From NCBI RefSeq assembly GCF_021249345.1, contig NZ_CP089588.1, forward strand, positions 2,852,001 to 2,916,000: a stretch of DNA of 64,000 bases. The letters run 5' to 3'. Position numbers and translations under genes: made by a program. Under the pieces are notes generated by a model, which had not been told where the DNA came from, ran no database searches, and saw only the letters and a list, made by a program, of their open reading frames with translations. This stretch comes from Halobacterium wangiae (lineage in GTDB: Archaea > Halobacteriota > Halobacteria > Halobacteriales > Halobacteriaceae). Positions within the stretch are counted from its first letter, which is position 1; every line of letters begins with the position of its first letter. Positions 1 to 64,000 of this stretch are shown here, in pieces.

Positions 1-441
1 CGGCTGGACGTGCACGTTCTTGACGAACCGCTGGGTCTGGACGGCGAGGCCGAGCGCCTCGAGGTTGGCGGCGATCCGCGTGATGTCGTCGCCGTCGCCG
101 GCCACGGCCTCGACGACCAGGTTTTCCGTCCCGGCGTGGATCTCCTCGACCTCCACGACGCCGTCGATTCCGAGGGCCTCCTCGACGAGTCCCGCTCGAT
201 CGCCGATTGACACGGTGCAGACCAACTGGACCCGGAGCTGGAAACCCGCCGCGTCGTAGTCGATGTCGGGCTGGTAGCCGTTGATGACGCCGTCGTCCTC
301 CAGTCGCTCGATCCGGTTGCGGACGGTGTTCGGCGCGACGCCGACCGCCTCCGCGATGACGGAGGCAGTGTTGTTCCTGGCGTCGGCCTGGAGCATGTGG
401 AGGATCCCCCTGTCGACGTCGTCGAGTTCGGGCGGCTCCAT
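1..441 (-). CDS. Lrp/AsnC-family transcriptional regulator (3' end outside window)
   Basis: The reverse-strand frame opens with ATG at 439-441 and stays open to base 1, giving 147 codons without a stop. Residues 1-60 form an AsnC-type winged helix: MEPPELDDVDRGILHML, then a recognition helix near VAPNTVRNRIERLEDDG. The rest has the RAM/AsnC ligand-binding fold (VVEVEEIHAGTENLVVEA). Such proteins form octamers or dimers that sense amino acids and regulate metabolic genes. Only a short C-terminal piece should be missing, since the family is usually about 150-165 residues. The target is unknown. Confidence 0.9.
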   Translation of the reverse strand, partial: MEPPELDDVDRGILHMLQADARNNTASVIAEAVGVAPNTVRNRIERLEDDGVINGYQPDIDYDAAGFQLRVQLVCTVSIGDRAGLVEEALGIDGVVEVEEIHAGTENLVVEAVAGDGDDITRIAANLEALGLAVQTQRFVKNVHVQP

Positions 442-695
442 ACGCCGACTACCGGGACGCGACGGAAGGTCGTTGTTACCAGTCTGCTCGGTCTGGTCGT
501 CGGTAAATCGCACCTATCGCGGCTGTGTCCGGAGCACCCACGTCGTCTTCCAGTCGACGCCCCGCCCAGGCGACGCTCCAGAAGTCGGGCGCCATTGGAG
601 GAGCCGACGAGATACAGCGGTTAGACCCACGATTCGGGGTGTGACGTCACCGATTTCACCAGATAGTACTTGGGTACTGACCGCGTAGCGTATCC
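442..695. other. Intergenic region between divergent genes
   Basis: A 254-bp divergent intergenic region with no convincing coding frame. It must contain the promoters of the Lrp regulator and of the small membrane protein. Near the membrane-protein start lies a short inverted repeat, AGTAC-TTGG-GTACT at 665-678, which could be an operator or chance. I see no other structure. Confidence 0.5.
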
Positions 696-1013
696 ATGAT
701 AAAGACTACCGAAGAGCACGACGCGCAGGAGGGCCGCGAACTCGGCGTGGAGCAGGCCCTCGTCGTGGTCGACAGAGTCCTCGGCGACGCGACGCCCCTC
801 GTGTGGAAGGCAGCGATCTTCTACACGCTGTGGATCGGGCTGGCGTACACGGCGATGACGAACGCGGCGGGCACCGCAGCTGTCCAGCTCTCGGCGATCG
901 CGTACTGGTTCGGCTGGCTGTTCCTCGCGATGACCATCGTCGTCGGGGTGTTCGTCGCGGTCACCAGCTGGCTCGACCGGCGGCGGATCGTCGGTCACCA
1001 AAACACGTACTGA
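696..1013 (+). CDS. Small two-helix membrane protein, unknown function
   Basis: A 105-residue protein starting at ATG 696. About 45 polar, acidic N-terminal residues are followed by two hydrophobic stretches near residues 38-60 and 66-92, then a basic C-terminus (WLDRRRIVGHQNTY). This predicts a two-helix inner-membrane protein. I do not recognise a family. It lies alone between the divergent Lrp regulator and the convergent glycosyltransferase. Codon use matches its neighbours, so it is probably a real gene. Confidence 0.7.
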   Translation: MIKTTEEHDAQEGRELGVEQALVVVDRVLGDATPLVWKAAIFYTLWIGLAYTAMTNAAGTAAVQLSAIAYWFGWLFLAMTIVVGVFVAVTSWLDRRRIVGHQNTY

Positions 1014-1032
1014 CTCGCCTGAAGCCCTCCGG

Positions 1033-3075
1033 TCAGTCGACCGTTCGCACAGAGGCGTTCAGGACGGTTCCGTCGGGACCGGCGCCCGGAACGTACGCTG
1101 CTTCTCCACCGCAGTTGCGGAGGTCGGTGCAGAGCTCCCGGTACGGCGTGAGCGCCCGGTAGCCCTCGGGTGTCGCCTCGACTGGGAGTCGGACGCGGTA
1201 CGTGAGTCCGGCGCCGTAGCCGCCGTCCACGAGTGCGTCGACTGTCACGCTCCCGTTCAGCGGCACGCTCGCGTTTCCGGCACCTGGACCCGCTCCGTCG
1301 AGGCGAACGCGGCCGTCTCTGACGACCACGTCGAAGTCGGTGTGTCCACCTGCTGGCGCCTCGTCGATGGCGTAGTAGACGCGCTCGTCGCCTGAGGAGA
1401 GCGTCACCGTCACGCTCTCTGTCCACTCCGGGAGGCCGAGTCGCACGTCGACGGCGAGCGCGTCCCCGGAGACCATCTGGACGGGTCTGAGTTCGGGCGT
1501 GACCGGGCGCGTGGAGTACGGCGACCACGACCCCCGGTAGACGTAGCGGTAGTGGTCGCGGTCCGGGTAGGCGTCGACGACGGCGAACGGGCGCTCCTCG
1601 AGCGCGTAGACGGTCTGGCCGTCGAACCCCGGGTCGTTGCGGAGGGGCTGGAATGGGTGGTTGAGCCAGTCCCCGTACGGGCCGGGGAGGAACACCACCG
1701 CGTCAGCCGGGGGCGAGGGCTCGAACGGCTCGTAGGCGGCCTCGTAGTGGTCGGTTAGCTCGGCGTTCTCCCGGACTGGTGGTGCCGCCGCGGACGCCGT
1801 CGCGACCCCGAGGACCGCTGCGGTCACCACGAGCACGGAGAGTGCGACGGGACGGGCGCGGCCGTCGGACACCCAATCACGCAGTGAGCGACGGGCCGCG
1901 TCGACGACGGCGAGCGTGCCGACGGCCGTGAACACGCTCGCCGGGACGAGCAGGTCGAAGTGGTAGTACGGGCCGAGTGTCGCGACCAGGCCGTCGGTCG
2001 GGTCACCGAGCGAGCCCAGGACGTTGCGGTTCCCCCAGAAGAAGAGGTTGCCCGCGACGACGCTGACTGCGACGCCGGCGAGCACTGCCTGGACCCAGTC
2101 CCAGCCACGTCTGTGGGTCGCGTAGCCACCGACGGCGGCGAGTACGCTGCCGAGCGCGCCGAAGGGCCCCCAGGTCGTGAGGAACTGTCCGACAACCTCG
2201 GCGTTCGAGCGCACGGCGAGTCCGGGGGTGTACGCCAGTTCGTAGTCGAGAATCGCGCGCCGACCGAACCCGAGGCCGTCGAGGGGTGCGAACGCCTCGT
2301 ATGGGAACAGAAGTGGTGACCCGGTGACGACGGCGTTGTACCCTAGCGTAATGGCGACGCCGACGAGTCCGGTGGCCGCGGTGGCGCTGCGGCGGCGGAC
2401 GACTGGGCCGATGGAACGCTCATGGAGCGCGGCGAGCAGCGTCCAGAGCGCGTGGACGACGAACGGTGCGGCGAACAGGACGGCCGTGTACGGTCGCGAG
2501 AAGAACGCGAGGCCGGTCGCCGCGCCAGCCACCGCCGCCCACCGCGTGCTCCCGGTGCGCTCCGCGCGGACGTACGCGAGCGCGAACGCGAGGTTCAGCA
2601 TCGTCGTCGGCGCGTACGGGAGGAAGAGGCCGGACTGCACGAGGAACAGCGGCGAGCAGAGCAGGGCGACGGCCGCGACGACGCCCGTCCGGTGGTCGAA
2701 GGCCTCGCGGACCACGCCGTACAGCAGGGCGACGTTCGCTGCGGCGACGGCGGGTAGTGCGTAGCTGAACGACCCCGCGAGTTCACCGAGTGCGAAGAGG
2801 GCGGCCGTCGGCGGCGCGTACTTCGGGTAGAGTCCGCTGGCGGACTCGACGAAGAACCACGGGCGGAACGCCTCGGCGACGGGTGGCCGGAGGAACAGCT
2901 GGCCGTCGAGCAGCATCGCGGCCTGCTGGAGGTAGACCGCCTCGTCGTGGTTCGTGGAGTGGTACGGGAAGAGGAGGGTCGACACCGCGAACGCGAGGAC
3001 GGCGGCGACGACAGCGAGCGCGAGGGGTGCGACGGGGAGGCGGGCGAGCGCGTCGCGGACGCGCTGGGCGACCAT
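1033..3075 (-). CDS. Membrane GT-C glycosyltransferase (ArnT/PMT-like)
   Basis: A protein of about 680 residues with many hydrophobic segments in the first ~420 residues and a soluble, beta-rich C-terminal domain. The first loop after helix 1 carries an acidic motif, NHDEAVYLQQAAML, as in GT39/GT83 polyprenyl-phosphate-sugar-dependent transferases, where the acidic residue is catalytic. It probably moves a lipid-linked sugar to a target on the outer face of the membrane. I chose the ATG at 3075, because it shares one base with the TAA of the ABC ATPase upstream (TAATG) and so suggests coupled translation. A GTG at 3093 would add six residues. Its placement as the last gene of an iron-importer operon is unexpected. 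Confidence 0.75.
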   Translation of the reverse strand: MVAQRVRDALARLPVAPLALAVVAAVLAFAVSTLLFPYHSTNHDEAVYLQQAAMLLDGQLFLRPPVAEAFRPWFFVESASGLYPKYAPPTAALFALGELAGSFSYALPAVAAANVALLYGVVREAFDHRTGVVAAVALLCSPLFLVQSGLFLPYAPTTMLNLAFALAYVRAERTGSTRWAAVAGAATGLAFFSRPYTAVLFAAPFVVHALWTLLAALHERSIGPVVRRRSATAATGLVGVAITLGYNAVVTGSPLLFPYEAFAPLDGLGFGRRAILDYELAYTPGLAVRSNAEVVGQFLTTWGPFGALGSVLAAVGGYATHRRGWDWVQAVLAGVAVSVVAGNLFFWGNRNVLGSLGDPTDGLVATLGPYYHFDLLVPASVFTAVGTLAVVDAARRSLRDWVSDGRARPVALSVLVVTAAVLGVATASAAAPPVRENAELTDHYEAAYEPFEPSPPADAVVFLPGPYGDWLNHPFQPLRNDPGFDGQTVYALEERPFAVVDAYPDRDHYRYVYRGSWSPYSTRPVTPELRPVQMVSGDALAVDVRLGLPEWTESVTVTLSSGDERVYYAIDEAPAGGHTDFDVVVRDGRVRLDGAGPGAGNASVPLNGSVTVDALVDGGYGAGLTYRVRLPVEATPEGYRALTPYRELCTDLRNCGGEAAYVPGAGPDGTVLNASVRTVD

Positions 3076-4211
3076 TATCGGGTCGGATACCACGCCAGCG
3101 AGTGGTCGGAGACGAGGTCGACCGTCACCGGTTCGCCGACGTCCATGTCCTCGGCGTGGTTGTGGAGACAGCGGACCACGTCGCCGTTGTCGAGTTCGAC
3201 GTGGTAGATGAACGAGGGGCCGGTGTACTGGCGCTGGACGATGACGCCGTTGGCGTTCGCCTCGTTGGCGGGGACGGCGCGCAGGTCGTCCGGGCGCACG
3301 AGTACGTCGACCATCGCGCCGGTGTAGCCGTCGGAGAGACCCTTCAGGAGCGAGCGGTCGTATGAGCCGATGCGGGTGTCGACGGTCTGTTCGCCGACCC
3401 GTCCCGAGAGGAAGCCGGCCTGCCCGAGGAAGGAGGCGACGAACCGGGACTCGGGGTGTTCGAAGACGGACTCCGGGTCGCCGACCTGTTCGAGGCGGCC
3501 GTCGTGGAGCACCGCGACGCGGTCGGAGATGGAGAGCGCCTCCTCCTGGTCGTGGGTGACGGAGACGGCGGTGACGCCGGCCTCCTTGAGGATGCGGCGG
3601 ACTTCCTCGCGCATCTCTACGCGGAGGCGCACGTCGAGGTTCGAGAACGGCTCGTCGAGCAGGAGGATGTCCGGCTCCGGCGCGAGGCTCCGGGCGAGCG
3701 CCACGCGCTGCCGTTGCCCGCCGGAGAGCTGGTCGGGCGAGCGCTCACCCATCCCGGGCATGTCGACGAGTTCGAGCAGTTCGTCGACCCGCTCCTCGGT
3801 GGCCGCGTCGTCGAGGCCGGTGAGCCCGAACGCGACGTTCTCGCGGACCGAGAGGTGGGGGAACAGCGCGAAGTCCTGGAAGACGATGCCGACCCCACGG
3901 GTCTCGGCGTCCTCGAACGTCCCGGGACCGGCGACGACGTCTCCGGCCAGCGAGATGGTGCCCTCCGTCGGGCGTTCGAGGCCGGCGAGCAGCCGCAGCG
4001 TCGTCGTCTTCCCGCACCCGGAGGGACCGAGCAACGTCAACAGTTCGCCGTCGCGCACGGTGAGCGAGAGGTCGGCGACCGCGGTCTCGGTGCCGTACTC
4101 CTTAGTGACGCCGTCGAGTTCCAGCACTCGGGGTGGGGAGTCAGCCGCGTCCGTCGCGTCGCTGTCTTCGGGCACGGTCGCCGACTCCGTCGTGACGTCT
4201 GGTTCAGCCAT
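3075..4211 (-). CDS. ABC transporter ATP-binding protein, iron(III)/FbpC type
   Basis: A 378-residue ATPase of an ABC importer. Visible motifs in order are Walker A GPSGCGKTT, Q-loop VFQDFALFPH, signature LSGGQRQRVALARSL, Walker B ILLLDEPFSNLD and the switch His (VTHDQEEAL). A C-terminal ~120-residue TOBE-like regulatory region follows, as in FbpC/PotA/MalK. About 30 acidic residues precede the domain. The start overlaps the permease end by 8 bp, so this is an operon with the permease (4204-5817) and binding protein (5818-6963). Substrate is inferred to be ferric iron from the partner proteins and the DtxR-like box upstream; other substrates such as thiamine, sulfate or polyamine are possible in this family. 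Confidence 0.9.
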   Translation of the reverse strand: MAEPDVTTESATVPEDSDATDAADSPPRVLELDGVTKEYGTETAVADLSLTVRDGELLTLLGPSGCGKTTTLRLLAGLERPTEGTISLAGDVVAGPGTFEDAETRGVGIVFQDFALFPHLSVRENVAFGLTGLDDAATEERVDELLELVDMPGMGERSPDQLSGGQRQRVALARSLAPEPDILLLDEPFSNLDVRLRVEMREEVRRILKEAGVTAVSVTHDQEEALSISDRVAVLHDGRLEQVGDPESVFEHPESRFVASFLGQAGFLSGRVGEQTVDTRIGSYDRSLLKGLSDGYTGAMVDVLVRPDDLRAVPANEANANGVIVQRQYTGPSFIYHVELDNGDVVRCLHNHAEDMDVGEPVTVDLVSDHSLAWYPTR

Positions 4212-5817
4212 TGTATCGTTCCTGTGCGAGGATCACGACCATCGAGAGCGCGGAGACGCCCACGAGGACGAGTGCGGGGACGGCGGCCGCGCCGTACGAG
4301 CCCGCTCCTCTAACGAGCCAGATGTAGGAGACCAGGGTTTCAAAGCCTAACGGACTGAGCATGAGCGTCGCCGGGAGCTCCTTCATCGTCGTGAGGAAGA
4401 CGAGCGCCGCGCCGGCGGCGACTCCGGGCGCGATGAGCGGCAGCGTCACCTCCCGGAACGCGCCCGTCGGCGACCGGCCGAGCGTCCGGGCGGCCTCCGT
4501 GAGTTTCGGGTCCACCTGCAGCACAGACGAGCGGACCGTCCCGACGGCCTGCGGGAGGAAGCGCACGACGTACGCGAAGACGAGCAGGGGCACGGTCTGG
4601 TACAGCGACGTGACGAACTCCGTGGAGAAGAAGATGAGCGCGAGCCCGATGACGACTCCCGGGACGGCGTACCCGACGTAGGTGAGCCGGTCGGCGACGG
4701 TCGCGACGACGGAGTTTGAGCGCGCCGAGTAGCCCGCGACGGGGAGCGCGAGCAGCGTCGCGGCGAGGGCGGCGGCGACGGCGACCTTCACGGAGTTCCA
4801 CGCCACCTCGGGTTCAAACGTGAAGATGGTCTCGCCGGCCTGGTCGAGCCAGAGGACGAGCACGCCGAGCGGGACGGCCAGGGCGAGCCCCGCGACAGCC
4901 GCACAGAACGCGAGGGCCGGCCACTTCCAGGTGCCGAGTTCGATGCGGCCCGGCTGGCGGGACCCGCGAGAGATGTACGCCGCGGTGTCGCCGCCGACGT
5001 GGGATTCGAGGGCGAGCACGACCGCGACGACGCCGAGCAACTGGAGGGAGAGCAACGCGGGGAACCCCTCGGGGACCCCGAGACTCCGCTGGGCGACGTA
5101 GATCTGCTGGGTGAACACCTGGTAGCGCATGATGGAGGGCGTGCCGAAGTCCGAGAGGGCGTACAGCGCGGCGAGCAGCGCGCCCGCGGTCACGCCCGGA
5201 AGGATCTGTGGGACGGTGACGCGTTTGAACGCTTCCCAGCGCGAGTGGTTGAGGGTGCGGGCGGCCTCGACGAGCGTGCCGTCGAAGGAGAGCAGTGCGG
5301 CCCGCGTCGTGAGGAAGACGTAGGGGTAGGTGAACAGGATCAGGACGAGGGCGGTGCCGTGGAGTCCGTAGATTGCGGGGATGCGCTCGATGCCGAGCGG
5401 CGCGAGCGCATCCGCGAGGTCGCCGCGCGGACCGAACGCGCTGACGAACGTGAACGCGCCGATGTAACTCGGGACGACCAGCGGGAGCGCGGCGACGATG
5501 GTCCAGACCCGTCGACCCGGGAGGTCGGTCTGGACGGTCAACACCGCCAGGGGCACGCCGACGAGCACACAGCCAAGTGTCACCCAGAAGACGAGAACGA
5601 GGCTGTTGACGAGCGTCGTGACGCTGCCCGAGTACGTGAACAACTCGAGCAGGTGACCGAGCCCGTAGTTCGACGCGCGGACGAACAGGACGACGAGTGG
5701 CAGTGAGACGAGCGCAGCGACGGCAGCGGCGACGAGCGCGAGGCCGAGGCCGGCGGCACCGTCGCCGTCGCCGACCGCGGCGGCCTTCAGCCGTTCGAGG
5801 CGCTCGCTGGTAGCCAT
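4204..5817 (-). CDS. ABC transporter permease, iron(III)/FbpB type, two fused permease modules
   Basis: A 537-residue integral membrane protein with about 12 hydrophobic segments. It contains two copies of the permease coupling loop: EAARTLNHSRWEAFKRVTVP in the first half and EAARTLGRSPTGAFREVTLP in the second. This is the arrangement of FbpB/SfuB/CysT-like double permeases, in which one chain forms the whole pore. The stop codon of the binding-protein gene lies directly upstream, and the downstream ATPase gene overlaps by 8 bp. It would carry the ligand delivered by the 5818-6963 lipoprotein. Confidence 0.9.
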   Translation of the reverse strand: MATSERLERLKAAAVGDGDGAAGLGLALVAAAVAALVSLPLVVLFVRASNYGLGHLLELFTYSGSVTTLVNSLVLVFWVTLGCVLVGVPLAVLTVQTDLPGRRVWTIVAALPLVVPSYIGAFTFVSAFGPRGDLADALAPLGIERIPAIYGLHGTALVLILFTYPYVFLTTRAALLSFDGTLVEAARTLNHSRWEAFKRVTVPQILPGVTAGALLAALYALSDFGTPSIMRYQVFTQQIYVAQRSLGVPEGFPALLSLQLLGVVAVVLALESHVGGDTAAYISRGSRQPGRIELGTWKWPALAFCAAVAGLALAVPLGVLVLWLDQAGETIFTFEPEVAWNSVKVAVAAALAATLLALPVAGYSARSNSVVATVADRLTYVGYAVPGVVIGLALIFFSTEFVTSLYQTVPLLVFAYVVRFLPQAVGTVRSSVLQVDPKLTEAARTLGRSPTGAFREVTLPLIAPGVAAGAALVFLTTMKELPATLMLSPLGFETLVSYIWLVRGAGSYGAAAVPALVLVGVSALSMVVILAQERYNG

Positions 5818-6963
5818 CTACGAGAGGATGCCGACGTCCCGGAGCATCTCGAGTGTCGGCTGTACGTTCGAGAGCTCCTGGAGGTCGATCTCTGGCGGTT
5901 CGAGTTCGTCGATGGTGGGGAGCGGGCCGACCGGTTCGACCTCCGAGATCATCGGGTAGGCGAAGCCGCGCGTGGCGATGAACTCCTGGGCCTCCGCGGA
6001 CAGCAGGTGGCGGACGAACAGGTCCGCGAGGTCCTGGCGGTCCGACCCGCCGAGGACGGACGCGCCGGAGACGTTGACGAGTGCGCCCGCGTCGTTCTTC
6101 GTGAACGCGAGCTCGATGGGTGCGTCGTCGCGGCGCGCGAGCACACGGATGGCGTAGTAGTGGTTCGCGAACCCGGCGCCGATCTCGCCGTTGGCGACGG
6201 ACTCGGAGACGAGGAACTCGTTGTCGTAGCGGGCGACTCCCTGGGTGACCATGTCCTCGAGCCACTGGCGGGTCGTCTCCTCCCCGCGCTGGAGGCGCAT
6301 CGCGGTGACGAACGAGTGGAACGCGCCGTACGTCGGCGCCCACCCCATCGCGCCGGAGAACCGGTCGTCGGTGGCGAAGGTGGCGACGTCGTCGGGGACG
6401 TCCGACTCCGCGAACTGCTCGGTGTTGTACGGAATCGCGCGGGCGCGACCCGCGACGCCGACCCACTGGTCGGTCTTGAACGCGTCGGGGACCGGCGAGC
6501 GGGCCTCCGAGGAGAGTTGCGTCGTGGCGCCGACGTCCGCGACGTAGGCCAGCGACCCGGCGTCGACGGACCAGAACACGTCCGCCGCCCGGACGGTGTC
6601 GTTGGCGTTCTCCTGTTCGATCTGTTTGGCCAGCTGGGAGGAGGGCTGGACGCTCCAGGTCGCCTCGAAGCCGTCGTAGTAGCGGTTGAACAGTTCGAGG
6701 AGGTTCTCGTAGCGGCCGCCCTCGCCGCCGCCGAGGTAGACGTTGAGTTCGCCCTCGAGGTCCGGGAGGTCCTCGATGGAGGTGCCCCCGGGTGCGGGCC
6801 GATCGGAGACGAGCGGCCCCGAGCCCCGGAAGTCGGCGAGGGCCGGTTTCTCGCCGCCACCGTTCCCGCCCAGGAGACCAGTACAGCCCGCGAGACCACT
6901 CGCAGTCACGGCACCGGTCGCCGCGAGGAAGCGGCGACGCGTCCGTCCGAATCCATCGCTCAT
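5818..6963 (-). CDS. Iron(III)-type ABC transporter substrate-binding lipoprotein
   Basis: A 381-residue periplasmic-type binding protein. The N-terminus carries a twin-arginine motif (RTRRRFLAATG), a hydrophobic stretch and a lipobox ending in GLAGC, so it is probably exported folded by Tat and lipid-anchored outside the cell. The mature part resembles FbpA/PotD-type proteins (ELNVYLGGGEGGRYENLLE near residue 72). It is the first gene of the importer operon. The ATG at 6961-6963 follows a TATA-like element at about 6988-6996 at leaderless spacing, with a DtxR-like palindrome between, so iron-dependent repression is likely. Confidence 0.88.
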   Translation of the reverse strand: MSDGFGRTRRRFLAATGAVTASGLAGCTGLLGGNGGGEKPALADFRGSGPLVSDRPAPGGTSIEDLPDLEGELNVYLGGGEGGRYENLLELFNRYYDGFEATWSVQPSSQLAKQIEQENANDTVRAADVFWSVDAGSLAYVADVGATTQLSSEARSPVPDAFKTDQWVGVAGRARAIPYNTEQFAESDVPDDVATFATDDRFSGAMGWAPTYGAFHSFVTAMRLQRGEETTRQWLEDMVTQGVARYDNEFLVSESVANGEIGAGFANHYYAIRVLARRDDAPIELAFTKNDAGALVNVSGASVLGGSDRQDLADLFVRHLLSAEAQEFIATRGFAYPMISEVEPVGPLPTIDELEPPEIDLQELSNVQPTLEMLRDVGILS

Positions 6964-6970
6964 ACGATGA

Positions 6971-6986
6971 ATTAGGTCGGCCTAAA
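6971..6986. promoter_or_regulatory. DtxR-type operator and TATA element of the iron ABC operon
   Basis: A near-perfect palindrome, TTAGGTCGGCCTAA, sits between the start codon at 6963 and a TATA-like element read on the minus strand at about 6988-6996 (CTATAAACC). TTAGG...CCTAA half-sites are typical of metal-dependent DtxR/IdeR-family repressors, which haloarchaea possess. Binding here would block transcription start. Confidence 0.7.
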
Positions 6987-7009
6987 AGGTTTATAGCTAC
7001 CGGTTCCAG

Positions 7010-8158
7010 TCAGTCGGTGGCCGCCGGGACGGCGCGCTGTTCGGCCAGCGCGTCCAGGCAGTGGACCCAGTCGAGGAGGTACTCGCCGCACTCGTTCAGG
7101 AAGGCGCCGTTGTTGTACTCGTCGTAGTCGCCCTCGGCGAGACGTCCGCCGACGGCGCGCGCGACGGCCGCGTACGACTCCGCGTCGGGTTCCGCGGCGG
7201 CGACCTCCTTCCAGAAGTGCTCGTTCAGTTCGAGGCCCGCCACCTCGTTCGCCAGGTCGTCGAACGTCGAGCGCGGCGCCTTGTTGTGCTCGCAGAGGGG
7301 CGCACCGTTGTAGACGTCGCCGCCCACCACGTCGGCGGCGCGCTTCAACAGGACGCCGCTCCAGATGTCGTCGAAGCGACCGACGTCCCACGCGTTGTCG
7401 TCCATCGGGAACTGGTAGAACGCCGGAATCACCTCGCGGCGGAACGCGAGGTTCATCGAGCAGACCGTGAGGTAGTTCCCCTCGCGCGCGACGAAGTCGC
7501 GCTCGAAGTCCTCGAAGTCCGTGCGCGTCTGGGCCTGGCCCCGCAGGTCGCCGTCCATCAGGATGCGGACCGCGTCGAGGTCCGGTACGTTCGTCCAGAG
7601 GCCCTGGGACGCGACGACGTGGTCGACGTCCGTCGTCCCCGTATCGACGTCCTCGTCCATCGCCGCGTACGGGTAGCCACGGGGGTAGAGGTCGGTGTCG
7701 GACTGGTAGAGGACGTTCACCCACTGCTCGTCGGAGGAGACGGCCTCGACTTCGCCCTGGTAGTGGAGGTTCTCGAGGTGCGTGCCGAAGAAGTCCCACT
7801 CGTCGTGGGGGAGCGTGTCGTCGTCGACGAACACGCCGTACTCGAAGTCGTTGGCCCACATGTACAGCAGGCCGAACGAGGTCTGTGCGTGGCTGGCGGC
7901 GGGGACGAGGTGGCTGTACTCGGCGACGCCGTGCTCGTCGAACCACGCTTCGCGGTCCGATTCGTCGAAGACGGCACCGGCGATGCCCTCGTCGTCGAGC
8001 AGCTCGCGCATCCCCGCGGTGTCACAGAAGTCCTCGGTGACCAGCACGACGAACAGACGGTCGAGGTCGAAGCCGTGGTCGCGTGCGTTCTGGAAGTACG
8101 ACCGCATGCACTCGTACTCTCGTATCGTGGGGACGACGACGCAGACGTCTCGGCTCAT
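7010..8158 (-). CDS. RGP / alpha-1,4-glucan-protein synthase-like protein (UDP-sugar binding)
   Basis: A 382-residue protein starting MSRDVCVVVPTIREY. It looks like the reversibly glycosylated polypeptide family (plant UDP-arabinopyranose mutases), which haloarchaeal genomes often name alpha-1,4-glucan-protein synthase. The GT-A-like motif VFVDDDTLPHDEWDFF near residue 130 supplies the DxD-type nucleotide-sugar site. I see no membrane segment. It may isomerise or self-glycosylate with a UDP-sugar that feeds surface glycans. The gene follows a perfect DtxR-like palindrome and lies next to the iron ABC operon, but a TATA element and operator precede that operon's first gene, so it is a separate unit. 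Confidence 0.75.
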   Translation of the reverse strand: MSRDVCVVVPTIREYECMRSYFQNARDHGFDLDRLFVVLVTEDFCDTAGMRELLDDEGIAGAVFDESDREAWFDEHGVAEYSHLVPAASHAQTSFGLLYMWANDFEYGVFVDDDTLPHDEWDFFGTHLENLHYQGEVEAVSSDEQWVNVLYQSDTDLYPRGYPYAAMDEDVDTGTTDVDHVVASQGLWTNVPDLDAVRILMDGDLRGQAQTRTDFEDFERDFVAREGNYLTVCSMNLAFRREVIPAFYQFPMDDNAWDVGRFDDIWSGVLLKRAADVVGGDVYNGAPLCEHNKAPRSTFDDLANEVAGLELNEHFWKEVAAAEPDAESYAAVARAVGGRLAEGDYDEYNNGAFLNECGEYLLDWVHCLDALAEQRAVPAATD

Positions 8159-8174
8159 CGGTTACCTTCCACTA

Positions 8175-8190
8175 TTTAGGCCGGCCTAAA
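8175..8190. promoter_or_regulatory. DtxR-type operator, perfect 16-bp palindrome
   Basis: TTTAGGCCGGCCTAAA is a perfect inverted repeat 17-32 bp upstream of the start at 8158. It matches the half-sites of the boxes at 6971-6986 and 19555-19569. It overlaps the expected promoter position of the RGP-like gene, so a metal-dependent repressor would occlude it. Confidence 0.7.
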
Positions 8191-8208
8191 GTGTGTGTCG
8201 TTGTCGGC

Positions 8209-8919
8209 TCACGAGATGCTCGCCACGGACTGCTGGAGCCTGATCGTCGGCGGCACCAGCAGTCCCCCCAGGAGCACGAGGAAGACGTAGGACATGCTGT
8301 CCGCGACCGCAGCGGGCGCGACGAGCGCCACCAGCCCCGCCACCGCGACGCCCGTCGCGCAGACGAGCACGATGAGGAGGTGGCGGCGGAGCGTGTCCAT
8401 CGTCGTGCCGTGGGCCAGCGCCTCCAGTCGTTCGCTGAACGCCACGCCGTACGTCGCGAACGCGAGCGCGCCGACCCCCTTGATGAGGGCCGTGGCGGTC
8501 GTGTCGCCGAGGACGACGACCACGACCCACTCGACGGCGATGACCAGCACGAACGCGAACTCGATGGTCCGCAACTGTTCGAGGGAGAGGTCCCGTTCCT
8601 CGGGTGGCGGCGCGAGCGCGCTGTTGTAGTACACTTCCCGCATCGCGAACGCGACGAACGCGATGCCGAACAGCAGGGACAGGTCGCCGAACGCGCGGAC
8701 GACGTTCCCGCCGCCCGCGACCAGCGCCAGGCCGCAGACCGCGAACGCCGACAGCGCGATGCCGAGGTACGCGAGGTAGCTCCAGAAGTCCTCGTGGCCC
8801 TCCATGCGGTCGAGCGCGAAGTTCTGGAGCGCGTAGTACGTGAACGCCACGCCGGAGACGAGGACGATGCCGTAGCCGGTGAACTCGACCGCCGAGAGGA
8901 CGTTCGTGGCGGCCGCCAT
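8209..8919 (-). CDS. Seven-helix membrane protein, unknown function
   Basis: A 236-residue protein with seven hydrophobic segments by eye: near residues 8-30, 45-70, 76-98, 118-138, 146-164, 176-204 and 210-230. Short charged loops separate them, with one longer acidic loop (APPPEERDLSLEQL). I do not recognise a named family and see no retinal-binding lysine motif. The start ATG overlaps the stop of the upstream HEAT/pseudokinase gene as ATGA, so the two are translated together. This suggests a membrane sensor or anchor working with a cytoplasmic kinase-like partner. Confidence 0.75.
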   Translation of the reverse strand: MAAATNVLSAVEFTGYGIVLVSGVAFTYYALQNFALDRMEGHEDFWSYLAYLGIALSAFAVCGLALVAGGGNVVRAFGDLSLLFGIAFVAFAMREVYYNSALAPPPEERDLSLEQLRTIEFAFVLVIAVEWVVVVVLGDTTATALIKGVGALAFATYGVAFSERLEALAHGTTMDTLRRHLLIVLVCATGVAVAGLVALVAPAAVADSMSYVFLVLLGGLLVPPTIRLQQSVASIS

Positions 8920-10433
8920 CAGGCCACCCCCTCCCCGGCGAGCGTCACCGCCAGTTCGTCGAGCGAGCGCTGGTAGTCCAGCACCGTGTCGTAGCGCGCG
9001 GTCTTCTCGGCCGCCAGCGACAGCGCGAACAGGTCCTCGACCCCCTCGGGGAGCGCGGGGTTCCACTCCCTCGCCGGCACGAGGTCGTCGGTCGCGTTCG
9101 GCGGTTCGCCCGTGAACAGGTAGTAGGTCATCGCGCCGACGCCGAACACGTCCGTCGACTGGTCGAAGCGCCCGTACGTCTCTGGTTCGTGGTGTTCGGG
9201 CGCCGCGAACCCGGACGGGACCGGCGGGACCTGCACGCCGCTGGCGGCGTGCGCGAACCCCCAGTCGCCGACCACTGGTGCGTCCCACGTCCTCCTGCCG
9301 GTGGCCACGAACCGCACGGCGGCCGGGTGGAGGCCACCGTGAACTACCCCGCGAGCGTGCGCGTAGCTGATCGCCTTCGTGATGCTCATCGCGTCGTAGA
9401 CGGCCTCGGCGAGCGTCTTCGGGGCGCCCCGGCGCTCGAACGTCTCGCCGTCGTCGTAGCGGGTCGCCAGCCAGCGGTCGCCCTGGCCGAGTATCGACAC
9501 GACGTGGTCGTGCTCGTCGACGGCCGCCCACCGCTCGACGGCCTCGTGGAACGCCTTCAGCACGGCCGACTCGTCGCGGTGGAACCGGCGGTACGTGACG
9601 AGGCCGTGTTCCAGTTTCTCCTCGTCGACGTCCGCGCGGAAGTCCGTCGTCAGTACTCCCTGTCGGAGTTTCAGGTTCGGCGCGAGGTCGTCGTCCTCGA
9701 GGACGACGTTCGGCGGGTCCGGCACCTCGTCGGGTGGCCCCATCTTCGGGCGCTCGTCGCCGTCGTCCTCGGCGACCGCCGGCGCGTCCTGTCCGAAGGA
9801 GACGTGGACCGGGCGGGAGCGGTCGTCGTCCGCGTTCACCGTGACCACGGAGACTCCCTCCGGGAAGAGGTCGGCGAACTCGGGGTGGGCGCGGACCAGC
9901 ATCGGGTAACCGGCGTCCTCGGCGCGGTCCGCGATAGCTGCCGTCACCTCGCGGACCGCCTGCTTCGCGTACCGCCGGAGCAGCGGATCCTCCGAGCGCG
10001 TCAGCGGCGCGATGCTCGAGAGACCGGCGCTCGCGCGAGCGGGGTAGGACTTCGTCACGCCCGCGACGGCCACCACGCCGTTCTGCCGGACCAGCGGGTC
10101 CGCCGCCCGCGTGAGGTCGACGAGCGCTTCGAACTTCACGGAGAGAGCGTCCGGCTGTCGTTCTGCGAGTTCCGCGAGCACCCAGGTCGCACCGCGTTGC
10201 ACCCAGACGTCGTCGTCGTCGACGCAGTCGAGGACGCTGTCGAGGTGTGCCCGGACCGCCGTCGGCTCCGAGGAGGCGGCCTCCACGAGTCGCCACGCCG
10301 CCCCAGCGCGTTCGTCGGGGTCCTCGCTCCCGAGTTCGTCGACGAGCGCGTCCACCGAGTCCGCCTCGACCTGCTGCTGGAGCGCTGCGATGTGTTCGCT
10401 GTCCACGTCGCGGTCGCCTGTGTCGGGTTCCAT
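8919..10433 (-). CDS. HEAT-repeat protein with degenerate Ser/Thr kinase-like domain
   Basis: The N-terminal ~170 residues form HEAT-like helical repeats (WRLVEAASSEPTAVRAHL; WVLAELAERQPDALSVKFEA). The C-terminal ~250 resemble a Ser/Thr kinase fold: an HGGLHP loop where HRDxKxxN is expected, GDWG for DFG, an APE-like motif (GFAAPEH) and STDVFGVGAMTYYLFTG matching subdomain IX. The catalytic Asp and Asn are replaced (Gly, Ala) and no clear VAIK lysine is visible, so it looks like a pseudokinase or an unusual kinase. ATG 10433 (504 aa) is preferred over a GTG at 10469. It is coupled by ATGA to the seven-helix protein downstream. Confidence 0.75.
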   Translation of the reverse strand: MEPDTGDRDVDSEHIAALQQQVEADSVDALVDELGSEDPDERAGAAWRLVEAASSEPTAVRAHLDSVLDCVDDDDVWVQRGATWVLAELAERQPDALSVKFEALVDLTRAADPLVRQNGVVAVAGVTKSYPARASAGLSSIAPLTRSEDPLLRRYAKQAVREVTAAIADRAEDAGYPMLVRAHPEFADLFPEGVSVVTVNADDDRSRPVHVSFGQDAPAVAEDDGDERPKMGPPDEVPDPPNVVLEDDDLAPNLKLRQGVLTTDFRADVDEEKLEHGLVTYRRFHRDESAVLKAFHEAVERWAAVDEHDHVVSILGQGDRWLATRYDDGETFERRGAPKTLAEAVYDAMSITKAISYAHARGVVHGGLHPAAVRFVATGRRTWDAPVVGDWGFAHAASGVQVPPVPSGFAAPEHHEPETYGRFDQSTDVFGVGAMTYYLFTGEPPNATDDLVPAREWNPALPEGVEDLFALSLAAEKTARYDTVLDYQRSLDELAVTLAGEGVA

Positions 10434-10538
10434 GCGGGACTGTCGGCGCTTACTCGCTCGCGACAGCACATGGACCTTTGGGTGTGCTGACGACTCCGGA
10501 GTGAAAACCTAAAAGACGCCCTCGGGTGACGGGAGGGT

Positions 10539-11690
10539 ATGAACCGTGTAGCGATCGTCGGTGCGTCGATGACGACGTTCGGAGAGCGCGACGCCTGGGT
10601 GCGCGAGTTGCTGGCGGAGGCCGGCGACGCGTGTCTGGCGGACGCGGGTATCGGCGGCGACGAACTCGACCACCTCTACGTCTCGAACATGGCCAGCGGC
10701 GAGTTCGAGGGACAGACGGGCGTTCCGAACGCCCTCGCCCACGACCTGAACGCGCTGGGGGCCTACACTGCGCGCATCGACCAGACTAGTTCCTCGGGCG
10801 GTGCGGGCATCTACGCCGCCTGGCAGTCCGTCGCCTCGGGCGCCAGCGACCTCACCATGCTCGTCGGCGGCGAGAAGATGACCCACCGGACGACCGGCGA
10901 GGCGACCGACGTCATAGCCAGCCTCACCCACCCCGTCGAGTACAAACACGGCGTCACGCTCCCGAGTTTCGCGGGGCTCACCGCGCGCAAGTACCTCGAC
11001 GAGTACGACGCGCCCCGCGAGAGTCTCGGCAAGGTCGCGGTGAAGAACCACCAGAACGGCGTGGACAACCCCCACGCGCAGTTCCGCAAGGAGGTCGATC
11101 TGGAGACGGTTCTCGACTCCCCCGTCGTCGCGGACCCGCTGCGCCTCTACGACTTCTGCCCCATCACGGACGGCAGCGCCGCGCTGCTGTTCTGTCCGGA
11201 GGAGGTCGCCAGCGAGTACACCGACGACTACGTCGTCGTCTCGGGCATCGGCGGCGCGACGGACACCCACGTCGTCCACGAGCGCGCGGACCCGACGACG
11301 ATGGGCGGCGTCGTCGACTCCTCGGAGATCGCCTACGAGATGTCGGACCTGGGTCCCGAGGACGTCGACGTCGCGGAACTCCACGACATGTTCACCATCC
11401 TCGAGTTCCTCCAGAGCGAGGACCTCGGCTTCTTCAAGAAGGGCGAGGGCTGGAAGGCCGTCGAGGAGGGCGTGACGGACCGCGACGGCGACCTCCCCAT
11501 CAACACGTCGGGCGGCCTCAAATCCAAGGGACACCCGCTCGGCGCGAGCGGCGTCGCACAGGCATACGAACTCTACCAGCAGTTGCTCGGCGAAGCCGGC
11601 CCAAGACAGGTCGACTGCGAGGTCGGCCTCGCGTGCAACGTGGGCGGCTTCGGCAACTGCGTGACCACCACCATCCTCGAACGACCATGA
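10539..11690 (+). CDS. Thiolase-family protein (acetyl-CoA acyltransferase-like)
   Basis: A 383-residue thiolase-fold protein of the archaeal/SCP2 type. Visible signatures are SSSGGAGIYAAWQSVASGAS (nucleophile-elbow region), VGGEKM, AELHDMFTILE, GGLKSKGHPLGASG with the conserved His, and CNVGGFGN near the C-terminus. The elbow has Ser where the catalytic Cys (CxSGG) normally sits. The downstream DUF35 gene overlaps as ATGA, the usual pairing of archaeal thiolases with a zinc-ribbon OB-fold partner that bridges CoA substrates. It may act in acetoacetyl-CoA or fatty-acyl metabolism, or only bind acyl-CoA if the Ser is real. Confidence 0.85.
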   Translation: MNRVAIVGASMTTFGERDAWVRELLAEAGDACLADAGIGGDELDHLYVSNMASGEFEGQTGVPNALAHDLNALGAYTARIDQTSSSGGAGIYAAWQSVASGASDLTMLVGGEKMTHRTTGEATDVIASLTHPVEYKHGVTLPSFAGLTARKYLDEYDAPRESLGKVAVKNHQNGVDNPHAQFRKEVDLETVLDSPVVADPLRLYDFCPITDGSAALLFCPEEVASEYTDDYVVVSGIGGATDTHVVHERADPTTMGGVVDSSEIAYEMSDLGPEDVDVAELHDMFTILEFLQSEDLGFFKKGEGWKAVEEGVTDRDGDLPINTSGGLKSKGHPLGASGVAQAYELYQQLLGEAGPRQVDCEVGLACNVGGFGNCVTTTILERP

Positions 11691-12073
11691 CCGACGACCA
11701 GACAGCCACGAGTTTCGACGCACACCGCTGCCCGAACGGCCACGTCTCGTACCCCGGACACACGCGCTGCCCGGACTGCGGCGAGAAGCAGACCGAGACC
11801 GTCGACCTCGCGGACCGCACCGCGACGGTCGTCACCTGGACCACCTCGAACGCAACGCCGCCGGGCGTCCGTGAACCGAACCACCTCGCCATCGTCGAAT
11901 TCGCAGTCGACGGCGAGGCTGTCCGCGCGCTCGGCCAGCTGACCACCGCGGAAGGCGTCGACATCGGCGACGAGGTCGAACCCGTCTACACCGAGGAACT
12001 CCGCGAACCGGGCGCAGGCATCCGCGAACCCGACAGTCAGGAGTGGGACGGCTACCGCTTCGAACCGGTCTGA
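11687..12073 (+). CDS. DUF35-type OB-fold, zinc-ribbon partner of thiolase
   Basis: A 128-residue protein. The N-terminal rubredoxin-like zinc ribbon has Cys at the first knuckle (HRCPNGH) and CPDCG at the second. An OB-fold domain follows (ATVVTWTTSNATPPGVREP; LGQLTTAEGVDIGDEVEPVY). The ATG overlaps the thiolase stop (ATGA). In archaea these proteins sit between thiolase and HMG-CoA synthase or act as acyl-CoA-binding subunits of thiolase complexes. The 3' end overlaps the convergent gene 12052-12420 by 22 bp. Confidence 0.88.
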   Translation: MTDDQTATSFDAHRCPNGHVSYPGHTRCPDCGEKQTETVDLADRTATVVTWTTSNATPPGVREPNHLAIVEFAVDGEAVRALGQLTTAEGVDIGDEVEPVYTEELREPGAGIREPDSQEWDGYRFEPV

Positions 12074-12420
12074 CCGCTCGTCAACGCGCCGACGAACGCG
12101 CCGGCCACCGTCGACTCCACCAGGGCGACCACACCGAGCAGCGAGAGGAACGCCATCGAGAGCCCGAAGCCAGGGGCGACCTCCGCTGGCCGGAACGCCG
12201 TCACGAGCAGTGCGACGACGCCGAGGACGACGAGCAGTTCCCCGACGCCCGCGAGCAGGCCGTGCCAGAGGCCGCTCCACAGTCCACCCCCGGACACGAG
12301 TGCGGCGACGCCACCGAGGAAGCCGGTGACGAACACGTACGGCGGCACGGTGAAGACGGCGACGGCGCTCGTGGCGACGAACGCACCCACACCCACGGCG
12401 ACCGCGCGCCAGTCCGGCAT
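12052..12420 (-). CDS. Small membrane protein, DUF5518-like
   Basis: A 122-residue hydrophobic protein with about four predicted helices: residues 7-26, 28-48, 54-78 and 85-108. Gly- and Ala-rich segments (FVTGFLGGVAALVSGGGLWSG) recall DUF5518-type haloarchaeal membrane proteins, though this assignment is from memory of the pattern only. It ends inside the 3' end of the convergent DUF35 gene. Its start ATG at 12420 lies 42 bp from the end of the GNAT gene, on the same strand. Function is unknown. Confidence 0.65.
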   Translation of the reverse strand: MPDWRAVAVGVGAFVATSAVAVFTVPPYVFVTGFLGGVAALVSGGGLWSGLWHGLLAGVGELLVVLGVVALLVTAFRPAEVAPGFGLSMAFLSLLGVVALVESTVAGAFVGALTSGQTGSKR

Positions 12421-12462
12421 CGACGCGACCGAGACGGCGCGAAACCGTAACTCTAGGGGTGC

Positions 12463-13662
12463 TCAGAACCCCTCTCGCAGCAGCGTCTTCCGGGTCGGGA
12501 ACGCCTCGCCGAGGAGTTCGACGGCCGACGCCTCACCAGCCAGGTCGCCGACCGTCGCGAGTTCGTCGGCGCCGCGGTAGCCGACGTACAGCTGGGAGAG
12601 CGCGCCGACGCCGAGTTCGACGTCCACGTCCTCGTCGGTGGGTTTGACGCTGGCCGCTCCGTCCTCGACGACGAGACGGAACGTGTCGTCGTTCCACGCC
12701 GCAAGCGGGTCGTCGACGGCGAGTACGAGCGACCCGGCGACGTCGTCGGGGAACGAGAGGGCTTCGAGGGCGTCCGGGACGTCCACGAGCCTGACCATCG
12801 GGCCGACGTGGAGCGTCGCGTCCAGGTCGTCGGCGTTCGGAACCACGTCCATGAGGTCGGCATCGGCGGGCGTCCAGAACTGGACCGAGTCGACTTGCGA
12901 GTCGTGGTCCGCGAAGAACCGCAGGAGTGCGAGTAGCGCGTCGTGGTCGACGTACGCCACGTCGCGGACGTTCAATGACCTGCCGTCGTCGCCGCTCTCG
13001 ACGGAGTACACGACGTACGCCGCCAGCTCTCCGTCGCGCTCCCACCCGTAGACGAACGGGTCGTCGTCGTAGCCCGTGAACACGCGGTGGCGCCACCACT
13101 CCTCGGTGCGGTCCATCGTGAGTTCGTAGCGTGCGCCGTGGGCGTCGTGGACGACGTCGAGTCGCTCCCACTCGTCCGCGTCCACCTCGACGAACGTTCC
13201 GTGGCGGTGATCGCGCGTGAACGACAGCAGGTCCGGGTCGATATCGTGTTCGACGCCCCGGCTGCACGTCGCCCAGCCGTACTGGCCGTAGAACGTCCGC
13301 TTGAACGGCCAGAGGGCGGAGAGGTAGGTGCCACGTTCGCGGGACTCCTCGAGCGTGGCGGCGAGCATCTCGCCGACGAGGCCCTGGCGTCGGGACTCGG
13401 GTGGGCTCGCGACCGCCGAGAGGCCGTCCATCGGGTGATAGTCTCCCCGCACGCGCGTCCTGAAGTCGATGAGTTTGCAGACCGTCAGCAGGTCGTCGCC
13501 GTCGTAGAGCGCTCGGCGGCGGCCGATCTTCCACTCCTCGGGGATGTCCTCCGGGTCGACGTCGTCGGGGTCCGTCGGGCCTTCCTGCGGTCGGAACGCG
13601 TAACTGACCAGCGACCGAAACGCTGGGACGTCGCTGTCGGGGACAGAGCGAAAGTCGGGCAT
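12463..13662 (-). CDS. GNAT acetyltransferase, Eis-like
   Basis: A 399-residue protein with the Eis-type architecture: an N-terminal GNAT domain (residues 1-150), a second GNAT-like domain and a C-terminal sterol-carrier-like domain. The acetyl-CoA loop is SPPESRRQGLVGEMLAATLE (Q/RxxGxG/A-like). YGWATCSRGVEHDI follows, as in Eis homologues. Bacterial Eis proteins acetylate amines such as aminoglycosides and proteins; the haloarchaeal substrate is unknown. It has its own ATG at 13662 and no overlapping neighbour. Confidence 0.85.
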   Translation of the reverse strand: MPDFRSVPDSDVPAFRSLVSYAFRPQEGPTDPDDVDPEDIPEEWKIGRRRALYDGDDLLTVCKLIDFRTRVRGDYHPMDGLSAVASPPESRRQGLVGEMLAATLEESRERGTYLSALWPFKRTFYGQYGWATCSRGVEHDIDPDLLSFTRDHRHGTFVEVDADEWERLDVVHDAHGARYELTMDRTEEWWRHRVFTGYDDDPFVYGWERDGELAAYVVYSVESGDDGRSLNVRDVAYVDHDALLALLRFFADHDSQVDSVQFWTPADADLMDVVPNADDLDATLHVGPMVRLVDVPDALEALSFPDDVAGSLVLAVDDPLAAWNDDTFRLVVEDGAASVKPTDEDVDVELGVGALSQLYVGYRGADELATVGDLAGEASAVELLGEAFPTRKTLLREGF

Positions 13663-13731
13663 ACTGAGTTCCGAAACGCCGGACTGCTTGAAGGTACCGG
13701 GAGCGTGCGAATGGTTCGCGCGGTAGTCGGT

Positions 13732-14829
13732 TTAGAACCCGTGGCGGTACTGGACGGGTACGTCGACTGCGTCCTCGCGGTCGAGTTCGTGGGCGGCGTG
13801 GATCGGGAAGTAGGGGTCGCGGAGGAACTTCCGGCCGACGATTGCGAGGTCGGCGCGACCGTTCCGCACGAGCGCCTGGGCCTGCTCGCCGGTCTGGATG
13901 CCGCCGACTGCACCGACCTTGATGGGCGTCTCTCGCTCGTCTCGGATGCGCTCGGCGAACCGCACCTGGTAGTTCGGGCCGACCCACGCTACCTCCTGGT
14001 CCGGGTGGATGCCGCCAGTGGAGACGTCGACGAGGTCCGCGCCCGCCTCGTAGAGCTGATCTGCGAGCCGGACGGACTGCTCGAGGTCCCAGGATTCGCG
14101 GTCGTCGAGCCAGTCGGTCGCGGAGATGCGGACGAACACCGGTGCGTCGTCGTCCCACTCCGCGCGGACGGCCTCCGTGACTTCCCGCACGAGGCGCGTC
14201 CGATTCTCGAAGCTGCCGCCGTACTCGTCCTCGCGGTGGTTCGCGACCGGGGAGAGGAACTCGTGGAGGAGGTAGCCGTGGGCCGCGTGGATCTCCGCGA
14301 TCTCGAATCCGGCGTCCCTGGCGCGTCGCGCGCCCGCACGGAACGACTCGACGACGGCGTCGATTCCCGCCCTGTCGAGTCGCCTGGTGGTCCGCCGGTC
14401 GTCGTCGTACGGGTAGGGGACGTCGCTGGGTGCGACGACGTCCCAGCCACCCTCGTCGGGACCGAGCGGCCCGCGGTCGTCCCAGGGTCGGGCAGTCGAC
14501 CCCTTCCGGCCCGCGTGTGCGAGCTGGATCGCCGGCGTGGCGCCCTGCGACCGGACGAACGCCGCGATGGGCGCGAGCGCGTCGGCGTGCTCGTCGCTCC
14601 AGATACCGAGGTCCTCCGGGGAGATGCGGCCGCGAGGTTCGACGGCCGTCGCTTCCGTCATCACGATACCTGCCCCGCCAACGGCGCGGGACCCGAGGTG
14701 AGTGCGGTGCCACTCGGTCGCCAGTCCGTCGCGGTCCTCACAGGAGTACTGGCACATCGGCGACACCATCAACCGGTTGCGGACCGTCGTCCCGCGGAGC
14801 TCTAGCGGCGAGAACACGTCGGCTGTCAT
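13732..14829 (-). CDS. NADH:flavin oxidoreductase, YqjM-like old yellow enzyme
   Basis: A 365-residue TIM-barrel flavoenzyme. Characteristic segments are VRNRLMVSPMCQYSCEDG-like FMN-binding sequence near residue 15-35, IQLAHAGRKGS, HAAHGYLLHEFLSP with the paired catalytic residues, NHREDEYGGSFENRTR, and VGAVGGIQTGEQAQALV near the phosphate site. YqjM-type enzymes reduce activated C=C bonds with NAD(P)H. The ATG at 14829 is preferred over the GTG directly before it (14832). It is divergent from the gene at 14966. Confidence 0.92.
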   Translation of the reverse strand: MTADVFSPLELRGTTVRNRLMVSPMCQYSCEDRDGLATEWHRTHLGSRAVGGAGIVMTEATAVEPRGRISPEDLGIWSDEHADALAPIAAFVRSQGATPAIQLAHAGRKGSTARPWDDRGPLGPDEGGWDVVAPSDVPYPYDDDRRTTRRLDRAGIDAVVESFRAGARRARDAGFEIAEIHAAHGYLLHEFLSPVANHREDEYGGSFENRTRLVREVTEAVRAEWDDDAPVFVRISATDWLDDRESWDLEQSVRLADQLYEAGADLVDVSTGGIHPDQEVAWVGPNYQVRFAERIRDERETPIKVGAVGGIQTGEQAQALVRNGRADLAIVGRKFLRDPYFPIHAAHELDREDAVDVPVQYRHGF

Positions 14830-14928
14830 CACTGGTCGTACCGGCGGGGCGGGTTTATCCGTGGTGGAGTGCGGCGCGCTTGCCGGCTTCGCCCGCGACT
14901 GTACTTTATCTAACTGTTTCTACACCAA

Positions 14929-14937
14929 ATATTTATC
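14929..14937 (+). promoter_or_regulatory. TATA-like promoter of the 14966 gene
   Basis: An AT-rich island (ATATTTATC) 29-37 bp before the ATG at 14966, inside otherwise GC-rich DNA. It fits a haloarchaeal TATA box with a very short or absent leader. Confidence 0.55.
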
Positions 14938-14965
14938 AAAGTGGTTGCCGTGGGCACATGTAGTG

Positions 14966-15649
14966 ATGGCAGACGCTGCCTCCGGCCACAGGTGGACCGA
15001 CTCTCCTGTCGCGTTCGGCGACGCGCTCGACGAACTGAAGACCGCGGGCTGTATGCTGCTCGTGGTCCAGCCACCGGACGGCGACGGGGGCCACGCCGGG
15101 TGCGGGCGGATGCTGGGGTCGGATGTCTCCGGCGACCGGCGACGACTGTTCGTCCAGACGGACGCCGCTCGCGCAGCGGGCCACGGTCACGCAGACCACC
15201 ACGCAGGGGAGAGTCGGACCGTCGTGTTCGACACGACGGCACGTGCTGCGACGGCCACTGCGCCGACAGACACGCCGGCGGACCAGCCGACCACAGTCAC
15301 CGACAGCCTGGCAGCACTCGCGGACGCGGCGGAGACCGAACTCGACGCACTCGCACCCGCGAGCGGCTTCGAACCGGGGGCGCTCAGAGTCTGCGTCGAC
15401 TCCTTCGGCGGCCTGCTCTCGGCCGAGGACCTCGCCGCGGCCGCCGACTGCGTAGAACGACTCCAGCGCGCCGTCACGGCGAGAAATGGAATGGGGCACC
15501 TCCACGTCAGCCGCCAGGTCCCGGCGAACGCCGTCGAGGCACTGCTGCCGATGTTCGACGCGGTCGTCGAGGTCGCCGACGCCGACGAGCCCCGTCAGCG
15601 CTGGCACCTCCTCGACGAGTCGCTGTCGACGGCGTGGCTCGAACTGTGA
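14966..15649 (+). CDS. Haloarchaeal conserved hypothetical, DUF7504-like
   Basis: A 227-residue cytoplasmic protein. It has alternating beta/alpha character: CMLLVVQPP near residue 25, RLFVQTD, RTVVFDTT, LRVCVDSFGGLLSAEDLAAA, and GMGHLHVSRQVPANAVEALLPMFDAVVEV. The pattern resembles a RecA/KaiC-like core without a usable P-loop, as in the DUF7504 family of haloarchaea; this link is tentative. The ATG 14966 is chosen because a TATA element precedes it at leaderless distance. An acidic small gene converges 4 bp downstream. Confidence 0.65.
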   Translation: MADAASGHRWTDSPVAFGDALDELKTAGCMLLVVQPPDGDGGHAGCGRMLGSDVSGDRRRLFVQTDAARAAGHGHADHHAGESRTVVFDTTARAATATAPTDTPADQPTTVTDSLAALADAAETELDALAPASGFEPGALRVCVDSFGGLLSAEDLAAAADCVERLQRAVTARNGMGHLHVSRQVPANAVEALLPMFDAVVEVADADEPRQRWHLLDESLSTAWLEL

Positions 15650-15653
15650 GCTA

Positions 15654-15887
15654 CTACTCCCGGTCGTCGTCGTCGTCGGTCGCCATCTCGTAGTTCTGCT
15701 CGCCACTCGTCTCCTCGTCGTCGGGGTCTTTTCCGGACTCCTCGACCGATATCTCGGCCGTCACTTCGATCTCGATTCCCGGTTGCTCAAGCGTGGCCTC
15801 GAAGGTCTCTGTGTCCTCGACTTCGACCTCCAGTTCCGCCGAGTCGACCTCGATCTCTACCTCGGTGTCGACGTAGGTGTCGCTCAT
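15654..15887 (-). CDS. Small highly acidic hypothetical protein
   Basis: A 77-residue protein, very rich in Glu and Asp and with no hydrophobic segment. Alternating E/V strands (VEIEVDSAELEVEVED) suggest amphipathic beta structure, followed by a disordered tail (DPDDEETSGEQNYEMATDD). The ATG at 15887 is preferred over a GTG at 15890. It converges on the hypothetical gene ending at 15649 and is divergent from the TFB gene. I do not recognise it. Confidence 0.6.
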   Translation of the reverse strand: MSDTYVDTEVEIEVDSAELEVEVEDTETFEATLEQPGIEIEVTAEISVEESGKDPDDEETSGEQNYEMATDDDDDRE

Positions 15888-15978
15888 CACCCGTCACTAC
15901 GCGGTCGACGTGGAAAACGTCTGGCTGCGGGTTCGGCGTTCGCCTCCGCCGTCGCGACTGGACCCCCAACCACCCCGA

Positions 15979-15986
15979 GTTATATG
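15979..15986 (+). promoter_or_regulatory. TATA element of the TFB paralogue
   Basis: GTTATATG, about 31-38 bp before the ATG at 16017. An upstream in-frame ATG at 15984 lies inside this element, so it would not be transcribed if the element is the TATA box. This decides the start choice for the TFB gene. Confidence 0.5.
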
Positions 15987-16016
15987 TCGCCGCACCACAC
16001 AGTGGTGGACGATTCG

Positions 16017-16886
16017 ATGACGACCGAGGAGACGGGTCTGGACTCCCGCACCGTCGACGAGGCACTCGACACAATCGAGGACGGTGCTGACGCCCTGAGC
16101 GTTCCCACGGAGACCGAGGAGACGGCTTCGGCGGTGTTCCGCCGCCACAGAGAACAGCACGACGCCCACCCATACTCAGTCGTGACGACGGCTGCGGCCT
16201 GCCTCTACGTGGCCTGCAAGGTCGAGGGCGTCCCCCGGACCGTCGACGAGGTCGTCGACGCGACCGGCGCGGACCGGACGCACCTGCTGCGGCGCGCGAA
16301 GGACGTGACGAGCGAACTCGCCATCGACCTCTCCGGGTTCGCGGACGCCACGCGGTACGTCGAGCGATACGCCGACGAACTCGACCTCCCCGAGGCGGTC
16401 GCGGCCCGCGCGAGCGACATCGTGGACCGCTGTGAGGAGGCGGGCATCGCGGGCGGGAAGTCCCCGAGCGGCTGGGCAGCCGCGGCCATCTACAACGCCA
16501 GCGTGGAGGCCGACATGAAGGTCCGTCAGGACACGCTGACGGAACTCGCGGACGTGACCCACGTCACCATCCGGAACCGCTACCAGGAGCAGCGGGAACT
16601 GCTGCGCGAACGGAATCCGCCGCCGGAGACGGCGACCGAGGCGGTCGCGTGGTACTGCGAACACCTGCCGGTCTCCGACTACGTCGCGTCGGCCGCCCGC
16701 GACCTGCTCGCGGCCGTCGCGGAGCGCCGGGACGTCGACGACGCGCCGGCCGAGTGGGCTGCTGCGGCACTCCGAGTGGCGGGCGAGCGCGCCGGCACAC
16801 CCGTCGGGATGAAGGCACTGAAGACGCCGCCCGGCTGTCAGTCGGAAGCGATCCACGAACGCGAGCAGGCGTTCGAGGACTGCTGA
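16017..16886 (+). CDS. TFB paralogue lacking the zinc ribbon
   Basis: A 289-residue TFIIB-like protein. Two cyclin folds are visible: the first around SVVTTAAACLYVACKVEGVPRT, the second around KSPSGWAAAAIYNASVEAD with VTHVTIRNRYQE as its last helix. The N-terminal Cys4 zinc ribbon and B-finger of general TFB are absent; the start has only about 20 acidic residues. About 85 residues follow the second fold and include DDAPAEWAAAALRVAGERAG, which resembles a third half-repeat. It may bind BRE/TATA-TBP without recruiting polymerase in the usual way, and so act as a specialised or competing factor. An in-frame ATG at 15984 would add 11 residues. Confidence 0.8.
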   Translation: MTTEETGLDSRTVDEALDTIEDGADALSVPTETEETASAVFRRHREQHDAHPYSVVTTAAACLYVACKVEGVPRTVDEVVDATGADRTHLLRRAKDVTSELAIDLSGFADATRYVERYADELDLPEAVAARASDIVDRCEEAGIAGGKSPSGWAAAAIYNASVEADMKVRQDTLTELADVTHVTIRNRYQEQRELLRERNPPPETATEAVAWYCEHLPVSDYVASAARDLLAAVAERRDVDDAPAEWAAAALRVAGERAGTPVGMKALKTPPGCQSEAIHEREQAFEDC

Positions 16887-16916
16887 CTGCCGCTGTTCTC
16901 GGGGGATCGGCGGTGT

Positions 16917-17852
16917 TCAGAGGAGGCGTCGGGCGCACGCGAACGACTCGTCGAGGTCCGCGACGTAGTCGTCGGCGGTCGGGTCGAAGCTGTTCTCGAC
17001 GACCGCTTCCGGCGGACCGTACGCGTGGACGAACGACTGTGGACCGGTAGCGATGGCGACGTGACCCGGGAAGAACAGGAGGTCGCCGGCCACGAGTTCG
17101 TCCCGGGAGACGGGGTCACCGACGCCGCGCTGCTGGTCGGCGTCGCGGGGGAGCGTCACGCCGTGGCGGTGGTAGACGACCCACGAGAGGCCGGAGCAGT
17201 CGATACCGTCGTCGGTCACGCCACCCCAGCGGTACCGCGTCCCGAGGTACTCGAGGGCGGTCGACACGACGGACTCACGGGTGGGTTCGGCTGGTGGCAC
17301 GACGCCGTCGGTGCGCTCCACCTCCACGCCGGTACGGAAGCGAACGAGGCCGTCACCGGTTCGCTCGCACTCCGTTCCGTGGGGGACGGCGACTCCGTAT
17401 ACAGCGAGGTCGTCGGTGGTCTGGACGTCGGGGTCGACTGCCACCGCGTCGCCGAGTGCGTCCTCGTCGACCCAGCCGACGTAGCCGTCCGGCACGCGAA
17501 CGCGGTGCCAGCCGTCGGCCGTGTCGAACCCGACGGCGTCGGCGCCGTACCGGAGTTCGGTGACGCGTTCGGCACCCGGGTCGGGGTCGGCGCGGACGGC
17601 CGCGGTGCGGACTGTAGCGGTGACTGGTCGTGCGTACGAATCCAGCACGCGTACCTCGCAGTCGACGGGTTCCCGAGCGGCGTCGCGGGCCGCGGAGAGC
17701 GCGCGCTCGCGGAGTGCTGGAGTCGAGACGGTGCCGACGAGTGCGAGCGGGTCGCGCTCGACGTGGAGGTCGAAGACGGCGACGCGGTCGTCGGGCGCCC
17801 AGCGACTGCGGCAGCGCTGGAGAGCGAGTGTCGCGCGGCGGGCAGCGTCCAT
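16917..17852 (-). CDS. NlpC/P60 (C40) cysteine peptidase with SH3b-like domain
   Basis: A 311-residue protein. The middle (about 90-200) looks like bacterial SH3 domains (GWHRVRVPDGYVGWVDEDAL). The C-terminal ~125 residues are an NlpC/P60 domain: YRWGGVTDDGIDCSGLSW with the catalytic Cys, and FFPGHVAIATGPQSFVHAYG with the catalytic His. The architecture matches bacterial YkfC-type gamma-D-Glu-diamino-acid peptidases, which process muropeptides. There is no signal peptide, so it is probably cytoplasmic. Archaea here lack murein, so scavenged bacterial peptides are the likely substrate. ATG 17852 lies 23 bp after the nitrilase stop, which suggests an operon. Confidence 0.82.
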   Translation of the reverse strand: MDAARRATLALQRCRSRWAPDDRVAVFDLHVERDPLALVGTVSTPALRERALSAARDAAREPVDCEVRVLDSYARPVTATVRTAAVRADPDPGAERVTELRYGADAVGFDTADGWHRVRVPDGYVGWVDEDALGDAVAVDPDVQTTDDLAVYGVAVPHGTECERTGDGLVRFRTGVEVERTDGVVPPAEPTRESVVSTALEYLGTRYRWGGVTDDGIDCSGLSWVVYHRHGVTLPRDADQQRGVGDPVSRDELVAGDLLFFPGHVAIATGPQSFVHAYGPPEAVVENSFDPTADDYVADLDESFACARRLL

Positions 17853-17875
17853 GGGCCGGCCGACGTGTCGGGTGG

Positions 17876-18652
17876 CTATGAATCCCCGGCAAACACGGGG
17901 ATGAACTCGCGCTGCTCGGCCAGGAGGTCGGGGTCGAGGTCGGCGACGAGCGTGCGGTCGTCGCGGTTCAGCGACGCGCTGACGGCGCCGTCTGGGCGCA
18001 CGACCGCCGACCGCCCCGCGTACTCGACGACCGGTGAGTCCGGGAGTTCGCGGCGGCCCGTGCGCCCACAGCCGACCACCCAGCGCACGCCGTCGAGTGC
18101 ACGAGCGCGGAGGAGGAGTCGCCAGTTCTCGCTGTACGACCCCGGCCACGCGCCGACGACGAACAGCGCGTCGACTCGCTCGCGGGCGAACGCGGCGCTC
18201 ACCTCGACGAAGTTGAGGTCGTAGCACGTGACGATGCCGGCCTCGCCGACGGGGGTCTGGACGGTGACAGCCTCGTCGCCGGCCGCGAGCACCGCTCGCT
18301 CGCCCGCCCAGCGGTTGCGCTTCCGGTAGAACGTCCGGTTGCCGTCGGGCGTGACGTAGACGGCGGTGTTGTACAGTTCCCCCTCGGCGTCCTCGACGAA
18401 CCCGGCGAGCACCGCGACGTCGTAGTCGCTGGCGTACGCTGCGAGACGGTCGAGTTCGTCGCCATCCCGGTGGAGCGCGGCGTCGGAGACGCGGTCGTCG
18501 GCGACGAAGCCGGTGAGCGCGTACTCCGGGAACAACGCGACGTCCACGCCGCTGTCGAGCGCGGCGAGGCGTTCGCCGACCGTGGCGAGGTTGGCCGCCG
18601 GGTGGAGGTCCGCGACGTCGGTCTGGCAGGCGGCGACGGTGGGAGTCGGCAC
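17876..18652 (-). CDS. Carbon-nitrogen hydrolase (nitrilase superfamily)
   Basis: A protein of about 258 residues with the nitrilase Glu-Lys-Cys triad: Glu in LFPEYALTGF, Lys in FYRKRNRW, and Cys in GIVTCYDLNFVEVS. The family cleaves amides or nitriles, for example omega-amidase. The GTG at 18652 (V-PTPTVAACQTDV) gives the normal family N-terminus; a TTG at 18679 would add nine residues with no homology to the family. It lies 5' of the NlpC/P60 gene on the same strand, so both may act on peptides or amides taken up from outside. Confidence 0.87.
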   Translation of the reverse strand: MPTPTVAACQTDVADLHPAANLATVGERLAALDSGVDVALFPEYALTGFVADDRVSDAALHRDGDELDRLAAYASDYDVAVLAGFVEDAEGELYNTAVYVTPDGNRTFYRKRNRWAGERAVLAAGDEAVTVQTPVGEAGIVTCYDLNFVEVSAAFARERVDALFVVGAWPGSYSENWRLLLRARALDGVRWVVGCGRTGRRELPDSPVVEYAGRSAVVRPDGAVSASLNRDDRTLVADLDPDLLAEQREFIPVFAGDS

Positions 18653-18700
18653 ACCTCCGCATCGACCGGCAGCGTGCAAAAGTCCGGCGCTCCGGTTCGT

Positions 18701-19501
18701 CTACGCGACGAACAGCATCGGCACCATCCCGACGATTCCGACGACCAGTCCGGCCGCGAGTTCCCGGTTGGCACCGCCCGGGATGCGCTCGCCGATCTCG
18801 AGGGCCTCCGGGATGAACTCGTGGATCACGAGGAACACCATGGCGCCGCCCGCGAAGCCGAAGCCGACGGGGAGCAGCGTCCGTGCGACCTGGACGAACG
18901 CGAACGCGAGCACCGCGCCGATGGGCTGGGGGACGCTGGTGAACACGGCGACAGCGACGAGTTTCCACCGGCGCGCGCCGTGTTCGTGGAGGGGGATGGA
19001 GACGGCCAACCCCTCCGGGATGTTGTGGATCGAGATGGCGATGGTCATGAAGATGGCGAGCAGCGGCACGGTGAACCCGAGAATCGGGTAGCCGCCCTCC
19101 AGCCCCATGTCCGCGAAGGAGACACCGACGGCGACGCCCTCGGGGAACGAGTGGACGGTGAGTACGCCCGCGATGAGGACGAGTTTCTTGAAGTCCGCCT
19201 CGGCGATCTCGCGGGGCGCGAACTCGTAGCTGTGGATGACGTAGTCGGCGACGAGGACGAGCGCGACGCCGACGGCCGCGCCCGCGGCGACCTCCAGGGG
19301 GGTGCCGTAGTTGAGTCCCTCGCGGAACAGCCCGAACCCGGATGCCGAGAGCATGATGCCCGAAGCCAGCCCCCAGAGGCCGACGCGCCACCGGTCGTTC
19401 ACGTCGTCGACGAAGAAGAACGGGAGCGCTCCGAGTCCCGTCGCGAGGTCCGTCAGCAGTCCGGCGACGAAGACGAACGCCAGCGCACCCGTCAGTTCCA
19501 T
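18701..19501 (-). CDS. ZIP-family metal transporter
   Basis: A 266-residue, eight-helix transporter. It has the two metal-site helices of the ZIP family: VHSFPEGVAVG (helix IV) and SIHNIPEGLAVSIP (helix V). It most resembles the GufA/ZupT branch, which imports Zn2+ and sometimes Fe2+ or Mn2+. An AT-rich promoter at 19526-19556 and a DtxR-like box at 19555-19569 lie upstream, so control by a metal-dependent repressor shared with the iron ABC operon is likely. Divergent from the MazG-like gene. Confidence 0.9.
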   Translation of the reverse strand: MELTGALAFVFVAGLLTDLATGLGALPFFFVDDVNDRWRVGLWGLASGIMLSASGFGLFREGLNYGTPLEVAAGAAVGVALVLVADYVIHSYEFAPREIAEADFKKLVLIAGVLTVHSFPEGVAVGVSFADMGLEGGYPILGFTVPLLAIFMTIAISIHNIPEGLAVSIPLHEHGARRWKLVAVAVFTSVPQPIGAVLAFAFVQVARTLLPVGFGFAGGAMVFLVIHEFIPEALEIGERIPGGANRELAAGLVVGIVGMVPMLFVA

Positions 19502-19554
19502 GTCTGCCCCTACGGGGAACCGCCGAATATTACTTTCCCTTTCGGAAAAATATA

Positions 19555-19569
19555 TTTGGCAAGCCTAAA
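19555..19569. promoter_or_regulatory. DtxR-like operator between ZIP and MazG-like genes
   Basis: TTTGGCAAGCCTAAA is an imperfect inverted repeat with a GGC-AA-GCC core and one good half-site (GCCTAAA). It is related to the palindromes at 6971-6986 and 8175-8190. It lies beside the AT-rich promoter of the ZIP gene (AAATATAT, minus strand) and about 40 bp from the MazG-like start. Confidence 0.55.
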
Positions 19570-19608
19570 ACCCAGTGAGTGAAGGCGGACGGACACGTTC
19601 GGACGACC

Positions 19609-19911
19609 ATGGACGACCAGGACCTAGTCGCCGACTTCCTCGACGACAACGACCTCCACGCACCCCCCGCGAACCGTGTGCTCGACCTCGCCAGTGAGGT
19701 CGGGGAACTCGCGAAGAACGTCAACGAGAGCACCGACTACGGCGCCAGCGACGGTGCTGTCGTGGAGCGCGACGAACTCGGCGACGCCCTGTTCTGCCTG
19801 CTCGCACTGGCCGACGAACTCGACTACGACGCCGGTGCGGCCCTCAACGAGGCGCTCGCGAAGTACGCCGACCGCATCGAGGAGACCGGCGGCGCTGGGT
19901 CCGGCGAGTAG
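19609..19911 (+). CDS. MazG-like nucleotide pyrophosphohydrolase
   Basis: A 100-residue all-alpha protein. LASEVGELAKNVNEST and ERDELGDALFCLLALADEL give the ExxE...ExxD metal-binding signature of MazG-like NTP pyrophosphohydrolases, which convert NTPs or dNTPs to NMP and PPi. The length fits single-domain MazG-like proteins. The ATG 19609 is the first Met before the fold; an in-frame start at 19579 would add ten residues. Confidence 0.82.
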   Translation: MDDQDLVADFLDDNDLHAPPANRVLDLASEVGELAKNVNESTDYGASDGAVVERDELGDALFCLLALADELDYDAGAALNEALAKYADRIEETGGAGSGE

Positions 19912-19940
19912 AGGTCTCGGACGGTGGGGACGCTGACCCG

Positions 19941-19950
19941 GTTTTATACC
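19941..19950 (+). promoter_or_regulatory. TATA element of the acyl-CoA synthetase operon
   Basis: GTTTTATACC, 23-32 bp before the GTG start at 19973. The spacing implies a leaderless mRNA beginning at or next to the GTG. Confidence 0.65.
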
Positions 19951-19972
19951 CGTTCCTGTCGATAGTCAGGGC

Positions 19973-22075
19973 GTGAAGACAGCAGACGAAGCGGGCGGGC
20001 TGTTCGCCCCAGAGCGCGTCGCCGTCGTCGGTGCGACGGACCGCGAGGGGTCGATCGGCCGCGCCATCGTGGAGAACCTCGCGGACTTCGAGGGGGAGGT
20101 GGTCGCCGTCAACCCCGGGCGCGACACCGTGCTCGGCTACGACTGCTACCCGGACCTGGCGTCGGCGCCGGACGTCGACCTCGCTGTGGTCGTGGTGCCA
20201 CCGGGCATCGCGGTCGACGTGGTCCGGGGCGCGGGCGAAGCCGGCGTCCGGAACGTCGTGGTCATCACCGCGGGGTTCAGCGAGACCGGCGGCGAGGGCG
20301 CCCAGCGGGAGCGCGAACTCGCGACGGTCGCCGACGAGTACGGCATCAACCTCGTCGGGCCGAACAGCCTCGGCGTGCTCTCGACGCCGACCGGTCTGAA
20401 CGCGACGTTCGGCCCGTCGAACGCGCTGCCCGGCAACCTCTCGTTCATGAGCCAGTCGGGGGCGTTCATCACCGCGGTCCTCGACTGGGCGAACGACCAG
20501 GAGATCGGCTTCAAGGACGTCGTGAGCCTCGGGAACAAGGCCGTCCTCGACGAGACGGACTTCATGCGTCAGTGGCGCGACGACCCGGAGACGGACGTCA
20601 TCCTCGGCTACCTCGAGGGCATCGAGGACGGCCGCGAGTTCGTCGACACCGCCCGCGACGTGACCCAGGACACGCCAGCCGTCGTCGTCAAGTCCGGTCG
20701 CACGGAGGCGGGCGCACAGGCCGCGTCCTCCCACACGGGTACCATCGCAGGGAGCGAGTCGGCTTACGAGGCGGGCCTCGAACAGGCCGGCGTGGTGCGC
20801 GCGGACAACGTCCAGGAGCTGTTCGACTTCGCGCGCGTCCTCGACGGCCTCCCGCTGCCGGACTCCGAGCGCGTCGCCGTCGTCACGAACGCCGGCGGCC
20901 CGGGCGTCATGGCGACAGACGCCGTCGGTGACTCGCGGCTCTCGATGGCGTCGTTCACCGACGACACGCTTGACACACTCACCGACTCACTGCCCGAGGA
21001 GGCGAACGTCTACAACCCGGTCGACGTCATCGGGGACGCGGACATCGACCGCTTCGAGACGGCCATCGACGCCGTGCTCGCGGACGAGAACGTCGGGTGC
21101 GCGATCGTCGTCTCCGCGCCGACGGCTATCGTCGACTACGAGGAACTCGCGGGCGTCGTCGTCGAGCGGCAGGCCGAGCACGACAAACCGGTGTGTGCGT
21201 GTCTGATGGGGGGCGAACGGACCGCTGGTGCGTCGGCGGTGCTCGGCGAGGCCGGCATCCCGAACTACTTCGACCCCGCGCGGGCCGTCAGCAGCCTCGA
21301 CGCGCTCGCCGTCCAGCGCGAGGTACAGGCCCGCGAGTACGAACCCCCACGCGAGTTCGACGTCGACCGCGAGCGCGCCCGAGAGATCCTCGAGAGCGCC
21401 GCCGAGCGCGGGTCCACCAGACTCGGCGTCGAAGCGATGGACCTGCTGGCTGCCTACGGCATCCCCATCCCGGCGGGAGAGGTGGTCGACGACCCCTCGG
21501 AGGCGCTGTGGACGGCCAACGACATCGACGGCCCCGTCGTGATGAAGATCGTCAGCCCGGACATCCTCCACAAGTCCGACATCGGCGGCGTCAAGGTCGG
21601 CGTCCCGGACGAGGAGGTCACCGACGCCTACGAGGACCTCGTCACGCGCGCGAAAAACTACCAGCCGAACGCCACCGTCCTCGGCGTACAGGTCCAGGAG
21701 ATGGTCGACGTCGACGGCGGCACGGAGACCATCCTCGGGGCCAACCGCGACCCGCAGTTCGGACCGCTGTTGCTGTTCGGCCTCGGCGGCATCTTCGTGG
21801 AGATACTGGAGGACACGAGCGTCCGCGTCGCGCCGGTCTCCGGCCGGGAGGCCAGTGGGATGATCGACGACCTGGACTCGGCGCCGCTGCTACGGGGCGC
21901 CCGCGGCCGGGACGCCGTCGACGAGGACGCCATCGTGGAGAGCGTCCAGCGGCTCAGCCAGCTCGTGACCGACTTCCCGGCCATCCTCGAACTCGACGTG
22001 AACCCGCTGCTCGCCACCGCCGAGGGCGTGCAGGCACTGGACGTCCGACTGACCATCGACCCCGACGAACTATGA
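19973..22075 (+). CDS. acd: Acetate/acyl-CoA ligase (ADP-forming), fused alpha-beta
   Basis: A 700-residue NDP-forming acyl-CoA synthetase. The N-terminal CoA-binding Rossmann domain has VAVVGATDREGSIGRAIVENL. A succinyl-CoA-ligase-like domain follows with SQSGAFITAVLDW and the conserved His in SSHTGTIAGS. The C-terminal ~220 residues are an ATP-grasp domain (VMKIVSPDILHKSDIGGVKVG; LFGLGGIFVEI). Halophilic archaea use this enzyme to make ATP from acetyl-CoA while forming acetate. The start is GTG 19973, 23-32 bp after a TATA element. The next gene overlaps as ATGA. Confidence 0.92.
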   Translation: MKTADEAGGLFAPERVAVVGATDREGSIGRAIVENLADFEGEVVAVNPGRDTVLGYDCYPDLASAPDVDLAVVVVPPGIAVDVVRGAGEAGVRNVVVITAGFSETGGEGAQRERELATVADEYGINLVGPNSLGVLSTPTGLNATFGPSNALPGNLSFMSQSGAFITAVLDWANDQEIGFKDVVSLGNKAVLDETDFMRQWRDDPETDVILGYLEGIEDGREFVDTARDVTQDTPAVVVKSGRTEAGAQAASSHTGTIAGSESAYEAGLEQAGVVRADNVQELFDFARVLDGLPLPDSERVAVVTNAGGPGVMATDAVGDSRLSMASFTDDTLDTLTDSLPEEANVYNPVDVIGDADIDRFETAIDAVLADENVGCAIVVSAPTAIVDYEELAGVVVERQAEHDKPVCACLMGGERTAGASAVLGEAGIPNYFDPARAVSSLDALAVQREVQAREYEPPREFDVDRERAREILESAAERGSTRLGVEAMDLLAAYGIPIPAGEVVDDPSEALWTANDIDGPVVMKIVSPDILHKSDIGGVKVGVPDEEVTDAYEDLVTRAKNYQPNATVLGVQVQEMVDVDGGTETILGANRDPQFGPLLLFGLGGIFVEILEDTSVRVAPVSGREASGMIDDLDSAPLLRGARGRDAVDEDAIVESVQRLSQLVTDFPAILELDVNPLLATAEGVQALDVRLTIDPDEL

Positions 22076-23130
22076 ACACGCTACTCGTCACCTCGACCGA
22101 AGCAGGCACCGGCAAGACCGCCGTCTCGCTCGCCCTCGCGCGTCTCGCGCAGGAGCGCGGCACCGACGTCGGCTACATGAAACCGAAGGGCACCCGACTC
22201 CAGAGCAACGTCGGGAAGACCCTCGACGCGGACCCGATGCTCGCCAGAGAGCTCCTCGGCCTCGACGCCGAGATGCACGACCTCGAACCCGTCGTCTACT
22301 CGCCGACGTTCGTGCAGGGCGCCATCCGTGGCCGTGAGGACCCCCCGGAGCTCCGCGAGCGCGTCCGGGAGGCCTTCGAGGGGCTCTCCGCCGACCGCGA
22401 GTTGATGGTCGTGGAGGGTGCCGACGACCTCGCCACGGGCGGCATCGTCGACCTCACTGACCCCGACATCGCGGACCTGCTCGACGCGCGCGCTATCGTC
22501 GTGACGCGGTACGAGGAACCCGGCGACGTCGACGACGTGCTGGCGGCCGCCGACGCGCTCGGCGACCGCTGTGCGGGCGTCGTCTTCAACGCCGTCGCGG
22601 ACGCCACCTACGACGACGTCGAGACCGAGGTCGCGCCGTTCCTCGACGGCCGTGACGTCCCCGTGGTCGGCGTCCTCCCGAACGACCAGCGACTCGCCGG
22701 CGTCACCGTCGCCGACCTCGCGGACGAACTCGGCGGTGACGTGCTCACGACGGGCGGTGGCGAGGATGCGCTCGTCGAGCGGTTCCTCGTCGGCGCGATG
22801 AGCGGGGAGAGCGCGCTCCGACACTTCCGCCGCACGAAGGACGCGGCGGTCATCACGGGTGGGGACCGCGCCGACGTGCAGACCGCAGCGCTCGACGCGC
22901 CCGGCGTGCGCTGTCTCGTGCTCACGGGCGGCCACAGGCCATCGGGTGCCGTACTCGGCAAAGCCACAGAACAGGACGTCCCCGTCATCGCCGTCCGGTC
23001 GGACACGCTGACCACGATCGAACGCGCGGAGGAACTCGTCCGCGGCGGCCGGGTGCGGGACGCCGAGACCGTGGACGTGATGCAGGGACTGCTCCACGAC
23101 CACGCGGACGTCGACGCGCTCCTACACTAG
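22072..23130 (+). CDS. BioD-like P-loop plus DRTGG-domain protein (Pta N-terminal type)
   Basis: A 352-residue protein. The N-terminus is a dethiobiotin-synthetase-like ATPase with the P-loop TSTEAGTGKTAVSLAL. The C-terminal part is a DRTGG-type domain (VITGGDRADVQTAAL; CLVLTGGHRPSGAVLGKA). This is the N-terminal regulatory half of long phosphotransacetylases without the catalytic PTA domain. Its ATG overlaps the stop of the ADP-forming synthetase, so it probably senses or regulates that acetyl-CoA/acetate step. The last 9 bp overlap the convergent cheW gene. Confidence 0.85.
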   Translation: MNTLLVTSTEAGTGKTAVSLALARLAQERGTDVGYMKPKGTRLQSNVGKTLDADPMLARELLGLDAEMHDLEPVVYSPTFVQGAIRGREDPPELRERVREAFEGLSADRELMVVEGADDLATGGIVDLTDPDIADLLDARAIVVTRYEEPGDVDDVLAAADALGDRCAGVVFNAVADATYDDVETEVAPFLDGRDVPVVGVLPNDQRLAGVTVADLADELGGDVLTTGGGEDALVERFLVGAMSGESALRHFRRTKDAAVITGGDRADVQTAALDAPGVRCLVLTGGHRPSGAVLGKATEQDVPVIAVRSDTLTTIERAEELVRGGRVRDAETVDVMQGLLHDHADVDALLH

Positions 23131-23520
23131 GGCGGCTGGGTCGACCCAGACGACGAAGCGGTCCTCGCGACGGATGACACCGCGGGTCGTCTCCGAGGCG
23201 GCCGAGTCGTCGAGGGCGTCCTCGCTGACCGACTCGACCTCGTGGACGTTGTCGACCAGCAGTCCGGTCGCGTCCTGGTCGGAGAGCACGACGATGCGCT
23301 GGCCGTCCGGTTCGCCGTCGACCTCGAGGTTGACTCGGGGGTCGACGACGGTCGTGGTCTCGCCGCGGAGGTCGACGACCCCCACGACGTTCGCGTCGGC
23401 GTTCGGGATGGTGGTCACGTCCTCCGTCGCGTCCACGATCTCGTCGACGTGGCCGATGTCGATACAGTACCGGCCGTCGTCCAGCGAGAACTCCAGCACG
23501 TCCGTCTCTTCGTCAGCCAT
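23122..23520 (-). CDS. cheW2: CheW chemotaxis coupling protein (cheW2 position)
   Basis: A 132-residue CheW with two SH3-like subdomains. ADEETDVLEFSLDDGRYCIDI leads the first; VVGVVDLRGETTTVVDP is the conserved core; the second half has VLSDQDATGLLVDNVHEV. CheW links transducers to CheA. It lies outside the che operon but beside the archaellum genes, as cheW2 does in H. salinarum (recalled synteny). The ATG at 23520 is the first Met before the domain. The stop overlaps the convergent BioD/DRTGG gene. Confidence 0.9.
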   Translation of the reverse strand: MADEETDVLEFSLDDGRYCIDIGHVDEIVDATEDVTTIPNADANVVGVVDLRGETTTVVDPRVNLEVDGEPDGQRIVVLSDQDATGLLVDNVHEVESVSEDALDDSAASETTRGVIRREDRFVVWVDPAALV

Positions 23521-23608
23521 AGGGGCGACTCTGCAACGGACCGGATTAAGCGTTTGGTCTACGCGAGCCCCGACAGTCTTTTTTCCCCCCGCTCCCATCC
23601 TTCGCTCG

Positions 23609-23950
23609 ATGGACCCGGTGGACGTGTTGCGGGTACTCGGTAACAAGTACAACGCCGAGATACTCGAAGCCACACACGCCCCGAAGTCCGCCCAGGAGCT
23701 CAGCGAAGAGCTCGACATCCCGATCGCGACGAGCTACCGGCGCATCGAGGAACTCAGCGAGCACGACCTCCTCAAACTCGAGGGGAAGGAGCTCTCCGAC
23801 GAGGGCCGTCGCACGAAGGTGTACCGGCGGCAGATAGACGAGATCTCCGTCCAGTTCGGCGTCGACGAGACGCGCGTCGACACCACCGAACGCACCGAGG
23901 CCAAGAACGCGCTCGTCGACGTGTGGAGCGACCTTCGTTCCGAGCGCTGA
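23609..23950 (+). CDS. Winged-helix transcriptional regulator (ArsR-like)
   Basis: A 113-residue DNA-binding protein. MDPVDVLRVLGNKYNAEIL starts an ArsR/TrmB-like winged helix, and AQELSEELDIPIATSYRRIEEL is the helix-turn-helix. The C-terminal part (RQIDEISVQFGVDETRVD) is a probable dimerisation helix. It is followed 69 bp later by a small membrane protein; such HTH/membrane pairs (HTH plus DUF7521) recur in haloarchaea. It lies between cheW2 and the archaellum operon, so a role in motility regulation is possible but not shown. Confidence 0.82.
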   Translation: MDPVDVLRVLGNKYNAEILEATHAPKSAQELSEELDIPIATSYRRIEELSEHDLLKLEGKELSDEGRRTKVYRRQIDEISVQFGVDETRVDTTERTEAKNALVDVWSDLRSER

Positions 23951-23978
23951 TTCTCCTAGCTAATAACCGGGGGGACAA

Positions 23979-23986
23979 GTTTATAC
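23979..23986 (+). promoter_or_regulatory. TATA element of the DUF7521-like gene
   Basis: GTTTATAC, 34-41 bp before the ATG at 24020, implying a leader of about ten bases. It suggests that the membrane-protein gene can be transcribed apart from the HTH gene. Confidence 0.55.
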
Positions 23987-24019
23987 GGCGCGTGGAGTAC
24001 CACCGTACAACACCGCGAT

Positions 24020-24301
24020 ATGCGCCTCATCGAAGCACTCTACCTCGTATTCAGCGGGACGCTGGCCGCGGCCGGTCTCAGTATGGTCTGGTTCGCGGTA
24101 CGGGCCTACCGGAACACGGGCCGTTCCGCCATGTTGTACCTCTCCGTGGGGTTCGGACTCGTCGTCGCCGCCGCACTCGGTACGACGGTACTCGCGTTCC
24201 TCACGGGGTTCGAACAGACGCGAACGCTGCTCACGGCGAACTACCTCCTGACCACCACCGGGTACATCTTCGTGATGTACAGCATCGTCATCCGTAACTG
24301 A
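24020..24301 (+). CDS. Small three-helix membrane protein, DUF7521-like
   Basis: A 93-residue hydrophobic protein with three predicted helices: residues 4-26, 38-62 and 70-90. It has short charged turns (RAYRNTGRSAM; TGFEQTRTLL). It matches my memory of DUF7521 proteins that accompany ArsR-like HTH genes in haloarchaea. It may act as a membrane sensor or anti-regulator for the upstream HTH protein. The downstream MinD-like gene converges 15 bp away. Confidence 0.7.
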   Translation: MRLIEALYLVFSGTLAAAGLSMVWFAVRAYRNTGRSAMLYLSVGFGLVVAAALGTTVLAFLTGFEQTRTLLTANYLLTTTGYIFVMYSIVIRN

Positions 24302-24316
24302 CCGCCGGGCGCGGCG

Positions 24317-25255
24317 TCAGGAGAACCGGGACTTCACGCGGTCGAACAGTTTCACCCGTCGGTCGGTCGCGTCCGGACTCTCGTCGAGACCCGCTTCCTC
24401 GATGAGTTCCTCCAGGGAGATCTCGTAGACGGGGCCGTCGGCGTCCGGTGGCTCCGCCGGTTCCTCGACCTCTCCAGTGTCGGGGTCCACCCACTCGAAG
24501 CCCGCGTCTGGCGCCGTGCTCGGTTCCATCCCGACGCTGTCGGCGAGTTTCGCGGCGAGCCGGTCGTAGGCGCGCGCCGCGGGACTCTCCGGTTGCAGGT
24601 CGACGACCGGTCGGCTCTTCCTGACGGCCAGTTTCACCGCGTCGTCGTGGGGGACGCTGGCTGTCACCGCCTCCGTCGTTCCCAGTGCGGCAGCGATCCC
24701 CTCGACGTCGTCGAAGCCGCCGTCTCCGGTCCGGGTGAACACCGCGCCGACCACGGGTTTCTCCAGTTTCGTCACCAGTTTCCCGGTCTTCGTCGCGTCC
24801 GTCAGGGAGGCCAGTTCGGCCGTGGTCACCAGCAGGACGCCGTCCGCGACGCTCATCGCCATCGCGATGTCGTAGCTCAGTCCCGCCCCGGCGTCCAGCA
24901 ACACGACGTCGTTGCGGTCCCGGAGGTACTCGACGACGCGGTGCAGCGACTTGGCGTCCGCCTCCGCGAACTGTTCGAGGTCCGTGGAGCCGGGGACGAG
25001 TGTGAGGCCGTTCGTCTCGTAGGTGGCTTCGGCCGGCGACGCGTCGCCCGCGAGCACGTCGTGGAGCGTCGTGTCGGGCTTCACGCCGAGCAGGCCAGCG
25101 AGGTTCGCCATCCCGAGGTCGACGTCGACCAGCGCCACGTCGAACCCGTCGTCGGCGAGTGCAACCCCGAGATTCGCGGTCGTCGTCGACTTCCCGACGC
25201 CACCCTTCCCACTGGCGACGGCGAACACGTACCCGTCGCCTCCGACCTCGTTCAT
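24317..25255 (-). CDS. MinD/ParA-like ATPase of the archaellum locus
   Basis: A 312-residue MinD-superfamily ATPase. It has the deviant Walker A ASGKGGVGKSTTTANLG, switch I VDVDLGMANLAGLLG and Walker B VVLLDAGAGLSYD. An acidic linker (~255-290) is followed by a basic C-terminal helix (DRRVKLFDRVKSRF) that could be an amphipathic membrane-targeting sequence as in MinD. MinD paralogues place archaella and chemosensory arrays at the pole in Haloferax, so a positional role is inferred. It has its own TATA element at 25281-25290. Confidence 0.85.
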   Translation of the reverse strand: MNEVGGDGYVFAVASGKGGVGKSTTTANLGVALADDGFDVALVDVDLGMANLAGLLGVKPDTTLHDVLAGDASPAEATYETNGLTLVPGSTDLEQFAEADAKSLHRVVEYLRDRNDVVLLDAGAGLSYDIAMAMSVADGVLLVTTAELASLTDATKTGKLVTKLEKPVVGAVFTRTGDGGFDDVEGIAAALGTTEAVTASVPHDDAVKLAVRKSRPVVDLQPESPAARAYDRLAAKLADSVGMEPSTAPDAGFEWVDPDTGEVEEPAEPPDADGPVYEISLEELIEEAGLDESPDATDRRVKLFDRVKSRFS

Positions 25256-25280
25256 CGTTCGCCACGTAGCGGGGTACAGT

Positions 25281-25290
25281 ACATAAGTGT
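25281..25290 (-). promoter_or_regulatory. TATA element of the MinD-like gene
   Basis: ACACTTATGT read on the minus strand, 26-35 bp before the ATG at 25255, consistent with a leaderless transcript separate from arlJ. Confidence 0.55.
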
Positions 25291-25300
25291 GGCTCCGTCG

Positions 25301-27034
25301 TCAGACCGACAGCAGCGAACCGACGAGGTCCAGGGTCAGCGAGGCGATGACCGCCGAGATCCACGTCAGCGCCACGAAGTGGACGTACGCGTTCACCTTG
25401 TGCCCGCCGTCGATGACCCGGATCATCAGCGAGGAGAGCAATGCGTTGACCAGGATGGTCAACACCAGCAGGTACTCGATGAGCTGGATGTCGTACACCT
25501 GGGTGTTGATGATGCTGCCGACGTTGAACGCGGGGTTCGAGAAGTCGAGTCCGAGTCCGGAAATGACGTCGACGATACCGAGGCCGATGAAGAACGCGAA
25601 CGTCGCGGCCGCGGTGATGCCGTAGAGGACGCCGATCATCGTCGAGACGGACTGTGCACGACGCTGGCGCAACTGCAGCACCTCGCTCATATTCCGCGAG
25701 ATGAGCTCCCCGAGGTGTTTGGGCTCCCCACCCATCTGGCGACCGATGAGGTACATCTCGCTGAACTTCTGGATGAGGTAGGAGTGGGCGTCCGCGGTGA
25801 AGTGCCGCCACGCGAGCGAGGCGTCCAGCCGGAGGTTCAGTCGCTTGTAGAGGTCGTCGACCAGTCCAGTGAGCGCCCCGAAGTTCTTGTCGCGCAGCGA
25901 CTCCAGCACGCGCGTGGTCGTCGTCTGGCGGGCCGTCTCGCTGGAGCCCAGCCCACGGATGAAGCTCGTGAACGAGTCGTCGCGGTCCTTCACGCGCTCC
26001 TCCTCGACGTGTGCGAGGATACCCGGGACGAGCAGCGGCGTCGTCGGCACGGCCGCGTACATGGGGAGCGGCACCGAACCAGGGTCGATACCCGTCCAGC
26101 CGAGCAGGACGGCCAGCACCCCCACGACCGCTCCCAGAGAGAGCAACCCTCCCACCGCCGTCGCCCCGCGGAGTTTCCACTCCGTCCACGTCGTTCGGTT
26201 CTCCGGGAAGTACCAGAGGGGGTCGCTCGGCGCGAGCGTGAAGATGGCGTAGAGGAACCCGATCTGGATGAACGAGTACATCACCACGACGGCGGACACC
26301 GTCATCGTCGGGTTCGTCCCGGAGAGGATGGGGAGGACGGTCGCGAACACGAGCGCGAACGTCACAGAGAGGATCATCGACAGGTAGAGGTCCTTCATCA
26401 CTTGGAGGTTGTCCAGTTGCCCCTCGTAGGCCGTCACGTAGTTCCGGATGATGGCGTCCTGTTCGGTGGTCAGGTACGACTCCAGGCTCTCACCGGAGTT
26501 GATGGTGTACGCCAGACGGTCGAGGAAGTCCGCCAGCAGGTCGCTGGGGACCTTGTTCGCGCGCATCCGGCAGGCGTCGTCGAGGCTCTGGTTCCACGCG
26601 TCGATGAGCTGGACGACCCGACGGGCCTCCTCGGCGAGCGGCCCGTACTCCTCCTCGGCGCCGATGCGGCGGAACACCTCCACGCGGTCGATGTTCGTCG
26701 TGGACAGCACTGTCATGTGCGTCACGAACAGGTGGAAGCGATTCTCCATGCGCGTGCGGCGCTGGTCCAGTCGGATCTTCGGGTAGAGCACCGCCGTGAC
26801 GAGGCCGAGCAGGCCGAGCATCGGGATCGGCAGCGTCAGGAATATCGGCAGGTCGAAGACCAGCACCGCTACCACCGAGAAGACGAAGAACAGCACCGAC
26901 GGGGCGACGATGAACAGCGCGTACTTGAACGTCGGCATCGGCATCTGCCGGTAGGACTCCAGGACGGAGTCCACGATGTCGCCGAAGTCGAGGTTCTCGA
27001 GCGTGCCAGTCGCTTCGACTTCCTCGGTGGACAT
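25301..27034 (-). CDS. arlJ: Archaellum membrane platform protein ArlJ (FlaJ)
   Basis: A 577-residue type-IV-filament platform protein. Hydrophobic segments occur near residues 40-62 and 65-88, around 225-275, around 315-350, and as a C-terminal cluster (~470-575). Two cytoplasmic T2SSF-like domains sit between, with TTTTRVLESLRDKNFGALTG and IGRQMGGEPKHLGELISRN. ArlJ anchors the motor ATPase ArlI and the filament base. The ATG 27034 follows the arlI stop after one base. It is the last gene of the archaellum operon. Confidence 0.95.
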   Translation of the reverse strand: MSTEEVEATGTLENLDFGDIVDSVLESYRQMPMPTFKYALFIVAPSVLFFVFSVVAVLVFDLPIFLTLPIPMLGLLGLVTAVLYPKIRLDQRRTRMENRFHLFVTHMTVLSTTNIDRVEVFRRIGAEEEYGPLAEEARRVVQLIDAWNQSLDDACRMRANKVPSDLLADFLDRLAYTINSGESLESYLTTEQDAIIRNYVTAYEGQLDNLQVMKDLYLSMILSVTFALVFATVLPILSGTNPTMTVSAVVVMYSFIQIGFLYAIFTLAPSDPLWYFPENRTTWTEWKLRGATAVGGLLSLGAVVGVLAVLLGWTGIDPGSVPLPMYAAVPTTPLLVPGILAHVEEERVKDRDDSFTSFIRGLGSSETARQTTTTRVLESLRDKNFGALTGLVDDLYKRLNLRLDASLAWRHFTADAHSYLIQKFSEMYLIGRQMGGEPKHLGELISRNMSEVLQLRQRRAQSVSTMIGVLYGITAAATFAFFIGLGIVDVISGLGLDFSNPAFNVGSIINTQVYDIQLIEYLLVLTILVNALLSSLMIRVIDGGHKVNAYVHFVALTWISAVIASLTLDLVGSLLSV

Positions 27035-27035
27035 G

Positions 27036-28925
27036 TTAGAACCCGCGGGAGATCGTGAACGGCAGTCCTTCGACGCCGTCGCGCTGGAACGCCGCCACGG
27101 TGTCGTTGAAGTCGTGGTAGCCGACCAGGTCCTCCTGGATGATGCGCTCGATGATCTCCGCACGGAAGTCCATCTCCTCGTAGATCTCGCGGGTGTCGGC
27201 GTAGCCCAGCAGCGTCGCGATCTGCTCTTCGAGCACGTAGGAGTTGTTCCGACCCTGGAAGACGATCTCGTCCTCGACGGGGTCCCAGTAGAACGCCTGC
27301 CGAGTGACGACACCGCCCATCTCCTTGGAGTACCCCTCGATCTCCTGGACGGAGGTGACCCGACGCAGGACGTCGTCGCCCTGCTTGACGCGGTTCTGGA
27401 ACAGCGCAACGTCGGCGTTGTCCATGAACGTCTCCGGGACGTTGATGGGTTCCCCGGTGAACCGCTGGATCATCGAGACGATGTCGCTGGCGTGGAACGT
27501 CAGCATCACGGGGTGGCCGGTCTGGGCCGCCTGGAACGCCATCCGACCCTCCTCACCACGCACCTCACCGACGATGATGTAGTCGGGGCGGGAACGCAGC
27601 GCCGCCGCGACCAGGTCGAACATGTCCACGTCCGCGGAGTTCTCCCCCTGTCCCTCGCGGGTCAGGAGTTGCTGCCACGTGTCGTGGGGCGGGATGACCT
27701 CCGCGGTGTCCTCCGCGGTGTAGATCTTCGAGTCCCGCGGGATGAACGACATGATGGAGTTCAGCGTCGTGGTCTTCCCGGACGCCGTCTCCCCGACGAC
27801 GAACACCGTCTGCTCGTTCTCCAGGCAGAGCCAGAGGTACGCCGCCAGCTCCGGCGACAGCGTCCCCCACTTCGTGATCTGCCCGACGGACAGCGGCACG
27901 TCGTCGCCCTGACGGATGGTGAGCGAGGGTCCCTTCAGGGAGACGTCGTCGCTGTAGATGATGTTGATACGGGAGCCGTCCGGGAGCGTCGAGTCGACGA
28001 TGGGGTCGGAGTCGGACACCGGGTCACCCATCCGTTCGCCGATGTTGCGCAGCCAGCTGTCGAACTCCTGCTGGGTGCCGAAGTCCACGGTGGTCTCGAG
28101 CATCCCGTAGGTCCCGTGGTCGACGTAGCAGCCGCTGGGGCCGATGACGTGAACGTCCTCGTTGTACGGGTCGCGCATCACCGGTTCGAGCGGCCCGAGG
28201 CCGACGATGTCCCGGTTCAACTGGTAGCGGATGTTCTCGTAGGTCGTCTGGTTGACGGGGATGCGTCCGAACCCGAACGCCTCCTCGAGGGCCTCCCGCA
28301 TGATCGGTACTGCCGAGCGGAACTGGTTCGCGAAGTTGCTCGGGGCCGACGCCACCCGGCGCGCTCCAGCCTTCACCTGCTGGGTGGAGAGGTCGCCGGA
28401 GTCCATGGACATCTGCCCGCGTTCGTCGCTGACCATCGTGTCCGCGACCGACGACGCGTCGAGGTCCTTCACGAGGGACCCGAGGTTGTTCGGGAGCTGG
28501 CGGACGCGGTGGAACACGCCGAGTTCGTCGTCGTCGTTGACCCGGACCGTCTCCTCTAACAGTTCCTCGATGCGGTCGTCGTACTCGGCTTCGGCCTCCG
28601 GGGCGGGCTTCTGGACGGACTTCTCGAGGATGCGCTCCTGGACGTTCGCGAACACCGCTGCTTCCGGCCCGGAGAGCTCGGGTTCGATGGTGTAGTACTT
28701 GGTGTCCTTCCCCAGGTCGCCGTAGACGTGGCAGTAGATGGGACCGCCCACGGGGTAGAGCACGTTCGGCTTGTCGGCCTCCCAGTCGTCGGACGGTTCG
28801 TCGATGAGTTCCGGGAACTCGCCCGTGAACTGCTTGAACCGCTGGAGGTACTCGCGCAGATGGGTGTAGCGACTCGCGGTCTCCCGGAGTTCGTGCCCAA
28901 TCTGTCTACTCCCGTGGTCTGCCAT
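27036..28925 (-). CDS. arlI: Archaellum motor ATPase ArlI (FlaI)
   Basis: A 629-residue secretion/assembly ATPase. It has a long N-terminal domain, then Walker A VVGETASGKTTTLN, an Asp box (KIYTAEDTAEV), Walker B DYIIVGEVRGEEG and the His box QTGHPVMLTFHASD. The hexamer powers both filament assembly and rotation, together with ArlH and ArlJ. The ATG at 28925 is 9 bp after the arlH stop. The acidic N-terminal extension of about 100 residues is usual in haloarchaea. Confidence 0.96.
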   Translation of the reverse strand: MADHGSRQIGHELRETASRYTHLREYLQRFKQFTGEFPELIDEPSDDWEADKPNVLYPVGGPIYCHVYGDLGKDTKYYTIEPELSGPEAAVFANVQERILEKSVQKPAPEAEAEYDDRIEELLEETVRVNDDDELGVFHRVRQLPNNLGSLVKDLDASSVADTMVSDERGQMSMDSGDLSTQQVKAGARRVASAPSNFANQFRSAVPIMREALEEAFGFGRIPVNQTTYENIRYQLNRDIVGLGPLEPVMRDPYNEDVHVIGPSGCYVDHGTYGMLETTVDFGTQQEFDSWLRNIGERMGDPVSDSDPIVDSTLPDGSRINIIYSDDVSLKGPSLTIRQGDDVPLSVGQITKWGTLSPELAAYLWLCLENEQTVFVVGETASGKTTTLNSIMSFIPRDSKIYTAEDTAEVIPPHDTWQQLLTREGQGENSADVDMFDLVAAALRSRPDYIIVGEVRGEEGRMAFQAAQTGHPVMLTFHASDIVSMIQRFTGEPINVPETFMDNADVALFQNRVKQGDDVLRRVTSVQEIEGYSKEMGGVVTRQAFYWDPVEDEIVFQGRNNSYVLEEQIATLLGYADTREIYEEMDFRAEIIERIIQEDLVGYHDFNDTVAAFQRDGVEGLPFTISRGF

Positions 28926-28934
28926 GGTGATCTC

Positions 28935-29708
28935 CTACGCCACACTGCGACTCTCGATGACGATTCCGGTCCCGGACCGAACCGAGTACCCAATCGTGTC
29001 CCCGACCTGTTCGCCCATGCCGGCGAAACGGCGTACGGCGATCGAGCGGCGGACGTCGTTGCCGACCTCCACCATCTGTAACTCGAGGTACACGTCGGCG
29101 ATGGACCGGAACGGTCCGATTGCCTCTTCGTCCACCGTACTCGGGTCCACCGTCAAAACGATGACCTTTCCCTGCGAGACGACGTCCCTGAAGAACGAGA
29201 TGATCTCGAGGGCCGCCTGCCGCTCGTCGTTCTGACGGACCAGCGCCTCGAACTGCGGGTCGTTCCGGAGGATGGCGTCGAACGTGTCGATGATGACGGC
29301 GTCGGCCTGCCACATCTTCTCCGCCTCCATCAGCCGTTTCAACAGCTGTTTGCGGTTCCCGTCCTCCTCGTCGTCCACACCGCCGGTGGTGCGGAGCGCG
29401 CTCTGGCCCGTGTCCACGTCCGCGTGGAAGAAAAGCAGGTCCTCGTTCAGGAGGTGTTCCTCCACGTCGTAGCTCAGCGAGTGCATCTGGTCGATGAACC
29501 CGCGGACCGTCAACTCCGTCGAGACGAGCGTGACGGAGTGGTTCTCCTCGCAGAACCCGTGGGTGAACCGCTGGCTCATCGCGGACTTCCCGGCGCCGTA
29601 GTCGCCCTCAATGAGGACGATGCTGCCGCCCGGAATCCCACCGCCGAGTTCGTTGTTCAGTCGGTCGTGCGCGTCCAGGCCGAGCGAGTAGAGATTTCTC
29701 GTACTCAT
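28935..29708 (-). CDS. arlH: Archaellum KaiC-like protein ArlH (FlaH)
   Basis: A 257-residue RecA/KaiC-fold protein. Walker A is [15 protein letters not shown] and the Walker B-like strand is [12 protein letters not shown]. ArlH binds ATP without efficient hydrolysis and forms a ring with ArlI inside the ArlC/D/E cage. The start ATG overlaps the arlG stop (ATGA). It ends 9 bp before arlI. Confidence 0.95.
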
Positions 29709-30157
29709 GTTCTGAACTCCAACACCTCCTCGTCACCGTGGACGATGACGACGACCCGATGGTCGCCGGGGTCCAGGTTCACGTTCGTCGCGTTCACGCG
29801 AGCGACGTTGCCCGGGGTCCAGCTGTCGCCGTTGACGACATCGACGGTCAGCTCCGAATGGTACTGACCGTCGACGATGAACTCGACGACGTCAGGGTCG
29901 GCCCCCAGGCTGTTCGACCCCGTGTTCTTCAGGAGCACCGTCAGGTTGTCGTCGACGCTGTCGTAGATCGAGTCCGGACTCCCGGGGTCGCTGATGATCT
30001 CTATGTCGGTCTGTATCTCCGTGCTCACGTCCATGCTCCTGTCGCCGAGGGCGTCGCTCAACCGCTGGACGCCGTTCGTCATCGTCCCCGCGACTGACGC
30101 TGCCACGAGGATGCTCGCGATGAAGATGATGAGCGTCGACGAGGAGACGCTGGCCAC
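29705..30157 (-). CDS. arlG: Archaellum stator-type protein ArlG (FlaG)
   Basis: A 150-residue protein with an N-terminal hydrophobic helix ([20 protein letters not shown]) and a beta-sandwich outer domain ([25 protein letters not shown]). ArlG and ArlF form a complex that contacts the S-layer and acts as stator. The start is GTG 30157, one base after arlF ends. Sequons NLT and NAT are present in the extracellular part and could be glycosylated. Confidence 0.9.
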
Positions 30158-30595
30158 TCAGACCACCCCCGTCGCCGTGACACCCGGCGACGTGACGACC
30201 TTCACGCGGTTCGGTTCGGAAGGCGCGGTCAGCGTGACGCTGTACGTCTCGCCCGGGAGCCACAGCGTCGTGTCCGACTGGCCGTCGACGTTCCAGCTGT
30301 CGTAGCCAGCCTGACCGTAGAACTCGCCATCGACGAGTAGGTCCGTTTCGTTGATCGACAGCGACGTCGCACCTTCGTTAGTCACGTTCACCGTCAGTTT
30401 GTCGTCACCTGAGTTGTACGTTACGTTCGTGACGTTCACTGCGGTGTTGCGCTGTTCGAGGACGCGCTCTCCGTGACCGTCGTCGGCGTCCTGCACGCGC
30501 TCGTACCCGTTGTACGCCGCCGAGTAGAGGATGCCGACGCTGACGAAAGCGGCGATGAACAGGATCGCCGCCGAGCCACTAACGCTGAATCCCAT
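30158..30595 (-). CDS. arlF: Archaellum stator-type protein ArlF (FlaF)
   Basis: A 145-residue protein with one N-terminal helix (MGFSVSGSAAILFIAAFVSV) and an extracellular beta domain with several N-x-S/T sites (NVTNVTYNS; NVTNEGATSLSINETD). ArlF binds the S-layer and anchors the motor. The ATG 30595 starts the helix directly; an upstream in-frame start at 30631 would add 12 polar residues and is less likely. The gene overlaps the arlCE 3' end by 17 bp. Confidence 0.88.
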   Translation of the reverse strand: MGFSVSGSAAILFIAAFVSVGILYSAAYNGYERVQDADDGHGERVLEQRNTAVNVTNVTYNSGDDKLTVNVTNEGATSLSINETDLLVDGEFYGQAGYDSWNVDGQSDTTLWLPGETYSVTLTAPSEPNRVKVVTSPGVTATGVV

Positions 30596-31895
30596 TCCTG
30601 TGGAGGTCCTCGCAGCGGTCGACGATGGCACGCTCGATGTCCTCGCTGGCCAGCTCCTCGATGTAGTCGAGGCTCTTCAGGTGGTCGTCCATCGTCAGTT
30701 CTGTCGTCCCGAACTCCTCCCGGTAGAGGTAGTCCGAGTCCGTGAGCCCCTCCAGGTAGTCGAACAGCTGGTCCCGCACCGGCTCGCCGATCCAGCCGAT
30801 GCGCTCGTAGTAGTTCAGCGTGCGCACCGTGTTCTTCGGCCCGAACTCCGAGAGCAGGTAGTCCAGCCACTCCAGGCAGATCACGTCCCCGAGGTAGCCC
30901 TTCGGAGGCTCGACGAGGTGTGGTCCGTCACCGCGCGTGCGCAGGCCCAGCGCGGGCGGCGTTCCGCTCGCCTCATCCGGTCCTGGGTCCGGCTCGGACG
31001 CTCCGAACTCGAAGGCCTCCTCGGTGTCCGCCTCTTCCTCTGCTTCGGCTTCGAGGTCGGAGTCGTCGAACCCGAGGTCGGGCTTCTCGTCGGCCTCGAT
31101 ACCCGCGTCGTCGGGTGCTTCGCCCTCGGCCCAGTCGGCGTCCCCCGACTCGTACTCCTCTTTCAGCTCGTCGAAGGACGTCCCACCGCCGCCGCCGTCG
31201 GATTCCTCGTCTTCGTCGTCGAAGTCGTCGAAACCGTCCATCCCCTCGTCCCCCTCCTCGTCGGCATCCTCGAACTCCCCGAACTCGTCCATCTCCTCGC
31301 CCTCTTCGAGGTCGTCCATCCCGTCGTCGAATGCGTCGTCCTCGAAGAAGTCGTCCGCGTCCGCGTCCGCGATGTCGGAGTCGAGGTCGTCGCCACCGGC
31401 GTCCTCTGCTTCCTCTTCGTCGTCGAACAGGCCGAAACTCTGGCCAGCGGCGTCACCGCCACCCATCGCGTCCGGGTTCACGTCGTCGACGAACGGGTTG
31501 ACGCCGCGAGTGACCATCTCGTAGATCTCGAGGAGTTTGCGGACGTTCTCCTCGACGTCCTCGACGCTCTCGCTGATCTGTTCGTTCTCGCTGCGGACGG
31601 TGTTCGCCTTCGAGGCGACGTTCGACACTTCCGTCTCGAGTTCCTCGATGCGGTGTTCGAGTTCGTTGACCGAGGAGTCCTGCATCCCCCCACCGCCTCC
31701 GCCGTCGTCCATGTCGTCGAACGACCCGAACTCGTCGTCGAAATCGTCGTCGAAGTCGTCGTCCATTCCGAACTCCTCGTCACCCTCGGAGTCCCCCGAC
31801 CCCTCGTCGTCATCGAGCCAACTGGCCATACCGACGGCCAGCGCCCCGAACTGCACGAAGACAAGGGCAGTCGGGGTGAGGTGGATAAACTTCAT
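30579..31895 (-). CDS. arlCE: Fused archaellum switch protein ArlCE (FlaCE)
   Basis: A 438-residue protein. A coiled-coil segment (NELEHRIEELETEVSNVAS, residues ~75-125) belongs to the ArlC part. A long Asp/Glu linker (~145-300) follows. The C-terminal ~110 residues are the ArlD/E domain (PPKGYLGDVICLEWLDYLL; TVRTLNYYERIGWIG). The protein forms the cytosolic switch cage that receives CheY-P through CheF. The ATG at 31895 is supported by a TATA element at 31921-31928, although it gives a hydrophobic N-terminus (TALVFVQFGALAVG); an internal ATG at 31829 (MASWLDDDEG) is the alternative. Confidence 0.9.
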   Translation of the reverse strand: MKFIHLTPTALVFVQFGALAVGMASWLDDDEGSGDSEGDEEFGMDDDFDDDFDDEFGSFDDMDDGGGGGGMQDSSVNELEHRIEELETEVSNVASKANTVRSENEQISESVEDVEENVRKLLEIYEMVTRGVNPFVDDVNPDAMGGGDAAGQSFGLFDDEEEAEDAGGDDLDSDIADADADDFFEDDAFDDGMDDLEEGEEMDEFGEFEDADEEGDEGMDGFDDFDDEDEESDGGGGGTSFDELKEEYESGDADWAEGEAPDDAGIEADEKPDLGFDDSDLEAEAEEEADTEEAFEFGASEPDPGPDEASGTPPALGLRTRGDGPHLVEPPKGYLGDVICLEWLDYLLSEFGPKNTVRTLNYYERIGWIGEPVRDQLFDYLEGLTDSDYLYREEFGTTELTMDDHLKSLDYIEELASEDIERAIVDRCEDLHRNGIQR

Positions 31896-31920
31896 CGGGA
31901 TAATACACGAGAGTCCCGCG

Positions 31921-31928
31921 TAATTAAT
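31921..31928 (-). promoter_or_regulatory. TATA element before arlCE
   Basis: ATTAATTA read on the minus strand, 26-33 bp before the ATG at 31895. It indicates an internal promoter for arlCE-arlF-arlG-arlH-arlI-arlJ in addition to the one upstream of the transducer. Confidence 0.6.
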
Positions 31929-31990
31929 GTTCTCCCCCAGTTCTCAATTTGATGAATCGGGTAGGGGATGCTTACACCGGGGTCAGCGAG

Positions 31991-32461
31991 CTACTCCATC
32001 GAGGCGAGTCGAGCGATGAACACGAGGCTCAGCACGTGATCGGCCATCTCGAGGTCGGCGTGGTCCTCCTCGTCGGCCGGACCGGCGAACCCGCGGACGT
32101 GGTTGCGCAGTTTCTCGCTGGCCTCCTCGCCGATCCAGCCGATGTTCTCGTAGTAGTCCAGGGCCTGCAGCGAGCGCTTAACACCGCCGCGCTCCAAGAG
32201 GAACTCCAGCCACTCGAACAGCGTGATCTCCGCGGCGTACTTCCCCGGCATCGACTGCAGGTACGGCCGTTCCAGGCGCTCCTCGCTCGCACTGGAGTGC
32301 ATGAACAGGAGCTGTTTCAACTGGCCGGACCGCACGGCCTCCTCGGACTCCTGCTCCTGCTCGGCGAGCCGTTTCTTCAGCTCGCGGATGTTCACGTCGT
32401 CGCCCTGCTGGGCGGCGGTGCGCAGTTCCTCCGGGTCGTACTCGCGTGGGTTGAGCGTCAT
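31991..32461 (-). CDS. arlD: Archaellum switch protein ArlD (FlaD)
   Basis: A 156-residue protein. A coiled-coil N-terminus (IRELKKRLAEQEQESEEAV) precedes the ArlD/E domain: SMPGKYAAEITLFEWLEFLLE and SLQALDYYENIGWIGEEA. The same domain occurs at the C-terminus of ArlCE (LDYLLSEFG...YYERIGWIG). ArlD with ArlCE makes the archaellum switch complex that binds CheF. Its ATG overlaps the transducer stop as TAATG. Confidence 0.92.
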   Translation of the reverse strand: MTLNPREYDPEELRTAAQQGDDVNIRELKKRLAEQEQESEEAVRSGQLKQLLFMHSSASEERLERPYLQSMPGKYAAEITLFEWLEFLLERGGVKRSLQALDYYENIGWIGEEASEKLRNHVRGFAGPADEEDHADLEMADHVLSLVFIARLASME

Positions 32462-34347
32462 TAGTTACTCTCCTCCGTGTTGGTCAGCTGGTCGACGCGC
32501 TCGTCCAGTTCGCGAACCGCTCGGGACTGTTGCTGCGTCGCGTCGACGATCCGTTCGGACGCGTCGGCGGCGTCCGCTGCCTGGTCCTGGACCGACTCGA
32601 TGGTGACGATGACCTCCTCGACCGTCGAGGCCTGTTCGTCGTTCGCGCGCGCCACCTCCGTGATTCCGGTCGCGGCCTCGTCGACCGCGTCGGCGATCTC
32701 CTCGAGCGCGGTGAGCGCGTCGTCGATCTCGTCGCCCGCGCGGTGGATCTGCTGGTGGGACTCCTCGACGGCGACCACCGTCTCGTTCGCCTGCTGCTGG
32801 ACCTCCTCGATGCTCCCCGCGATGCGCTCGGTGTGCGAACGCGTCTCGTTGGCGAGCTCTTTCACCTCGTCGGCGACGACCTCGAACCCGCTCCCGGCTT
32901 CGCCCGCGCGGGCAGCCTCGATGTTCGCGTTGAGCGCCAGCAGGTTCGTCTGGTCGGCGACCTCGGCGATGACCTCGACGACGTCCTCGATCTCGTCCAT
33001 CTTCTCCTCGAGTTCGGAGACGCTGTCCACGAGGTCGTCGCTGATGTCGATGACCTCGTTGGTCGCCGTACTCGCGCCCTCGCTCGCGTCGAGCCCGCTC
33101 TCGGCGGCCGTTTGTGCCTGCTCCGCGGCGGCGGCCACCTGGTCGGAGCTGGCGGCGACCTCCTGCATGCTCGCCGAGAAGTTCTGCATCTCGCTCGCGG
33201 CCTCCGACAGCATCTCGTTCTGGTCGCCGACGACCGTCGCGATCTCGTTCGCCTCGGCCGTCGCCTCCTGGATGGAGGACGCCAGCTCCTGGGTCTTCCC
33301 GTCGACCTGCCCGACGAGCCGCTCGAACTGGTCGGCCATCGAGTTCAGGTCGTCGACGACCTGGACGAGTCTGTCGTCGATGTGGCCGCGCTGCTCGAAC
33401 GACGCCCGGGATTCCAGGTGACCGTCCTGCAGTTCCTGCATCGTCGAACGGAGTTCGGTCACGAGGTCCTCCGTCGCGTCCGCACGTTCGACGTCCTCGG
33501 TCCGGTCGTTGACGGTCTGGACCACGGCGATCAGCTCCCCGTCGTCGAAGATCGGGCGTGCACTAAACTCGATCTCGTGTTTGTCGCCCGCCCGCGTCAC
33601 CATCGTCCCGGAATCCTCGTAGAGGACGTACTCGCGGTCGGCGCGGGAGACATCGAACTCCATCTCGGCGCTGTTGGGTGCTTCCAGCACCTGCTCGGCC
33701 AGTGTCATCGAGCGGCTCCCGTCGGCGTAGATAGCGTCGCACGCATCGGTCGTGCCGACCGCCTCCGATGCCGAACAGCCCGTCAGCTCCTCAAGCGCGT
33801 TGTTCCATGCGACGACCTCGCCGTCGGCGTCCAGCATGAACACCGGCATCCCGATGCCGTCGAGCAGTTCGTCGTCCTCTACGTTCAGTTCGTCTGCGTC
33901 CGCTCCGTCCTCACCGAACTCGGCGACACCTTCGGCGGCGTCTCGAACGACGGCGTCCAACCCCGCCCGGAGTTCGGCCTCCGCCCGGTCCAGGGGCTGC
34001 TCGTCGAGTCCTTCCTCGTTGAGCCGGTCGAACACGGCGTCCACGACGGCGTCGACCGACGCCTCGTGGGCCGAGACGAATCCGGCTGCACCGATACCCG
34101 CAGCCTCGTAGGCCGGGACGTAAGCTCCGGGGCCGGCCGAGTTCTCCTCGAGGAGTGCGTCGAGGTGGTCGGCCGCCTCGGACGGGAGCGACGGGTCGAG
34201 CCGAGTCGTGTCGAGCTCGTACCGCTTCCGAACAGCGGCCCCGTGTCTGTCGTGCTCGCCGAAGGAGATCTGGCCGGCGTCTGTACCGCCGTCAGTCGCC
34301 GTCCGCTCGGACCCTCGACCGAGCAGCTTCCGAAGGGTACCCAGCAT
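32461..34347 (-). CDS. Cytoplasmic methyl-accepting taxis transducer with PAS domain (Htr15-like)
   Basis: A 628-residue transducer with no membrane segment. Residues ~1-150 form a helical N-terminal region, ~160-280 a PAS domain ([25 protein letters not shown]), and the rest a methyl-accepting coiled coil. The signalling tip [21 protein letters not shown] binds CheA/CheW. PAS suggests redox or ligand sensing inside the cell. It is the first gene of the archaellum operon, as recalled for htr15 of H. salinarum. A TATA element at 34371-34380 gives a leaderless start at ATG 34347. Confidence 0.92.
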
Positions 34348-34370
34348 TCGTGGCTAATGCGGGCAAAGTA

Positions 34371-34380
34371 GCTATAAAAG
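34371..34380 (-). promoter_or_regulatory. TATA element of the transducer-archaellum operon
   Basis: CTTTTATAGC read on the minus strand, 24-33 bp before the ATG at 34347. It fits a strong leaderless haloarchaeal promoter. Confidence 0.7.
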
Positions 34381-34413
34381 ATTTCCCCCTCGATTACCAG
34401 CGCTTAGAATCGC

Positions 34414-34665
34414 TCACGGAAGACCTCCTACGCGCGCGTGCGTGAATAGAAGTACTTTATCGCGTTCTCGGAGGAGACAGAGATGGATGTCCTCGTCAGC
34501 GGAGAGCGTCCGCGTCCGTTCGCGAGTCTCCAGTACCTCGTCGAACGGTTCGTCACAGACGGGGCACTCGACACCGTCCCGGTTCTCCAACAGCGTCGTC
34601 TCACCGGTGTCCCGGAGCAGTTTTAGCCGGTGTCTAAGCGCCTCGAGGTCGATGCTCGCGGCCAT
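34414..34665 (-). CDS. Flagella-cluster small Cys-containing protein (DUF7385-like)
   Basis: An 83-residue protein. An N-terminal helix (IDLEALRHRLKLLRDTGE) precedes VECPVCDEPFDEVL with a CPxC knuckle and a later HLC (EDIHLCLLRERDKVL). These could bind one zinc ion. Haloarchaeal genomes annotate similar genes as flagella cluster protein (DUF7385), always near archaellins. It sits between the transducer and the archaellins and is divergent from the latter. The function is unknown; a regulator of archaellin expression is plausible. Confidence 0.75.
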   Translation of the reverse strand: MAASIDLEALRHRLKLLRDTGETTLLENRDGVECPVCDEPFDEVLETRERTRTLSADEDIHLCLLRERDKVLLFTHARVGGLP

Positions 34666-34744
34666 ACGTGCCCGGATTCGCCTGTCGTCTTAGCTCTTTT
34701 GTCGGCCCGCTTAACGGAGTTTTTCATGGCTGATAACCACGCCC

Positions 34745-34755
34745 ATAGACTTTAG
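34745..34755 (+). promoter_or_regulatory. ATAGACTTTAG motif upstream of archaellins
   Basis: An 11-bp AT-rich motif 68-78 bp upstream of the first archaellin ATG (34823). The same 11-mer occurs on the minus strand at 47606-47616, just before the che operon. It could be the archaellin promoter with a leader of about 45 bases, or a site for a shared regulator. Confidence 0.5.
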
Positions 34756-34822
34756 TACAGTTGTCGGAATTTTCGGACTAAGCCCCAAGCAGCCCGTTTG
34801 GGTGGGGGCGAACCAGAAAACA

Positions 34823-35398
34823 ATGTTCGAGTTCATCACCGACGAGGAAGAGCGTGGTCAGGTGGGTATCGGGACACTCATCGTGTTCATCGCGATGGTC
34901 CTGGTCGCCGCGATCGCCGCCGGCGTCCTCATCAACACCGCAGGCTTCCTGCAGACGAAAAGTGAAGCGACTGGCGAAGAAGCGACCGCACAGGTCTCCA
35001 ACCGTGTGACGGTCGTCTCCGCAGCCGGTAACGTCACAGACAACCAGGATATCGACTACGTGAACGTCACGGTCATGCGTGCGGCCGGCGCCGAGAACAT
35101 CAACCTCTCGGAGGCCACCGTCCAGTGGATCGGCCCGAACACGGCCACGACACTGACGCACGCGGACGCTCCCAGCGCGAGTGAGTTCTCCACCGACGAC
35201 GTGAAGGGTGGGAACGATCCGGTGCTGGCGACCCAGGACAGCCGCATCAACATCGTCATCAACTCGACGAAGGTCGGCAGTGGTCTGGGTGGCGGGCAGC
35301 AGGCCCAGCTGACGATCACGACGCAGTTCGGTTCCCAGACCGAGTACTGGGTCAGTGTGCCGGAATCACTGCAGGGTAAGAACGTGGTGAAGCTGTAA
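34823..35398 (+). CDS. Archaellin (FlgA/B type), first copy
   Basis: A 191-residue filament subunit. The class III signal peptide [12 protein letters not shown] is cut by the prepilin peptidase before [20 protein letters not shown], which forms the filament core helix. The outer beta domain has N-glycosylation sequons (NVTD, NVTV, NLS, NST). The Met at 34823 is the family start; an upstream in-frame GTG at 34802 is not used by the family. First of three archaellin genes separated by two bases each, so they are co-transcribed. Confidence 0.95.
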
Positions 35399-35400
35399 CG

Positions 35401-35991
35401 ATGTTCGAGTTCATCACCGACGAGGAAGAGCGTGGTCAGGTGGGTATCGGGACACTCATCGTGTTCATCGCGATGGTCCTGGTCGCCGCGATCGCCGCCG
35501 GCGTCCTCATCAACACCGCAGGCTTCCTGCAGACGAAAAGTGAAGCGACTGGCGAAGAAGCGACCGCACAGGTCTCCAACCGTGTGACGGTCGTCTCCGC
35601 GGCAGGTAACGTGACGGACAGTCAATCGATCGACTACGTGAACGTCACGGTCATGCGTGCGGCCGGCGCCGAGAACATCAACCTCTCGGAGGCCACCGTC
35701 CAGTGGATCGGCCCGAACCAGGCTACGACGCTCACGCACAACGGTACTGACACCTACAGTGAGCTGACCGGCAGCGAGTTCGGTACCGACGACGTCAAGG
35801 GCGACAACGATCCGGTGCTGGCGACCCAGGACAGCCGCATCAACATCGTCATCGACTCGACGAAGGTCGGCAGTGGTCTGGGTGGCGGGCAGCAGGCCCA
35901 GCTGACGATCACGACGCAGTTCGGTTCCCAGACCGAGTACTGGGTCAGTGTGCCGGAATCACTGCAGGGTAAGAACGTGGTGAAGCTGTAA
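35401..35991 (+). CDS. Archaellin (FlgA/B type), second copy
   Basis: A 196-residue archaellin. The first ~60 codons are identical in DNA to the first copy, and the 3' ~190 bp are also nearly identical (one clear change, Asn to Asp in VIDSTKV). The middle differs ([19 protein letters not shown]). It has the same signal peptide and core helix. The mosaic suggests recent gene conversion. Two bases separate it from both neighbours. Confidence 0.95.
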
Positions 35992-35993
35992 CG

Positions 35994-36650
35994 ATGTTCG
36001 AGTTCATCACCGACGAGGAAGAGCGTGGTCAGGTGGGTATCGGGACACTCATCGTGTTCATCGCGATGGTCCTGGTCGCCGCGATCGCCGCTGGCGTCCT
36101 CATCAACACCGCAGGCTTCCTGCAGACGAAAAGTGAAGCGACTGGCGAAGAAGCGACCGCACAGGTCTCCAACCGTGTGACGGTCGTCGGTGCGACAGGA
36201 AACGTCAACACTGTCGACCAGGACGACGCCGTCGATAACGAGACTATCCAGTACGTGAACGTTACGGTCATGCGTGCGTCTGGTGCCGAGAACATCAACC
36301 TCTCGGAGGCCACGGTCCAGTGGATCGGCCCGGACAACGCCGAGACGCTCACGAACGGTCCCGAAAGTGCAACGGGGACGAACGCGACCAAGTTCGCGAC
36401 CGTGAACGTCAACGGTGACAGTACGGACGTCCTCGCGAGTCAGGAGACGCGCATCAAGCTCGTCCTGAACGCGACGGCCATCCGGAACCCGGGAGCCAAC
36501 TGGCAGGCTGCCGACGGTAACAACAACATCACTGGTCTCGCCGAGGGCGAGAGCGCCCAGATCGAGATCACCACCCAGTACGGTTCGACGACCCCGTACT
36601 GGCTGTCCGCACCGGAGTCCCTGCAGGGCAAGCAGGCCGTCAAGCTGTAG
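35994..36650 (+). CDS. Archaellin (FlgA/B type), third copy
   Basis: A 218-residue archaellin, the longest of the three. The N-terminal ~60 codons match the other copies apart from a synonymous change. The distal half is divergent, with extra sequons (NATKF, NATAI, NITG) and its own C-terminus ([20 protein letters not shown]). Differences of this kind often give minor or hook-like subunits in haloarchaea. It ends the archaellin operon. Confidence 0.95.
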
Positions 36651-36691
36651 CGGCTCCACTCTTCCCGTCGTATCGCCTCCTGAACGTCACG

Positions 36692-36700
36692 ATTTTGTAG
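36692..36700 (+). promoter_or_regulatory. TATA-like element of the HEAT protein gene
   Basis: ATTTTGTAG lies 21-29 bp before the GTG start at 36721. It fits a leaderless promoter, so the HEAT gene need not depend on archaellin read-through. Confidence 0.45.
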
Positions 36701-36720
36701 TCGTACTCTAATCGGTAGGT

Positions 36721-37941
36721 GTGCCATCGCTGTACGGACTGGAGCGCTCCGGCGACGTCGAGAAGCTAGTGGAGCTGCTCCGGGAGAGCGAAAAACCGAC
36801 GGTCCGACGCCGAGCAGCCGAAATTCTGGGGAATCTCGACGACCCCGAGTCGGAGGGTATCGACGCGCTTGTCGGTGCGATGAGCGACGACGACGAGACG
36901 GTGCGCGCGGAGGCCATCGACGCGCTCACTCAGCAGGAAGCGGTCGACGCGCTGATGAAGGGCCTCGGACAGGAGATCCCCGATTCCGGTGCGACGTGGG
37001 CGCAGGCGGAGGCGTTCGTCGAGAACCTCACGTCCGGGACGACCGAACTCCGGATGGCGGCGGCGAACGTCCTCGGTCTCCTCGGGGTGGAGGACTCGGC
37101 TCGACCGCTCGCCAAACGGCTGCAGTCCGAACCACACCCCGAGGTCCGGGCGCGCATCGCGCGAGCACTCGGTCGGGTGGGCGAGCCCGCCGTGACGAGC
37201 GTCCTGGTCGAGTGCCTCCACGACCAGCCGCTGAAGGTGCGCCGGGAGGTCGCGGAGTCGCTCGGACGACTCACCACGAAGGACGCGCTCGGTGGGCTCC
37301 TGTCGGTCGTCGACGACGACAGTGAGGCGATGCGAAGGACTGCAGTGAGTTCGCTCGGGCAGTTCGAAAACGCCAAACCCGTCGACGCGCTCGTCGAACG
37401 CCTCGGGGACCAGAGCGACCTGGTGCGACGCGCGGCCGTCTTCTCCCTCATCGAGATCCTCTCGAACGTCCCCCCGGACCGGAGCCACGAACTCCGGGAG
37501 ACGATCGTCGACCGGATGGCCGAGCGCAGCGACCCGAGCGTCGTCGCGTCGCTGATCGAGATCATCGAGGAGGGGACCCAGACCCACCAGCGGCGGAACG
37601 CGACGTGGATGCTGGGTCGCGTCGCAGGAGGGCAGTCGACGAAGCTGGACGCAGTGGAGGCGCTCCGAGCGGTGCTCGGCGAGGACGACGACCTGATCTC
37701 GCAGTTCGCCGCGACCGGTCTCTCCGAGATCGGCGGTCGGTCCGTGGAGACGTCGCTACTGGAGGTCATCGAGACCGACGAGTACGGCGACGACGCCGTC
37801 GCGATGGCGGCGTTCGCGCTCGGGAAGGTCGGCGGTGACCGATCGCGCCAGCGTCTGGAGCGACTCGTCGAGGAGACCGAGAACGACGAGGTTCGGCGGC
37901 GGGCGTTCTCTGCGATCTCGAAACTGGGCGGCCACTCCTAG
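36721..37941 (+). CDS. HEAT-repeat protein linked to CheF (OE2401F-like)
   Basis: A 406-residue all-helical protein built from about ten HEAT/PBS-lyase-type repeats (VRRRAAEILGNLDDPESEGI; VRARIARALGRVGEPAVTSV; VRREVAESLGRLTTKDALGG). It resembles the CpcE-like protein that, in H. salinarum, lies between the archaellins and cheF and interacts with CheF and Che proteins. A scaffold between taxis and archaellum complexes is inferred. The start is GTG 36721. Confidence 0.8.
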   Translation: MPSLYGLERSGDVEKLVELLRESEKPTVRRRAAEILGNLDDPESEGIDALVGAMSDDDETVRAEAIDALTQQEAVDALMKGLGQEIPDSGATWAQAEAFVENLTSGTTELRMAAANVLGLLGVEDSARPLAKRLQSEPHPEVRARIARALGRVGEPAVTSVLVECLHDQPLKVRREVAESLGRLTTKDALGGLLSVVDDDSEAMRRTAVSSLGQFENAKPVDALVERLGDQSDLVRRAAVFSLIEILSNVPPDRSHELRETIVDRMAERSDPSVVASLIEIIEEGTQTHQRRNATWMLGRVAGGQSTKLDAVEALRAVLGEDDDLISQFAATGLSEIGGRSVETSLLEVIETDEYGDDAVAMAAFALGKVGGDRSRQRLERLVEETENDEVRRRAFSAISKLGGHS

Positions 37942-38007
37942 CGGGTGGTGGATAGTCGCGAGGGGGTTTCGGGTGGCGATTTCAGACGCGAGAATCGCAC
38001 GCAAAGC

Positions 38008-38016
38008 ATTAAATAC
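38008..38016 (+). promoter_or_regulatory. TATA element of the leader ORF/cheF unit
   Basis: ATTAAATAC, 25-33 bp before the ATG at 38041. This predicts an mRNA that begins at the ATG of a 25-codon leader ORF, not at cheF itself. Confidence 0.6.
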
Positions 38017-38040
38017 GCCTCCTGAATAGTGTCGTCCGAC

Positions 38041-38118
38041 ATGAGTACGGAGGCGTGGCGTCGGTGCGAGAACGGCGTTGCCGCTACGCGCACAGCCATG
38101 CTCGCAGGTGAGGAATGA
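38041..38118 (+). CDS. Putative 25-residue leader peptide coupled to cheF
   Basis: A short frame opens with ATG 38041, at leaderless distance from a TATA element, and encodes MSTEAWRRCENGV followed by AATRTAMLAGEE. It stops with TGA at 38116-38118, which overlaps the cheF ATG as ATGA. GGTGAGG just before that overlap resembles a ribosome-binding site (anti-SD match GGTGA). This fits translational coupling, but the peptide could also be an incidental reading of the cheF leader. Confidence 0.45.
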   Translation: MSTEAWRRCENGVAATRTAMLAGEE

Positions 38119-38984
38119 GCGAGTCCGAGTACAAAATCGCCGACGGTGCGGGGAAGTTCCTGCAGGCCGTCAAGGACGGCCGGCGGATGAAGGACGCGGC
38201 CTGGACGAACGGCCGCATCCTGCTGTCGAACAAACGCATCGTACTGGCGGGCAACGACGGCAAACGGAACCTCCCGCTGTCGGAGGTCGCCAGCCTGAGC
38301 GGTCGCTACGACGTGAACCAGACGGTCGCACAGGTCAGCGACTACGTGAGCATCCAGATGAACAGCGAGAGCGTGCTGTTGCTCTCGATGGGGGAGAACA
38401 CCGAGGAGTTCGAGGGGAAGCTGTACGGCGCGCTCCTCGACCAGACGGAGATGCTCGTGAAACACCCCGCAGTGAAAGGAGGCGTCGTGCAGGACGAGTC
38501 CTTCGAGCGCGCGCGCATCAAAGTAGACGAGGACCAGTTGAGTGTCGCGATGTCCAACGGCTCGTTCGTTTCCGTGGACCTCGACGACGTGGGATCGGCC
38601 GAAGCGGCCTCCCTCGACGTTGACGGCGAGAAGAGCCCCGTGCTGAAGGTCGAACACACCGTCGACGAGGCGAGCGTGCAGACGTACTTCTCGAGTGACT
38701 CCCACACGTGTTCGATCCTGGAGTCCCTGCTGAGCAAGGAGGCACGGAAGAGCCAGGGGTCGGTCGAACTCTCGGAGACGGAGAAGCGCGTGCTGATGGC
38801 GCTGTACTCGGGGGTGTCGTCGTTCGAGATCCCGGACTTCCTCGGGATGGACGTCGACGAGGTCGAGGGGATCTTCGAGCGACTCGTCGAGGTGGACGTG
38901 CTCGAGGAAGTGCGCAAGCGCCGAGAGGTCTCGATGAAGACTCGCGGCCGGAACATCGCCAGCGAAGCTATCAACGAGGAGTGA
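38115..38984 (+). CDS. cheF1: Archaeal taxis adaptor CheF, first copy
   Basis: A 289-residue protein of the former DUF439 family. The N-terminal half resembles a PH-like beta domain (NGRILLSNKRIVLAGNDGKR; LPLSEVASLSGRYD). The C-terminal half has a winged-helix-like segment (RVLMALYSGVSSFEIPDFLG). CheF binds CheY-P, CheC and the archaellum switch (ArlCE, ArlD) and so carries the taxis signal to the motor. Position and pairing with a second CheF match H. salinarum (recalled). The start ATG overlaps the leader-ORF stop. Confidence 0.88.
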   Translation: MSESEYKIADGAGKFLQAVKDGRRMKDAAWTNGRILLSNKRIVLAGNDGKRNLPLSEVASLSGRYDVNQTVAQVSDYVSIQMNSESVLLLSMGENTEEFEGKLYGALLDQTEMLVKHPAVKGGVVQDESFERARIKVDEDQLSVAMSNGSFVSVDLDDVGSAEAASLDVDGEKSPVLKVEHTVDEASVQTYFSSDSHTCSILESLLSKEARKSQGSVELSETEKRVLMALYSGVSSFEIPDFLGMDVDEVEGIFERLVEVDVLEEVRKRREVSMKTRGRNIASEAINEE

Positions 38985-39017
38985 CGGTCGTCTCTGCGGC
39001 GTAGACGCGATTCCCGC

Positions 39018-39881
39018 TCAGAAGTTCACGTCCTCGATGTGTTCGCTGACCGCGGCCCGCCCGAGATCCGTGAGTGTGACGCCGTCGCTGTCCTGGACGA
39101 GGTCCTTCTCGACGAGGTCGTTGAGGAGCATCGTCACTCGACTGGCGCCGACCCCGAGGACCGCCGCGAGGCTCGCGTCGGGGCCACTGGAGTAGATTGC
39201 GACCAGCGTCTCCACCTCGTCGGTGGAGAGGGTGACGTCCTTGAGGTCCTGTTTCAGGTGCGTGTAGCGCAGCCGGATGAACCGTCCGAGGAGGTTCATC
39301 TTCCGGCCGGAGTCGAGGGCGAGTTCCGTGGTGACCGCGCCAGCGTCGCTCATGTGCCGGACGGACAGGAGCGGTCTGCTGGACCCGTTCAGGTCGCGTT
39401 CGACGCGCTCGAAGTGCGTGACCGTCGAGAGGTCGATGGCCGTACCGACGTCGTCACGCAGCGCGAGCGACCCCGGAGACACGTACAGTTCTCCGGACTC
39501 GAAGGACTGGTCGGTGACGCGGCCCCCACGCCGTGCCGGGTGTTTGGCGTAGACCGTGGTGCCGTTGAGCAGTCCCTTGAAGACGAGCGTGACGAACTTG
39601 TCGACGGTGTCGCCGGCACCCTCGATGACGGCGACGTGTTTCTCGTCGTCGCGTTCGTACGCCACGGTGACGGTGTCGTCGAAGAACTCGGCGAGGTCGC
39701 GGGGCGCACTGTCGTGCTGGACGTCGAAGACGCCGGGGAGGGGGATGGTCACACTGGTGTCCTCGGTGGCGAGGACGATGCGGCGCTTGCTCATCACGAC
39801 GCGGCCGCGAACGGGTTCGACGTGCGTGGCCGTGTCCGGGATGAACGACGTGACGAAGTCCGCGATTGCTGATTCCGGCAT
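39018..39881 (-). CDS. cheF2: Archaeal taxis adaptor CheF, second copy
   Basis: A 287-residue CheF paralogue. The domain order is as in the first copy: GRVVMSKRRIVLATEDTSVTI near residue 30, KHPARRGGRVTDQSFE, and a C-terminal wHTH-like part (VETLVAIYSSGPDASLAAVLG). The start ATG 39881 (MPESAIADF) aligns with the first copy. It is on the minus strand, convergent with cheF1 (34 bp apart) and 46 bp after cheR, so it probably ends the che operon. Two CheFs may have unequal roles. Confidence 0.87.
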   Translation of the reverse strand: MPESAIADFVTSFIPDTATHVEPVRGRVVMSKRRIVLATEDTSVTIPLPGVFDVQHDSAPRDLAEFFDDTVTVAYERDDEKHVAVIEGAGDTVDKFVTLVFKGLLNGTTVYAKHPARRGGRVTDQSFESGELYVSPGSLALRDDVGTAIDLSTVTHFERVERDLNGSSRPLLSVRHMSDAGAVTTELALDSGRKMNLLGRFIRLRYTHLKQDLKDVTLSTDEVETLVAIYSSGPDASLAAVLGVGASRVTMLLNDLVEKDLVQDSDGVTLTDLGRAAVSEHIEDVNF

Positions 39882-39927
39882 GCTCCCCCAGTCTCGAAAC
39901 CGAATCGTCGCGGGGGCCGAATAAGCG

Positions 39928-40734
39928 TTACTCTCCGTCTGGGAGTCGGCGATAGATCCGGATCCGGGGGTCTGCGGCCTCGAAGCGCTCCTTGACCTCA
40001 CCGGGGAGCGTCTCCGTCTGCCCGAGGACGAGGTGGCCGCCCCCGTCGAGAGACTGGCTGACGGTGTCGAGGATCGGGAGTTTGTACTGCTTGTCGATGT
40101 AGATGCAGACGTTCCGGCAGGCAACGAGGTCGAAGCCCGACTTCGGGTCGCCCGTGATGAGGTCGTGGCGCTCGAAGCTGACGAGGTCCTTGACATGGTC
40201 GGCGACCACGAACCCGCGTTCGCCCTCGCGTTCGACGTACTGCATCGGCTCGTCGAGGAAGCTCAACTGGTCCTGGATGTCCGCGGTGCGCGTGCTGTCG
40301 TATCGGCCGCGCCGCGCGCGTTCGAGTGCGTCCTCGTCGATGTCGGTGGCCAGGATCCGGACTTTCCGTGGGTCCAGGCCTGCGTCGAGGGCGAGCATCG
40401 CGATGGAGTACGGCTCGCGGCCGTCGGCGCAGGCGGCGCTCCAGATGGATAGCGTGGTGCCGTCGGCGGACTCGAGGAGGACGTCGCGGAGCGCGGCCCA
40501 CACTTTCCGGTCGCGGAAGAACTGAGTGACGTTGACGCTGAGCGTGTCGAGCAATTCCGCACGTTCGTCGTGTTCGTCGGTCCGGAGCATCTCGAGGTAC
40601 TCGTCGTAGCTGTCGGTGTTCCGTCGCCGCATGCGGGCGGAGATGCGCCGGTCGAGGTAGGCGTCGTCGTAGTAGCTCGTGGCGAACTCCGTCTCGCGCT
40701 CGACGAACGACAGCAGGTCCTCGAAGTCGGTCAA
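39928..40734 (-). CDS. cheR: CheR protein glutamate methyltransferase
   Basis: A 268-residue SAM-dependent methyltransferase. An N-terminal helical domain ([21 protein letters not shown]) precedes the SAM site ([35 protein letters not shown]). [11 protein letters not shown] matches the family core RNVxIYF. CheR adds methyl groups to Glu of transducers during adaptation. The start is TTG 40734, overlapping the cheD stop as TTGA, an unusual start that fits translational coupling. Confidence 0.93.
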
Positions 40735-41195
40735 ATCACTTCCACCTCTGAGTCGACACGGTTGATCGTTACGTCGCCACTGGCCGGACTAAAGGACACC
40801 GACCGACCGTCGTTGCCGCCGGTCTCCGCGGCGACCAGCTTGACGTCGGCCGCGTCGAGGACGTCGTGGGCGGCGTCGACGTTCCGCTGGCCGACGGCGT
40901 CACCGACGGAGATGTCCAGCATCGAGCTTCCTCCGGCGAGTTTCGCGGCGAGGTTCTGGCGAGACGCGCCCTGCTGGACCAGCTCGTCGACCATCTCCTC
41001 GATTCCGGAGTCGACGTACTTCGCGGGCTTGTCCACCGGCTCCGGCGCCTCCGGGAGCATCGCGTGGAGGAGCCCGCCGACACCCTCCGCGGGGTCGTAG
41101 ACGGCGACCGCGACACAGGAGCCGAGGCCGCTGGTGACGAGCGTCGAATCGCTTGACGCGACGCGCCAGTCGGCCACGCCGACTCGCACCGTCAC
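40731..41195 (-). CDS. cheD: CheD receptor deamidase
   Basis: A 154-residue CheD. The catalytic Cys lies in [16 protein letters not shown], the His in [10 protein letters not shown], and [15 protein letters not shown] continues the fold. CheD deamidates Gln in transducers and is controlled by CheC. The start is GTG 41195, overlapping the stop of the double-CheC gene (GTGA). It is followed by cheR with a 4-bp overlap. Confidence 0.94.
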
Positions 41196-42331
41196 TGGTG
41201 CTCACCCGCCGTGTCGGTGAGCTGTTCGGCTATCTGCCCGACGGTGTCCGCGTCCTCCGGGCTGGGGAACGCACACACCCGGCAGGTCAGCTCCGTCCCC
41301 AGGGAGACCGTCGTGTTCACCACGGCGATGGTGTCCGCGTACTGCCCGTAGGCCGCCGCGACCGTGTCGAGGACGGCGCGCCCGTCGTCGCGGACGTGTG
41401 ACGGCGTCGAGACGTCGATGGTCGTCTCCAGCGTGTTCGCCCACTTGTCGAGGAACCCGCTGGCGGTGACGTTGCCGAGCTCGGCGACGGCGCTCTCCGC
41501 GAGTTCCGGATCCGGGTCCGACTCGTCGAGCATGGTGTCCGCGACGGAGCCGGGTTCGACCTCCTCGAACAGGATGGCGATGACGCTGTCGACGGGCCCT
41601 TCGCTCTCGAACACCGCGCCCTCGTAGGCGGCGTCGTCGAGCAGCGACGGGACCCGTTCGACGGGGACGAAGTCGATGTGGGATTCGACGGTGTCGGCGT
41701 CGACGCCCGTCATCGCGGCGAGGTGGGACTCCACGGTCGCCGCACTCTCGGTGGTCATCCGGAGGTACGCCGAAAGATTCCCGACGGAGAACGCGTCCTC
41801 GTCGGTCGCCAGGTAGTCGGCGAACGACTCGACGTCCGGGATCACCGCGAACCGACAGCTTCCGCCCGACCCGGAGAGCACGACCTGACTCTCGAAGACG
41901 AACGCGCAGTCGTCGACGACTGCAGCGTCGTGGACCACCGCGTCCTCGTCGGTGACCTCCGAGGGCGGTTCGATGTCGATGGTCGTGTCGGCTCCTTCGG
42001 CCCACACGTCCACGAACCCGCTGGTGAGGATGTTCGACACCTCCGGGAGCGCCGCGTCGCCCATGCTGAGTTCCTCGGCGACCCCTGTGGCGAACGCGTC
42101 GTCGAACGAGAGCACCGCCCGTCCGGACAGCGCGCCGTCGAACCCGACGGTGAACCGGGACGGCGACTCGCCGAGGAACGTCGACAGTTCGTCGGCGTCG
42201 ACGAGCGCGGTGCGCGTGAGCGAGCAGTGGGCGGTGATGCCAGTCAGCGTCTCCAGGGAGTCGGCTGCACACTCGCCACCCTGGTCGCCGGTCCTGCTGA
42301 ACGACGCGACGGCGTCGAGGTCCACCCGCAT
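41192..42331 (-). CDS. cheC: Two-module CheC-family protein
   Basis: A 379-residue protein with two CheC-like modules. In module one, ALPEVSNILTSGFVDVWAEG (~95-114), and in module two, VAELGNVTASGFLDKWANTLE (~295-315), both match the CheC helix (E-xxN-xxxxGfvd). Single CheC proteins are about 200 residues, so this is a fusion. CheC proteins bind CheD and dephosphorylate CheY-P, but some haloarchaeal copies act mainly as binding proteins. It follows the single cheC after one base. Confidence 0.85.
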   Translation of the reverse strand: MRVDLDAVASFSRTGDQGGECAADSLETLTGITAHCSLTRTALVDADELSTFLGESPSRFTVGFDGALSGRAVLSFDDAFATGVAEELSMGDAALPEVSNILTSGFVDVWAEGADTTIDIEPPSEVTDEDAVVHDAAVVDDCAFVFESQVVLSGSGGSCRFAVIPDVESFADYLATDEDAFSVGNLSAYLRMTTESAATVESHLAAMTGVDADTVESHIDFVPVERVPSLLDDAAYEGAVFESEGPVDSVIAILFEEVEPGSVADTMLDESDPDPELAESAVAELGNVTASGFLDKWANTLETTIDVSTPSHVRDDGRAVLDTVAAAYGQYADTIAVVNTTVSLGTELTCRVCAFPSPEDADTVGQIAEQLTDTAGEHQ

Positions 42332-42332
42332 C

Positions 42333-42920
42333 TCAGATGGCGTTGATCATCGAGACGAACGCCTCGATGTCCGGGAAGGAGTAGATCTTCGCCTCGACGT
42401 CGGCGTCCGGGGCGTGGAGCGTGGCGTCGAACACCATCGCGATCTCGTGTTCGCCCGGGTCGACGCAGTGGTTGGCGATCTCGTGGCCCGAGGCCCGGAT
42501 GAGCTGCGGGGTGGAGATGTCGATGGTGCGGCCGAGGACGTTCGCCCAGCCGTCGATGAAGCCGCTGGTCATGATGTTGCCAACCTCGCGGATTGCCGAG
42601 CGCTCCATGTCGCTGTAGGCGCCGCCGTCGCTCTCGATGCCGCCCATCATCGTGCCCGCGACGCGGCGTGCGCTCTCGTCGTCGAACAGCACGAGGACGG
42701 AGCCGTAGGGCTGTTCTTTCAGGGGGACGTTGACGCCGACCTGTTTGTCCGCTCCCAGGTGGGCGCCCAGGTCCTCGACGTCGATGACGTTGATCTTCGT
42801 GATCTGCATCTCCGTCTCGACCCCGGTCAGCTGGCTCATGTTGTCGGCCACCGTCGTCGCGCCGGCGCGAGCCAGTTCGTTCACCGTCTGTAACCGCCGA
42901 ATGTCGATCATCGTACTCAT
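42333..42920 (-). CDS. cheC: CheC phosphatase-family protein, single module
   Basis: A 195-residue CheC. Its helix AIREVGNIMTSGFIDGWANVL keeps the E-xxN phosphatase signature; a second signature copy in the first half is not obvious. It should bind CheD and act on CheY-P. CheA stops 3 bp before its start. An alternative Met lies three codons in. Confidence 0.88.
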   Translation of the reverse strand: MSTMIDIRRLQTVNELARAGATTVADNMSQLTGVETEMQITKINVIDVEDLGAHLGADKQVGVNVPLKEQPYGSVLVLFDDESARRVAGTMMGGIESDGGAYSDMERSAIREVGNIMTSGFIDGWANVLGRTIDISTPQLIRASGHEIANHCVDPGEHEIAMVFDATLHAPDADVEAKIYSFPDIEAFVSMINAI

Positions 42921-42923
42921 AGT

Positions 42924-44933
42924 TCAGAGAGTCGCAACGTCCAGAATCGTCACCACGTCGCCCTCACCGAGCACGGCTGCCCCAGAGAGTCCGGGGATGC
43001 CCGAGAGGATTCCCTCGAAGGGTTTGACGACGACCTCCTCCTGACCCCGGACGTCGTCGCAGTGGATCGCTACCTGCCGCTCGGTGTCCCGGATGCGCAC
43101 GAGCATCCCGTCGCCGTTCCGTGTCTCGCCGGGGACCTCCAGCGCGGAGCCGAGTCGGACGAGCGGGTAGACGGTCTCGTCGTAGGTGATGACCTCCTCG
43201 CCGTCGACGGACTTCACGGGTTTCATCCGGGAGATCTCGTCGACGGTCTTGATCGGGATGCCGTACTCCTCGCCGCCGCTCTCCACGAACAGCACCTTCA
43301 CGATGGCGACGGTCACCGGCAGCGTCATCGTGAACGTCGTCCCCTCGCCGGGGACACTGTTCACGGAGACGGAGCCATCAAGTCGAGTGACGGTGTCGCG
43401 GACGACGTCCATCCCGACGCCGCGGCCGGAGACGTCCGTCACCTCCTCGTTCGTTGAGAACCCGGGGTGGAAGACGAGGTCCTCGACCTCCTCGTCGGTG
43501 AGCTCCTCGACCTCCTTGCGGGTCTTGATGCCCTTCTCGACGGCCTTCTCCCGCACGCGCTCGCGGTCGATGCCGCCGCCGTCGTCTTTCACCTGGATGA
43601 GCACGCGGTCGCGGTCGCGTTCCGCCGACAGCGTGATGGTGCCCTCGGGGGCCTTCCCGTCCTCTTCGCGGACCGCTGGGGGTTCGATGCCGTGGTCGAC
43701 GGCGTTGCGCAGCAGGTGCATCAGCGGGTCGCTGATCTCCGTCAGGATGGTGCGGTCGAGTTCCACGTCGTCGCCCTCGACCACGAAGTCGATGTCCTTG
43801 CCCTGTTCGCGGGCGAGGTCCCGGACGAGTCGCGGGAACTTCCCGACGATCTTCTTCATCGGGACCAGCCGCATGTCCATCACAGTGTCCTGGAGACTCG
43901 AGGTGATCTTGTCGAGTTCGTCCAGTTCGTCGAGCACCGCGCGGTCGCTGTCCTCGACGCCGCGCCGGAGTTTGATGCGCGTGGTCACGAGCTGCTCGAC
44001 GAGCCCGTGGAGTTCGTCTAGCTGGTCGACGTCCACGCGTACGGACTGGATCTCAGTGTCCGTGGACTGGACCGCGGACGCCTCCGCTTCGTCGGCACCC
44101 TCGTCGCTCGTCTCCGCCGGAGACTCCTCGCTGGTGTCGGTAGCGTCACCGCCCCCAACACCCGTATCGTCGTCACCCGTGACGTCCTCGTCGCCGGTTG
44201 CACCGAGGTCACCGGTGAGTTCGGAGACGGTCGCGTCGGTGAGTTTCGGGAACGACCGGACGGTGTCGGCGACGTCCGACATCTCGGTGGCGACGACGAG
44301 GTCGAAACCGTCGTCGAACTCGCCGTCGTTGATCGCGTCCGGTTCCGGAACCGCACCGAGGAGGTCGAACGCCTCGGTCGCGGCCTCCATGACGAACATG
44401 CCGTCGACGCCCTTCATCTGGGAGCCGGACATGTCCACGTGGACGTGGAAGACGCCGCCGTCGGCGTCCTCCAGCGTCGCGGCGTCGACGACCGAGAGCG
44501 GGTCGAAGTCGGCCTCGACCGCTCCCTCGTCGTCGGCTGGCTCGGCTTCGGCCGCCGCAGCCTCGTCGAGAACTGCGCGCACGGACTCGCTGGTCTCCGA
44601 GACGTCCCGCTGGACCTCGCCGTGGGCCTCGATGTCGTCGAGACACGCCTCGATGTCGTCGACACCCTCGAACACCCGGTCCATGCGGCCCGAGGTCACC
44701 TCGAGTTCGCCCTGGCGCATCTCGTCGAGGAGGTCCTCGACGGCGTGCGCCAGGTCGCTGGCGCCCTCGAACCCCATCGCGCCGAAGTTCCCCTTCAGCG
44801 TGTGGGCAGTCCGGAAGATGGCGTCCATCGCCTCCTCGTTGCCCGGGTCGGACTCCAGTTCGAGCAGTGCGTTGTTCAGGTTCGTTACGTGTTCTTCGCC
44901 CTCGCGAACGAATGCTTCGAGATAGTCGTCCAT
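42924..44933 (-). CDS. cheA: CheA chemotaxis histidine kinase
   Basis: A 669-residue kinase. Residue His44 in FRTAHTLKGNFGAMGF is the phosphorylated His of the P1 domain. An acidic, Thr/Ser-rich linker follows, then P3 (QLDELHGLVEQLVTTRIKLR), the ATPase domain with HLLRNAVDHGIEPP (N box) and DDGGGIDRERV (G1), and a CheW-like P5 domain. CheA phosphorylates CheY and CheB. It overlaps the cheB stop as ATGA. Confidence 0.97.
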   Translation of the reverse strand: MDDYLEAFVREGEEHVTNLNNALLELESDPGNEEAMDAIFRTAHTLKGNFGAMGFEGASDLAHAVEDLLDEMRQGELEVTSGRMDRVFEGVDDIEACLDDIEAHGEVQRDVSETSESVRAVLDEAAAAEAEPADDEGAVEADFDPLSVVDAATLEDADGGVFHVHVDMSGSQMKGVDGMFVMEAATEAFDLLGAVPEPDAINDGEFDDGFDLVVATEMSDVADTVRSFPKLTDATVSELTGDLGATGDEDVTGDDDTGVGGGDATDTSEESPAETSDEGADEAEASAVQSTDTEIQSVRVDVDQLDELHGLVEQLVTTRIKLRRGVEDSDRAVLDELDELDKITSSLQDTVMDMRLVPMKKIVGKFPRLVRDLAREQGKDIDFVVEGDDVELDRTILTEISDPLMHLLRNAVDHGIEPPAVREEDGKAPEGTITLSAERDRDRVLIQVKDDGGGIDRERVREKAVEKGIKTRKEVEELTDEEVEDLVFHPGFSTNEEVTDVSGRGVGMDVVRDTVTRLDGSVSVNSVPGEGTTFTMTLPVTVAIVKVLFVESGGEEYGIPIKTVDEISRMKPVKSVDGEEVITYDETVYPLVRLGSALEVPGETRNGDGMLVRIRDTERQVAIHCDDVRGQEEVVVKPFEGILSGIPGLSGAAVLGEGDVVTILDVATL

Positions 44934-45973
44934 CAGGAACTCCTCCGTATTGAATCGGTGATCGCCTCGGTCAGCCGGTCGGCCGGTCGCACCTCGTCCA
45001 CGCAGCCGGTCTCGATGGCGCGCTGCGGGATGCCGAACACGGCGCTGGTCTCCTCGTCCTGTGCGAACGTCCGCCCACCGGCCTCCTTGACCGAACAGAC
45101 GCCGTCCGCGCCGTCCGTCCCCATACCGGTGAGGACGACTGCGACGAGCGGGTCCGTGACCCGCTCGGCGGCCGTCTCCATCGTCACGTCGATGGCCGGC
45201 CGGACGCTGTGCTGGCGCTCGCTCTGGTCGAGACGGACGCGCAGGCGTCCGTTCGAGTAGCCCGACACCCGCATGTGGTAGTCACCGCGGGCGACGAGCC
45301 CTTCGCCGCCGCTGATTCGAGCGCCGTCCTCGGCCTCCTTGATGTCGTACTCGCTGGTGTCGTCCAGCCGGTTCGCGAACCGCGTCGTGAACTGGGCCGG
45401 CATGTGCTGGACCACCAGCACGCGGAAGTCAGCCTCCCGCGGCAGCGAACCGAGGATCGACTCCACGACGTTCGGACCGCCGGTCGACGCGCCGACGAGC
45501 AGCGTCGGGTGGTCGACGTACTCGTCTGCGCTCGTGGACTCGGCCGGCGCCGTCTGCTCGACGCCGTGGCCGGCCGTCGGGTCCGCCGTGGCGACGCGTT
45601 CGACGGTCGCGACGAGTTCGTCGCTGTGGCCCGAGAGCTCCGTCGAGATGGTGCCACCGGGCTTCGCGAACGCGTCCACTGCACCGCGCTCCATCGCTTC
45701 GAGCGTGGCGTCGGCGTCCTCCGTCGTCAGCGCCGACAGCATCAGGATCGGCGTCGGCGCTCGCGACATGACGGCCTCGACGGCCTCGATGCCGTTCATC
45801 TTCGGCATCTCGACGTCCATCGTCACCACGTCGGGTTCGACGGCCTCGACCTTCTTGACGGCCTGCTTGCCGTTCGCGGCCGTGTCCACGACGTCGATAC
45901 CCCCGTCCTCCAGGATGTCGCTGATGACCGTCCGCATGAAGTGGGAGTCGTCGACCACCAGCGCACGCGTCAT
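44933..45973 (-). CDS. cheB: CheB methylesterase/deamidase with receiver domain
   Basis: A 346-residue protein. The receiver domain (VVDDSHFMR; TMDVEMPKMNG with the phospho-Asp) spans residues 1-120. The esterase domain has the Ser in GASTGGPNVVE, the His in VVQHMPAQFT and the Asp in GMGTDGADGV. CheB removes methyl groups from transducers when phosphorylated by CheA. Its ATG overlaps the cheY stop (ATGA). Confidence 0.97.
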   Translation of the reverse strand: MTRALVVDDSHFMRTVISDILEDGGIDVVDTAANGKQAVKKVEAVEPDVVTMDVEMPKMNGIEAVEAVMSRAPTPILMLSALTTEDADATLEAMERGAVDAFAKPGGTISTELSGHSDELVATVERVATADPTAGHGVEQTAPAESTSADEYVDHPTLLVGASTGGPNVVESILGSLPREADFRVLVVQHMPAQFTTRFANRLDDTSEYDIKEAEDGARISGGEGLVARGDYHMRVSGYSNGRLRVRLDQSERQHSVRPAIDVTMETAAERVTDPLVAVVLTGMGTDGADGVCSVKEAGGRTFAQDEETSAVFGIPQRAIETGCVDEVRPADRLTEAITDSIRRSS

Positions 45974-46332
45974 GCCGTGAGCACGTCGGAGATCGCGTCC
46001 ATCACGCTGGGCTTCTGGAACGGCTTCGTGATGTAGCCGTCCGCGCCAGCCTTGACGGCCTTCTTCATCTTCTCCTCCTGGCCGATGCTCGTGCACATGA
46101 TGACGTGTGCGCCGGCGTCGAACTCCTTGATCTCGGAGGTCGCCTCGATGCCGTCGCGGATGGGCATCACGATGTCCATCATCACGAGGTCGGGGTCGTA
46201 CTCCTTGTACATCTCCACTGCCTCGACCCCGTTCTCGGCCTCGTCCGCGATCTCGAACTCCTCTTCGAGAATCTCGCGGAGTAGGTTCCGCATAAACTCT
46301 GAGTCGTCCACAAGTAGGACCTGCTTCGCCAT
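45970..46332 (-). CDS. cheY: CheY response regulator
   Basis: A 120-residue single receiver domain. Acidic pocket D9-D10, phospho-acceptor D53 (VMMDIVMP), T81 and K103 (TKPF) are all in place. CheY-P binds CheF, which acts on the ArlCDE switch. A TATA element (minus strand, 46356-46364) lies 24-32 bp upstream, so the gene has a leaderless promoter of its own inside the che run. Confidence 0.97.
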   Translation of the reverse strand: MAKQVLLVDDSEFMRNLLREILEEEFEIADEAENGVEAVEMYKEYDPDLVMMDIVMPIRDGIEATSEIKEFDAGAHVIMCTSIGQEEKMKKAVKAGADGYITKPFQKPSVMDAISDVLTA

Positions 46333-46355
46333 GGTTCACCCCTTTGGAGAAGGGG

Positions 46356-46364
46356 CTAATAAAG
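46356..46364 (-). promoter_or_regulatory. TATA element of cheY
   Basis: CTTTATTAG on the minus strand, 24-32 bp before the ATG at 46332. It marks a likely leaderless promoter for cheY-cheB-cheA and the genes after them. Confidence 0.65.
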
Positions 46365-46379
46365 CCTCGTCACCGATTA

Positions 46380-46916
46380 TCAGTGCTGATTGTCCTCGCT
46401 CTCGTCGTCCGACACCGCGGCGATGAGCCGGTCGATGTCGAGCCACAGCACCAGTTCGACGTCGACGTCCGCTTCTTCCTCGTCCTCCCCGGCCACACCC
46501 TTCCGGATGACCCCCTTGACGAGTTCCTGTTCGACGGCCGAGGTGCCGATGCGGGACACGCGCTCGCCGGTGTCGATCTGGGCCTCCGGGTAGCCGGAGA
46601 CCTCCGTCACTTCGGCGACGCGGAGACCGATCTTCTGCTTGTCGTCGGCGCGGTCGAGGACGAGGATGTTGTCCGAGGCGAGGTCGCCCTCGATGGCGAG
46701 GAACTCCCGCGGGTCGACGATAGCGGTCGTCTCACCCCGGAGGTCCATCACACCTTCGACGGCGTCGGGGGCCCGCGGGACGCGAGTCACCTGCTTGGAC
46801 TCGACGATGCTGTCCACCGCGTCGATGTCGATGGCGCAGACCTCGTCGCCGAGGCGGAACTCGACGACGTGAGCGTCGTTGGTCACTACCCGGTCGGCCT
46901 CCTCGAGGTTCATCAT
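46380..46916 (-). CDS. cheW1: CheW chemotaxis coupling protein (che operon copy)
   Basis: A 178-residue CheW. Core features are VVEFRLGDEVCAIDIDAVDSI and GVMDLRGETTAIVDPREFLAI; the C-terminal part adds an acidic loop (AGEDEEEADVDVELVLW). Two adjacent Met codons (46916, 46913) can serve as start, and an upstream in-frame GTG at 46928 is possible. It couples transducers to CheA. It lies 42 bp after the DUF7500-like gene. Confidence 0.92.
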   Translation of the reverse strand: MMNLEEADRVVTNDAHVVEFRLGDEVCAIDIDAVDSIVESKQVTRVPRAPDAVEGVMDLRGETTAIVDPREFLAIEGDLASDNILVLDRADDKQKIGLRVAEVTEVSGYPEAQIDTGERVSRIGTSAVEQELVKGVIRKGVAGEDEEEADVDVELVLWLDIDRLIAAVSDDESEDNQH

Positions 46917-46958
46917 ACCCCGAACCACGAGAGACCACGACCAAAACTGTTTCGCGGA

Positions 46959-47582
46959 CTACCGTCGCGGGAACACGAGTCCGTCCTCCTCCGAGACCGT
47001 CGAGACGAGGTCACCGATCGTGTCGTCGGGCCCGAGCTCCTGGTCTTCCAGGTACGCCACGAGCCGCGCTGTCGGGTACCGGACGTTGACGGTCGACTCC
47101 GAGAGCAGGATGCCCAGCGCTTCGTCGACGGACGTGTCGCCCGCGACCTGTCGCGCGTACCAGACGAGCAGGCCGTCGAACGCGGAGCCGATGTCGTCGG
47201 TGGCGAGCTGCTGGTGGTTGACGTCGCTCCCGGTCTTCGCGGAGATGTGGTAGGCGTAGGTGCTGTCGTGGTCGGACAGTTCGTCGCCGAGCCACCGCTT
47301 GACGTCCCCGCCAGATATCTGGTCGACGGGGTCGACGTCGGGCCGTGGCTCCGGTTCTGGCTCGGCTTCTGGTTCAGCTTCTGGCTCGGCCCCGGGGTCG
47401 CCTCGTCCTCCGGTCGTCTCCGGGTCAGCCGCAGCGTCGGTGTTGGTCGGCGGGCCGTCGGCCCCGATGACGTAGCGCCCCTCGTCCAGTTTCGCCACGT
47501 CCTCCTGGGCCTCGATGTCGAGTTCCTCCGGGGAGAGCACCTCTCCCTCGGCGTCCTGTTGCCCGTCGCCACCTGAGACCAT
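46959..47582 (-). CDS. Che-cluster protein with acidic/EP-rich linker, DUF7500-like
   Basis: A 207-residue cytoplasmic protein. The acidic N-terminus (EVLSPEELDIEAQEDVAKLDE) is followed by an Ala-Glu-Pro repeat (residues ~65-80) and a folded C-terminal domain (~88-205). No catalytic motif is visible. Similar genes, DUF7500 in my recollection, lie next to cheW in haloarchaea. It is the first gene of the che run and its promoter carries the ATAGACTTTAG motif, so it probably takes part in taxis signalling. Function unknown. Confidence 0.7.
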   Translation of the reverse strand: MVSGGDGQQDAEGEVLSPEELDIEAQEDVAKLDEGRYVIGADGPPTNTDAAADPETTGGRGDPGAEPEAEPEAEPEPEPRPDVDPVDQISGGDVKRWLGDELSDHDSTYAYHISAKTGSDVNHQQLATDDIGSAFDGLLVWYARQVAGDTSVDEALGILLSESTVNVRYPTARLVAYLEDQELGPDDTIGDLVSTVSEEDGLVFPRR

Positions 47583-47605
47583 GCGCTCAGTTGAGAGCGA
47601 CCACT

Positions 47606-47616
47606 CTAAAGTCTAT
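47606..47616 (-). promoter_or_regulatory. ATAGACTTTAG motif upstream of the che operon
   Basis: The 11-mer, read on the minus strand, sits 24-34 bp before the ATG at 47582, the position of a TATA box. The identical 11-mer is found upstream of the archaellins at 34745-34755. Confidence 0.5.
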
Positions 47617-47871
47617 CGCGGCCCCGTCCCCAGGCGCCGAGTCGGCCGGCGGCCCGGCGCCGCCGGTTGGCACCGGATACCCCCAGTAGGCTGTCAGTAG
47701 TTATTGGCGTGTCTCTTGACAGTCACGCCACCGTGGCAGCACACAGCAGCGGGCAGGACCCCACGCCAGGCGTCGCCGCCATCCGGGGAGTCGTCGCCGC
47801 GGCGGACGGTTCGTGTCCGGAGTAGCGACCAACTACAGGCAGCTTATCACACAACCGATTCACTCTCACTC
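47617..47871. other. Intergenic region between che operon and membrane protein
   Basis: About 255 bp with no convincing gene. It holds the promoter of the membrane protein at 47872 in its right part (an AT-richer stretch around 47842-47852, AGCTTATCAC). I see no repeat or mobile-element remnant. Confidence 0.4.
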
Positions 47872-48774
47872 ATGGCATGGTACGCGGTCCGCGCCCTTGA
47901 CGACGCCATCTCGGAGACGCAGTCACTCCTCCTCCCGTTCGACCTCGGCACGTGGGTTCGGCTCGCCGTCATCACCGTCTTCGCGGGGCTGTCGGCCCCC
48001 CAGACGCCGACGTTCTCCTGGGAGGTGCCGCCGCAGGCGGCCGTCGAGACGACGACCGAACTGTCGCCGCCCGACCTCCCGGCTATCGTCCTCGGCGTCG
48101 TACTGGCCGTCGTCACGCTCGGTCTCCTGTTCGCGCTCGTCGGAGCGGTCATGGAGTTCGTGCTCGTCGACGCGGTGCGGTCGAAGTCCCCCCGAATCGT
48201 CGCTCCGTTCCGTCGCCGTCTCGGCGCGGGACTGCGACTGTTCGGCTTCCGGCTCGTCGTCATGCTCGCGGTGTTCGTCGCCGTGCTCGGCGTCGTCGTC
48301 CCGGTCGGACTCGCCGTGGTCTTCGAGGCCCCGGCGTGGCTACTGGCCCTCCTCGCGACCGTCCCCCTGCTCGTCGCCGCCGCCCTCGTCTCCGCGTTCG
48401 TCCTCGAGTTCACGACGGCGTTCGTGGTCCCCATAATGGCCGACGACGGGATCGGCGTCGCGGCCGGGTGGCGACGGCTCTGGCCGGCGGTGCGCGCCGA
48501 CTGGCAGCAGTTCGCGGTCTACGCGCTGGTGAAGGTCGTCCTGCTCGTCGGGGCCGGGTTCCTGCTCGGTCTCGCGGGCGCCATCGTCGCCGTGCCGGCC
48601 GGGCTGGTCGTGCTCTCTGGCGCGCTCACCGGGCTGGCCCTGGTCGCCGTCGCCATCACGCTGGTCGTCGCGCTGGTCGTCATCGCCGGCGTGACCGTCC
48701 CGCTGGTGACCTTCCTGCGCTACCACTCGCTGTGTACGATGGACGCCTCCGAGTTGCCGTTCACGCTCCGGTGA
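47872..48774 (+). CDS. Polytopic membrane protein, DUF7544-like
   Basis: A 300-residue protein with about six hydrophobic segments. The first ~35 residues (DDAISETQSLLLPFDLGTWVRLAVITVF) are followed by a loop with acidic and Pro residues and then helices near 80-105, 135-160, 165-190, 230-255 and 260-285. It resembles DUF7544/DUF4013-type haloarchaeal proteins. The ATG 47872 is preferred, since upstream in-frame codons look unlike coding sequence. Convergent with the helicase by 14 bp. Function unknown. Confidence 0.7.
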   Translation: MAWYAVRALDDAISETQSLLLPFDLGTWVRLAVITVFAGLSAPQTPTFSWEVPPQAAVETTTELSPPDLPAIVLGVVLAVVTLGLLFALVGAVMEFVLVDAVRSKSPRIVAPFRRRLGAGLRLFGFRLVVMLAVFVAVLGVVVPVGLAVVFEAPAWLLALLATVPLLVAAALVSAFVLEFTTAFVVPIMADDGIGVAAGWRRLWPAVRADWQQFAVYALVKVVLLVGAGFLLGLAGAIVAVPAGLVVLSGALTGLALVAVAITLVVALVVIAGVTVPLVTFLRYHSLCTMDASELPFTLR

Positions 48775-51058
48775 GTGCGGCGAGTAACGTGATGGCGAGG
48801 TCCTTATCGAGTGGGTCGTTAGCGTTCCCGCACTGGGGAGACTGCACGCACGCCGGGCAGCCGTCCTCGCAGTCGCAGGAGCGCAGCATCGACAGCGTGC
48901 GCTCGGCGAGATCATAGACGCTGTCGAAGCCGGCGCGCGTCAGTCCCACGCCTCCGGGGTAGCCGTCGTAGACGAAGATCGTGGGTCGCCCGGTCCGTGG
49001 GTGCAGCGGCGTCGAGAGGCCGCCGATGTCGCCGCGGTCGCAGAGCAGTTCGGTCGGGAACATCGAGATCATCGCGTGTTCGGCGGCATGAATCGCCCCC
49101 GGCAGGTCGCCGCCGGCGCGCAGTTCCGCCTCCACGTCTCTGGGAACGGTGAAGTAGAGCGCCCGGGTTTCGAGGGTCTGTTCGGGGAGGTCCAGGGACA
49201 GCGTGTCGATGGTCTCGCCGCGCTTCGGGTCGCGGCGCTCGTAGCCCGTGACGGCCGTCGTGAGCGTGATGTCCGCGAACCGCACCGGGACGTCGTGGGC
49301 GAACGGGTAGCGCTCCTCGCGGTCCTCTCGCACCTCGATGGTCTTGTCCGTGAGGACGCGGGTGTAGTGGTCGGCCCACGTCGGCTGGAGGCGGGCGACA
49401 CAGCGGTCGAGGTCCAGGTCCGCCACCTCGTAGCGCTGGCCCTGGTGGTGGTAGATGGCGCCAGGGTGGGCGTCCCTGATCGCGTCCGAGAACTGGAGCG
49501 TCGCGAGCGTGTCGTTCGAGCCGTCGAGCAGTCTGACCTCCCGGTCGTCGATCGTCCGGAGGCTCATCTCGTGCTGGGGGCTGCCCTCCCCAGCGTACGT
49601 CCAGCGAGTACCGTACTCCGTGTCGCGGCGCTCCAGCTCGCCCCCCTCTTCGAGCACCGAGACGCGCTCCTCGAACCGTGGGAAGTAGTGGTCGTCGTCG
49701 GGTTTCAGCCAGTTCTCGCGGGCCGCAGACCGCAGGTGGTCGTCGAGCAGGTGTTCGTTCGCCGGGTCGACGACGGCCCGCTCCGGGTCTCCTTCGAACA
49801 GTTCCTCCGGGTGCGCCATCACGTACTGGTCGAGCTGGTCCTCCCCGGCGACGAGTACGACCGCGGCGTCCTCGGTGCCCCGGCCCGCACGCCCCGCGCG
49901 CTGGAACGTGTTCATCTTCGTCCCCGGGTAGCCGTCGAGGAGGACGGCGTCGAGGCCGCCGACGTCGACGCCGAGTTCGAGTGCGTTGGTGCTCCAGACG
50001 CCGCGCAGGTCGCCGTCGTGCAGTCGCGTCTCGAGGTCGCGTCGGCGGTCGTCCGTCAGCGACCCCTGGTACGCCGCGACGGCGTCCGCGAGGTCTCCGC
50101 TGCCGCGTTCTTGGAGGTCGTCGGTGGTCGCGGTGGCGTTGCGCTCGGCGCCCTGTCTGGAGCGCGTGAACGCGAGCGTCTGGTGGCCCCGCGTGACCAG
50201 GTCGGCCATCAGGTGTCGAGTCTCGACGTGCGAGGAGCGGCGGCGGCCCTCGCCGCCGTCCTGCTCGGGCGGGTTCCACAGCAGCCAGTGAGTCGGTCCC
50301 GTCTCGCTGGTGTCCTCGTCGACGAGTGCGAACCCGTCCCCCGGCTTCCCGGTCACTCTGGCGGCGTGCTCGACGGGGTTGCCGATGGTCGCCGAACAAC
50401 AGACGAACTGAGGGGAGGCATCAAATCTTTCGCAGACGCGCCGCAGGCGCCGCAGGACCAGGGAGACGTGGCCGCCGAAGACGCCGCGGTACTCGTGGAC
50501 CTCGTCGAGGACGACGGTCTCCAGCCCGGAGAAGAACCACTCCCAGAGCCGGTGAGCGTGGGGGAGCAGTGCGTAGTGGAGCATGTCCGGATTCGTCAGC
50601 AGGACGGTCGGCATGCGGTCGCGCACCGCCTCCTTCTCGGACTTCGAGAGGCGTCCGGTGTAGGTGTCGACCTGTACGCGACTGCCGAAGCCGAGGTCGG
50701 CGGCGAGCGAGGAGAGGGTGTCCTCCTGGTCCGCGACGAGGGCGTTCTGCGGCCCGATGTAGAGGGTTCGCCCCCCGTGGTCCATCGCGCGTTCGAACGC
50801 CGGGACGGTGTACGCGAGGCTCTTCCCGCTCGCCGTCGGCGTCGCCACGACCACGTCGTCGCCGTCGCGTACTGCTTCGATGGCGTCCGCCTGGTGGTCG
50901 TACAGCTGGTCGATGCCGCGGTCAGCGAGCGCGGAGGCCAGCCGCGGTTCGAGAGCGACGTCTCTGGTTCTGGCCTCGCGTGCGGGGAGGGTCTGCTCGT
51001 GGGTCAACTGTCCGCTGTAGTGGTGGCGGGCGCGGAGCCAGTCGGCGAGGTCGTCCAC
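48761..51058 (-). CDS. DEAD/DEAH helicase, Hrq1/DUF1998 type
   Basis: A 765-residue SF2 helicase. Motif I ATPTASGKSLAYTVP, DEAH-like motif VVLDEVHEYRG, motif III CCSATIGN and motif VI FQRAGRAGRG are visible. The C-terminal domain ends with a Cys4 cluster (CDCEDGCPACVQSPQCGN), as in Hrq1/YprA-like helicases with a DUF1998 region. Yeast Hrq1 works in DNA repair of crosslinks. The start is GTG 51058. Convergent overlap of 14 bp with the membrane-protein gene. Confidence 0.9.
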   Translation of the reverse strand: MDDLADWLRARHHYSGQLTHEQTLPAREARTRDVALEPRLASALADRGIDQLYDHQADAIEAVRDGDDVVVATPTASGKSLAYTVPAFERAMDHGGRTLYIGPQNALVADQEDTLSSLAADLGFGSRVQVDTYTGRLSKSEKEAVRDRMPTVLLTNPDMLHYALLPHAHRLWEWFFSGLETVVLDEVHEYRGVFGGHVSLVLRRLRRVCERFDASPQFVCCSATIGNPVEHAARVTGKPGDGFALVDEDTSETGPTHWLLWNPPEQDGGEGRRRSSHVETRHLMADLVTRGHQTLAFTRSRQGAERNATATTDDLQERGSGDLADAVAAYQGSLTDDRRRDLETRLHDGDLRGVWSTNALELGVDVGGLDAVLLDGYPGTKMNTFQRAGRAGRGTEDAAVVLVAGEDQLDQYVMAHPEELFEGDPERAVVDPANEHLLDDHLRSAARENWLKPDDDHYFPRFEERVSVLEEGGELERRDTEYGTRWTYAGEGSPQHEMSLRTIDDREVRLLDGSNDTLATLQFSDAIRDAHPGAIYHHQGQRYEVADLDLDRCVARLQPTWADHYTRVLTDKTIEVREDREERYPFAHDVPVRFADITLTTAVTGYERRDPKRGETIDTLSLDLPEQTLETRALYFTVPRDVEAELRAGGDLPGAIHAAEHAMISMFPTELLCDRGDIGGLSTPLHPRTGRPTIFVYDGYPGGVGLTRAGFDSVYDLAERTLSMLRSCDCEDGCPACVQSPQCGNANDPLDKDLAITLLAALTGA

Positions 51059-51136
51059 GCGCCTACGTGGGGGTTCGGTGCTCTAACGGTTTCCGGTGGC
51101 CGACGGTTTTTGGACGAGGCACCCCTACTCGTGGGT

Positions 51137-51571
51137 GTGACCGATTCGCAGTTCGACGGCGTGCTCGTCTACGACGGTGACTGTCCGTTCTGCTCCGCGG
51201 CGGCGTCGGCGCTCCGCCGCGTCGACGGCGTCGGAGCGGTCGCACACGGAGACGACGCGGCGCGAGCGTTCCTCGAGGCCCAGTTCGACGACGCGCCGTT
51301 CGCGCTCGTGCTCGCGGACCGCCGGACTGACCGCGTCTACGTGGATCGGGACGCCGCCCGTGAACTCTGCGAGCGTGCGGGCGTCCCGGTACTGGTCCAG
51401 GACGTCGTGGGAGAGAACTACGAGTCCATCGCTGACGCGGTGCGGACCGTGGTCGGCGCCGACCGCGACCCCGACCCGTACCACGGCACCTACGAGTTCT
51501 CCGCGCCCGCTGCCGCTGCGTACGCGGACCTCGAAGCCGCCGCTGGTAGCATGCCACTCCGCATGGAGTAG
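51137..51571 (+). CDS. DCC1-like thiol-disulfide oxidoreductase (DUF393)
   Basis: A 144-residue protein. It opens with VYDGDCPFCSAAASALRR, the DxxCxxC motif of the DCC family, and continues with a thioredoxin-like fold. Members probably exchange disulfides, but substrates are mostly unknown. The GTG at 51137 starts the domain directly. It is divergent from the helicase with 78 bp between. Confidence 0.85.
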   Translation: MTDSQFDGVLVYDGDCPFCSAAASALRRVDGVGAVAHGDDAARAFLEAQFDDAPFALVLADRRTDRVYVDRDAARELCERAGVPVLVQDVVGENYESIADAVRTVVGADRDPDPYHGTYEFSAPAAAAYADLEAAAGSMPLRME

Positions 51572-51611
51572 TTGTCCGCTCCGGAACGGAACTTCGCGCG
51601 GCGTAAAGCAA

Positions 51612-51630
51612 TGTTACCCTGCGGTAAACA
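51612..51630. promoter_or_regulatory. Imperfect palindrome in ferritin-like gene promoter
   Basis: TGTTACC-CTGC-GGTAAACA is an inverted repeat (one indel) that ends 32 bp before the ATG at 51662, overlapping the expected BRE/TATA position. It differs from the DtxR-like boxes. It could be an operator for an oxidative-stress or metal regulator. Confidence 0.45.
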
Positions 51631-51661
51631 CTAAGTGACGAGTCGACGAAGGTACTGTCGT

Positions 51662-52288
51662 ATGTCCGACGACAAAAGACACGCCAGCGGCAGCGTCAAG
51701 CCCGGTGACACCTCGAAGCGCGTCGGGGCGGAGGTCGTCCGCGAGCGCGGCGGTGACCCCGAGGAGATCCGAGAGAAACTCGTCGACGCCATCGGGGCGG
51801 AGTTCACGACGTACTACTACTACACGAACCTCCGGTGTTTCCTGGCCGGCGAGGAGGACCTCAAGGAGATCACGGAGGACGCCCGCCTCGAAGACCGCGC
51901 GCACTTCGAACTCGTGATGCCACGGGTGTTCGAACTCGGCGGCCAGCTCCCGACCGACATGCGAGAGTTCGCGGACCGCGCGTCCTGTCCGGACGCCTAC
52001 CTGCCGGAGGACCCGACTCCCGTGAACATCCTCGAGACGCTGCTCGAAGCCGAGCGGTGTGCCATCCGGACGTGGGCCGAAGTGTGTGACATGACCCGCG
52101 ACTGCGACCCGCGCACCTACGACATGGCCCAGCGCATCTACAACGAGGAGGTCGACCACGAGGCGTGGTTCATCGAGTTGCTCAGCCGCGAGCGCGACGG
52201 CGTGAGCAACCCGGCGGGTCACTTCGTCCGCGGCGAACCCGGCGACGCCCCGTACTCCACGAACAACCGGTTCAACGACTCCGCGTGA
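51662..52288 (+). CDS. Ferritin-like di-iron protein (DpsA-related)
   Basis: A 208-residue protein with a four-helix ferritin fold. Di-iron ligand candidates are visible in [26 protein letters not shown] (ExxH), [14 protein letters not shown] and [15 protein letters not shown] (ExxH). Haloarchaeal Dps-like proteins take up Fe2+ with peroxide and protect DNA. It has a polar, basic N-terminus ([12 protein letters not shown]) and a disordered C-terminus. The ATG 51662 is preferred over an in-frame start at 51635. A ferredoxin gene follows after 43 bp. Confidence 0.82.
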
Positions 52289-52331
52289 GCGGGGCCGACG
52301 ACCCTATTTCTCTCGCGCGAGAAGATACCGT

Positions 52332-52691
52332 GTGAGCTACTCCGTCGAACTCGTCGTGCCCGAGGACTGTGAACTTCCGCAGGCCGGCGAGACCGTCGAC
52401 GTCGAGGTTCCCGAGGACGAGTACGTGCTGTGGGCCGCCCGTGAGGCCGGCGTCTGGCTGCCTGCCGACTGCCAGCAGGGGTGGTGCTGTCGCTGCGCGG
52501 GCGAACTGCTCTCCGGCGAACTCGACCAGTCGGACTCCCGGCGGTACTTCGACACGGACCGGGAGGCCGCCCTCCACCTCCTGTGTACGGCTATCCCCCG
52601 GTCGGACTGCCGGATTCGGGTCTGCCAGTACGAGGAGATGCTCGACGAGCGAGCGAGACAGGAACTCCCACCTGGTAACTCGAAGCGGTAA
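52332..52691 (+). CDS. [2Fe-2S] plant-type ferredoxin
   Basis: A 119-residue ferredoxin. PADCQQGWCCRCAGELLSGEL gives the Cx4CxxC part and LHLLCTAIP supplies the last Cys of a plant-type [2Fe-2S] site. The first part is a typical beta-grasp (VVPEDCELPQAGETVDVEVPE). The start is GTG 52332. It lies 43 bp after the ferritin-like gene on the same strand, so it may supply electrons to release stored iron; this is an inference from context. Confidence 0.87.
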   Translation: MSYSVELVVPEDCELPQAGETVDVEVPEDEYVLWAAREAGVWLPADCQQGWCCRCAGELLSGELDQSDSRRYFDTDREAALHLLCTAIPRSDCRIRVCQYEEMLDERARQELPPGNSKR

Positions 52692-52722
52692 CTACTAGCC
52701 GCCGGCTGCCGCACGAGGAGAC

Positions 52723-53826
52723 ATGTTCCCGCGGCTCGCGTATCTCGAGTGGATAACCGGACGGCCGGACGTCGCGCTCTACGACCTCGCCACGAGCGAC
52801 ATGCGCGGCGACCGCGACCACGAACCCGAGATCGTCCCGGAGCCACTGGAGGGGCTCGACGACCCGCCGACGGGCGCCACCCTCGAGACGCAGATCGCCG
52901 GCGAGTACGGGGTCCACCCCGAGCAGGTGCTCGTCACCGCGGGCGCGTCGGTCGCCAACTTCGTCGCTATCGCCGCCGCACTCTACCCGGACGTCGACGC
53001 GGCCGACGCCGACGCGACGCCGCCGACAGCGCTCGTCGAAAAACCCACCTACGAACCCCTGTTGAAGACGCCGCGAGCCGTCGGCGGCGACGTCGACCGG
53101 TTCATCCGCCAGGACGAGTTCCGCCTCGACGCGGACCGCGTGGCGAAGGCGATGGCCGAGGACACCCACCTGGTCACGGTGACCAACCGCCACAACCCGA
53201 GTGGACGACTCGCCGACCGGGAGACCCTCTCCGAGGTCGCTGCCGTCGCCGACGACCACGACGCCAAACTGCTGGTCGACGAGGTGTACGCGGCGTACAC
53301 CGCAGACCCACTCGACGGGCCGTTCGGCGGGCCGACTGCAGCCGACCTCGACGGCGCCGTAGTCACCAACTCCTTCACGAAGTTCCACGGACTCTCCGAC
53401 GTCCGGATCGGCTGGATCGTCGCCGACCGCACGTTCGTCCAGCGGGCGCGCTCTATCGCCTACCACATCCCCGGGGTCTCCGGTCCTGGACGCGCGCTCG
53501 GGAAGCGCGTCTTCCATAACAGCGACGAACTCGACGAGCGCTCCCGGCAACTCGTCTCGACGAACGCCGACCTCCTCTCGGCGTTCGTCGAGAGTCGCGA
53601 CGACGTCGAGGGAGTTCTCGCCCCGGACAGCACGTTCGCGTTCCTCGACCCCGTCAACGTGGACGGCGATGAACTCGCGGAATCCGCCTGGGAGGAGGGC
53701 GTTCTCGTCGTCCCCGGCCGGTTCTTCGGCGACGACGAGCGAATTCGCGTGAGCCTCGGGCGGTCGCCGGACCACGTCGCAACGGCCCTCGACGCACTCG
53801 GTGCTGTCCTCGACGGTTTCCAGTAA
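52723..53826 (+). CDS. PLP-dependent aminotransferase, class I/II
   Basis: A 367-residue fold-type I aminotransferase. VTAGASVANFVAIAAAL binds the PLP phosphate region, TNRHNPSGRLADRETL holds the conserved Asn-Pro, LLVDEVYAAY contains the Asp that contacts PLP, and NSFTKFHGLSDVRIGW contains the Schiff-base Lys (SxTK). A C-terminal Arg (RIRVSLG) binds the substrate carboxylate. Substrate not clear. It starts with ATG 52723, 31 bp after the ferredoxin. Confidence 0.9.
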   Translation: MFPRLAYLEWITGRPDVALYDLATSDMRGDRDHEPEIVPEPLEGLDDPPTGATLETQIAGEYGVHPEQVLVTAGASVANFVAIAAALYPDVDAADADATPPTALVEKPTYEPLLKTPRAVGGDVDRFIRQDEFRLDADRVAKAMAEDTHLVTVTNRHNPSGRLADRETLSEVAAVADDHDAKLLVDEVYAAYTADPLDGPFGGPTAADLDGAVVTNSFTKFHGLSDVRIGWIVADRTFVQRARSIAYHIPGVSGPGRALGKRVFHNSDELDERSRQLVSTNADLLSAFVESRDDVEGVLAPDSTFAFLDPVNVDGDELAESAWEEGVLVVPGRFFGDDERIRVSLGRSPDHVATALDALGAVLDGFQ

Positions 53827-53892
53827 CTGTCTCGGTGCTATCTTCGACGATTTCCAGCACCGGCCCCAGTTCTGCTCGACGCGTGGCTTGAA

Positions 53893-53900
53893 CACTTATG
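53893..53900 (+). promoter_or_regulatory. TATA element of the PRC-barrel gene
   Basis: CACTTATG, 25-32 bp before the ATG at 53925. This spacing supports the ATG 53925 over an in-frame start at 53898. Confidence 0.6.
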
Positions 53901-53924
53901 GTCCCCCGCTCCATTCACGGGCAC

Positions 53925-54215
53925 ATGGAATCCGAAGCAGACGAGATCACCTCGCTTGTCGGCCGCGAGGTATACTCGAACAACGGCGTCTTCGTCGGCG
54001 AGATCGAGGACGTCCGGCTGAACCTGGACGCGGAGATGGTGAACGGACTCGCGCTCAGCGAGCTCAACCCCCAGCTCTTCTCGGCGGCGGCGACCGGCGA
54101 GAAGGGCGTCATCGTCCCCTACCGCTGGGTACGCGCGGTCGGCGACGTCGTCCTCATCAACGAGGTCGTCGAGCGCTACGAGAGCCCCGAACCCGAAGAG
54201 GAAGTCGCGGTCTGA
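53925..54215 (+). CDS. PRC-barrel domain protein (CdpB-like candidate)
   Basis: A 96-residue protein with one PRC-barrel domain: EITSLVGREVYSNNGVFVGE at the start and a C-terminal strand pair (GVIVPYRWVRAVGDVVLINE). It ends in an acidic tail. PRC-barrel proteins CdpB1/CdpB2 bind SepF in haloarchaeal cell division; this one is of similar size, but the link is only by domain. ATG 53925 is supported by the TATA spacing. Confidence 0.82.
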   Translation: MESEADEITSLVGREVYSNNGVFVGEIEDVRLNLDAEMVNGLALSELNPQLFSAAATGEKGVIVPYRWVRAVGDVVLINEVVERYESPEPEEEVAV

Positions 54216-54341
54216 AGGCAGTCGACGCGGGTCGTTCTTCTGGTAGTCGACTGACGCTGGCGAGCGCCTGCTGGAGTCAGCCGTGTAACCGGCTGCCGAG
54301 CAACAACTAAGTGCAGACGGTGTTCCACTGTACGTACTCCC

Positions 54342-54527
54342 GTGAATCGGAACCCCCTCCTGAAACGGACCGCCTCCCAGCTGTTCGCTACCGGGTTCGG
54401 CTTCGTCATCGTCGCGGTGCTACTCACCGGCGAAGCGACGGTAGTTGCGAACGCGATGTGGAAGGCGGCGGTCGCGCTCGCCGTCTTCGCGGTCGTCGCG
54501 TTCCAGATCAGTAACAGAGCTCCGTGA
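54342..54527 (+). CDS. Small two-helix membrane protein
   Basis: A 61-residue protein starting with GTG 54342. The first 12 residues are basic (NRNPLLKRTAS). Two hydrophobic helices (FATGFGFVIVAVLLTG; AVALAVFAVVAFQIS) follow. No family recognised. A TATA-like CAACTAAGTG at 54302-54311 lies 30-40 bp upstream. Convergent with the phosphatase gene, 48 bp apart. Confidence 0.6.
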   Translation: MNRNPLLKRTASQLFATGFGFVIVAVLLTGEATVVANAMWKAAVALAVFAVVAFQISNRAP

Positions 54528-54575
54528 CCGACGCCAGAGTTGCGTCGGCGACTCTCACTGCTCTGCTGGAGCGCA

Positions 54576-55046
54576 CTATCGTCGAGCAGCGAGGTAGACG
54601 ACGGCGAGTTCGTGGAGCGCCGGGTGTGGCACAGCGTGTGGCCGAGCGTCCTGTACGCTGTGCAGCGCGTCGACGAAGGTCCTGTCCTCCTCGGCGGCGA
54701 TCGCCGTCGCAGCGAGCGTGCTGCTCCGAGAGATTCCCGCCTCGCAGTGTATCAGTGTCGACCCGTCCCGCCCGTGGAGGTCGCACGCCGCGTCGGCGGC
54801 CGCCTCGAACGCGGCCCAGTCGTTCCCGGGACCGTCCGCCAGGGGGCAGTGGTGGGTCGTGAGTGGGTGTTCGTCCCCGGTCGCCGACAGCACGACGTCG
54901 AACGACCGGTCGTGGCACGCCGGGTCCGCGGCGAGCGCGTTCCCGAGGAACAGGTCGCGGTCACCGATGCGCCGGAGTACGGGACGCTTTGCGGTGTAGC
55001 CGAACGGTCGGACGAACAGGTTCGAACTGGTTGAGTCGTGGCTCAT
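54576..55046 (-). CDS. Dual-specificity protein phosphatase
   Basis: A 156-residue cysteine phosphatase. The P-loop is LIHCEAGISRSSTLAA, the HCxxGxxRS signature of DSP/PTP enzymes. A general-acid Asp is likely in the loop CPLADGPGNDW. Substrate unknown; phospho-Tyr/Ser/Thr proteins or phosphoinositol-like lipids are possible. It follows the TrkA-N/DHH gene by 40 bp on the same strand. Confidence 0.88.
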   Translation of the reverse strand: MSHDSTSSNLFVRPFGYTAKRPVLRRIGDRDLFLGNALAADPACHDRSFDVVLSATGDEHPLTTHHCPLADGPGNDWAAFEAAADAACDLHGRDGSTLIHCEAGISRSSTLAATAIAAEEDRTFVDALHSVQDARPHAVPHPALHELAVVYLAARR

Positions 55047-55086
55047 TCGACCCGCAAGCGGGCGGACTGCCGACGGACGCGTGCGT

Positions 55087-56538
55087 CTAACTCCCGTTGC
55101 TCCCGCTCTCGGACTCGACGCCCATCGCGTCGAACAGTTTGCGCGTCACCGCCTCCTCCGTCAGGGCGAGCAGCGTGTTCCGGTTGTCCTCGGTGGTCTC
55201 GATACCCGTGAAGATGCCCAGCGGAATCTCCGCGGACGCCTGCGTCGAGTGCCCGGCGGCCTCGCCGATGTCGACGAACGCGTCGGCGAGCACGCGCCCG
55301 ATGTTCAGGCGGATGTCCTTCGAGCGCGCGGCGAGGTAGATGGTGTCGTCGACGATGCCGAACACTGCGGTGGTGGTGATGCCCTCCAGGTTGAGGAGCT
55401 GGGAGGCGGCCTGCGCGAGCGCGTCCCGGTCCCGGATGAACCCCGCGTTCGAGACGAGGTGGCTCCCCTGGACCTCGCGGCTGGTGATGGCCTCCGCGAG
55501 CACGTCCAGGGTCTCCGGGCTCATGTTCGGGGACTCCACCTGTTCGAGGGTGTCGTGGTCGGCGAACGGGTAGAGGTACGCTGCCGCGGTGAGGTCCGCT
55601 GGCGTTGTGTCGCGGCGGAAGTCCAGCGTCTCCGCGCGGATCCCGTAGAGGAGCGCTGTGGCGACCTCCTGGCTGACGGAGAGGTCGAACTCCTGGATGT
55701 ACTTCGTGAGGATGGTCGACGTCGCGGAGACGTTCGGGCGCACGTCGGCAAACTCCGAGTCGAACGGGTCGTCGACCTCGTAGTGGTCGATGAATATGTC
55801 GACGTCGTGGTCGATGCTCACTTCGCCGGCCTTCGCCGGGTCGATGAGTGCGACCGTCTCGTAGCCCCCGATGTCGACGTCGTCGTACGGCGTCAGTTCG
55901 ATGTCGAGGAGGTTGACGAACGCGCGGTTCTCCTGGTGGCCGATGTCCCCGAAGTAGAGGATGTCGGCGTCCACGCCGAGGTGGGTCGCGATGGCCTGCA
56001 GCGCGGCCGCCGCGGCGATGGAGTCCGGGTCCGGGTTGTCGTGCGTGACGATGGCGAGTCTGCCGCCGGTCCGCTCGATGACATCGGCGAGTTGGCGGGC
56101 CTTGTACTCGAGTTCGCCGGACTCGAGCGCGCGGAGTGCGGCGTCGGCGATGACCGAGGACGGGTTGATGACGACGTCCGCGCCGAGTTCCGTGAGTTCG
56201 TCGCTCGTCACGGGGTCGCTGGCGCGCACGACCACGAACTGGTCTTCGTTGCGCCCGCGGATGTTCGCGACGGCGGCCTCGTTGGCGTCCACGTCGGAGG
56301 CCATGATGAGCACGACGTCGCGGTCGGCGACCAGCCCGGCCACCTCCTCGTCGCGGATGTCCGCGACCTGTGCGTTCAGGTCCTGATCGCGGAGCGCCTC
56401 CACGCGGGACTCGTCTCTGTCCACGATGAGGACGTCCTTCCCCCGCTCGACCAGTTCCTCGGCGACGGCGTGGCCGACGCTCCCACAGCCCAGAATGGCG
56501 TACGTGGACATCGAGGAGATGGTTGCCCGGCTACTCAT
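55087..56538 (-). CDS. TrkA-N plus DHH/DHHA1 phosphoesterase
   Basis: A 483-residue protein. An N-terminal Rossmann (TrkA-N/RCK-like) domain has STYAILGCGSVGHAVAEEL (~10-130). A DHH phosphoesterase follows: VTHDNPDPDSIAAAAAL (Asp/His metal site) and DIFIDHYEVDD (DHH-like). The C-terminus is a DHHA1 domain (GEAAGHSTQASAEIPLGIF). The domain pair recalls archaeal c-di-AMP or oligonucleotide phosphodiesterases, with nucleotide sensing by the TrkA-N domain. ATG 56538 or Met at 56511 are both possible starts. Upstream is a divergent-free gap of 74 bp. Confidence 0.87.
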   Translation of the reverse strand: MSSRATISSMSTYAILGCGSVGHAVAEELVERGKDVLIVDRDESRVEALRDQDLNAQVADIRDEEVAGLVADRDVVLIMASDVDANEAAVANIRGRNEDQFVVVRASDPVTSDELTELGADVVINPSSVIADAALRALESGELEYKARQLADVIERTGGRLAIVTHDNPDPDSIAAAAALQAIATHLGVDADILYFGDIGHQENRAFVNLLDIELTPYDDVDIGGYETVALIDPAKAGEVSIDHDVDIFIDHYEVDDPFDSEFADVRPNVSATSTILTKYIQEFDLSVSQEVATALLYGIRAETLDFRRDTTPADLTAAAYLYPFADHDTLEQVESPNMSPETLDVLAEAITSREVQGSHLVSNAGFIRDRDALAQAASQLLNLEGITTTAVFGIVDDTIYLAARSKDIRLNIGRVLADAFVDIGEAAGHSTQASAEIPLGIFTGIETTEDNRNTLLALTEEAVTRKLFDAMGVESESGSNGS

Positions 56539-56612
56539 GATGTACCCGGATAGCGGAGGCCGTCACTTAACGTTCCCGACCTCTTCCCGCCAGCCCGCCC
56601 CGCTGGCGGTGC

Positions 56613-57455
56613 TCACTCGTAGGTCAGCGTCATGCCGTCGTCGAAACGGAGGTCCCCGCCGTTGAGGTGGCTGCCCAGTTCCGAGAACCCCAGGACGAAG
56701 AGGTTCGCGACGTCCACCGGTTCCATCATCTCCGTCGCACGGGACTGCCCGAGCATCACGTCCTCGACGACCTCGCGCTCGGAGATTCCCCGCTCGGCGG
56801 CCGTGTCCGGGATCTGGTCGACGACGAGCGGCGTCTTCACGTACCCCGTCGAGACGGAGAACGAGCGCACGTCACCGTCGCCCTCCGCGGCGATGGACTG
56901 CGTCAGCCCCCGAATGCCGAACTTCGCGACGTTGTACGCGACCTTGTCCGCGGTGACGTAGTGGCCGTGGACAGAGGCCATGTTGCCGACGGCGCCGCTC
57001 CCCGCCTCGCGAATGTGTGGGAGCGCGTGCTTCGCGATGAGCGTCGGCGCGCGCACCATCACCGCCTGCATCGTGTCGTAGACGTCCATCGGGAACTCCT
57101 CGATGGGAGCGACGTGCTGGAGTCCGGCGACGTTCGCGACGTACCGCAGGTCACCCAGCTCCGCCGCCGCCTCGACGGCCGCGATAACCGCCTCGTCGTC
57201 GGTCAGGTCGGCTTCAACGGGGTGGATATCGCCCGGTGCGCCCATCTCCTCGGCGACCGCAGCGGTCTCCGCCAACCCCTCCCGGTCGACGTCCAGCGCC
57301 GCGACGGTGAGTCCATTGACTGCGAGCGCGACTGCGGTCGCTCGCCCGATGCCCGAGGCCGCGCCGGTGACGAGCGCGACCGACTCCGGACCGAAGCGCT
57401 CGTCGTCGACCACGTGGACGTCGTCCCGAACAAGGGTCGGTGACTCGACTGACAT
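56613..57455 (-). CDS. Short-chain dehydrogenase/reductase (3-hydroxybutyrate-dehydrogenase-like)
   Basis: A 280-residue SDR. VTGAASGIGRATAVAL is the cofactor loop (TGxxxGIG), DVD (ALDVDRE) supports NAD preference, NVAG is the structural motif and the catalytic residues are Ser in ASVHGHY and Tyr-xxx-Lys in YNVAK. Architecture resembles 3-hydroxybutyrate dehydrogenase, but substrate is unproven. ATG 57455 gives a 17-residue pre-domain tail; upstream codons are not needed. Confidence 0.87.
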   Translation of the reverse strand: MSVESPTLVRDDVHVVDDERFGPESVALVTGAASGIGRATAVALAVNGLTVAALDVDREGLAETAAVAEEMGAPGDIHPVEADLTDDEAVIAAVEAAAELGDLRYVANVAGLQHVAPIEEFPMDVYDTMQAVMVRAPTLIAKHALPHIREAGSGAVGNMASVHGHYVTADKVAYNVAKFGIRGLTQSIAAEGDGDVRSFSVSTGYVKTPLVVDQIPDTAAERGISEREVVEDVMLGQSRATEMMEPVDVANLFVLGFSELGSHLNGGDLRFDDGMTLTYE

Positions 57456-57518
57456 GACCGGGAGTTTCGACCGCGAGAACTTAAAGCCGCACCGTGGTCT
57501 GCGTGCCGAATCAGAACG

Positions 57519-57526
57519 TATTTTAG
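57519..57526 (+). promoter_or_regulatory. TATA element of tRNA-Lys
   Basis: TATTTTAG 28-35 bp upstream of the first tRNA base, matching the spacing of archaeal tRNA promoters. Confidence 0.6.
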
Positions 57527-57553
57527 TAGCACCGCGCAATCATTGACTGCGCT

Positions 57554-57627
57554 GGGCCGGTAGCTCAGTTCGGCAGAGCGACGGACTCTTAATCCGTCGG
57601 TCGCGTGTTCAAATCGCGCCCGGCCCG
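57554..57627 (+). tRNA. tRNA-Lys (anticodon CTT)
   Basis: A complete 74-nt cloverleaf. The acceptor stem GGGCCGG pairs with CCGGCCC, the D arm has GCTC...GAGC, the anticodon stem ACGGA/TCCGT frames loop CTCTTAA with anticodon CTT (Lys, codon AAG), and the T arm is GCGTG-TTCAAAT-CGCGC. The discriminator is G. CCA is not encoded, and no intron is seen. Confidence 0.95.
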
Positions 57628-57807
57628 CTACTCTCTGACCACGACCCCGAGCGAACGCCGTGTCGCTCGCGTCGTTTCGTGGACGTGTCGCGCCCGGCCC
57701 GCTTCTGCGAAGAACGAACGTGACTAGCGAAACGAGCAGCGACGCATCCGGGTCCCCGCTCGACTCGCGACTGGCACGGTGTTCCCGAGGTACTGGACCG
57801 TACCGTA

Positions 57808-57815
57808 GTTTTATG
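57808..57815 (+). promoter_or_regulatory. TATA element of uspA
   Basis: GTTTTATG, 25-32 bp before the ATG at 57840, giving a leaderless start. Confidence 0.65.
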
Positions 57816-57839
57816 CGGTGGACGGGCGTTGCACCGCGT

Positions 57840-58259
57840 ATGTATCGCGTACTGGTGCCGGTTGACGAGGACGTGGACCGAGCGGTTTCGCAGGCGAGCT
57901 ACGTGACGGACCTGCCCGAGGCTGCGGAGAACGTGGAAGTGATCCTGCTGTTCGTGTTCACGGGGGACGACGACGAACTGCCCTCGGAGATGCAGCAGTT
58001 CAAGACTGCCGACCGAATCCAGTCGGTGCGGCGCGCCCGCGACCACCTCCAGGACCACGGCGTCGAGACGATCGTCCGGGACGACTCCGGGGACACGACC
58101 GACGACATCATCCAGGAGGCCGAGGAGTACGACGTCGACGCGATCGTCCTCGGCGGTCGGAAGCGCTCGCCCGCGGGGAAGGCGATCTTCGGCAGCGTCA
58201 CGCAGTCGGTCATCCTGAACACCGACCGGCCCGTCGTCGTCACTGGAAAGAACTCGTAG
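57840..58259 (+). CDS. Universal stress protein (UspA family)
   Basis: A 139-residue UspA-fold protein. YRVLVPVDEDVDRAVSQASYV is the first strand-loop and GGRKRSPAGKAIFGSVTQSV is the ATP-binding GxxxxG(x9)GS motif. It is probably cytoplasmic and may act in stress adaptation. The ATG 57840 is supported by a TATA element at leaderless distance. Confidence 0.9.
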   Translation: MYRVLVPVDEDVDRAVSQASYVTDLPEAAENVEVILLFVFTGDDDELPSEMQQFKTADRIQSVRRARDHLQDHGVETIVRDDSGDTTDDIIQEAEEYDVDAIVLGGRKRSPAGKAIFGSVTQSVILNTDRPVVVTGKNS

Positions 58260-58641
58260 ACCGCCCGCTCACCGACGACCGTTGGGCATCCATTCTCGCC
58301 GGATCTGACCACGTACGTACCGTTCGAAATGCAGGAGTGCCGACAGTGCGGTGGATCGTCCACCACGTTCGAGTCGTCGAACGTGGTGCAGACGCGCTAA
58401 CTGTTGACCGAACTGCGAGGTAGCGGGACCAGTCTGTTGGGAGCTCCTTCGAGTGAACACCCGTCGCTCGTTCCGAAGAGGACTGCGGAGTGAAAGTGAA
58501 ACGACCGGAGGGGGTCACCGTGGCTGCCCACGTGGCCGCTCTACTGGCCGCTCACGTCATACGGCCTGTTACCGGAACCGGGCTTCACTTTCACCGTCTG
58601 GAACCAGCAGGCCTTATGCGGCCGCTGGACAACTTCGGGGC
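58260..58641. other. Structured 382-bp intergenic region
   Basis: No convincing gene is present; short open frames on either strand lack typical haloarchaeal composition. It contains a perfect hairpin at 58361-58388, a palindrome-like ACGTACGTACC at 58312-58322 and a pair of inverted 11-mers (GTGAAAGTGAA near 58491, TTCACTTTCAC near 58585). A TATA-like CCTTATGCG just before 58622 would serve the gene at 58642. Confidence 0.5.
58361..58388. repeat. Perfect 12-bp inverted repeat (hairpin)
   Basis: CACCACGTTCGA and TCGAACGTGGTG are exact inverted copies separated by GTCG. In RNA it would form a strong 12-bp stem with a four-base loop. No T-tract follows, so it is not a typical terminator. Confidence 0.75.
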
Positions 58642-59031
58642 ATGACCGCGTTCGGCGACCTGCCCGAGAGCTGGCGGGTGTGGAACGAGGACGACGCGGG
58701 GGACGCGATTCTCGTCTACCGTCCGGACGTCTTCGACAGCCAGCAGTTCCCCGCCCCCTGCCTCCCGACCATCCGCGTCAGCCAGCGACCCCCGACACAG
58801 CGCAGGCGCCGCGCCGGGTCGACCAACGAGGGCTGGTTCGTCTGGCTCGGTCTCGAACCGGAGGTCCGGGTGAAGGCGGTTGACGCCGCCTTCGATACGC
58901 GAGCGGAGGCCGTCGCGGGCGCCGTCGACCTCGCCGCACGCTTCGACGACGGAGCGGTGGATTACCGCGGCGCCTACCAGATCCCCCGCGACGACTACCT
59001 CGACGAACTCGACGACCTCACGGGCGAGTAA
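58642..59031 (+). CDS. Conserved haloarchaeal protein, DUF5820-like
   Basis: A 129-residue protein. Motifs include LPESWRVWNEDDAGDAILVY at the start, QFPAPCLPTIRVSQR and GWFVWLGLEPEVRV. A small beta-rich fold is likely. It resembles DUF5820, known only from haloarchaea (from memory). The ATG 58642 lies about 25 bp after CCTTATGCG, so it is leaderless. No function known. Confidence 0.7.
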   Translation: MTAFGDLPESWRVWNEDDAGDAILVYRPDVFDSQQFPAPCLPTIRVSQRPPTQRRRRAGSTNEGWFVWLGLEPEVRVKAVDAAFDTRAEAVAGAVDLAARFDDGAVDYRGAYQIPRDDYLDELDDLTGE

Positions 59032-59101
59032 CCGCCAGTCGCCGGGCCACTCGGCCAGTGTCGTTTTTCGGCGGCGGGAGGGACGAGCCCCAGGCGTTCC
59101 G

Positions 59102-59518
59102 TTAGCGGTGTACGTACCGTTCGAGGCCACCGAACACCGCGTAGAGGAGGAAGTAGACGGGTGCGAGGTACATCGCGTACACCGCGAGACCGAACACCGT
59201 CTGACTCGTCAGGACGCCGGTCGCCGCACCGTAGCCGAGCCAGCCGAGGACGACCGTCACGAGCACGACCAGCGGTGAGACGAGGCGGTACCGCAGGTAC
59301 GCGGCCACCGGGACTGCGAAACACGCGACCGCGACTCCGCCCACGAGAACGAGCACGCCGAGGACCTCGCCGTCGAGGTTCGCCAGGAAGTCCTCGACGC
59401 TCCAGTTCGCGACGACCAGTCCTGCGGCGACGTAGATACCCAGCACGCCCAGGCCGACCCCGACACCGACGAGCGAGGCGACACCGAGCGGCTGTTCCTG
59501 TTGTCGGGCGGACACCAT
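59102..59518 (-). CDS. Four-helix membrane protein
   Basis: A 138-residue protein with four predicted helices: ~14-34, 50-70, 78-97 and 105-128, and a basic C-terminus (GGLERYVHR). The ATG 59518 starts a short polar N-terminus (VSARQQEQPLG). No family recognised. It converges on the DUF5820-like gene, 70 bp apart. Confidence 0.65.
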   Translation of the reverse strand: MVSARQQEQPLGVASLVGVGVGLGVLGIYVAAGLVVANWSVEDFLANLDGEVLGVLVLVGGVAVACFAVPVAAYLRYRLVSPLVVLVTVVLGWLGYGAATGVLTSQTVFGLAVYAMYLAPVYFLLYAVFGGLERYVHR

Positions 59519-59650
59519 CGTTGGACAGTACGTTTCGCCGTCAGAAAAGCTCTTCCGGCCGCTCGGCCGACAGTCGGCGTCGCCCAGGCCGAGGACAGCA
59601 GAACGTGCGTGAGCGGGAGGCTTAACCACGCTCGCCCCGAACCCCCGGCC

Positions 59651-60097
59651 ATGTCTATCACGCTCCTCGGCGCGCGGCTCGCCGAGCCGGGCACGGAGTT
59701 CGTCTACCGGGGCGAGTCCTCGGCCTGCGAGGGGTGTCCCTACCGACAGCAGTGTCTCAACCTCCAGACGGGCGTCCGCTACGAGGTGACCGAGCGCCGC
59801 GAGGGCGGCCAGGTTCTGGACTGCGCCGTCCACGACGAGGGCGTCGTGGCCGTGGACGTCGAGCCTGCGTCGGTGACGGCGAACGTCCCGTCGAAGGGAG
59901 CGTACGCGGGCAGCAAGGGGAAGCTAGCGGGTCCGTGCCCGCACACGGAGTGCCCGAGCCACGAGTTCTGTGAGCCGTCGGGCGCGGAGTTCGACGCGGA
60001 GTACCAGATTGCGGACATCCTCGGGGACCCGCCCCACGACTACTGCGCGCTCGACCGGGAACTGACGCTCGTGGAGTTCGCACCCTCCGAAGACTGA
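59651..60097 (+). CDS. UPF0179 family Cys-rich protein
   Basis: A 148-residue protein. Cys residues in CEGCPYRQQCLNLQ, VLDC, CPHTECPSHEFCEP and DYCALDRE could bind zinc or an Fe-S cluster. The opening SITLLGARLAEPGTEFVYRG is the UPF0179 signature, found widely in archaea. No function is known. The ATG 59651 is the only reasonable start. The last 58 bp overlap the 3' end of the convergent gene 60040-60876. Confidence 0.88.
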   Translation: MSITLLGARLAEPGTEFVYRGESSACEGCPYRQQCLNLQTGVRYEVTERREGGQVLDCAVHDEGVVAVDVEPASVTANVPSKGAYAGSKGKLAGPCPHTECPSHEFCEPSGAEFDAEYQIADILGDPPHDYCALDRELTLVEFAPSED

Positions 60098-60876
60098 CCA
60101 AGCACGCCCGTGCGCTGGCCACGGTAGCCGAACTGGTCGCGGTAGCCGTACGGTGAGACAAGGACGGGCCAGAACGGTTCGTCGGCGATTAGGTCCGTGC
60201 CGTCCGCGGCGGCGAACCGCTCGCCGGCGTCGACGCGCTCGAAGTTCTCCACGAACACGTCGTAGTCGTCGGCAGCCGGCTTGGGGATCGCCTCCCCGAT
60301 CTCGAACAGTGGAAGGTCGTGTTCGACGGTGTCGCCGGGGAGCGCGCCGGTCGCCGTCAGGAACTCCCGAGCGAGGCTGTAGGCGTTCTCGTCGGCCGTC
60401 TCCGTCCCCTGCAGCCCGGCCTCCACTTCGATGATGGTGGCGTCGGCCGCGAACAGTCGCCCGTTCTCGAGTGCCGTCGCGTCGACGAGGGCCTTCACGG
60501 AGAGGTGGGGGACGATGGCCTCTACGGTGCTGTTCAGTCCGGACGTGATCGCGAACGGCTCGGCGTGTGACTGCGTCGAGTGGATTGAGAGCACCGTACA
60601 GCCCTCGACCTCGTCGTCGAGTTCCTGGGCTAGCTCTCGCTCGTAGACGTCTTCGGGCACGCTGTCGGTGAACGCACGGTTGAGGTCGGTGTTCACGTAG
60701 CGCACGCCAGCGTCGAGGGCACGTTCGTTGGCCACGACGAGTTTCACTGGCCGCAGTACCTCCGGGTCGTCCTCGATGAGTCGTTCGATCGCCCGGACGC
60801 CACACGCCTCGTCGCCGTGGACACCGCCGACGATGGCGAGTTCCGGGGTCCCTTCACCGAGCTGCTCGACTCGCAT
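60040..60876 (-). CDS. Succinylglutamate desuccinylase/aspartoacylase-family metallo-amidohydrolase
   Basis: A 278-residue zinc-dependent enzyme. LAIVGGVHGDEACGVRAI supplies the HxxE zinc ligands (His, Glu). NTDLNRAF and SIHSTQSHAEPFA hold the third His and substrate-binding residues. IIEVEAGLQG contains the catalytic Glu. It may remove acyl groups from amino acids. The ATG 60876 is preferred over a GTG at 60885. The C-terminal tail overlaps UPF0179 by 58 bp; both stops are fixed by their frames, so the overlap is real. Confidence 0.88.
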   Translation of the reverse strand: MRVEQLGEGTPELAIVGGVHGDEACGVRAIERLIEDDPEVLRPVKLVVANERALDAGVRYVNTDLNRAFTDSVPEDVYERELAQELDDEVEGCTVLSIHSTQSHAEPFAITSGLNSTVEAIVPHLSVKALVDATALENGRLFAADATIIEVEAGLQGTETADENAYSLAREFLTATGALPGDTVEHDLPLFEIGEAIPKPAADDYDVFVENFERVDAGERFAAADGTDLIADEPFWPVLVSPYGYRDQFGYRGQRTGVLGQSSEGANSTSVSSRSSAQ

Positions 60877-60977
60877 TACCCACACTAACCGTTCCGCAGT
60901 GAAAGGGGTTGGTGTTACGGCCCACCCGGGAGCGAGTCGGCCGAGAGGATTACGTGGCCGCGGGCGGAACTACCGCC

Positions 60978-61460
60978 ATGGACGACCACACCCGGGACCC
61001 GAGTGTCGCGCCACCGCTGGGCGACCCGACGGGCTGGCGGACCGACGAGCGGGTGTGGGAGCACGCGACGCTGCGCCGGGCCTGCGAGCACGGCATCCGC
61101 CTCTACAACGCCGGGGCGTTCCACGAGTCCCACGACTGCTTCGAGGACGAGTGGTACAACTACGGGAGCGGCACCACGGAGAGCGCATTCCTCCACGGGA
61201 TGGTCCAGGTGGCCGCGGGCGCGTACAAGCACTTCGACTTCGAGAACGACGACGGGATGCGCTCGCTGTTCGACACCGCACTCCAGTACCTCTCCGACGT
61301 CCCCGCGGACTTCTACGGCGTGGACGTCGCTGACGTCCGGGCGACGCTGCGGGAGGCGCTGGTCGACCCGTCCGTCCTCGAGGACTGGCGGATACCCATC
61401 GACGGCGCGGAGCCGACGGCCTACCCGGTCGACTACGAGTACGCCGAGCAGCTTGAGTAG
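60978..61460 (+). CDS. DUF309 family protein
   Basis: A 160-residue helical protein. [20 protein letters not shown] is the DUF309 core (HExxExxE-like), followed by [20 protein letters not shown]. Members are small and possibly metal-binding, with no proven role. ATG 60978 starts the family-length protein. Confidence 0.88.
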
Positions 61461-61504
61461 TCCGCGCCGACTGTTTCCTATCGGTGCCCTTATGTAAGCG
61501 ACAG

Positions 61505-61538
61505 CTGTCAGTACGACCCGAGAACCACACTGTCAGTA
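61505..61538 (+). promoter_or_regulatory. Direct repeat before the RND exporter
   Basis: CTGTCAGTA occurs twice, at 61505-61513 and 61530-61538, with 25 bp between starts. A related half-site, ACAGTACT, follows near 61550. A TATA-like CTTATGTAAG lies at 61489-61498. The arrangement suggests binding of a dimeric regulator that controls the exporter. Confidence 0.45.
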
Positions 61539-61572
61539 TGATTCTACCAACAGTACTTCCGGGGGGTCGGGC

Positions 61573-64000
61573 GTGAGTCGCGTCGACGACCTCGTCGCAC
61601 TGGTCACGGGGCACAGCAAGGCCGCTATCGCCGTCATGCTGGTGTTGACCATCGCCATCGGCGCCGGCGCACCGATGGTCGACCAGTCCTCGTCGCTCGA
61701 CCAGTTCCAGTCCGAGAGCGACGCCTCCCAGAAACTCGACTACATCGAGGCGAACTTCCAGACGGACAGCGAGAACTCGACGACCGCGCAGATAATCGTC
61801 CGCGGCGACGACGTGCTCTCGAAGGACGCGCTCGTACGCACACTGGAGTACGAGCGCACCCTCTACCAGAACGAGACGATCGGCCCGACGCTCGCCGACG
61901 ACGACGCCATCACGGGCGTCGCCAACGTCGTCGCGCTCGCGTCAATCCAGACCGAACAGGGCCGCGAGGTCCAGCGCGTCGCGACGGAGCTACAGGAACG
62001 CCAGTCGGCCCTCGAGGAGCGCTCGACCGCGCTCAACGACACCGCCGACCTGCTGCAGGCCGAACTCACGTACCTCCGGCAGAACCCGGACGCGAGCGCC
62101 GCGGCGTCCTTCGAGTCGGTGCGAGCGAACAGCTCCGTCGAACTGAATCAGACCGACGCCGCCATCTTCCAGCAGGCGACCGACGCGCTCCGCAACGCGA
62201 CGTCGGAGTCCGAGGCCCAGGAGGCCTACCGGGTCGGCACGCAGGGCGTGCTCGCCGACGACTACCGCGAGCTACAGAGCCAGGCGGCCGAACTGGAGTC
62301 GCTGGCGGAGACGCTCGAGACGGAACGTGCGGAACTGGAGGACGCCCGGAACGCGTCCATCGACGAGCAGATCGAACAGCTCGAGTCGATGAACGAGTCG
62401 GCTGTCGACTCCATCGTCGCGACGGTGCTCGCCGAGGGACAGAACGGGAACGGCGGCTTCTCCGTCTTCGCGCTGATGCCCTCGGACTACGAACCGGGGT
62501 CGACGAGCGCCGACGCGACGATGCTCGTCGTCCAGCAGAGCGCCCAGGGAGCCGCCCCGACCGGTCAGGTGACCGACGACGCCATCATCGACGCCCAGCT
62601 CGCGATGCAGACGCTCGGTGCGGCCGACGGCCAGGACTACCTCGTCTTCGGCGCGGGCATCATCTCCGAGGAGATCAACACCTCGATGACCGACAGCCTG
62701 CTCATCGTCGGGCCGCTGGCGGTCGTCTTCGTGTTGCTCGCGCTCGCCATCGCCTACCGCGACGTCCTCGACATCCTGCTCGGCCTCTTCGGCATCGCGG
62801 CCGTGCTGACGTGGACGTTCGGCTTCATGGGGTGGACCGACATCGCGTTCAACCAGATCTTCATCGCGGTGCCCGTCCTCCTCATCGGGCTCTCCATCGA
62901 CTACGCCATCCACATCTTCATGCGACACCGGGAGGAGCGACAGAACTCGCCGGGCGAAGGCGTCCGCGGGTCGATGAAGATCGCCCTCGGCGGCGTCGGC
63001 GTCGCGCTCGTCTGGGTGACCGCCACCACGGTCATCGGCTTCCTCTCGAATCTCACCAGCCCCGTCCCGCCCATCCAGGAGTTCGGCGTCGTCTCCTCGT
63101 GGGGGATCTTCGCGGCGCTGCTCGTCTTCGGCGTGCTGATTCCCGCGCTGAAGGTGGAGATCGATGGCTTCCTCGAGTCCCGTGGCTGGGACCGCCAGAA
63201 GCGCGCGTTCGGCACCGGCGGCGGGCGCTTCAGCAGCGTGCTCGCGGTCGGGTCGACGGCCGCGCGGAAGGCGCCGGCCGTCGTGCTCGTGCTCACGCTG
63301 CTCGTGACCGCCGCGGGCGCGTACGGCGCGACGCAGGTCGACACCTCCTTCGACCAGGAGGACTTCCTCGCGGAGGAACCGGCGGACTGGATGAAAGACC
63401 TCCCGGAGCCGTTCGCGCCGGGCGAGTACTCCGCGAAGCAGAACCTCCGGTACGTCAACGAGCGGTTCGTCCGCGAGGACTCCCAGGCCCAGATACTGCT
63501 CGAGAACGACGTCACCGGGAACAGGGCGCTCCAGCGGGTGCAGGCCGCCTGCGACGCGGCGGCCGAGAAGGACGTCACGCAGACGCTCTCGAACGGCCAG
63601 CCCGCGATACAGGGGCCGCTGTCCACGATGCAGTCCGTCGCGGCCCAGAACGAGTCGTTCGCCGAGACGTTCCGGGCGGCGGACACTGACGGCGACGGCG
63701 TCCCCGACCAGAACGTCGCCGGAGTGTACGACGCGTTCTTCGACGCGGCACCCGACCAGGCCAGCGCCTACGTCTACCAGAACGAGAACGGGGAGTACGA
63801 AGCGCTCCGCCTCGTGGTGTCCGTGCAGGGCGGTGCCTCCGGTGAGGACATCACTACACAGATGCGCGACGTCGCGGACGCGGCCACCGGCGACGGCGTC
63901 GAGGCGACCGCGACCGGGAGCGCCATCCTCAACAAGATCGTCCAGGACCAGCTCCTCGAGACGGTCGTCCAGAGCCTGCTCATCACGCTCGTCGCGGTGT
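61573..64000 (+). CDS. RND/MMPL-family exporter (5' part)
   Basis: Starts at GTG 61573 and runs past the window (809 codons seen). The first membrane helix (KAAIAVMLVLTIAIGAGAPM) is followed by a large outer domain with coiled-coil stretches (TELQERQSALEERSTALNDT). A cluster of helices comes next, including SIDYAIHIFMRHREERQNSP, the RND signature with charged residues, and then a second half with its own helix (APAVVLVLTLLVTAAGAYGA). It should export hydrophobic compounds using the proton or sodium gradient. The C-terminal helices are missing only because of the window end. Confidence 0.9.
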   Translation, partial: MSRVDDLVALVTGHSKAAIAVMLVLTIAIGAGAPMVDQSSSLDQFQSESDASQKLDYIEANFQTDSENSTTAQIIVRGDDVLSKDALVRTLEYERTLYQNETIGPTLADDDAITGVANVVALASIQTEQGREVQRVATELQERQSALEERSTALNDTADLLQAELTYLRQNPDASAAASFESVRANSSVELNQTDAAIFQQATDALRNATSESEAQEAYRVGTQGVLADDYRELQSQAAELESLAETLETERAELEDARNASIDEQIEQLESMNESAVDSIVATVLAEGQNGNGGFSVFALMPSDYEPGSTSADATMLVVQQSAQGAAPTGQVTDDAIIDAQLAMQTLGAADGQDYLVFGAGIISEEINTSMTDSLLIVGPLAVVFVLLALAIAYRDVLDILLGLFGIAAVLTWTFGFMGWTDIAFNQIFIAVPVLLIGLSIDYAIHIFMRHREERQNSPGEGVRGSMKIALGGVGVALVWVTATTVIGFLSNLTSPVPPIQEFGVVSSWGIFAALLVFGVLIPALKVEIDGFLESRGWDRQKRAFGTGGGRFSSVLAVGSTAARKAPAVVLVLTLLVTAAGAYGATQVDTSFDQEDFLAEEPADWMKDLPEPFAPGEYSAKQNLRYVNERFVREDSQAQILLENDVTGNRALQRVQAACDAAAEKDVTQTLSNGQPAIQGPLSTMQSVAAQNESFAETFRAADTDGDGVPDQNVAGVYDAFFDAAPDQASAYVYQNENGEYEALRLVVSVQGGASGEDITTQMRDVADAATGDGVEATATGSAILNKIVQDQLLETVVQSLLITLVAV

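Follow-up and report, generated by a model that had tools for sequence, protein, structure and literature searches.

Whether a protein with a kinase fold but without the residues of a working kinase can serve a membrane partner is the question raised by a pair of genes in Halobacterium wangiae, which lie within a stretch of 64,000 nucleotides of contig NZ_CP089588.1 (the window). Pseudokinases are known chiefly from eukaryotes and, among bacteria, from a few families. In the window, a gene encoding a HEAT-repeat protein with a kinase fold is followed by a gene encoding a seven-helix membrane (7TM) protein (Table 1). An earlier, sequence-only reading of the locus had described their junction as a stop/start overlap of the form ATGA. 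The two genes do overlap, but they do so as TGATG, sharing the single base 8919; a junction of the four-base ATGA kind is found in some sister species (e.g. loci L008, L009 and L016).

Table 1 Features of the gene pair in the window
Feature	Positions	Strand	Basis
HEAT-repeat pseudokinase gene (P0001)	8919..10433	(-)	ORF, ATG start, 504 aa
HEAT-repeat solenoid, residues 25-177	9903..10361	(-)	PF13646 in 24/26 homologues; model pLDDT about 80-93
Kinase-fold domain, about residues 246-497	8943..9698	(-)	PF00069; family profile vs PknB structures E=6.6e-30
VTYR at VAIK position, Lys to Arg, residues 279-282	9588..9599	(-)	Alignment with PknB VAVK
HGGLHP catalytic-loop remnant, Asp to Gly, residues 365-370	9324..9341	(-)	Asp absent in 55/55 linked homologues
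DWG at DFG position, residues 390-392	9258..9266	(-)	Asp 25/55, Asn 22/55 linked homologues
APE motif, residues 411-413	9195..9203	(-)	Pro and Glu in 55/55 linked homologues
Stop/start overlap TGATG of both genes	8917..8921	(-)	Sequence; junctions compared
Seven-helix membrane protein gene (P0002)	8209..8919	(-)	ORF, ATG start, 236 aa
REVY motif, cytosolic end of helix 3, residues 94-97	8629..8640	(-)	Conserved in 63 kinase-linked homologues
GT..DTLRRH motif, cytosolic loop 5-6, residues 171-180	8380..8409	(-)	Conserved in 63 homologues
IRLQQ motif, cytosolic end of helix 7, residues 226-230	8230..8244	(-)	Conserved in 63 homologues

The product of the upstream gene had been read as N-terminal HEAT repeats fused to a Ser/Thr kinase fold, and profile searches and modelling bear this out. 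In Pfam, the window protein matched PF00069 (E=1.2e-7, 31.8 bits, with a cut-off of 31.7) and, slightly below the cut-off, PF13646 (HEAT_2; E=4.7e-6). When homologues of the protein were searched, PF00069 was found in 26 of 26 and PF13646 in all but two of them (best E 1.3e-14), while a profile of the family matched the structures of PknB. Structure models were generated as single chains, with the window sequences and two sequences from related loci as input. For the kinase-like protein this yielded a confident helical solenoid spanning residues 27-174 and a poor kinase domain (pLDDT 57), with confidence limited to the HEAT part. Consistent with this, the HEAT-like part alone was matched among the 50 Foldseek hits listed for the model, the matches in the PDB being designed armadillo/HEAT-like repeat proteins. 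The catalytic motifs are as the sequence-only reading had them: the HGGLHP loop of the window protein has no Asp, DWG (with its Asp at the Mg-binding position) and APE are retained, and the VAIK Lys is missing. The catalytic Asn is absent from the loop as well. Since the VAVK of PknB pairs with VTLR or VTYR of the family in the profile alignment, the position of this Lys is taken by Arg.

We then aligned these residues across 55 kinase-like proteins encoded next to a 7TM gene (linked proteins), together with 27 unlinked paralogues. None of the linked proteins has an intact HRD/VAIK pair. The HRD Asp is missing from every one (Gly in 39, Ala in 11, Ser in 3, Cys in 1 and Thr in 1), the VAIK Lys is lost in 52, with Lys present in 3, and the catalytic Asn is gone in 43; the glycine loop is degenerate. 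At the DFG position we found Asp in 25, Asn in 22 and other residues in 8, so that the Asp retained by the window protein is lost in 30 of its relatives. By contrast, the HRD His, the Pro and Glu of APE and the alpha-F Asp are present in 55/55, and the DFG Gly is nearly invariant. As the HRD Asp is absent throughout, its loss is an ancient trait of the family rather than a local loss or a sequencing error, and the retention of fold residues alongside the loss of catalytic ones implies that the fold has been selected while catalysis was lost. A recent review defines a pseudokinase by the loss of at least one of the beta3 Lys, HRD Asp and DFG Asp (PMC12599244), and on sequence grounds the linked family is one. 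Because 25 linked proteins hold the DFG Asp and three the VAIK Lys, they may nevertheless bind nucleotide or catalyse an atypical reaction.

Among the 27 unlinked paralogues, which were picked by similarity to the window protein, 19 retain the HRD Asp. In an unrooted kinase tree these mostly intact paralogues cluster together with modest support (87/58), four unlinked pseudokinases nest inside a linked group, and the 7TM-linked label requires three changes. A single origin of the 7TM-linked kinases is therefore plausible on the sequences, and if the tree were rooted on the intact side (a root that is assumed), it would fit a scheme in which catalysis was lost once and the 7TM gene was lost in some cases afterwards. 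Several other kinase-fold groups were encountered in haloarchaea. Large intact paralogues (L161, L166, L168, L170) have open frames of about 950-1460 aa and the motif HLDLKPEN, and HEAT repeats are present in at least L161. HEAT-pseudokinases that lack both the Asp and a 7TM partner occur near thermosome-like genes in several genera (L174, L175, L179, L182), and a separate, longer Asp-less kinase-fold family (about 735 aa) is found in Haladaptataceae (L198, L199, L202, L181, L176).

Turning to the membrane protein, seven helices were predicted, as the sequence-only reading had held; the confidence of the model is low (pLDDT 53), and the charges of the loops agree with it. Across 63 kinase-linked homologues, on which all figures for topology and conservation are based, Lys and Arg number about 1.9-3.6 per segment in loops 1, 3 and 5 and the C-terminus, and 0.05-0.6 in the N-terminus and loops 2, 4 and 6. 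Since positively charged residues concentrate on the inside, the protein is predicted to have its N-terminus out and its C-terminus in. With the cytosolic side set by this predicted topology, conservation is 2.11 bits in cytosolic segments versus 1.19 bits in outer ones, and when the topology labels were shifted circularly, 1 of 235 shifts gave as large a difference. In the outward and mid-membrane parts of these homologues we saw no conservation resembling a ligand site, and no conserved mid-membrane charge save at positions near helix ends and at the family-specific E130. Searches of Pfam, NCBIfam and the PDB returned no relative of the protein (best E=0.1 for sequence matches in the PDB, none useful), and no transporter family was matched in Pfam or in PDB profile searches. 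Two known kinds of seven-helix haloarchaeal sensor were considered and rejected. HisKA_7TM (PF16927) gave an hhalign probability of 0.3% against three members from the same genome; microbial rhodopsins gave no Pfam match, and a Lys in helix 7 occurs in 2 of the 63 homologues, near its outer end. A distant second group of 7TM proteins (L138, L140, L142-L150) has no kinase neighbour; in the members read, the C-terminal tail is conserved and resembles RQQGGEVERLYD..TWR.

Is the pairing itself conserved? When 293 genomes from the order were searched with a profile, the 7TM protein was found in 84 genomes from 23 genera; neither it nor the pair was found outside the haloarchaea in a sample of 295 genomes of the phylum. 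In 36 distant loci, the gene immediately upstream of the 7TM gene, on the same strand, is the kinase-like one, and in most of these the 7TM start codon is no further than 11 bases from the kinase stop (81 bases after it in the widest case). The pair is present in 11/11 full Halobacterium loci; no other genus of the Halobacteriaceae was found to have the 7TM protein in the 293-genome sample. In Haladaptataceae, where the pairs are mostly on megaplasmids, gene order is held in 19 of 21 loci; some of the loci of this family have a small opposite-strand gene between the two members and, in Halorussus halophilus, a gene for an FkbM methyltransferase as well. The members are apart in genome G017 (by about 93 kb) and in G147 (by about 3.5 kb, on opposite strands), and in G182 they are on different contigs. 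The linkage that the sequence-only reading had anticipated is thus conserved in several families, and its absence is ruled out by the 36 distant, 11 Halobacterium and 19 Haladaptataceae loci. Given the standalone 7TM proteins and the 7TM-less pseudokinases described above, each member can also exist alone. A search for phage copies gave only weak matches to the kinase domain.

Beyond the pair, we found no third gene that is conserved next to it across families. In the window, the 7TM gene is followed at a distance of about 50 bp by a gene for an RGP-like protein (reversibly glycosylated polypeptide; 7010-8158), and in all Halobacterium loci checked the pair is followed by this gene and an ABC transporter. 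Many loci of f4 (probably Haloarculaceae) have a gene for an MCP/HAMP transducer that is transcribed divergently from the pair, often with 110-240 bp between them (L116, L121, L127, L129-L133 and others). A gene for a HalX protein lies 1-8 kb downstream in most annotated Haladaptataceae records (L067, L069, L070, L071, L072). The transducer and HalX genes, each limited to its family, hint at sensory roles. They also qualify the earlier proposal that the pair is not built on histidine kinases: the pair is indeed unrelated to HisKA_7TM, but in particular lineages MCP transducers and HalX regulators are encoded nearby.

Both genes appear to be maintained. Within Halobacterium, pairwise dN/dS is 0.14-0.38 over the full length of the kinase-like gene, and the 7TM gene gives 0.05-0.24; with values of about 0.1-0.4, neither is decaying. 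Distances between kinase-like proteins and between 7TM proteins are correlated over 52 loci (Mantel r 0.93, reached in 0 of 999 permutations), a figure that is confounded by shared species history. The two genes also tend to be lost together: both are broken in G189 and G193, while G171 and G031 have a 73-residue remnant of the 7TM protein and no linked-type kinase. Haladaptataceae loci of this kind, with both genes broken or the 73-residue remnant alone, are L154, L155, L151 and L152.

Taken together, we think it rather likely that the two genes form one unit, in which a non-catalytic HEAT-pseudokinase docks on the 7TM protein from the cytosol and serves as scaffold or adaptor. The pair has been kept together over the long term in Halobacterium and many other haloarchaea, and it probably works as a membrane-bound, non-enzymatic unit of signalling or regulation. 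Of the earlier proposal, the pseudokinase status and the conserved pairing are thereby borne out, whereas a sensor/effector role of the pair is a possibility. The 7TM protein would cross the membrane, N-terminus outwards, and present its conserved surface to the cytosol, where the soluble HEAT-pseudokinase, having a kinase fold but no canonical phosphorylation, would dock. There, the kinase fold and the HEAT solenoid would recruit or hold partner proteins, as a scaffold or an allosteric adaptor, and the pseudokinase would either relay the state of the membrane protein or react to it. The observations that support a unit are adjacency, gene order and tight junctions, catalytic loss with retention of the fold, purifying selection, correlated divergence, joint decay and loss, and a conserved predicted cytosolic face; from these we infer the physical complex, the scaffold role, the signal, the direction of signalling and the output. 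The docking and scaffold parts of the proposal lean also on the membrane scaffolds MviN and EssB/YukC, as analogies. Against a unit stand the poor single-chain models of the kinase domain and the 7TM protein, the genomes G017, G147 and G182 that keep the genes apart, the occurrence of each member alone, and the remnant Asp and Lys residues that leave room for atypical catalysis.

Other readings share much of this evidence. The 7TM protein could be a transporter, a channel or a membrane enzyme, with the HEAT-pseudokinase as its cytosolic regulator rather than the readout of a sensor. We regard this as somewhat unlikely: the lack of ligand-site-like conservation on the outer face, the RGP-like and ABC transporter genes behind the pair in Halobacterium and the precedent of an MviN pseudokinase regulating peptidoglycan synthesis all speak for it, but the middle of the membrane has almost no conserved charge, no transporter family is matched, and the neighbouring genes vary by lineage. 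It is improbable that the pair serves classical chemosensory or two-component pathways as an accessory that differs by lineage, with its output going to MCP transducers or HalX regulators. The divergent transducer genes of many f4 loci and the downstream HalX genes of Haladaptataceae would suit such a role, yet these neighbours are not common to the families, and gene order within a family may reflect inheritance only.

The two remaining alternatives concern the kinase-like protein itself. Kinase-fold proteins may have activities besides phosphorylation (PMC10870513). AMPylation and glutamylation are known for other members of the fold, and a non-canonical reaction of this sort through a rearranged site would make sense of the invariant HRD His, the nearly invariant DFG Gly and the 25 proteins with Asp at the DFG position. 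It is nevertheless very improbable here, given the Asn in 22 of 55 at that same position, the widespread loss of the Lys and the catalytic Asn, and the degenerate glycine loop. Finally, we give practically no credence to a locally decaying gene or an error in the sequence, under which the pairing would have no function. Broken copies do occur in some genomes (G189 and G193), but the identical loss in 55/55 proteins over many genera, purifying selection and conserved junctions refute it.

How does the pair compare with known systems? In MviN (MurJ) of Mycobacterium, family ActPs3 (PMC12599244), a catalytically lost kinase fold likewise goes with a multi-helix membrane partner and acts as a membrane scaffold, a role that involves a phosphorylated tail and an FHA partner. 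However, MviN is actinobacterial and a single protein fused to a lipid II flippase, whereas the haloarchaeal pair is archaeal and comprises two genes, with an N-terminal HEAT solenoid and a seven-helix protein without known family; its separate genes, seven helices and lack of a flippase Pfam match exclude membership. EssB/YukC of type VII secretion, which the same review also describes as a bacterial membrane scaffold, resembles the pair in having a dead kinase fold that recruits partners at the membrane, but is single-pass and has neither HEAT repeats nor a separate 7TM gene. The linked proteins share their fold with PknB-type (Hanks) Ser/Thr kinases and are related to the intact, unlinked haloarchaeal HEAT kinases, which have HLDLKPEN and VAIK, whereas the HRD Asp is never present in the linked proteins. 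The module is best called a membrane-partnered pseudokinase, an already known type, with a new 7TM family.

The review of pseudokinases covers bacterial families and uses the word ‘archaea’ once (PMC12599244). In a 2005 survey, one of five STYK homologues of H. salinarum was listed without the catalytic Asp (Table 1 of Krupa and Srinivasan, PMC1262709); this is perhaps a pseudokinase of the window type, and a partner, HEAT repeats or a family for it were not found in the accessible part of that paper. The sequence-only reading knew of no described function for the pair, and our literature search, which lay outside most subscription journals, likewise found neither a publication on it nor a described archaeal pseudokinase family.

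The pair represents an archaeal pseudokinase family with a fixed membrane partner, long kept despite its lost catalytic residues. Rather less probable than docking itself, and put forward tentatively, is the fuller idea of a widespread haloarchaeal module for signalling at the membrane without phosphotransfer of its own, in which a novel 7TM receptor-like family works with a dedicated cytosolic HEAT-pseudokinase. If true, it would provide a prokaryotic parallel to 7TM receptors that act via scaffold proteins. As the pair occurs in Halobacterium salinarum, deletion, tagging and co-purification are possible, and the role of a dead kinase can be asked directly, with its membrane partner already in hand.

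Follow-up and report, generated by a model that had tools for sequence, protein, structure and literature searches.

Organization of the cheF locus

The window, i.e. the whole 64,000-nucleotide stretch of Halobacterium wangiae DNA analyzed here, lies on a 3.11-Mb chromosome contig and contains a HEAT-repeat gene followed, after a gap of 173 nt, by the cheF gene. Judged from the gene order given in PMC2666748, these two genes are the counterparts of OE2401F and OE2402F of Halobacterium salinarum, respectively. CheF connects the archaeal motor with the taxis signalling chain, and switching cannot take place without it (PMC2666748), so that the initiation of CheF translation matters for taxis. 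The features of the locus, all of them on the plus strand, are the following.

36721-37941, plus strand: HEAT-repeat gene, the upstream partner of cheF (Pfam HEAT_2, E 6.8e-55)
37989-38005, plus strand: block CGAGAATCGCACGCAAA adjoining the TATA box, its last letters being the likely BRE (alignment of Halobacterium genomes)
38008-38015, plus strand: TATA box ATTAAATA, at -33 to -26 from the mini-ORF ATG
38025-38028, plus strand: AATA, an A/T element, likely the WW (-10) element (sequence; genome-wide A/T peak at -11/-10)
38038, plus strand: predicted transcription start, 3 nt 5' of the mini-ORF ATG (promoter matrix optimum)
38041-38118, plus strand: mini-ORF of 25 codons plus TGA, the proposed ribosome loader for cheF, leaderless or nearly so
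38106-38113, plus strand: Shine-Dalgarno (SD)-like AGGTGAGG in the mini-ORF tail, 2-9 nt 5' of cheF, a proposed re-initiation aid
38115-38118, plus strand: ATGA, in which the mini-ORF stop overlaps the cheF start codon (sequence; spacing -4 nt)
38115-38984, plus strand: cheF, 289 aa (Pfam CheF-arch, PF04283, E 6.9e-72)

The 25 codons that follow from the ATG at 38041 read MSTEAWRRCENGVAATRTAMLAGEE and end at the TGA at 38116-38118. The first-pass annotation had listed the TATA element, this 25-codon frame, the ATGA overlap and a GGTGAGG stretch before it, and all of them are present, at most 1 base from where it placed them. An N-terminal extension of CheF was ruled out, since the mini-ORF is not read in the frame of cheF and ends at the ATGA.

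Prediction of the promoter and transcription start

Over 864 kb of this genome, A/T content peaks at -30 to -26 and at -11/-10 of the start codons of called genes. A promoter matrix was built for the chromosome from 557 called gene starts, of which the better half served for training. Between 37945 and 38115 it had its optimum at position 38038, with a score of 9.2 (for comparison, 1.7 marks the 99th percentile of 3047 control ATGs); it gave -4.8 exactly at the mini-ORF ATG and -15.7 at the cheF start. In the family, a search of positions -6 to +3 relative to the start codon of the mini-ORF put the best predicted start 2-4 nt 5' of that codon in 17/17 genomes, with scores of 5.2-12.1. Because transcripts were taken as leaderless in a Haloferax study when 0-5 nt separate the 5' end from the start codon (PMC4983044), the mini-ORF transcript is predicted to be leaderless under that definition, though not to start exactly on the ATG. 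The earlier proposal that the mRNA begins at ATG 38041 thus holds for a near-leaderless start but not for its exact position.

The block CGAGAATCGCACGCAAA is kept with few changes in 13 Halobacterium genomes, most of the gap 5' of it being variable. It has no second exact copy in the genome, and 8 matches were found at up to 3 mismatches versus 3 for a reversed control. This block is a candidate regulator site for cheF transcription.

Conservation of the start codon, the register and the overlap

With a match cut-off of 1e-60, cheF was found in 13/13 genomes of the genus and 17/26 genomes of the family, the 9/26 genomes without a match being uninformative; L003-L007, which are duplicates of L017, L022, L024, L025 and L026, were left out of the counts. 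One of these duplicates, DSM 3754 (L007) of the standard laboratory species Halobacterium salinarum, has the mini-ORF, and its upstream sequence is identical to that of L026. An upstream ATG behind a promoter-like site, an open frame and the ATGA at cheF were present in all 17 genomes (13 Halobacterium and 4 other family genomes). Conservation of the frame and of the ATGA across the Halobacteriaceae, which the first-pass annotation had put forward for checking, is thus borne out in 17/17 genomes with a cheF match, and the frame-disrupting changes that it had set against its own reading were observed in 0/17, the sole frameshift pair being self-compensating.

The mini-ORF ATG lies 71, 74 or 101 nt 5' of cheF, giving 24, 25 or 34 codons, so that lengths vary by whole codons; in L028 and L029 a doubled ATG at the mini-ORF start allows 23 or 24 codons. 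The distance from this ATG to cheF is 2 mod 3 in 17/17 genomes, and that from the HEAT stop to the same ATG falls in registers 0, 1 and 2 mod 3 in 4, 10 and 3 species, respectively. For the 13 congeners, a tree with branch lengths fitted to the mini-ORF (2.96 substitutions per site overall) gave a neutral probability of 4.5e-5 that the ATG survives in all tips and, considering substitutions alone, one of 0.053 that the frame stays open, the latter being weak by itself. A promoter or start-site constraint could explain part of the conservation of the ATG but could not account for the kept register. In a single genome, an in-register frame of the mini-ORF length is open in roughly half of the shuffles (compare 70-nt gaps). 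Judged by these sequence comparisons, conservation exceeds chance across species, yet one genome alone shows nothing beyond chance.

Constraint on the encoded peptide

Divergence at the three codon positions of the mini-ORF was 0.43/0.43/0.38, with mean dN of 0.73 and dS of 0.56, over 55 pairs drawn from the 11/13 congeners having the 74-nt frame, L025 being compared ungapped despite part of it being frame-swapped. Removal of L025 and L024 (36 pairs) gave 0.33/0.40/0.31, dN of 0.54 and dS of 0.46. Among the five most closely related species (L017-L021, 10 pairs), dN was 0.19 and dS 0.24, so that dN/dS was about 0.8-1.3 over these sets, with 0.8 for the 10 pairs; the single pair L001/L015 had a dN/dS of 0.6. 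In the same pairs, the divergence of the mini-ORF exceeded or equalled that at third positions of cheF (0.41 vs 0.29, 0.35 vs 0.26, and 0.18 vs 0.18). A divergence of 0.525 computed for the promoter was set aside, as its positions were not aligned. Since dN/dS is below 1 among the closest species, a weak constraint on the peptide may exist. The N-terminus is M-S in 13/13 congeners and most have GE-like ends.

The middle 29 nt of the L025 mini-ORF are 66-86% identical to those of 5 congeners if shifted by one base and 28-34% identical when unshifted, whereas the flanks align unshifted. On this alignment, compensating +1/-1 indels have evidently swapped the frame of about 10 codons in L025 and then restored the register of the junction. 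A conserved micro-peptide was rejected on the divergence and dN/dS figures. The peptide thus seems to be without clear constraint, and selection seems to keep the start, the register and the overlap. A frame and junction kept without clear selection on the product match what is predicted for a ribosome-delivery frame.

SD-like tail and RNA structure of the leader

The mini-ORF tail pairs with the 3' end of the 16S rRNA better than the body does in 16/17 species (mean -8.7 vs -4.9 kcal/mol), although just 3/17 individually reach 0.05 against shuffles of the same mini-ORF. AGGTGAGGA is found exactly in 6/13 Halobacterium species and the remaining 7 have different G-rich tails; AGGTGA is absent from the tail in 7/13 congeners, and the tail of the L030 mini-ORF has no clear SD.

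The leader RNA, folded for the window sequence, was no better than shuffles (z 0.12), and an Rfam search of the leader gave no match near the gathering score, its sole line falling far below the cut-off; a structured leader or known RNA family was rejected on these grounds. Attenuation through repeated codons was likewise rejected, as none were seen by eye in the mini-ORF alignment. The conserved codons, conserved residues and alternative RNA structures that characterize an attenuation or sensing leader were not found here.

The HEAT-cheF junction in other haloarchaea

Outside the Halobacterium family the same gene pair is present and many genera share an ATGA or GTGA at cheF, but there the HEAT gene itself is the upstream partner, whereas in the Halobacterium family this place is taken by a mini-ORF with its own promoter-like site. 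The HEAT gene overlaps or abuts cheF in 42/71 loci of other families and in 5/36 further loci of family f2. The HEAT protein interacts with CheF, and taxis requires both (PMC2666748), which fits an old coupling of the pair.

Where HEAT-cheF gaps are at least 20 nt long, 29/39 were bridged by one mini-ORF, compared with 12.3 expected from shuffles of the same gap length that preserve only single-base content; counted per genus, 10.0/16 were bridged versus 5.1 expected (P about 1e-4). These figures come from 50 chosen loci, of which 7 had no found HEAT end and 4 had gaps shorter than 20 nt; the criterion was framed after the loci had been inspected, for L144 the start of cheF was shifted manually by one codon, and family-f6 loci, with a different upstream gene, were excluded. 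The remaining 10/39 gaps were unbridged, and several family-f2 loci have a promoter-like TATA near cheF and no bridging ORF; several family-f2 cheF genes resemble short-leader genes. In the Halobacterium family the mini-ORF begins at the predicted 5' end, whereas elsewhere the bridging frames begin at the HEAT stop.

Some junctions have particular arrangements. L054 and L099 contain a relay chain, HEAT-ATGA-14 codons-ATGA-cheF, and L061 may hold, by eye, a two-step chain GTGA-6 codons-ATGA-7 codons-GTGA. In genus g12 (L122, L126, L129, L130, L131, L134 and L138), 7/7 gaps have a 19-codon ORF whose start is the HEAT ATGA and whose stop lies 3 nt short of cheF. At L031-L038 (genus g17, Halorussus) an ATG mini-ORF of 20-35 codons ends at the cheF ATGA in 6/8 loci; the upstream gene is other than HEAT (a transducer by eye) and no clear promoter was seen by eye.

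The same layout at other Halobacterium genes

A genome scan for leaderless frames covered 1.664 Mb and 1655 called genes. ATG frames predicted to be leaderless and not themselves in-frame extensions of a gene ended at RTGA in 20/124 cases, versus 7.7% for control triplets (p 0.0014). These triplets behind predicted promoters gave 5268/68027 frames ending at the overlap; they sit 8-39 nt past the predicted start, as against 0-5 nt for the real starts. The scan with both ATG and GTG (35/383 at the overlap, p 0.18) and 400 kb of a second species (4/29, p 0.16) were not significant. In an ortholog control, 2/3 coupled cases were kept, both of them the QPRTase-like pair counted from each side, and 2/17 with other offsets, which are too few cases.

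The follow-up across the genus covered five genes, all hand-picked from the coupled list. For the QPRTase-like gene the layout was present in 13/13 Halobacterium loci (L245-L257), with a predicted leaderless mini-ORF of 9-18 codons that ends in GTGA behind a strong predicted promoter, the gene itself starting with GTG. Outside the genus, 23 homologues were read, taken from 137 genomes with a match; the gene's own ATG lay at most 2 nt from the best predicted transcription start in 17/23, the best predicted start was away from that ATG in 4, and the starts of 2 were not assignable. None of these 23 had a coupled mini-ORF behind a predicted start, and this comparison suggests that in Halobacterium the 5'-end ATG of the QPRTase-like gene shifted out of the gene frame and was relinked through the GTGA. 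One of the 23 homologues, L284, has a 13-codon frame that opens with ATG and ends in an ATGA overlap, but this ATG is located 5' of the TATA-like box.

The layout was also found at gcvP in 11/12 loci examined (L269 was not assignable, and L270 was excluded since its contig begins inside the gene), at a gene of 691 aa in 8/10 examined loci out of 13 fetched, at an amidohydrolase gene in 6/6 genomes with a match (7/13 had none at 1e-60), and at an MMPL transporter gene in 3/5 examined loci out of 14 fetched, the others being more distant matches; of the remaining two MMPL loci, the start of L301 was not assignable and L304 had no such frame. The mini-ORF layout is therefore not unique to cheF. 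Within the window, a predicted leaderless mini-ORF of 16 codons at 6906-6956 on the minus strand has a GTGA overlap with the gene at 5818-6909 (promoter score 5.1).

A proposed ribosome-loading leader cistron for cheF

We propose that the mini-ORF is a ribosome-loading leader cistron for cheF, a reading to which we assign a probability of about three in four. From the architecture described above, its conservation and the lack of clear constraint on the peptide, we infer the transcript start, the translation of the mini-ORF and the hand-over to cheF as follows. Transcription would begin 2-4 nt 5' of the mini-ORF ATG, as the promoter fit suggests, and ribosomes would probably initiate at this 5'-end ATG through the leaderless route that is dominant in haloarchaea. 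They would then translate about 25 codons whose identity is seemingly irrelevant, terminate at the TGA within the ATGA and, moving back by one base, re-initiate on the start codon of cheF, with AGGTGAGG helping. This last step is suggested by the geometry, the SD-like tails and the published Haloferax reporter work. The mini-ORF would mainly supply ribosomes to a start that has no promoter at leaderless distance and for which an SD alone may not serve. In the Halobacterium family, the coupling role of the long HEAT gene appears to have passed to this short cistron, which has a promoter of its own.

Published data on Haloferax give footing to this mechanism. Termination-reinitiation was strict in 9/9 overlapping gene pairs tested (PMC6728339), and SD motifs were used in re-initiation but did not support initiation de novo (PMC6728339, PMC7531240). 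Coupling fell by roughly half at a spacing of 13-14 nt and to near zero at 22-23 nt (PMC10666635), and the stop-start spacing of -4 nt at cheF is inside the range for haloarchaeal termination-reinitiation, -8 to about +10 nt, given in the same work. In E. coli, the final 15 nt of the upstream gene suffice for coupling (PMC10666635). According to the Haloferax coupling data, one would expect a 5'-end ATG with a -4 nt junction to work for cheF, but not a bare leader of 77 nt that carries an SD.

The latter arrangement would be an ordinary leadered mRNA, with a 5' leader of about 77 nt, ribosomes recruited by the SD near cheF and an open frame that is incidental. The position of AGGTGAGG 2-9 nt 5' of cheF, the P of 0.053 given by frame openness alone and the short-leadered appearance of several family-f2 cheF genes are in agreement with it; nevertheless, it leaves unexplained the kept ATG (P 4.5e-5), the register in 17/17 genomes and the compensated frameshift of L025, and it does not fit the Haloferax SD motifs that were not functional de novo (PMC6728339, PMC7531240), so that we regard it as unlikely. 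A frame that merely happened to end at cheF would not be rare in one genome, given that about 8% of the control triplets (5268/68027) yield overlap-ending frames, but with the frame kept in 17/17 genomes and length changes of whole codons, pure chance is scarcely credible.

Leader cistrons in other systems do sense signals and switch downstream genes, and the mini-ORF might accordingly be a regulatory leader whose translation senses a signal, be it by codon-specific stalling, by RNA structure or by means of a factor, and switches CheF. Candidate cysteine uORFs have been described in mycobacteria (PMC4633059), and the conserved promoter block CGAGAATCGCACGCAAA hints at regulated transcription; a sensing role is nonetheless quite improbable for a leader that has no conserved pattern of codons or residues, a fold z of 0.12 and no Rfam match near the gathering score. 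The control layer for taxis that the first-pass annotation had proposed goes beyond the evidence: an unconstrained peptide in a leader that has no notable RNA structure speaks for simple delivery of ribosomes. That the mini-ORF codes for a functional micro-peptide co-expressed with CheF is very improbable in spite of a translated-looking start, the M-S N-terminus in 13/13 congeners, the GE-like ends of most and a dN/dS slightly below 1 in the closest species, because overall dN is similar to or higher than dS, all codon positions evolve alike, about 10 codons are frame-swapped in L025, and the 24-34 codons have no conserved core, the conserved ends being the start context and the SD.

Beyond the proposed ribosome-loading cistron of cheF, leaderless cistrons that load ribosomes and are themselves disposable may form a general class in haloarchaea, i.e. 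frames of 9-35 codons with an RTGA hand-over and an unselected peptide, a generalization that we favour only tentatively and at somewhat less than even odds. Given that de novo recruitment of ribosomes does not occur at internal SD sites, starts away from the 5' end would be served by such loader frames, which might originate from the displacement of a long coupled cistron, as at cheF, or from the slippage of a leaderless ATG out of the gene frame, as at the QPRTase-like gene. If true, this class would explain some of the translation of leadered haloarchaeal mRNAs that has so far had no explanation. Loader frames offer a testable answer to how haloarchaeal genes with a start away from the mRNA end are translated, and they may be overlooked when haloarchaeal 5' leaders are annotated or mutagenized.

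Comparison with known systems

Gene pairs of Haloferax volcanii (Huber et al. 2019, PMC6728339; 2023, PMC10666635) share with cheF the short overlap, an SD within the upstream frame and a haloarchaeal host, but their upstream cistron is a normal gene, whereas that of cheF is a 25-codon frame that stands at the predicted 5' end of its own transcript and has no clearly conserved product. The 16 Haloferax uORFs of 15-31 aa (Babski et al. 2016, PMC4983044) are also mini-ORFs 5' of normal genes; they lie, however, in long leaders of 150-250 nt, and no overlap or coupling is stated for them in the text available to us. The delivery of ribosomes by short ORFs is stated as an idea in a 2025 review (PMC12548453), and the accessible part of a 2025 Haloferax ribosome profiling study (PMC12482152) makes no mention of uORFs. 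In the literature found, which left subscription papers mostly uncovered, there was neither a coupled leaderless frame of this kind in archaea nor a leader ORF at cheF. The first-pass annotation had regarded the control layer as undescribed; the coupled leaderless kind as such is known from mycobacteria (PMC4633059), and its archaeal occurrence is apparently not described in the literature found.

In mycobacteria (Shell et al. 2015, PMC4633059), leaderless small ORFs likewise overlap an annotated gene through RTGA, 23/220 of them being coupled in this way versus 32/1000 random sites; the work includes an example whose linkage is kept while the peptide has diverged, and it discusses ribosome delivery. 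Compared with these small ORFs of 5-50 codons that begin with RTG at the 5' end and whose stop shares RTGA with the next gene start, the cheF mini-ORF begins with ATG in 17/17 genomes, with the 5' end predicted 2-4 nt upstream, its stop lies in an ATGA in 17/17, and its linkage is kept while its peptide is not. The mycobacterial cases rest on mapped transcripts (PMC4633059), whereas the 5' end at cheF is predicted. The mini-ORF of cheF differs in turn from the mycobacterial ones in belonging to an archaeon and a chemotaxis gene, in its family-wide comparison and compensating frameshift, and in standing at the place that a coupled long gene occupies in its relatives. It is a clear evolutionary case in which selection appears to keep the act of translating and not the product.
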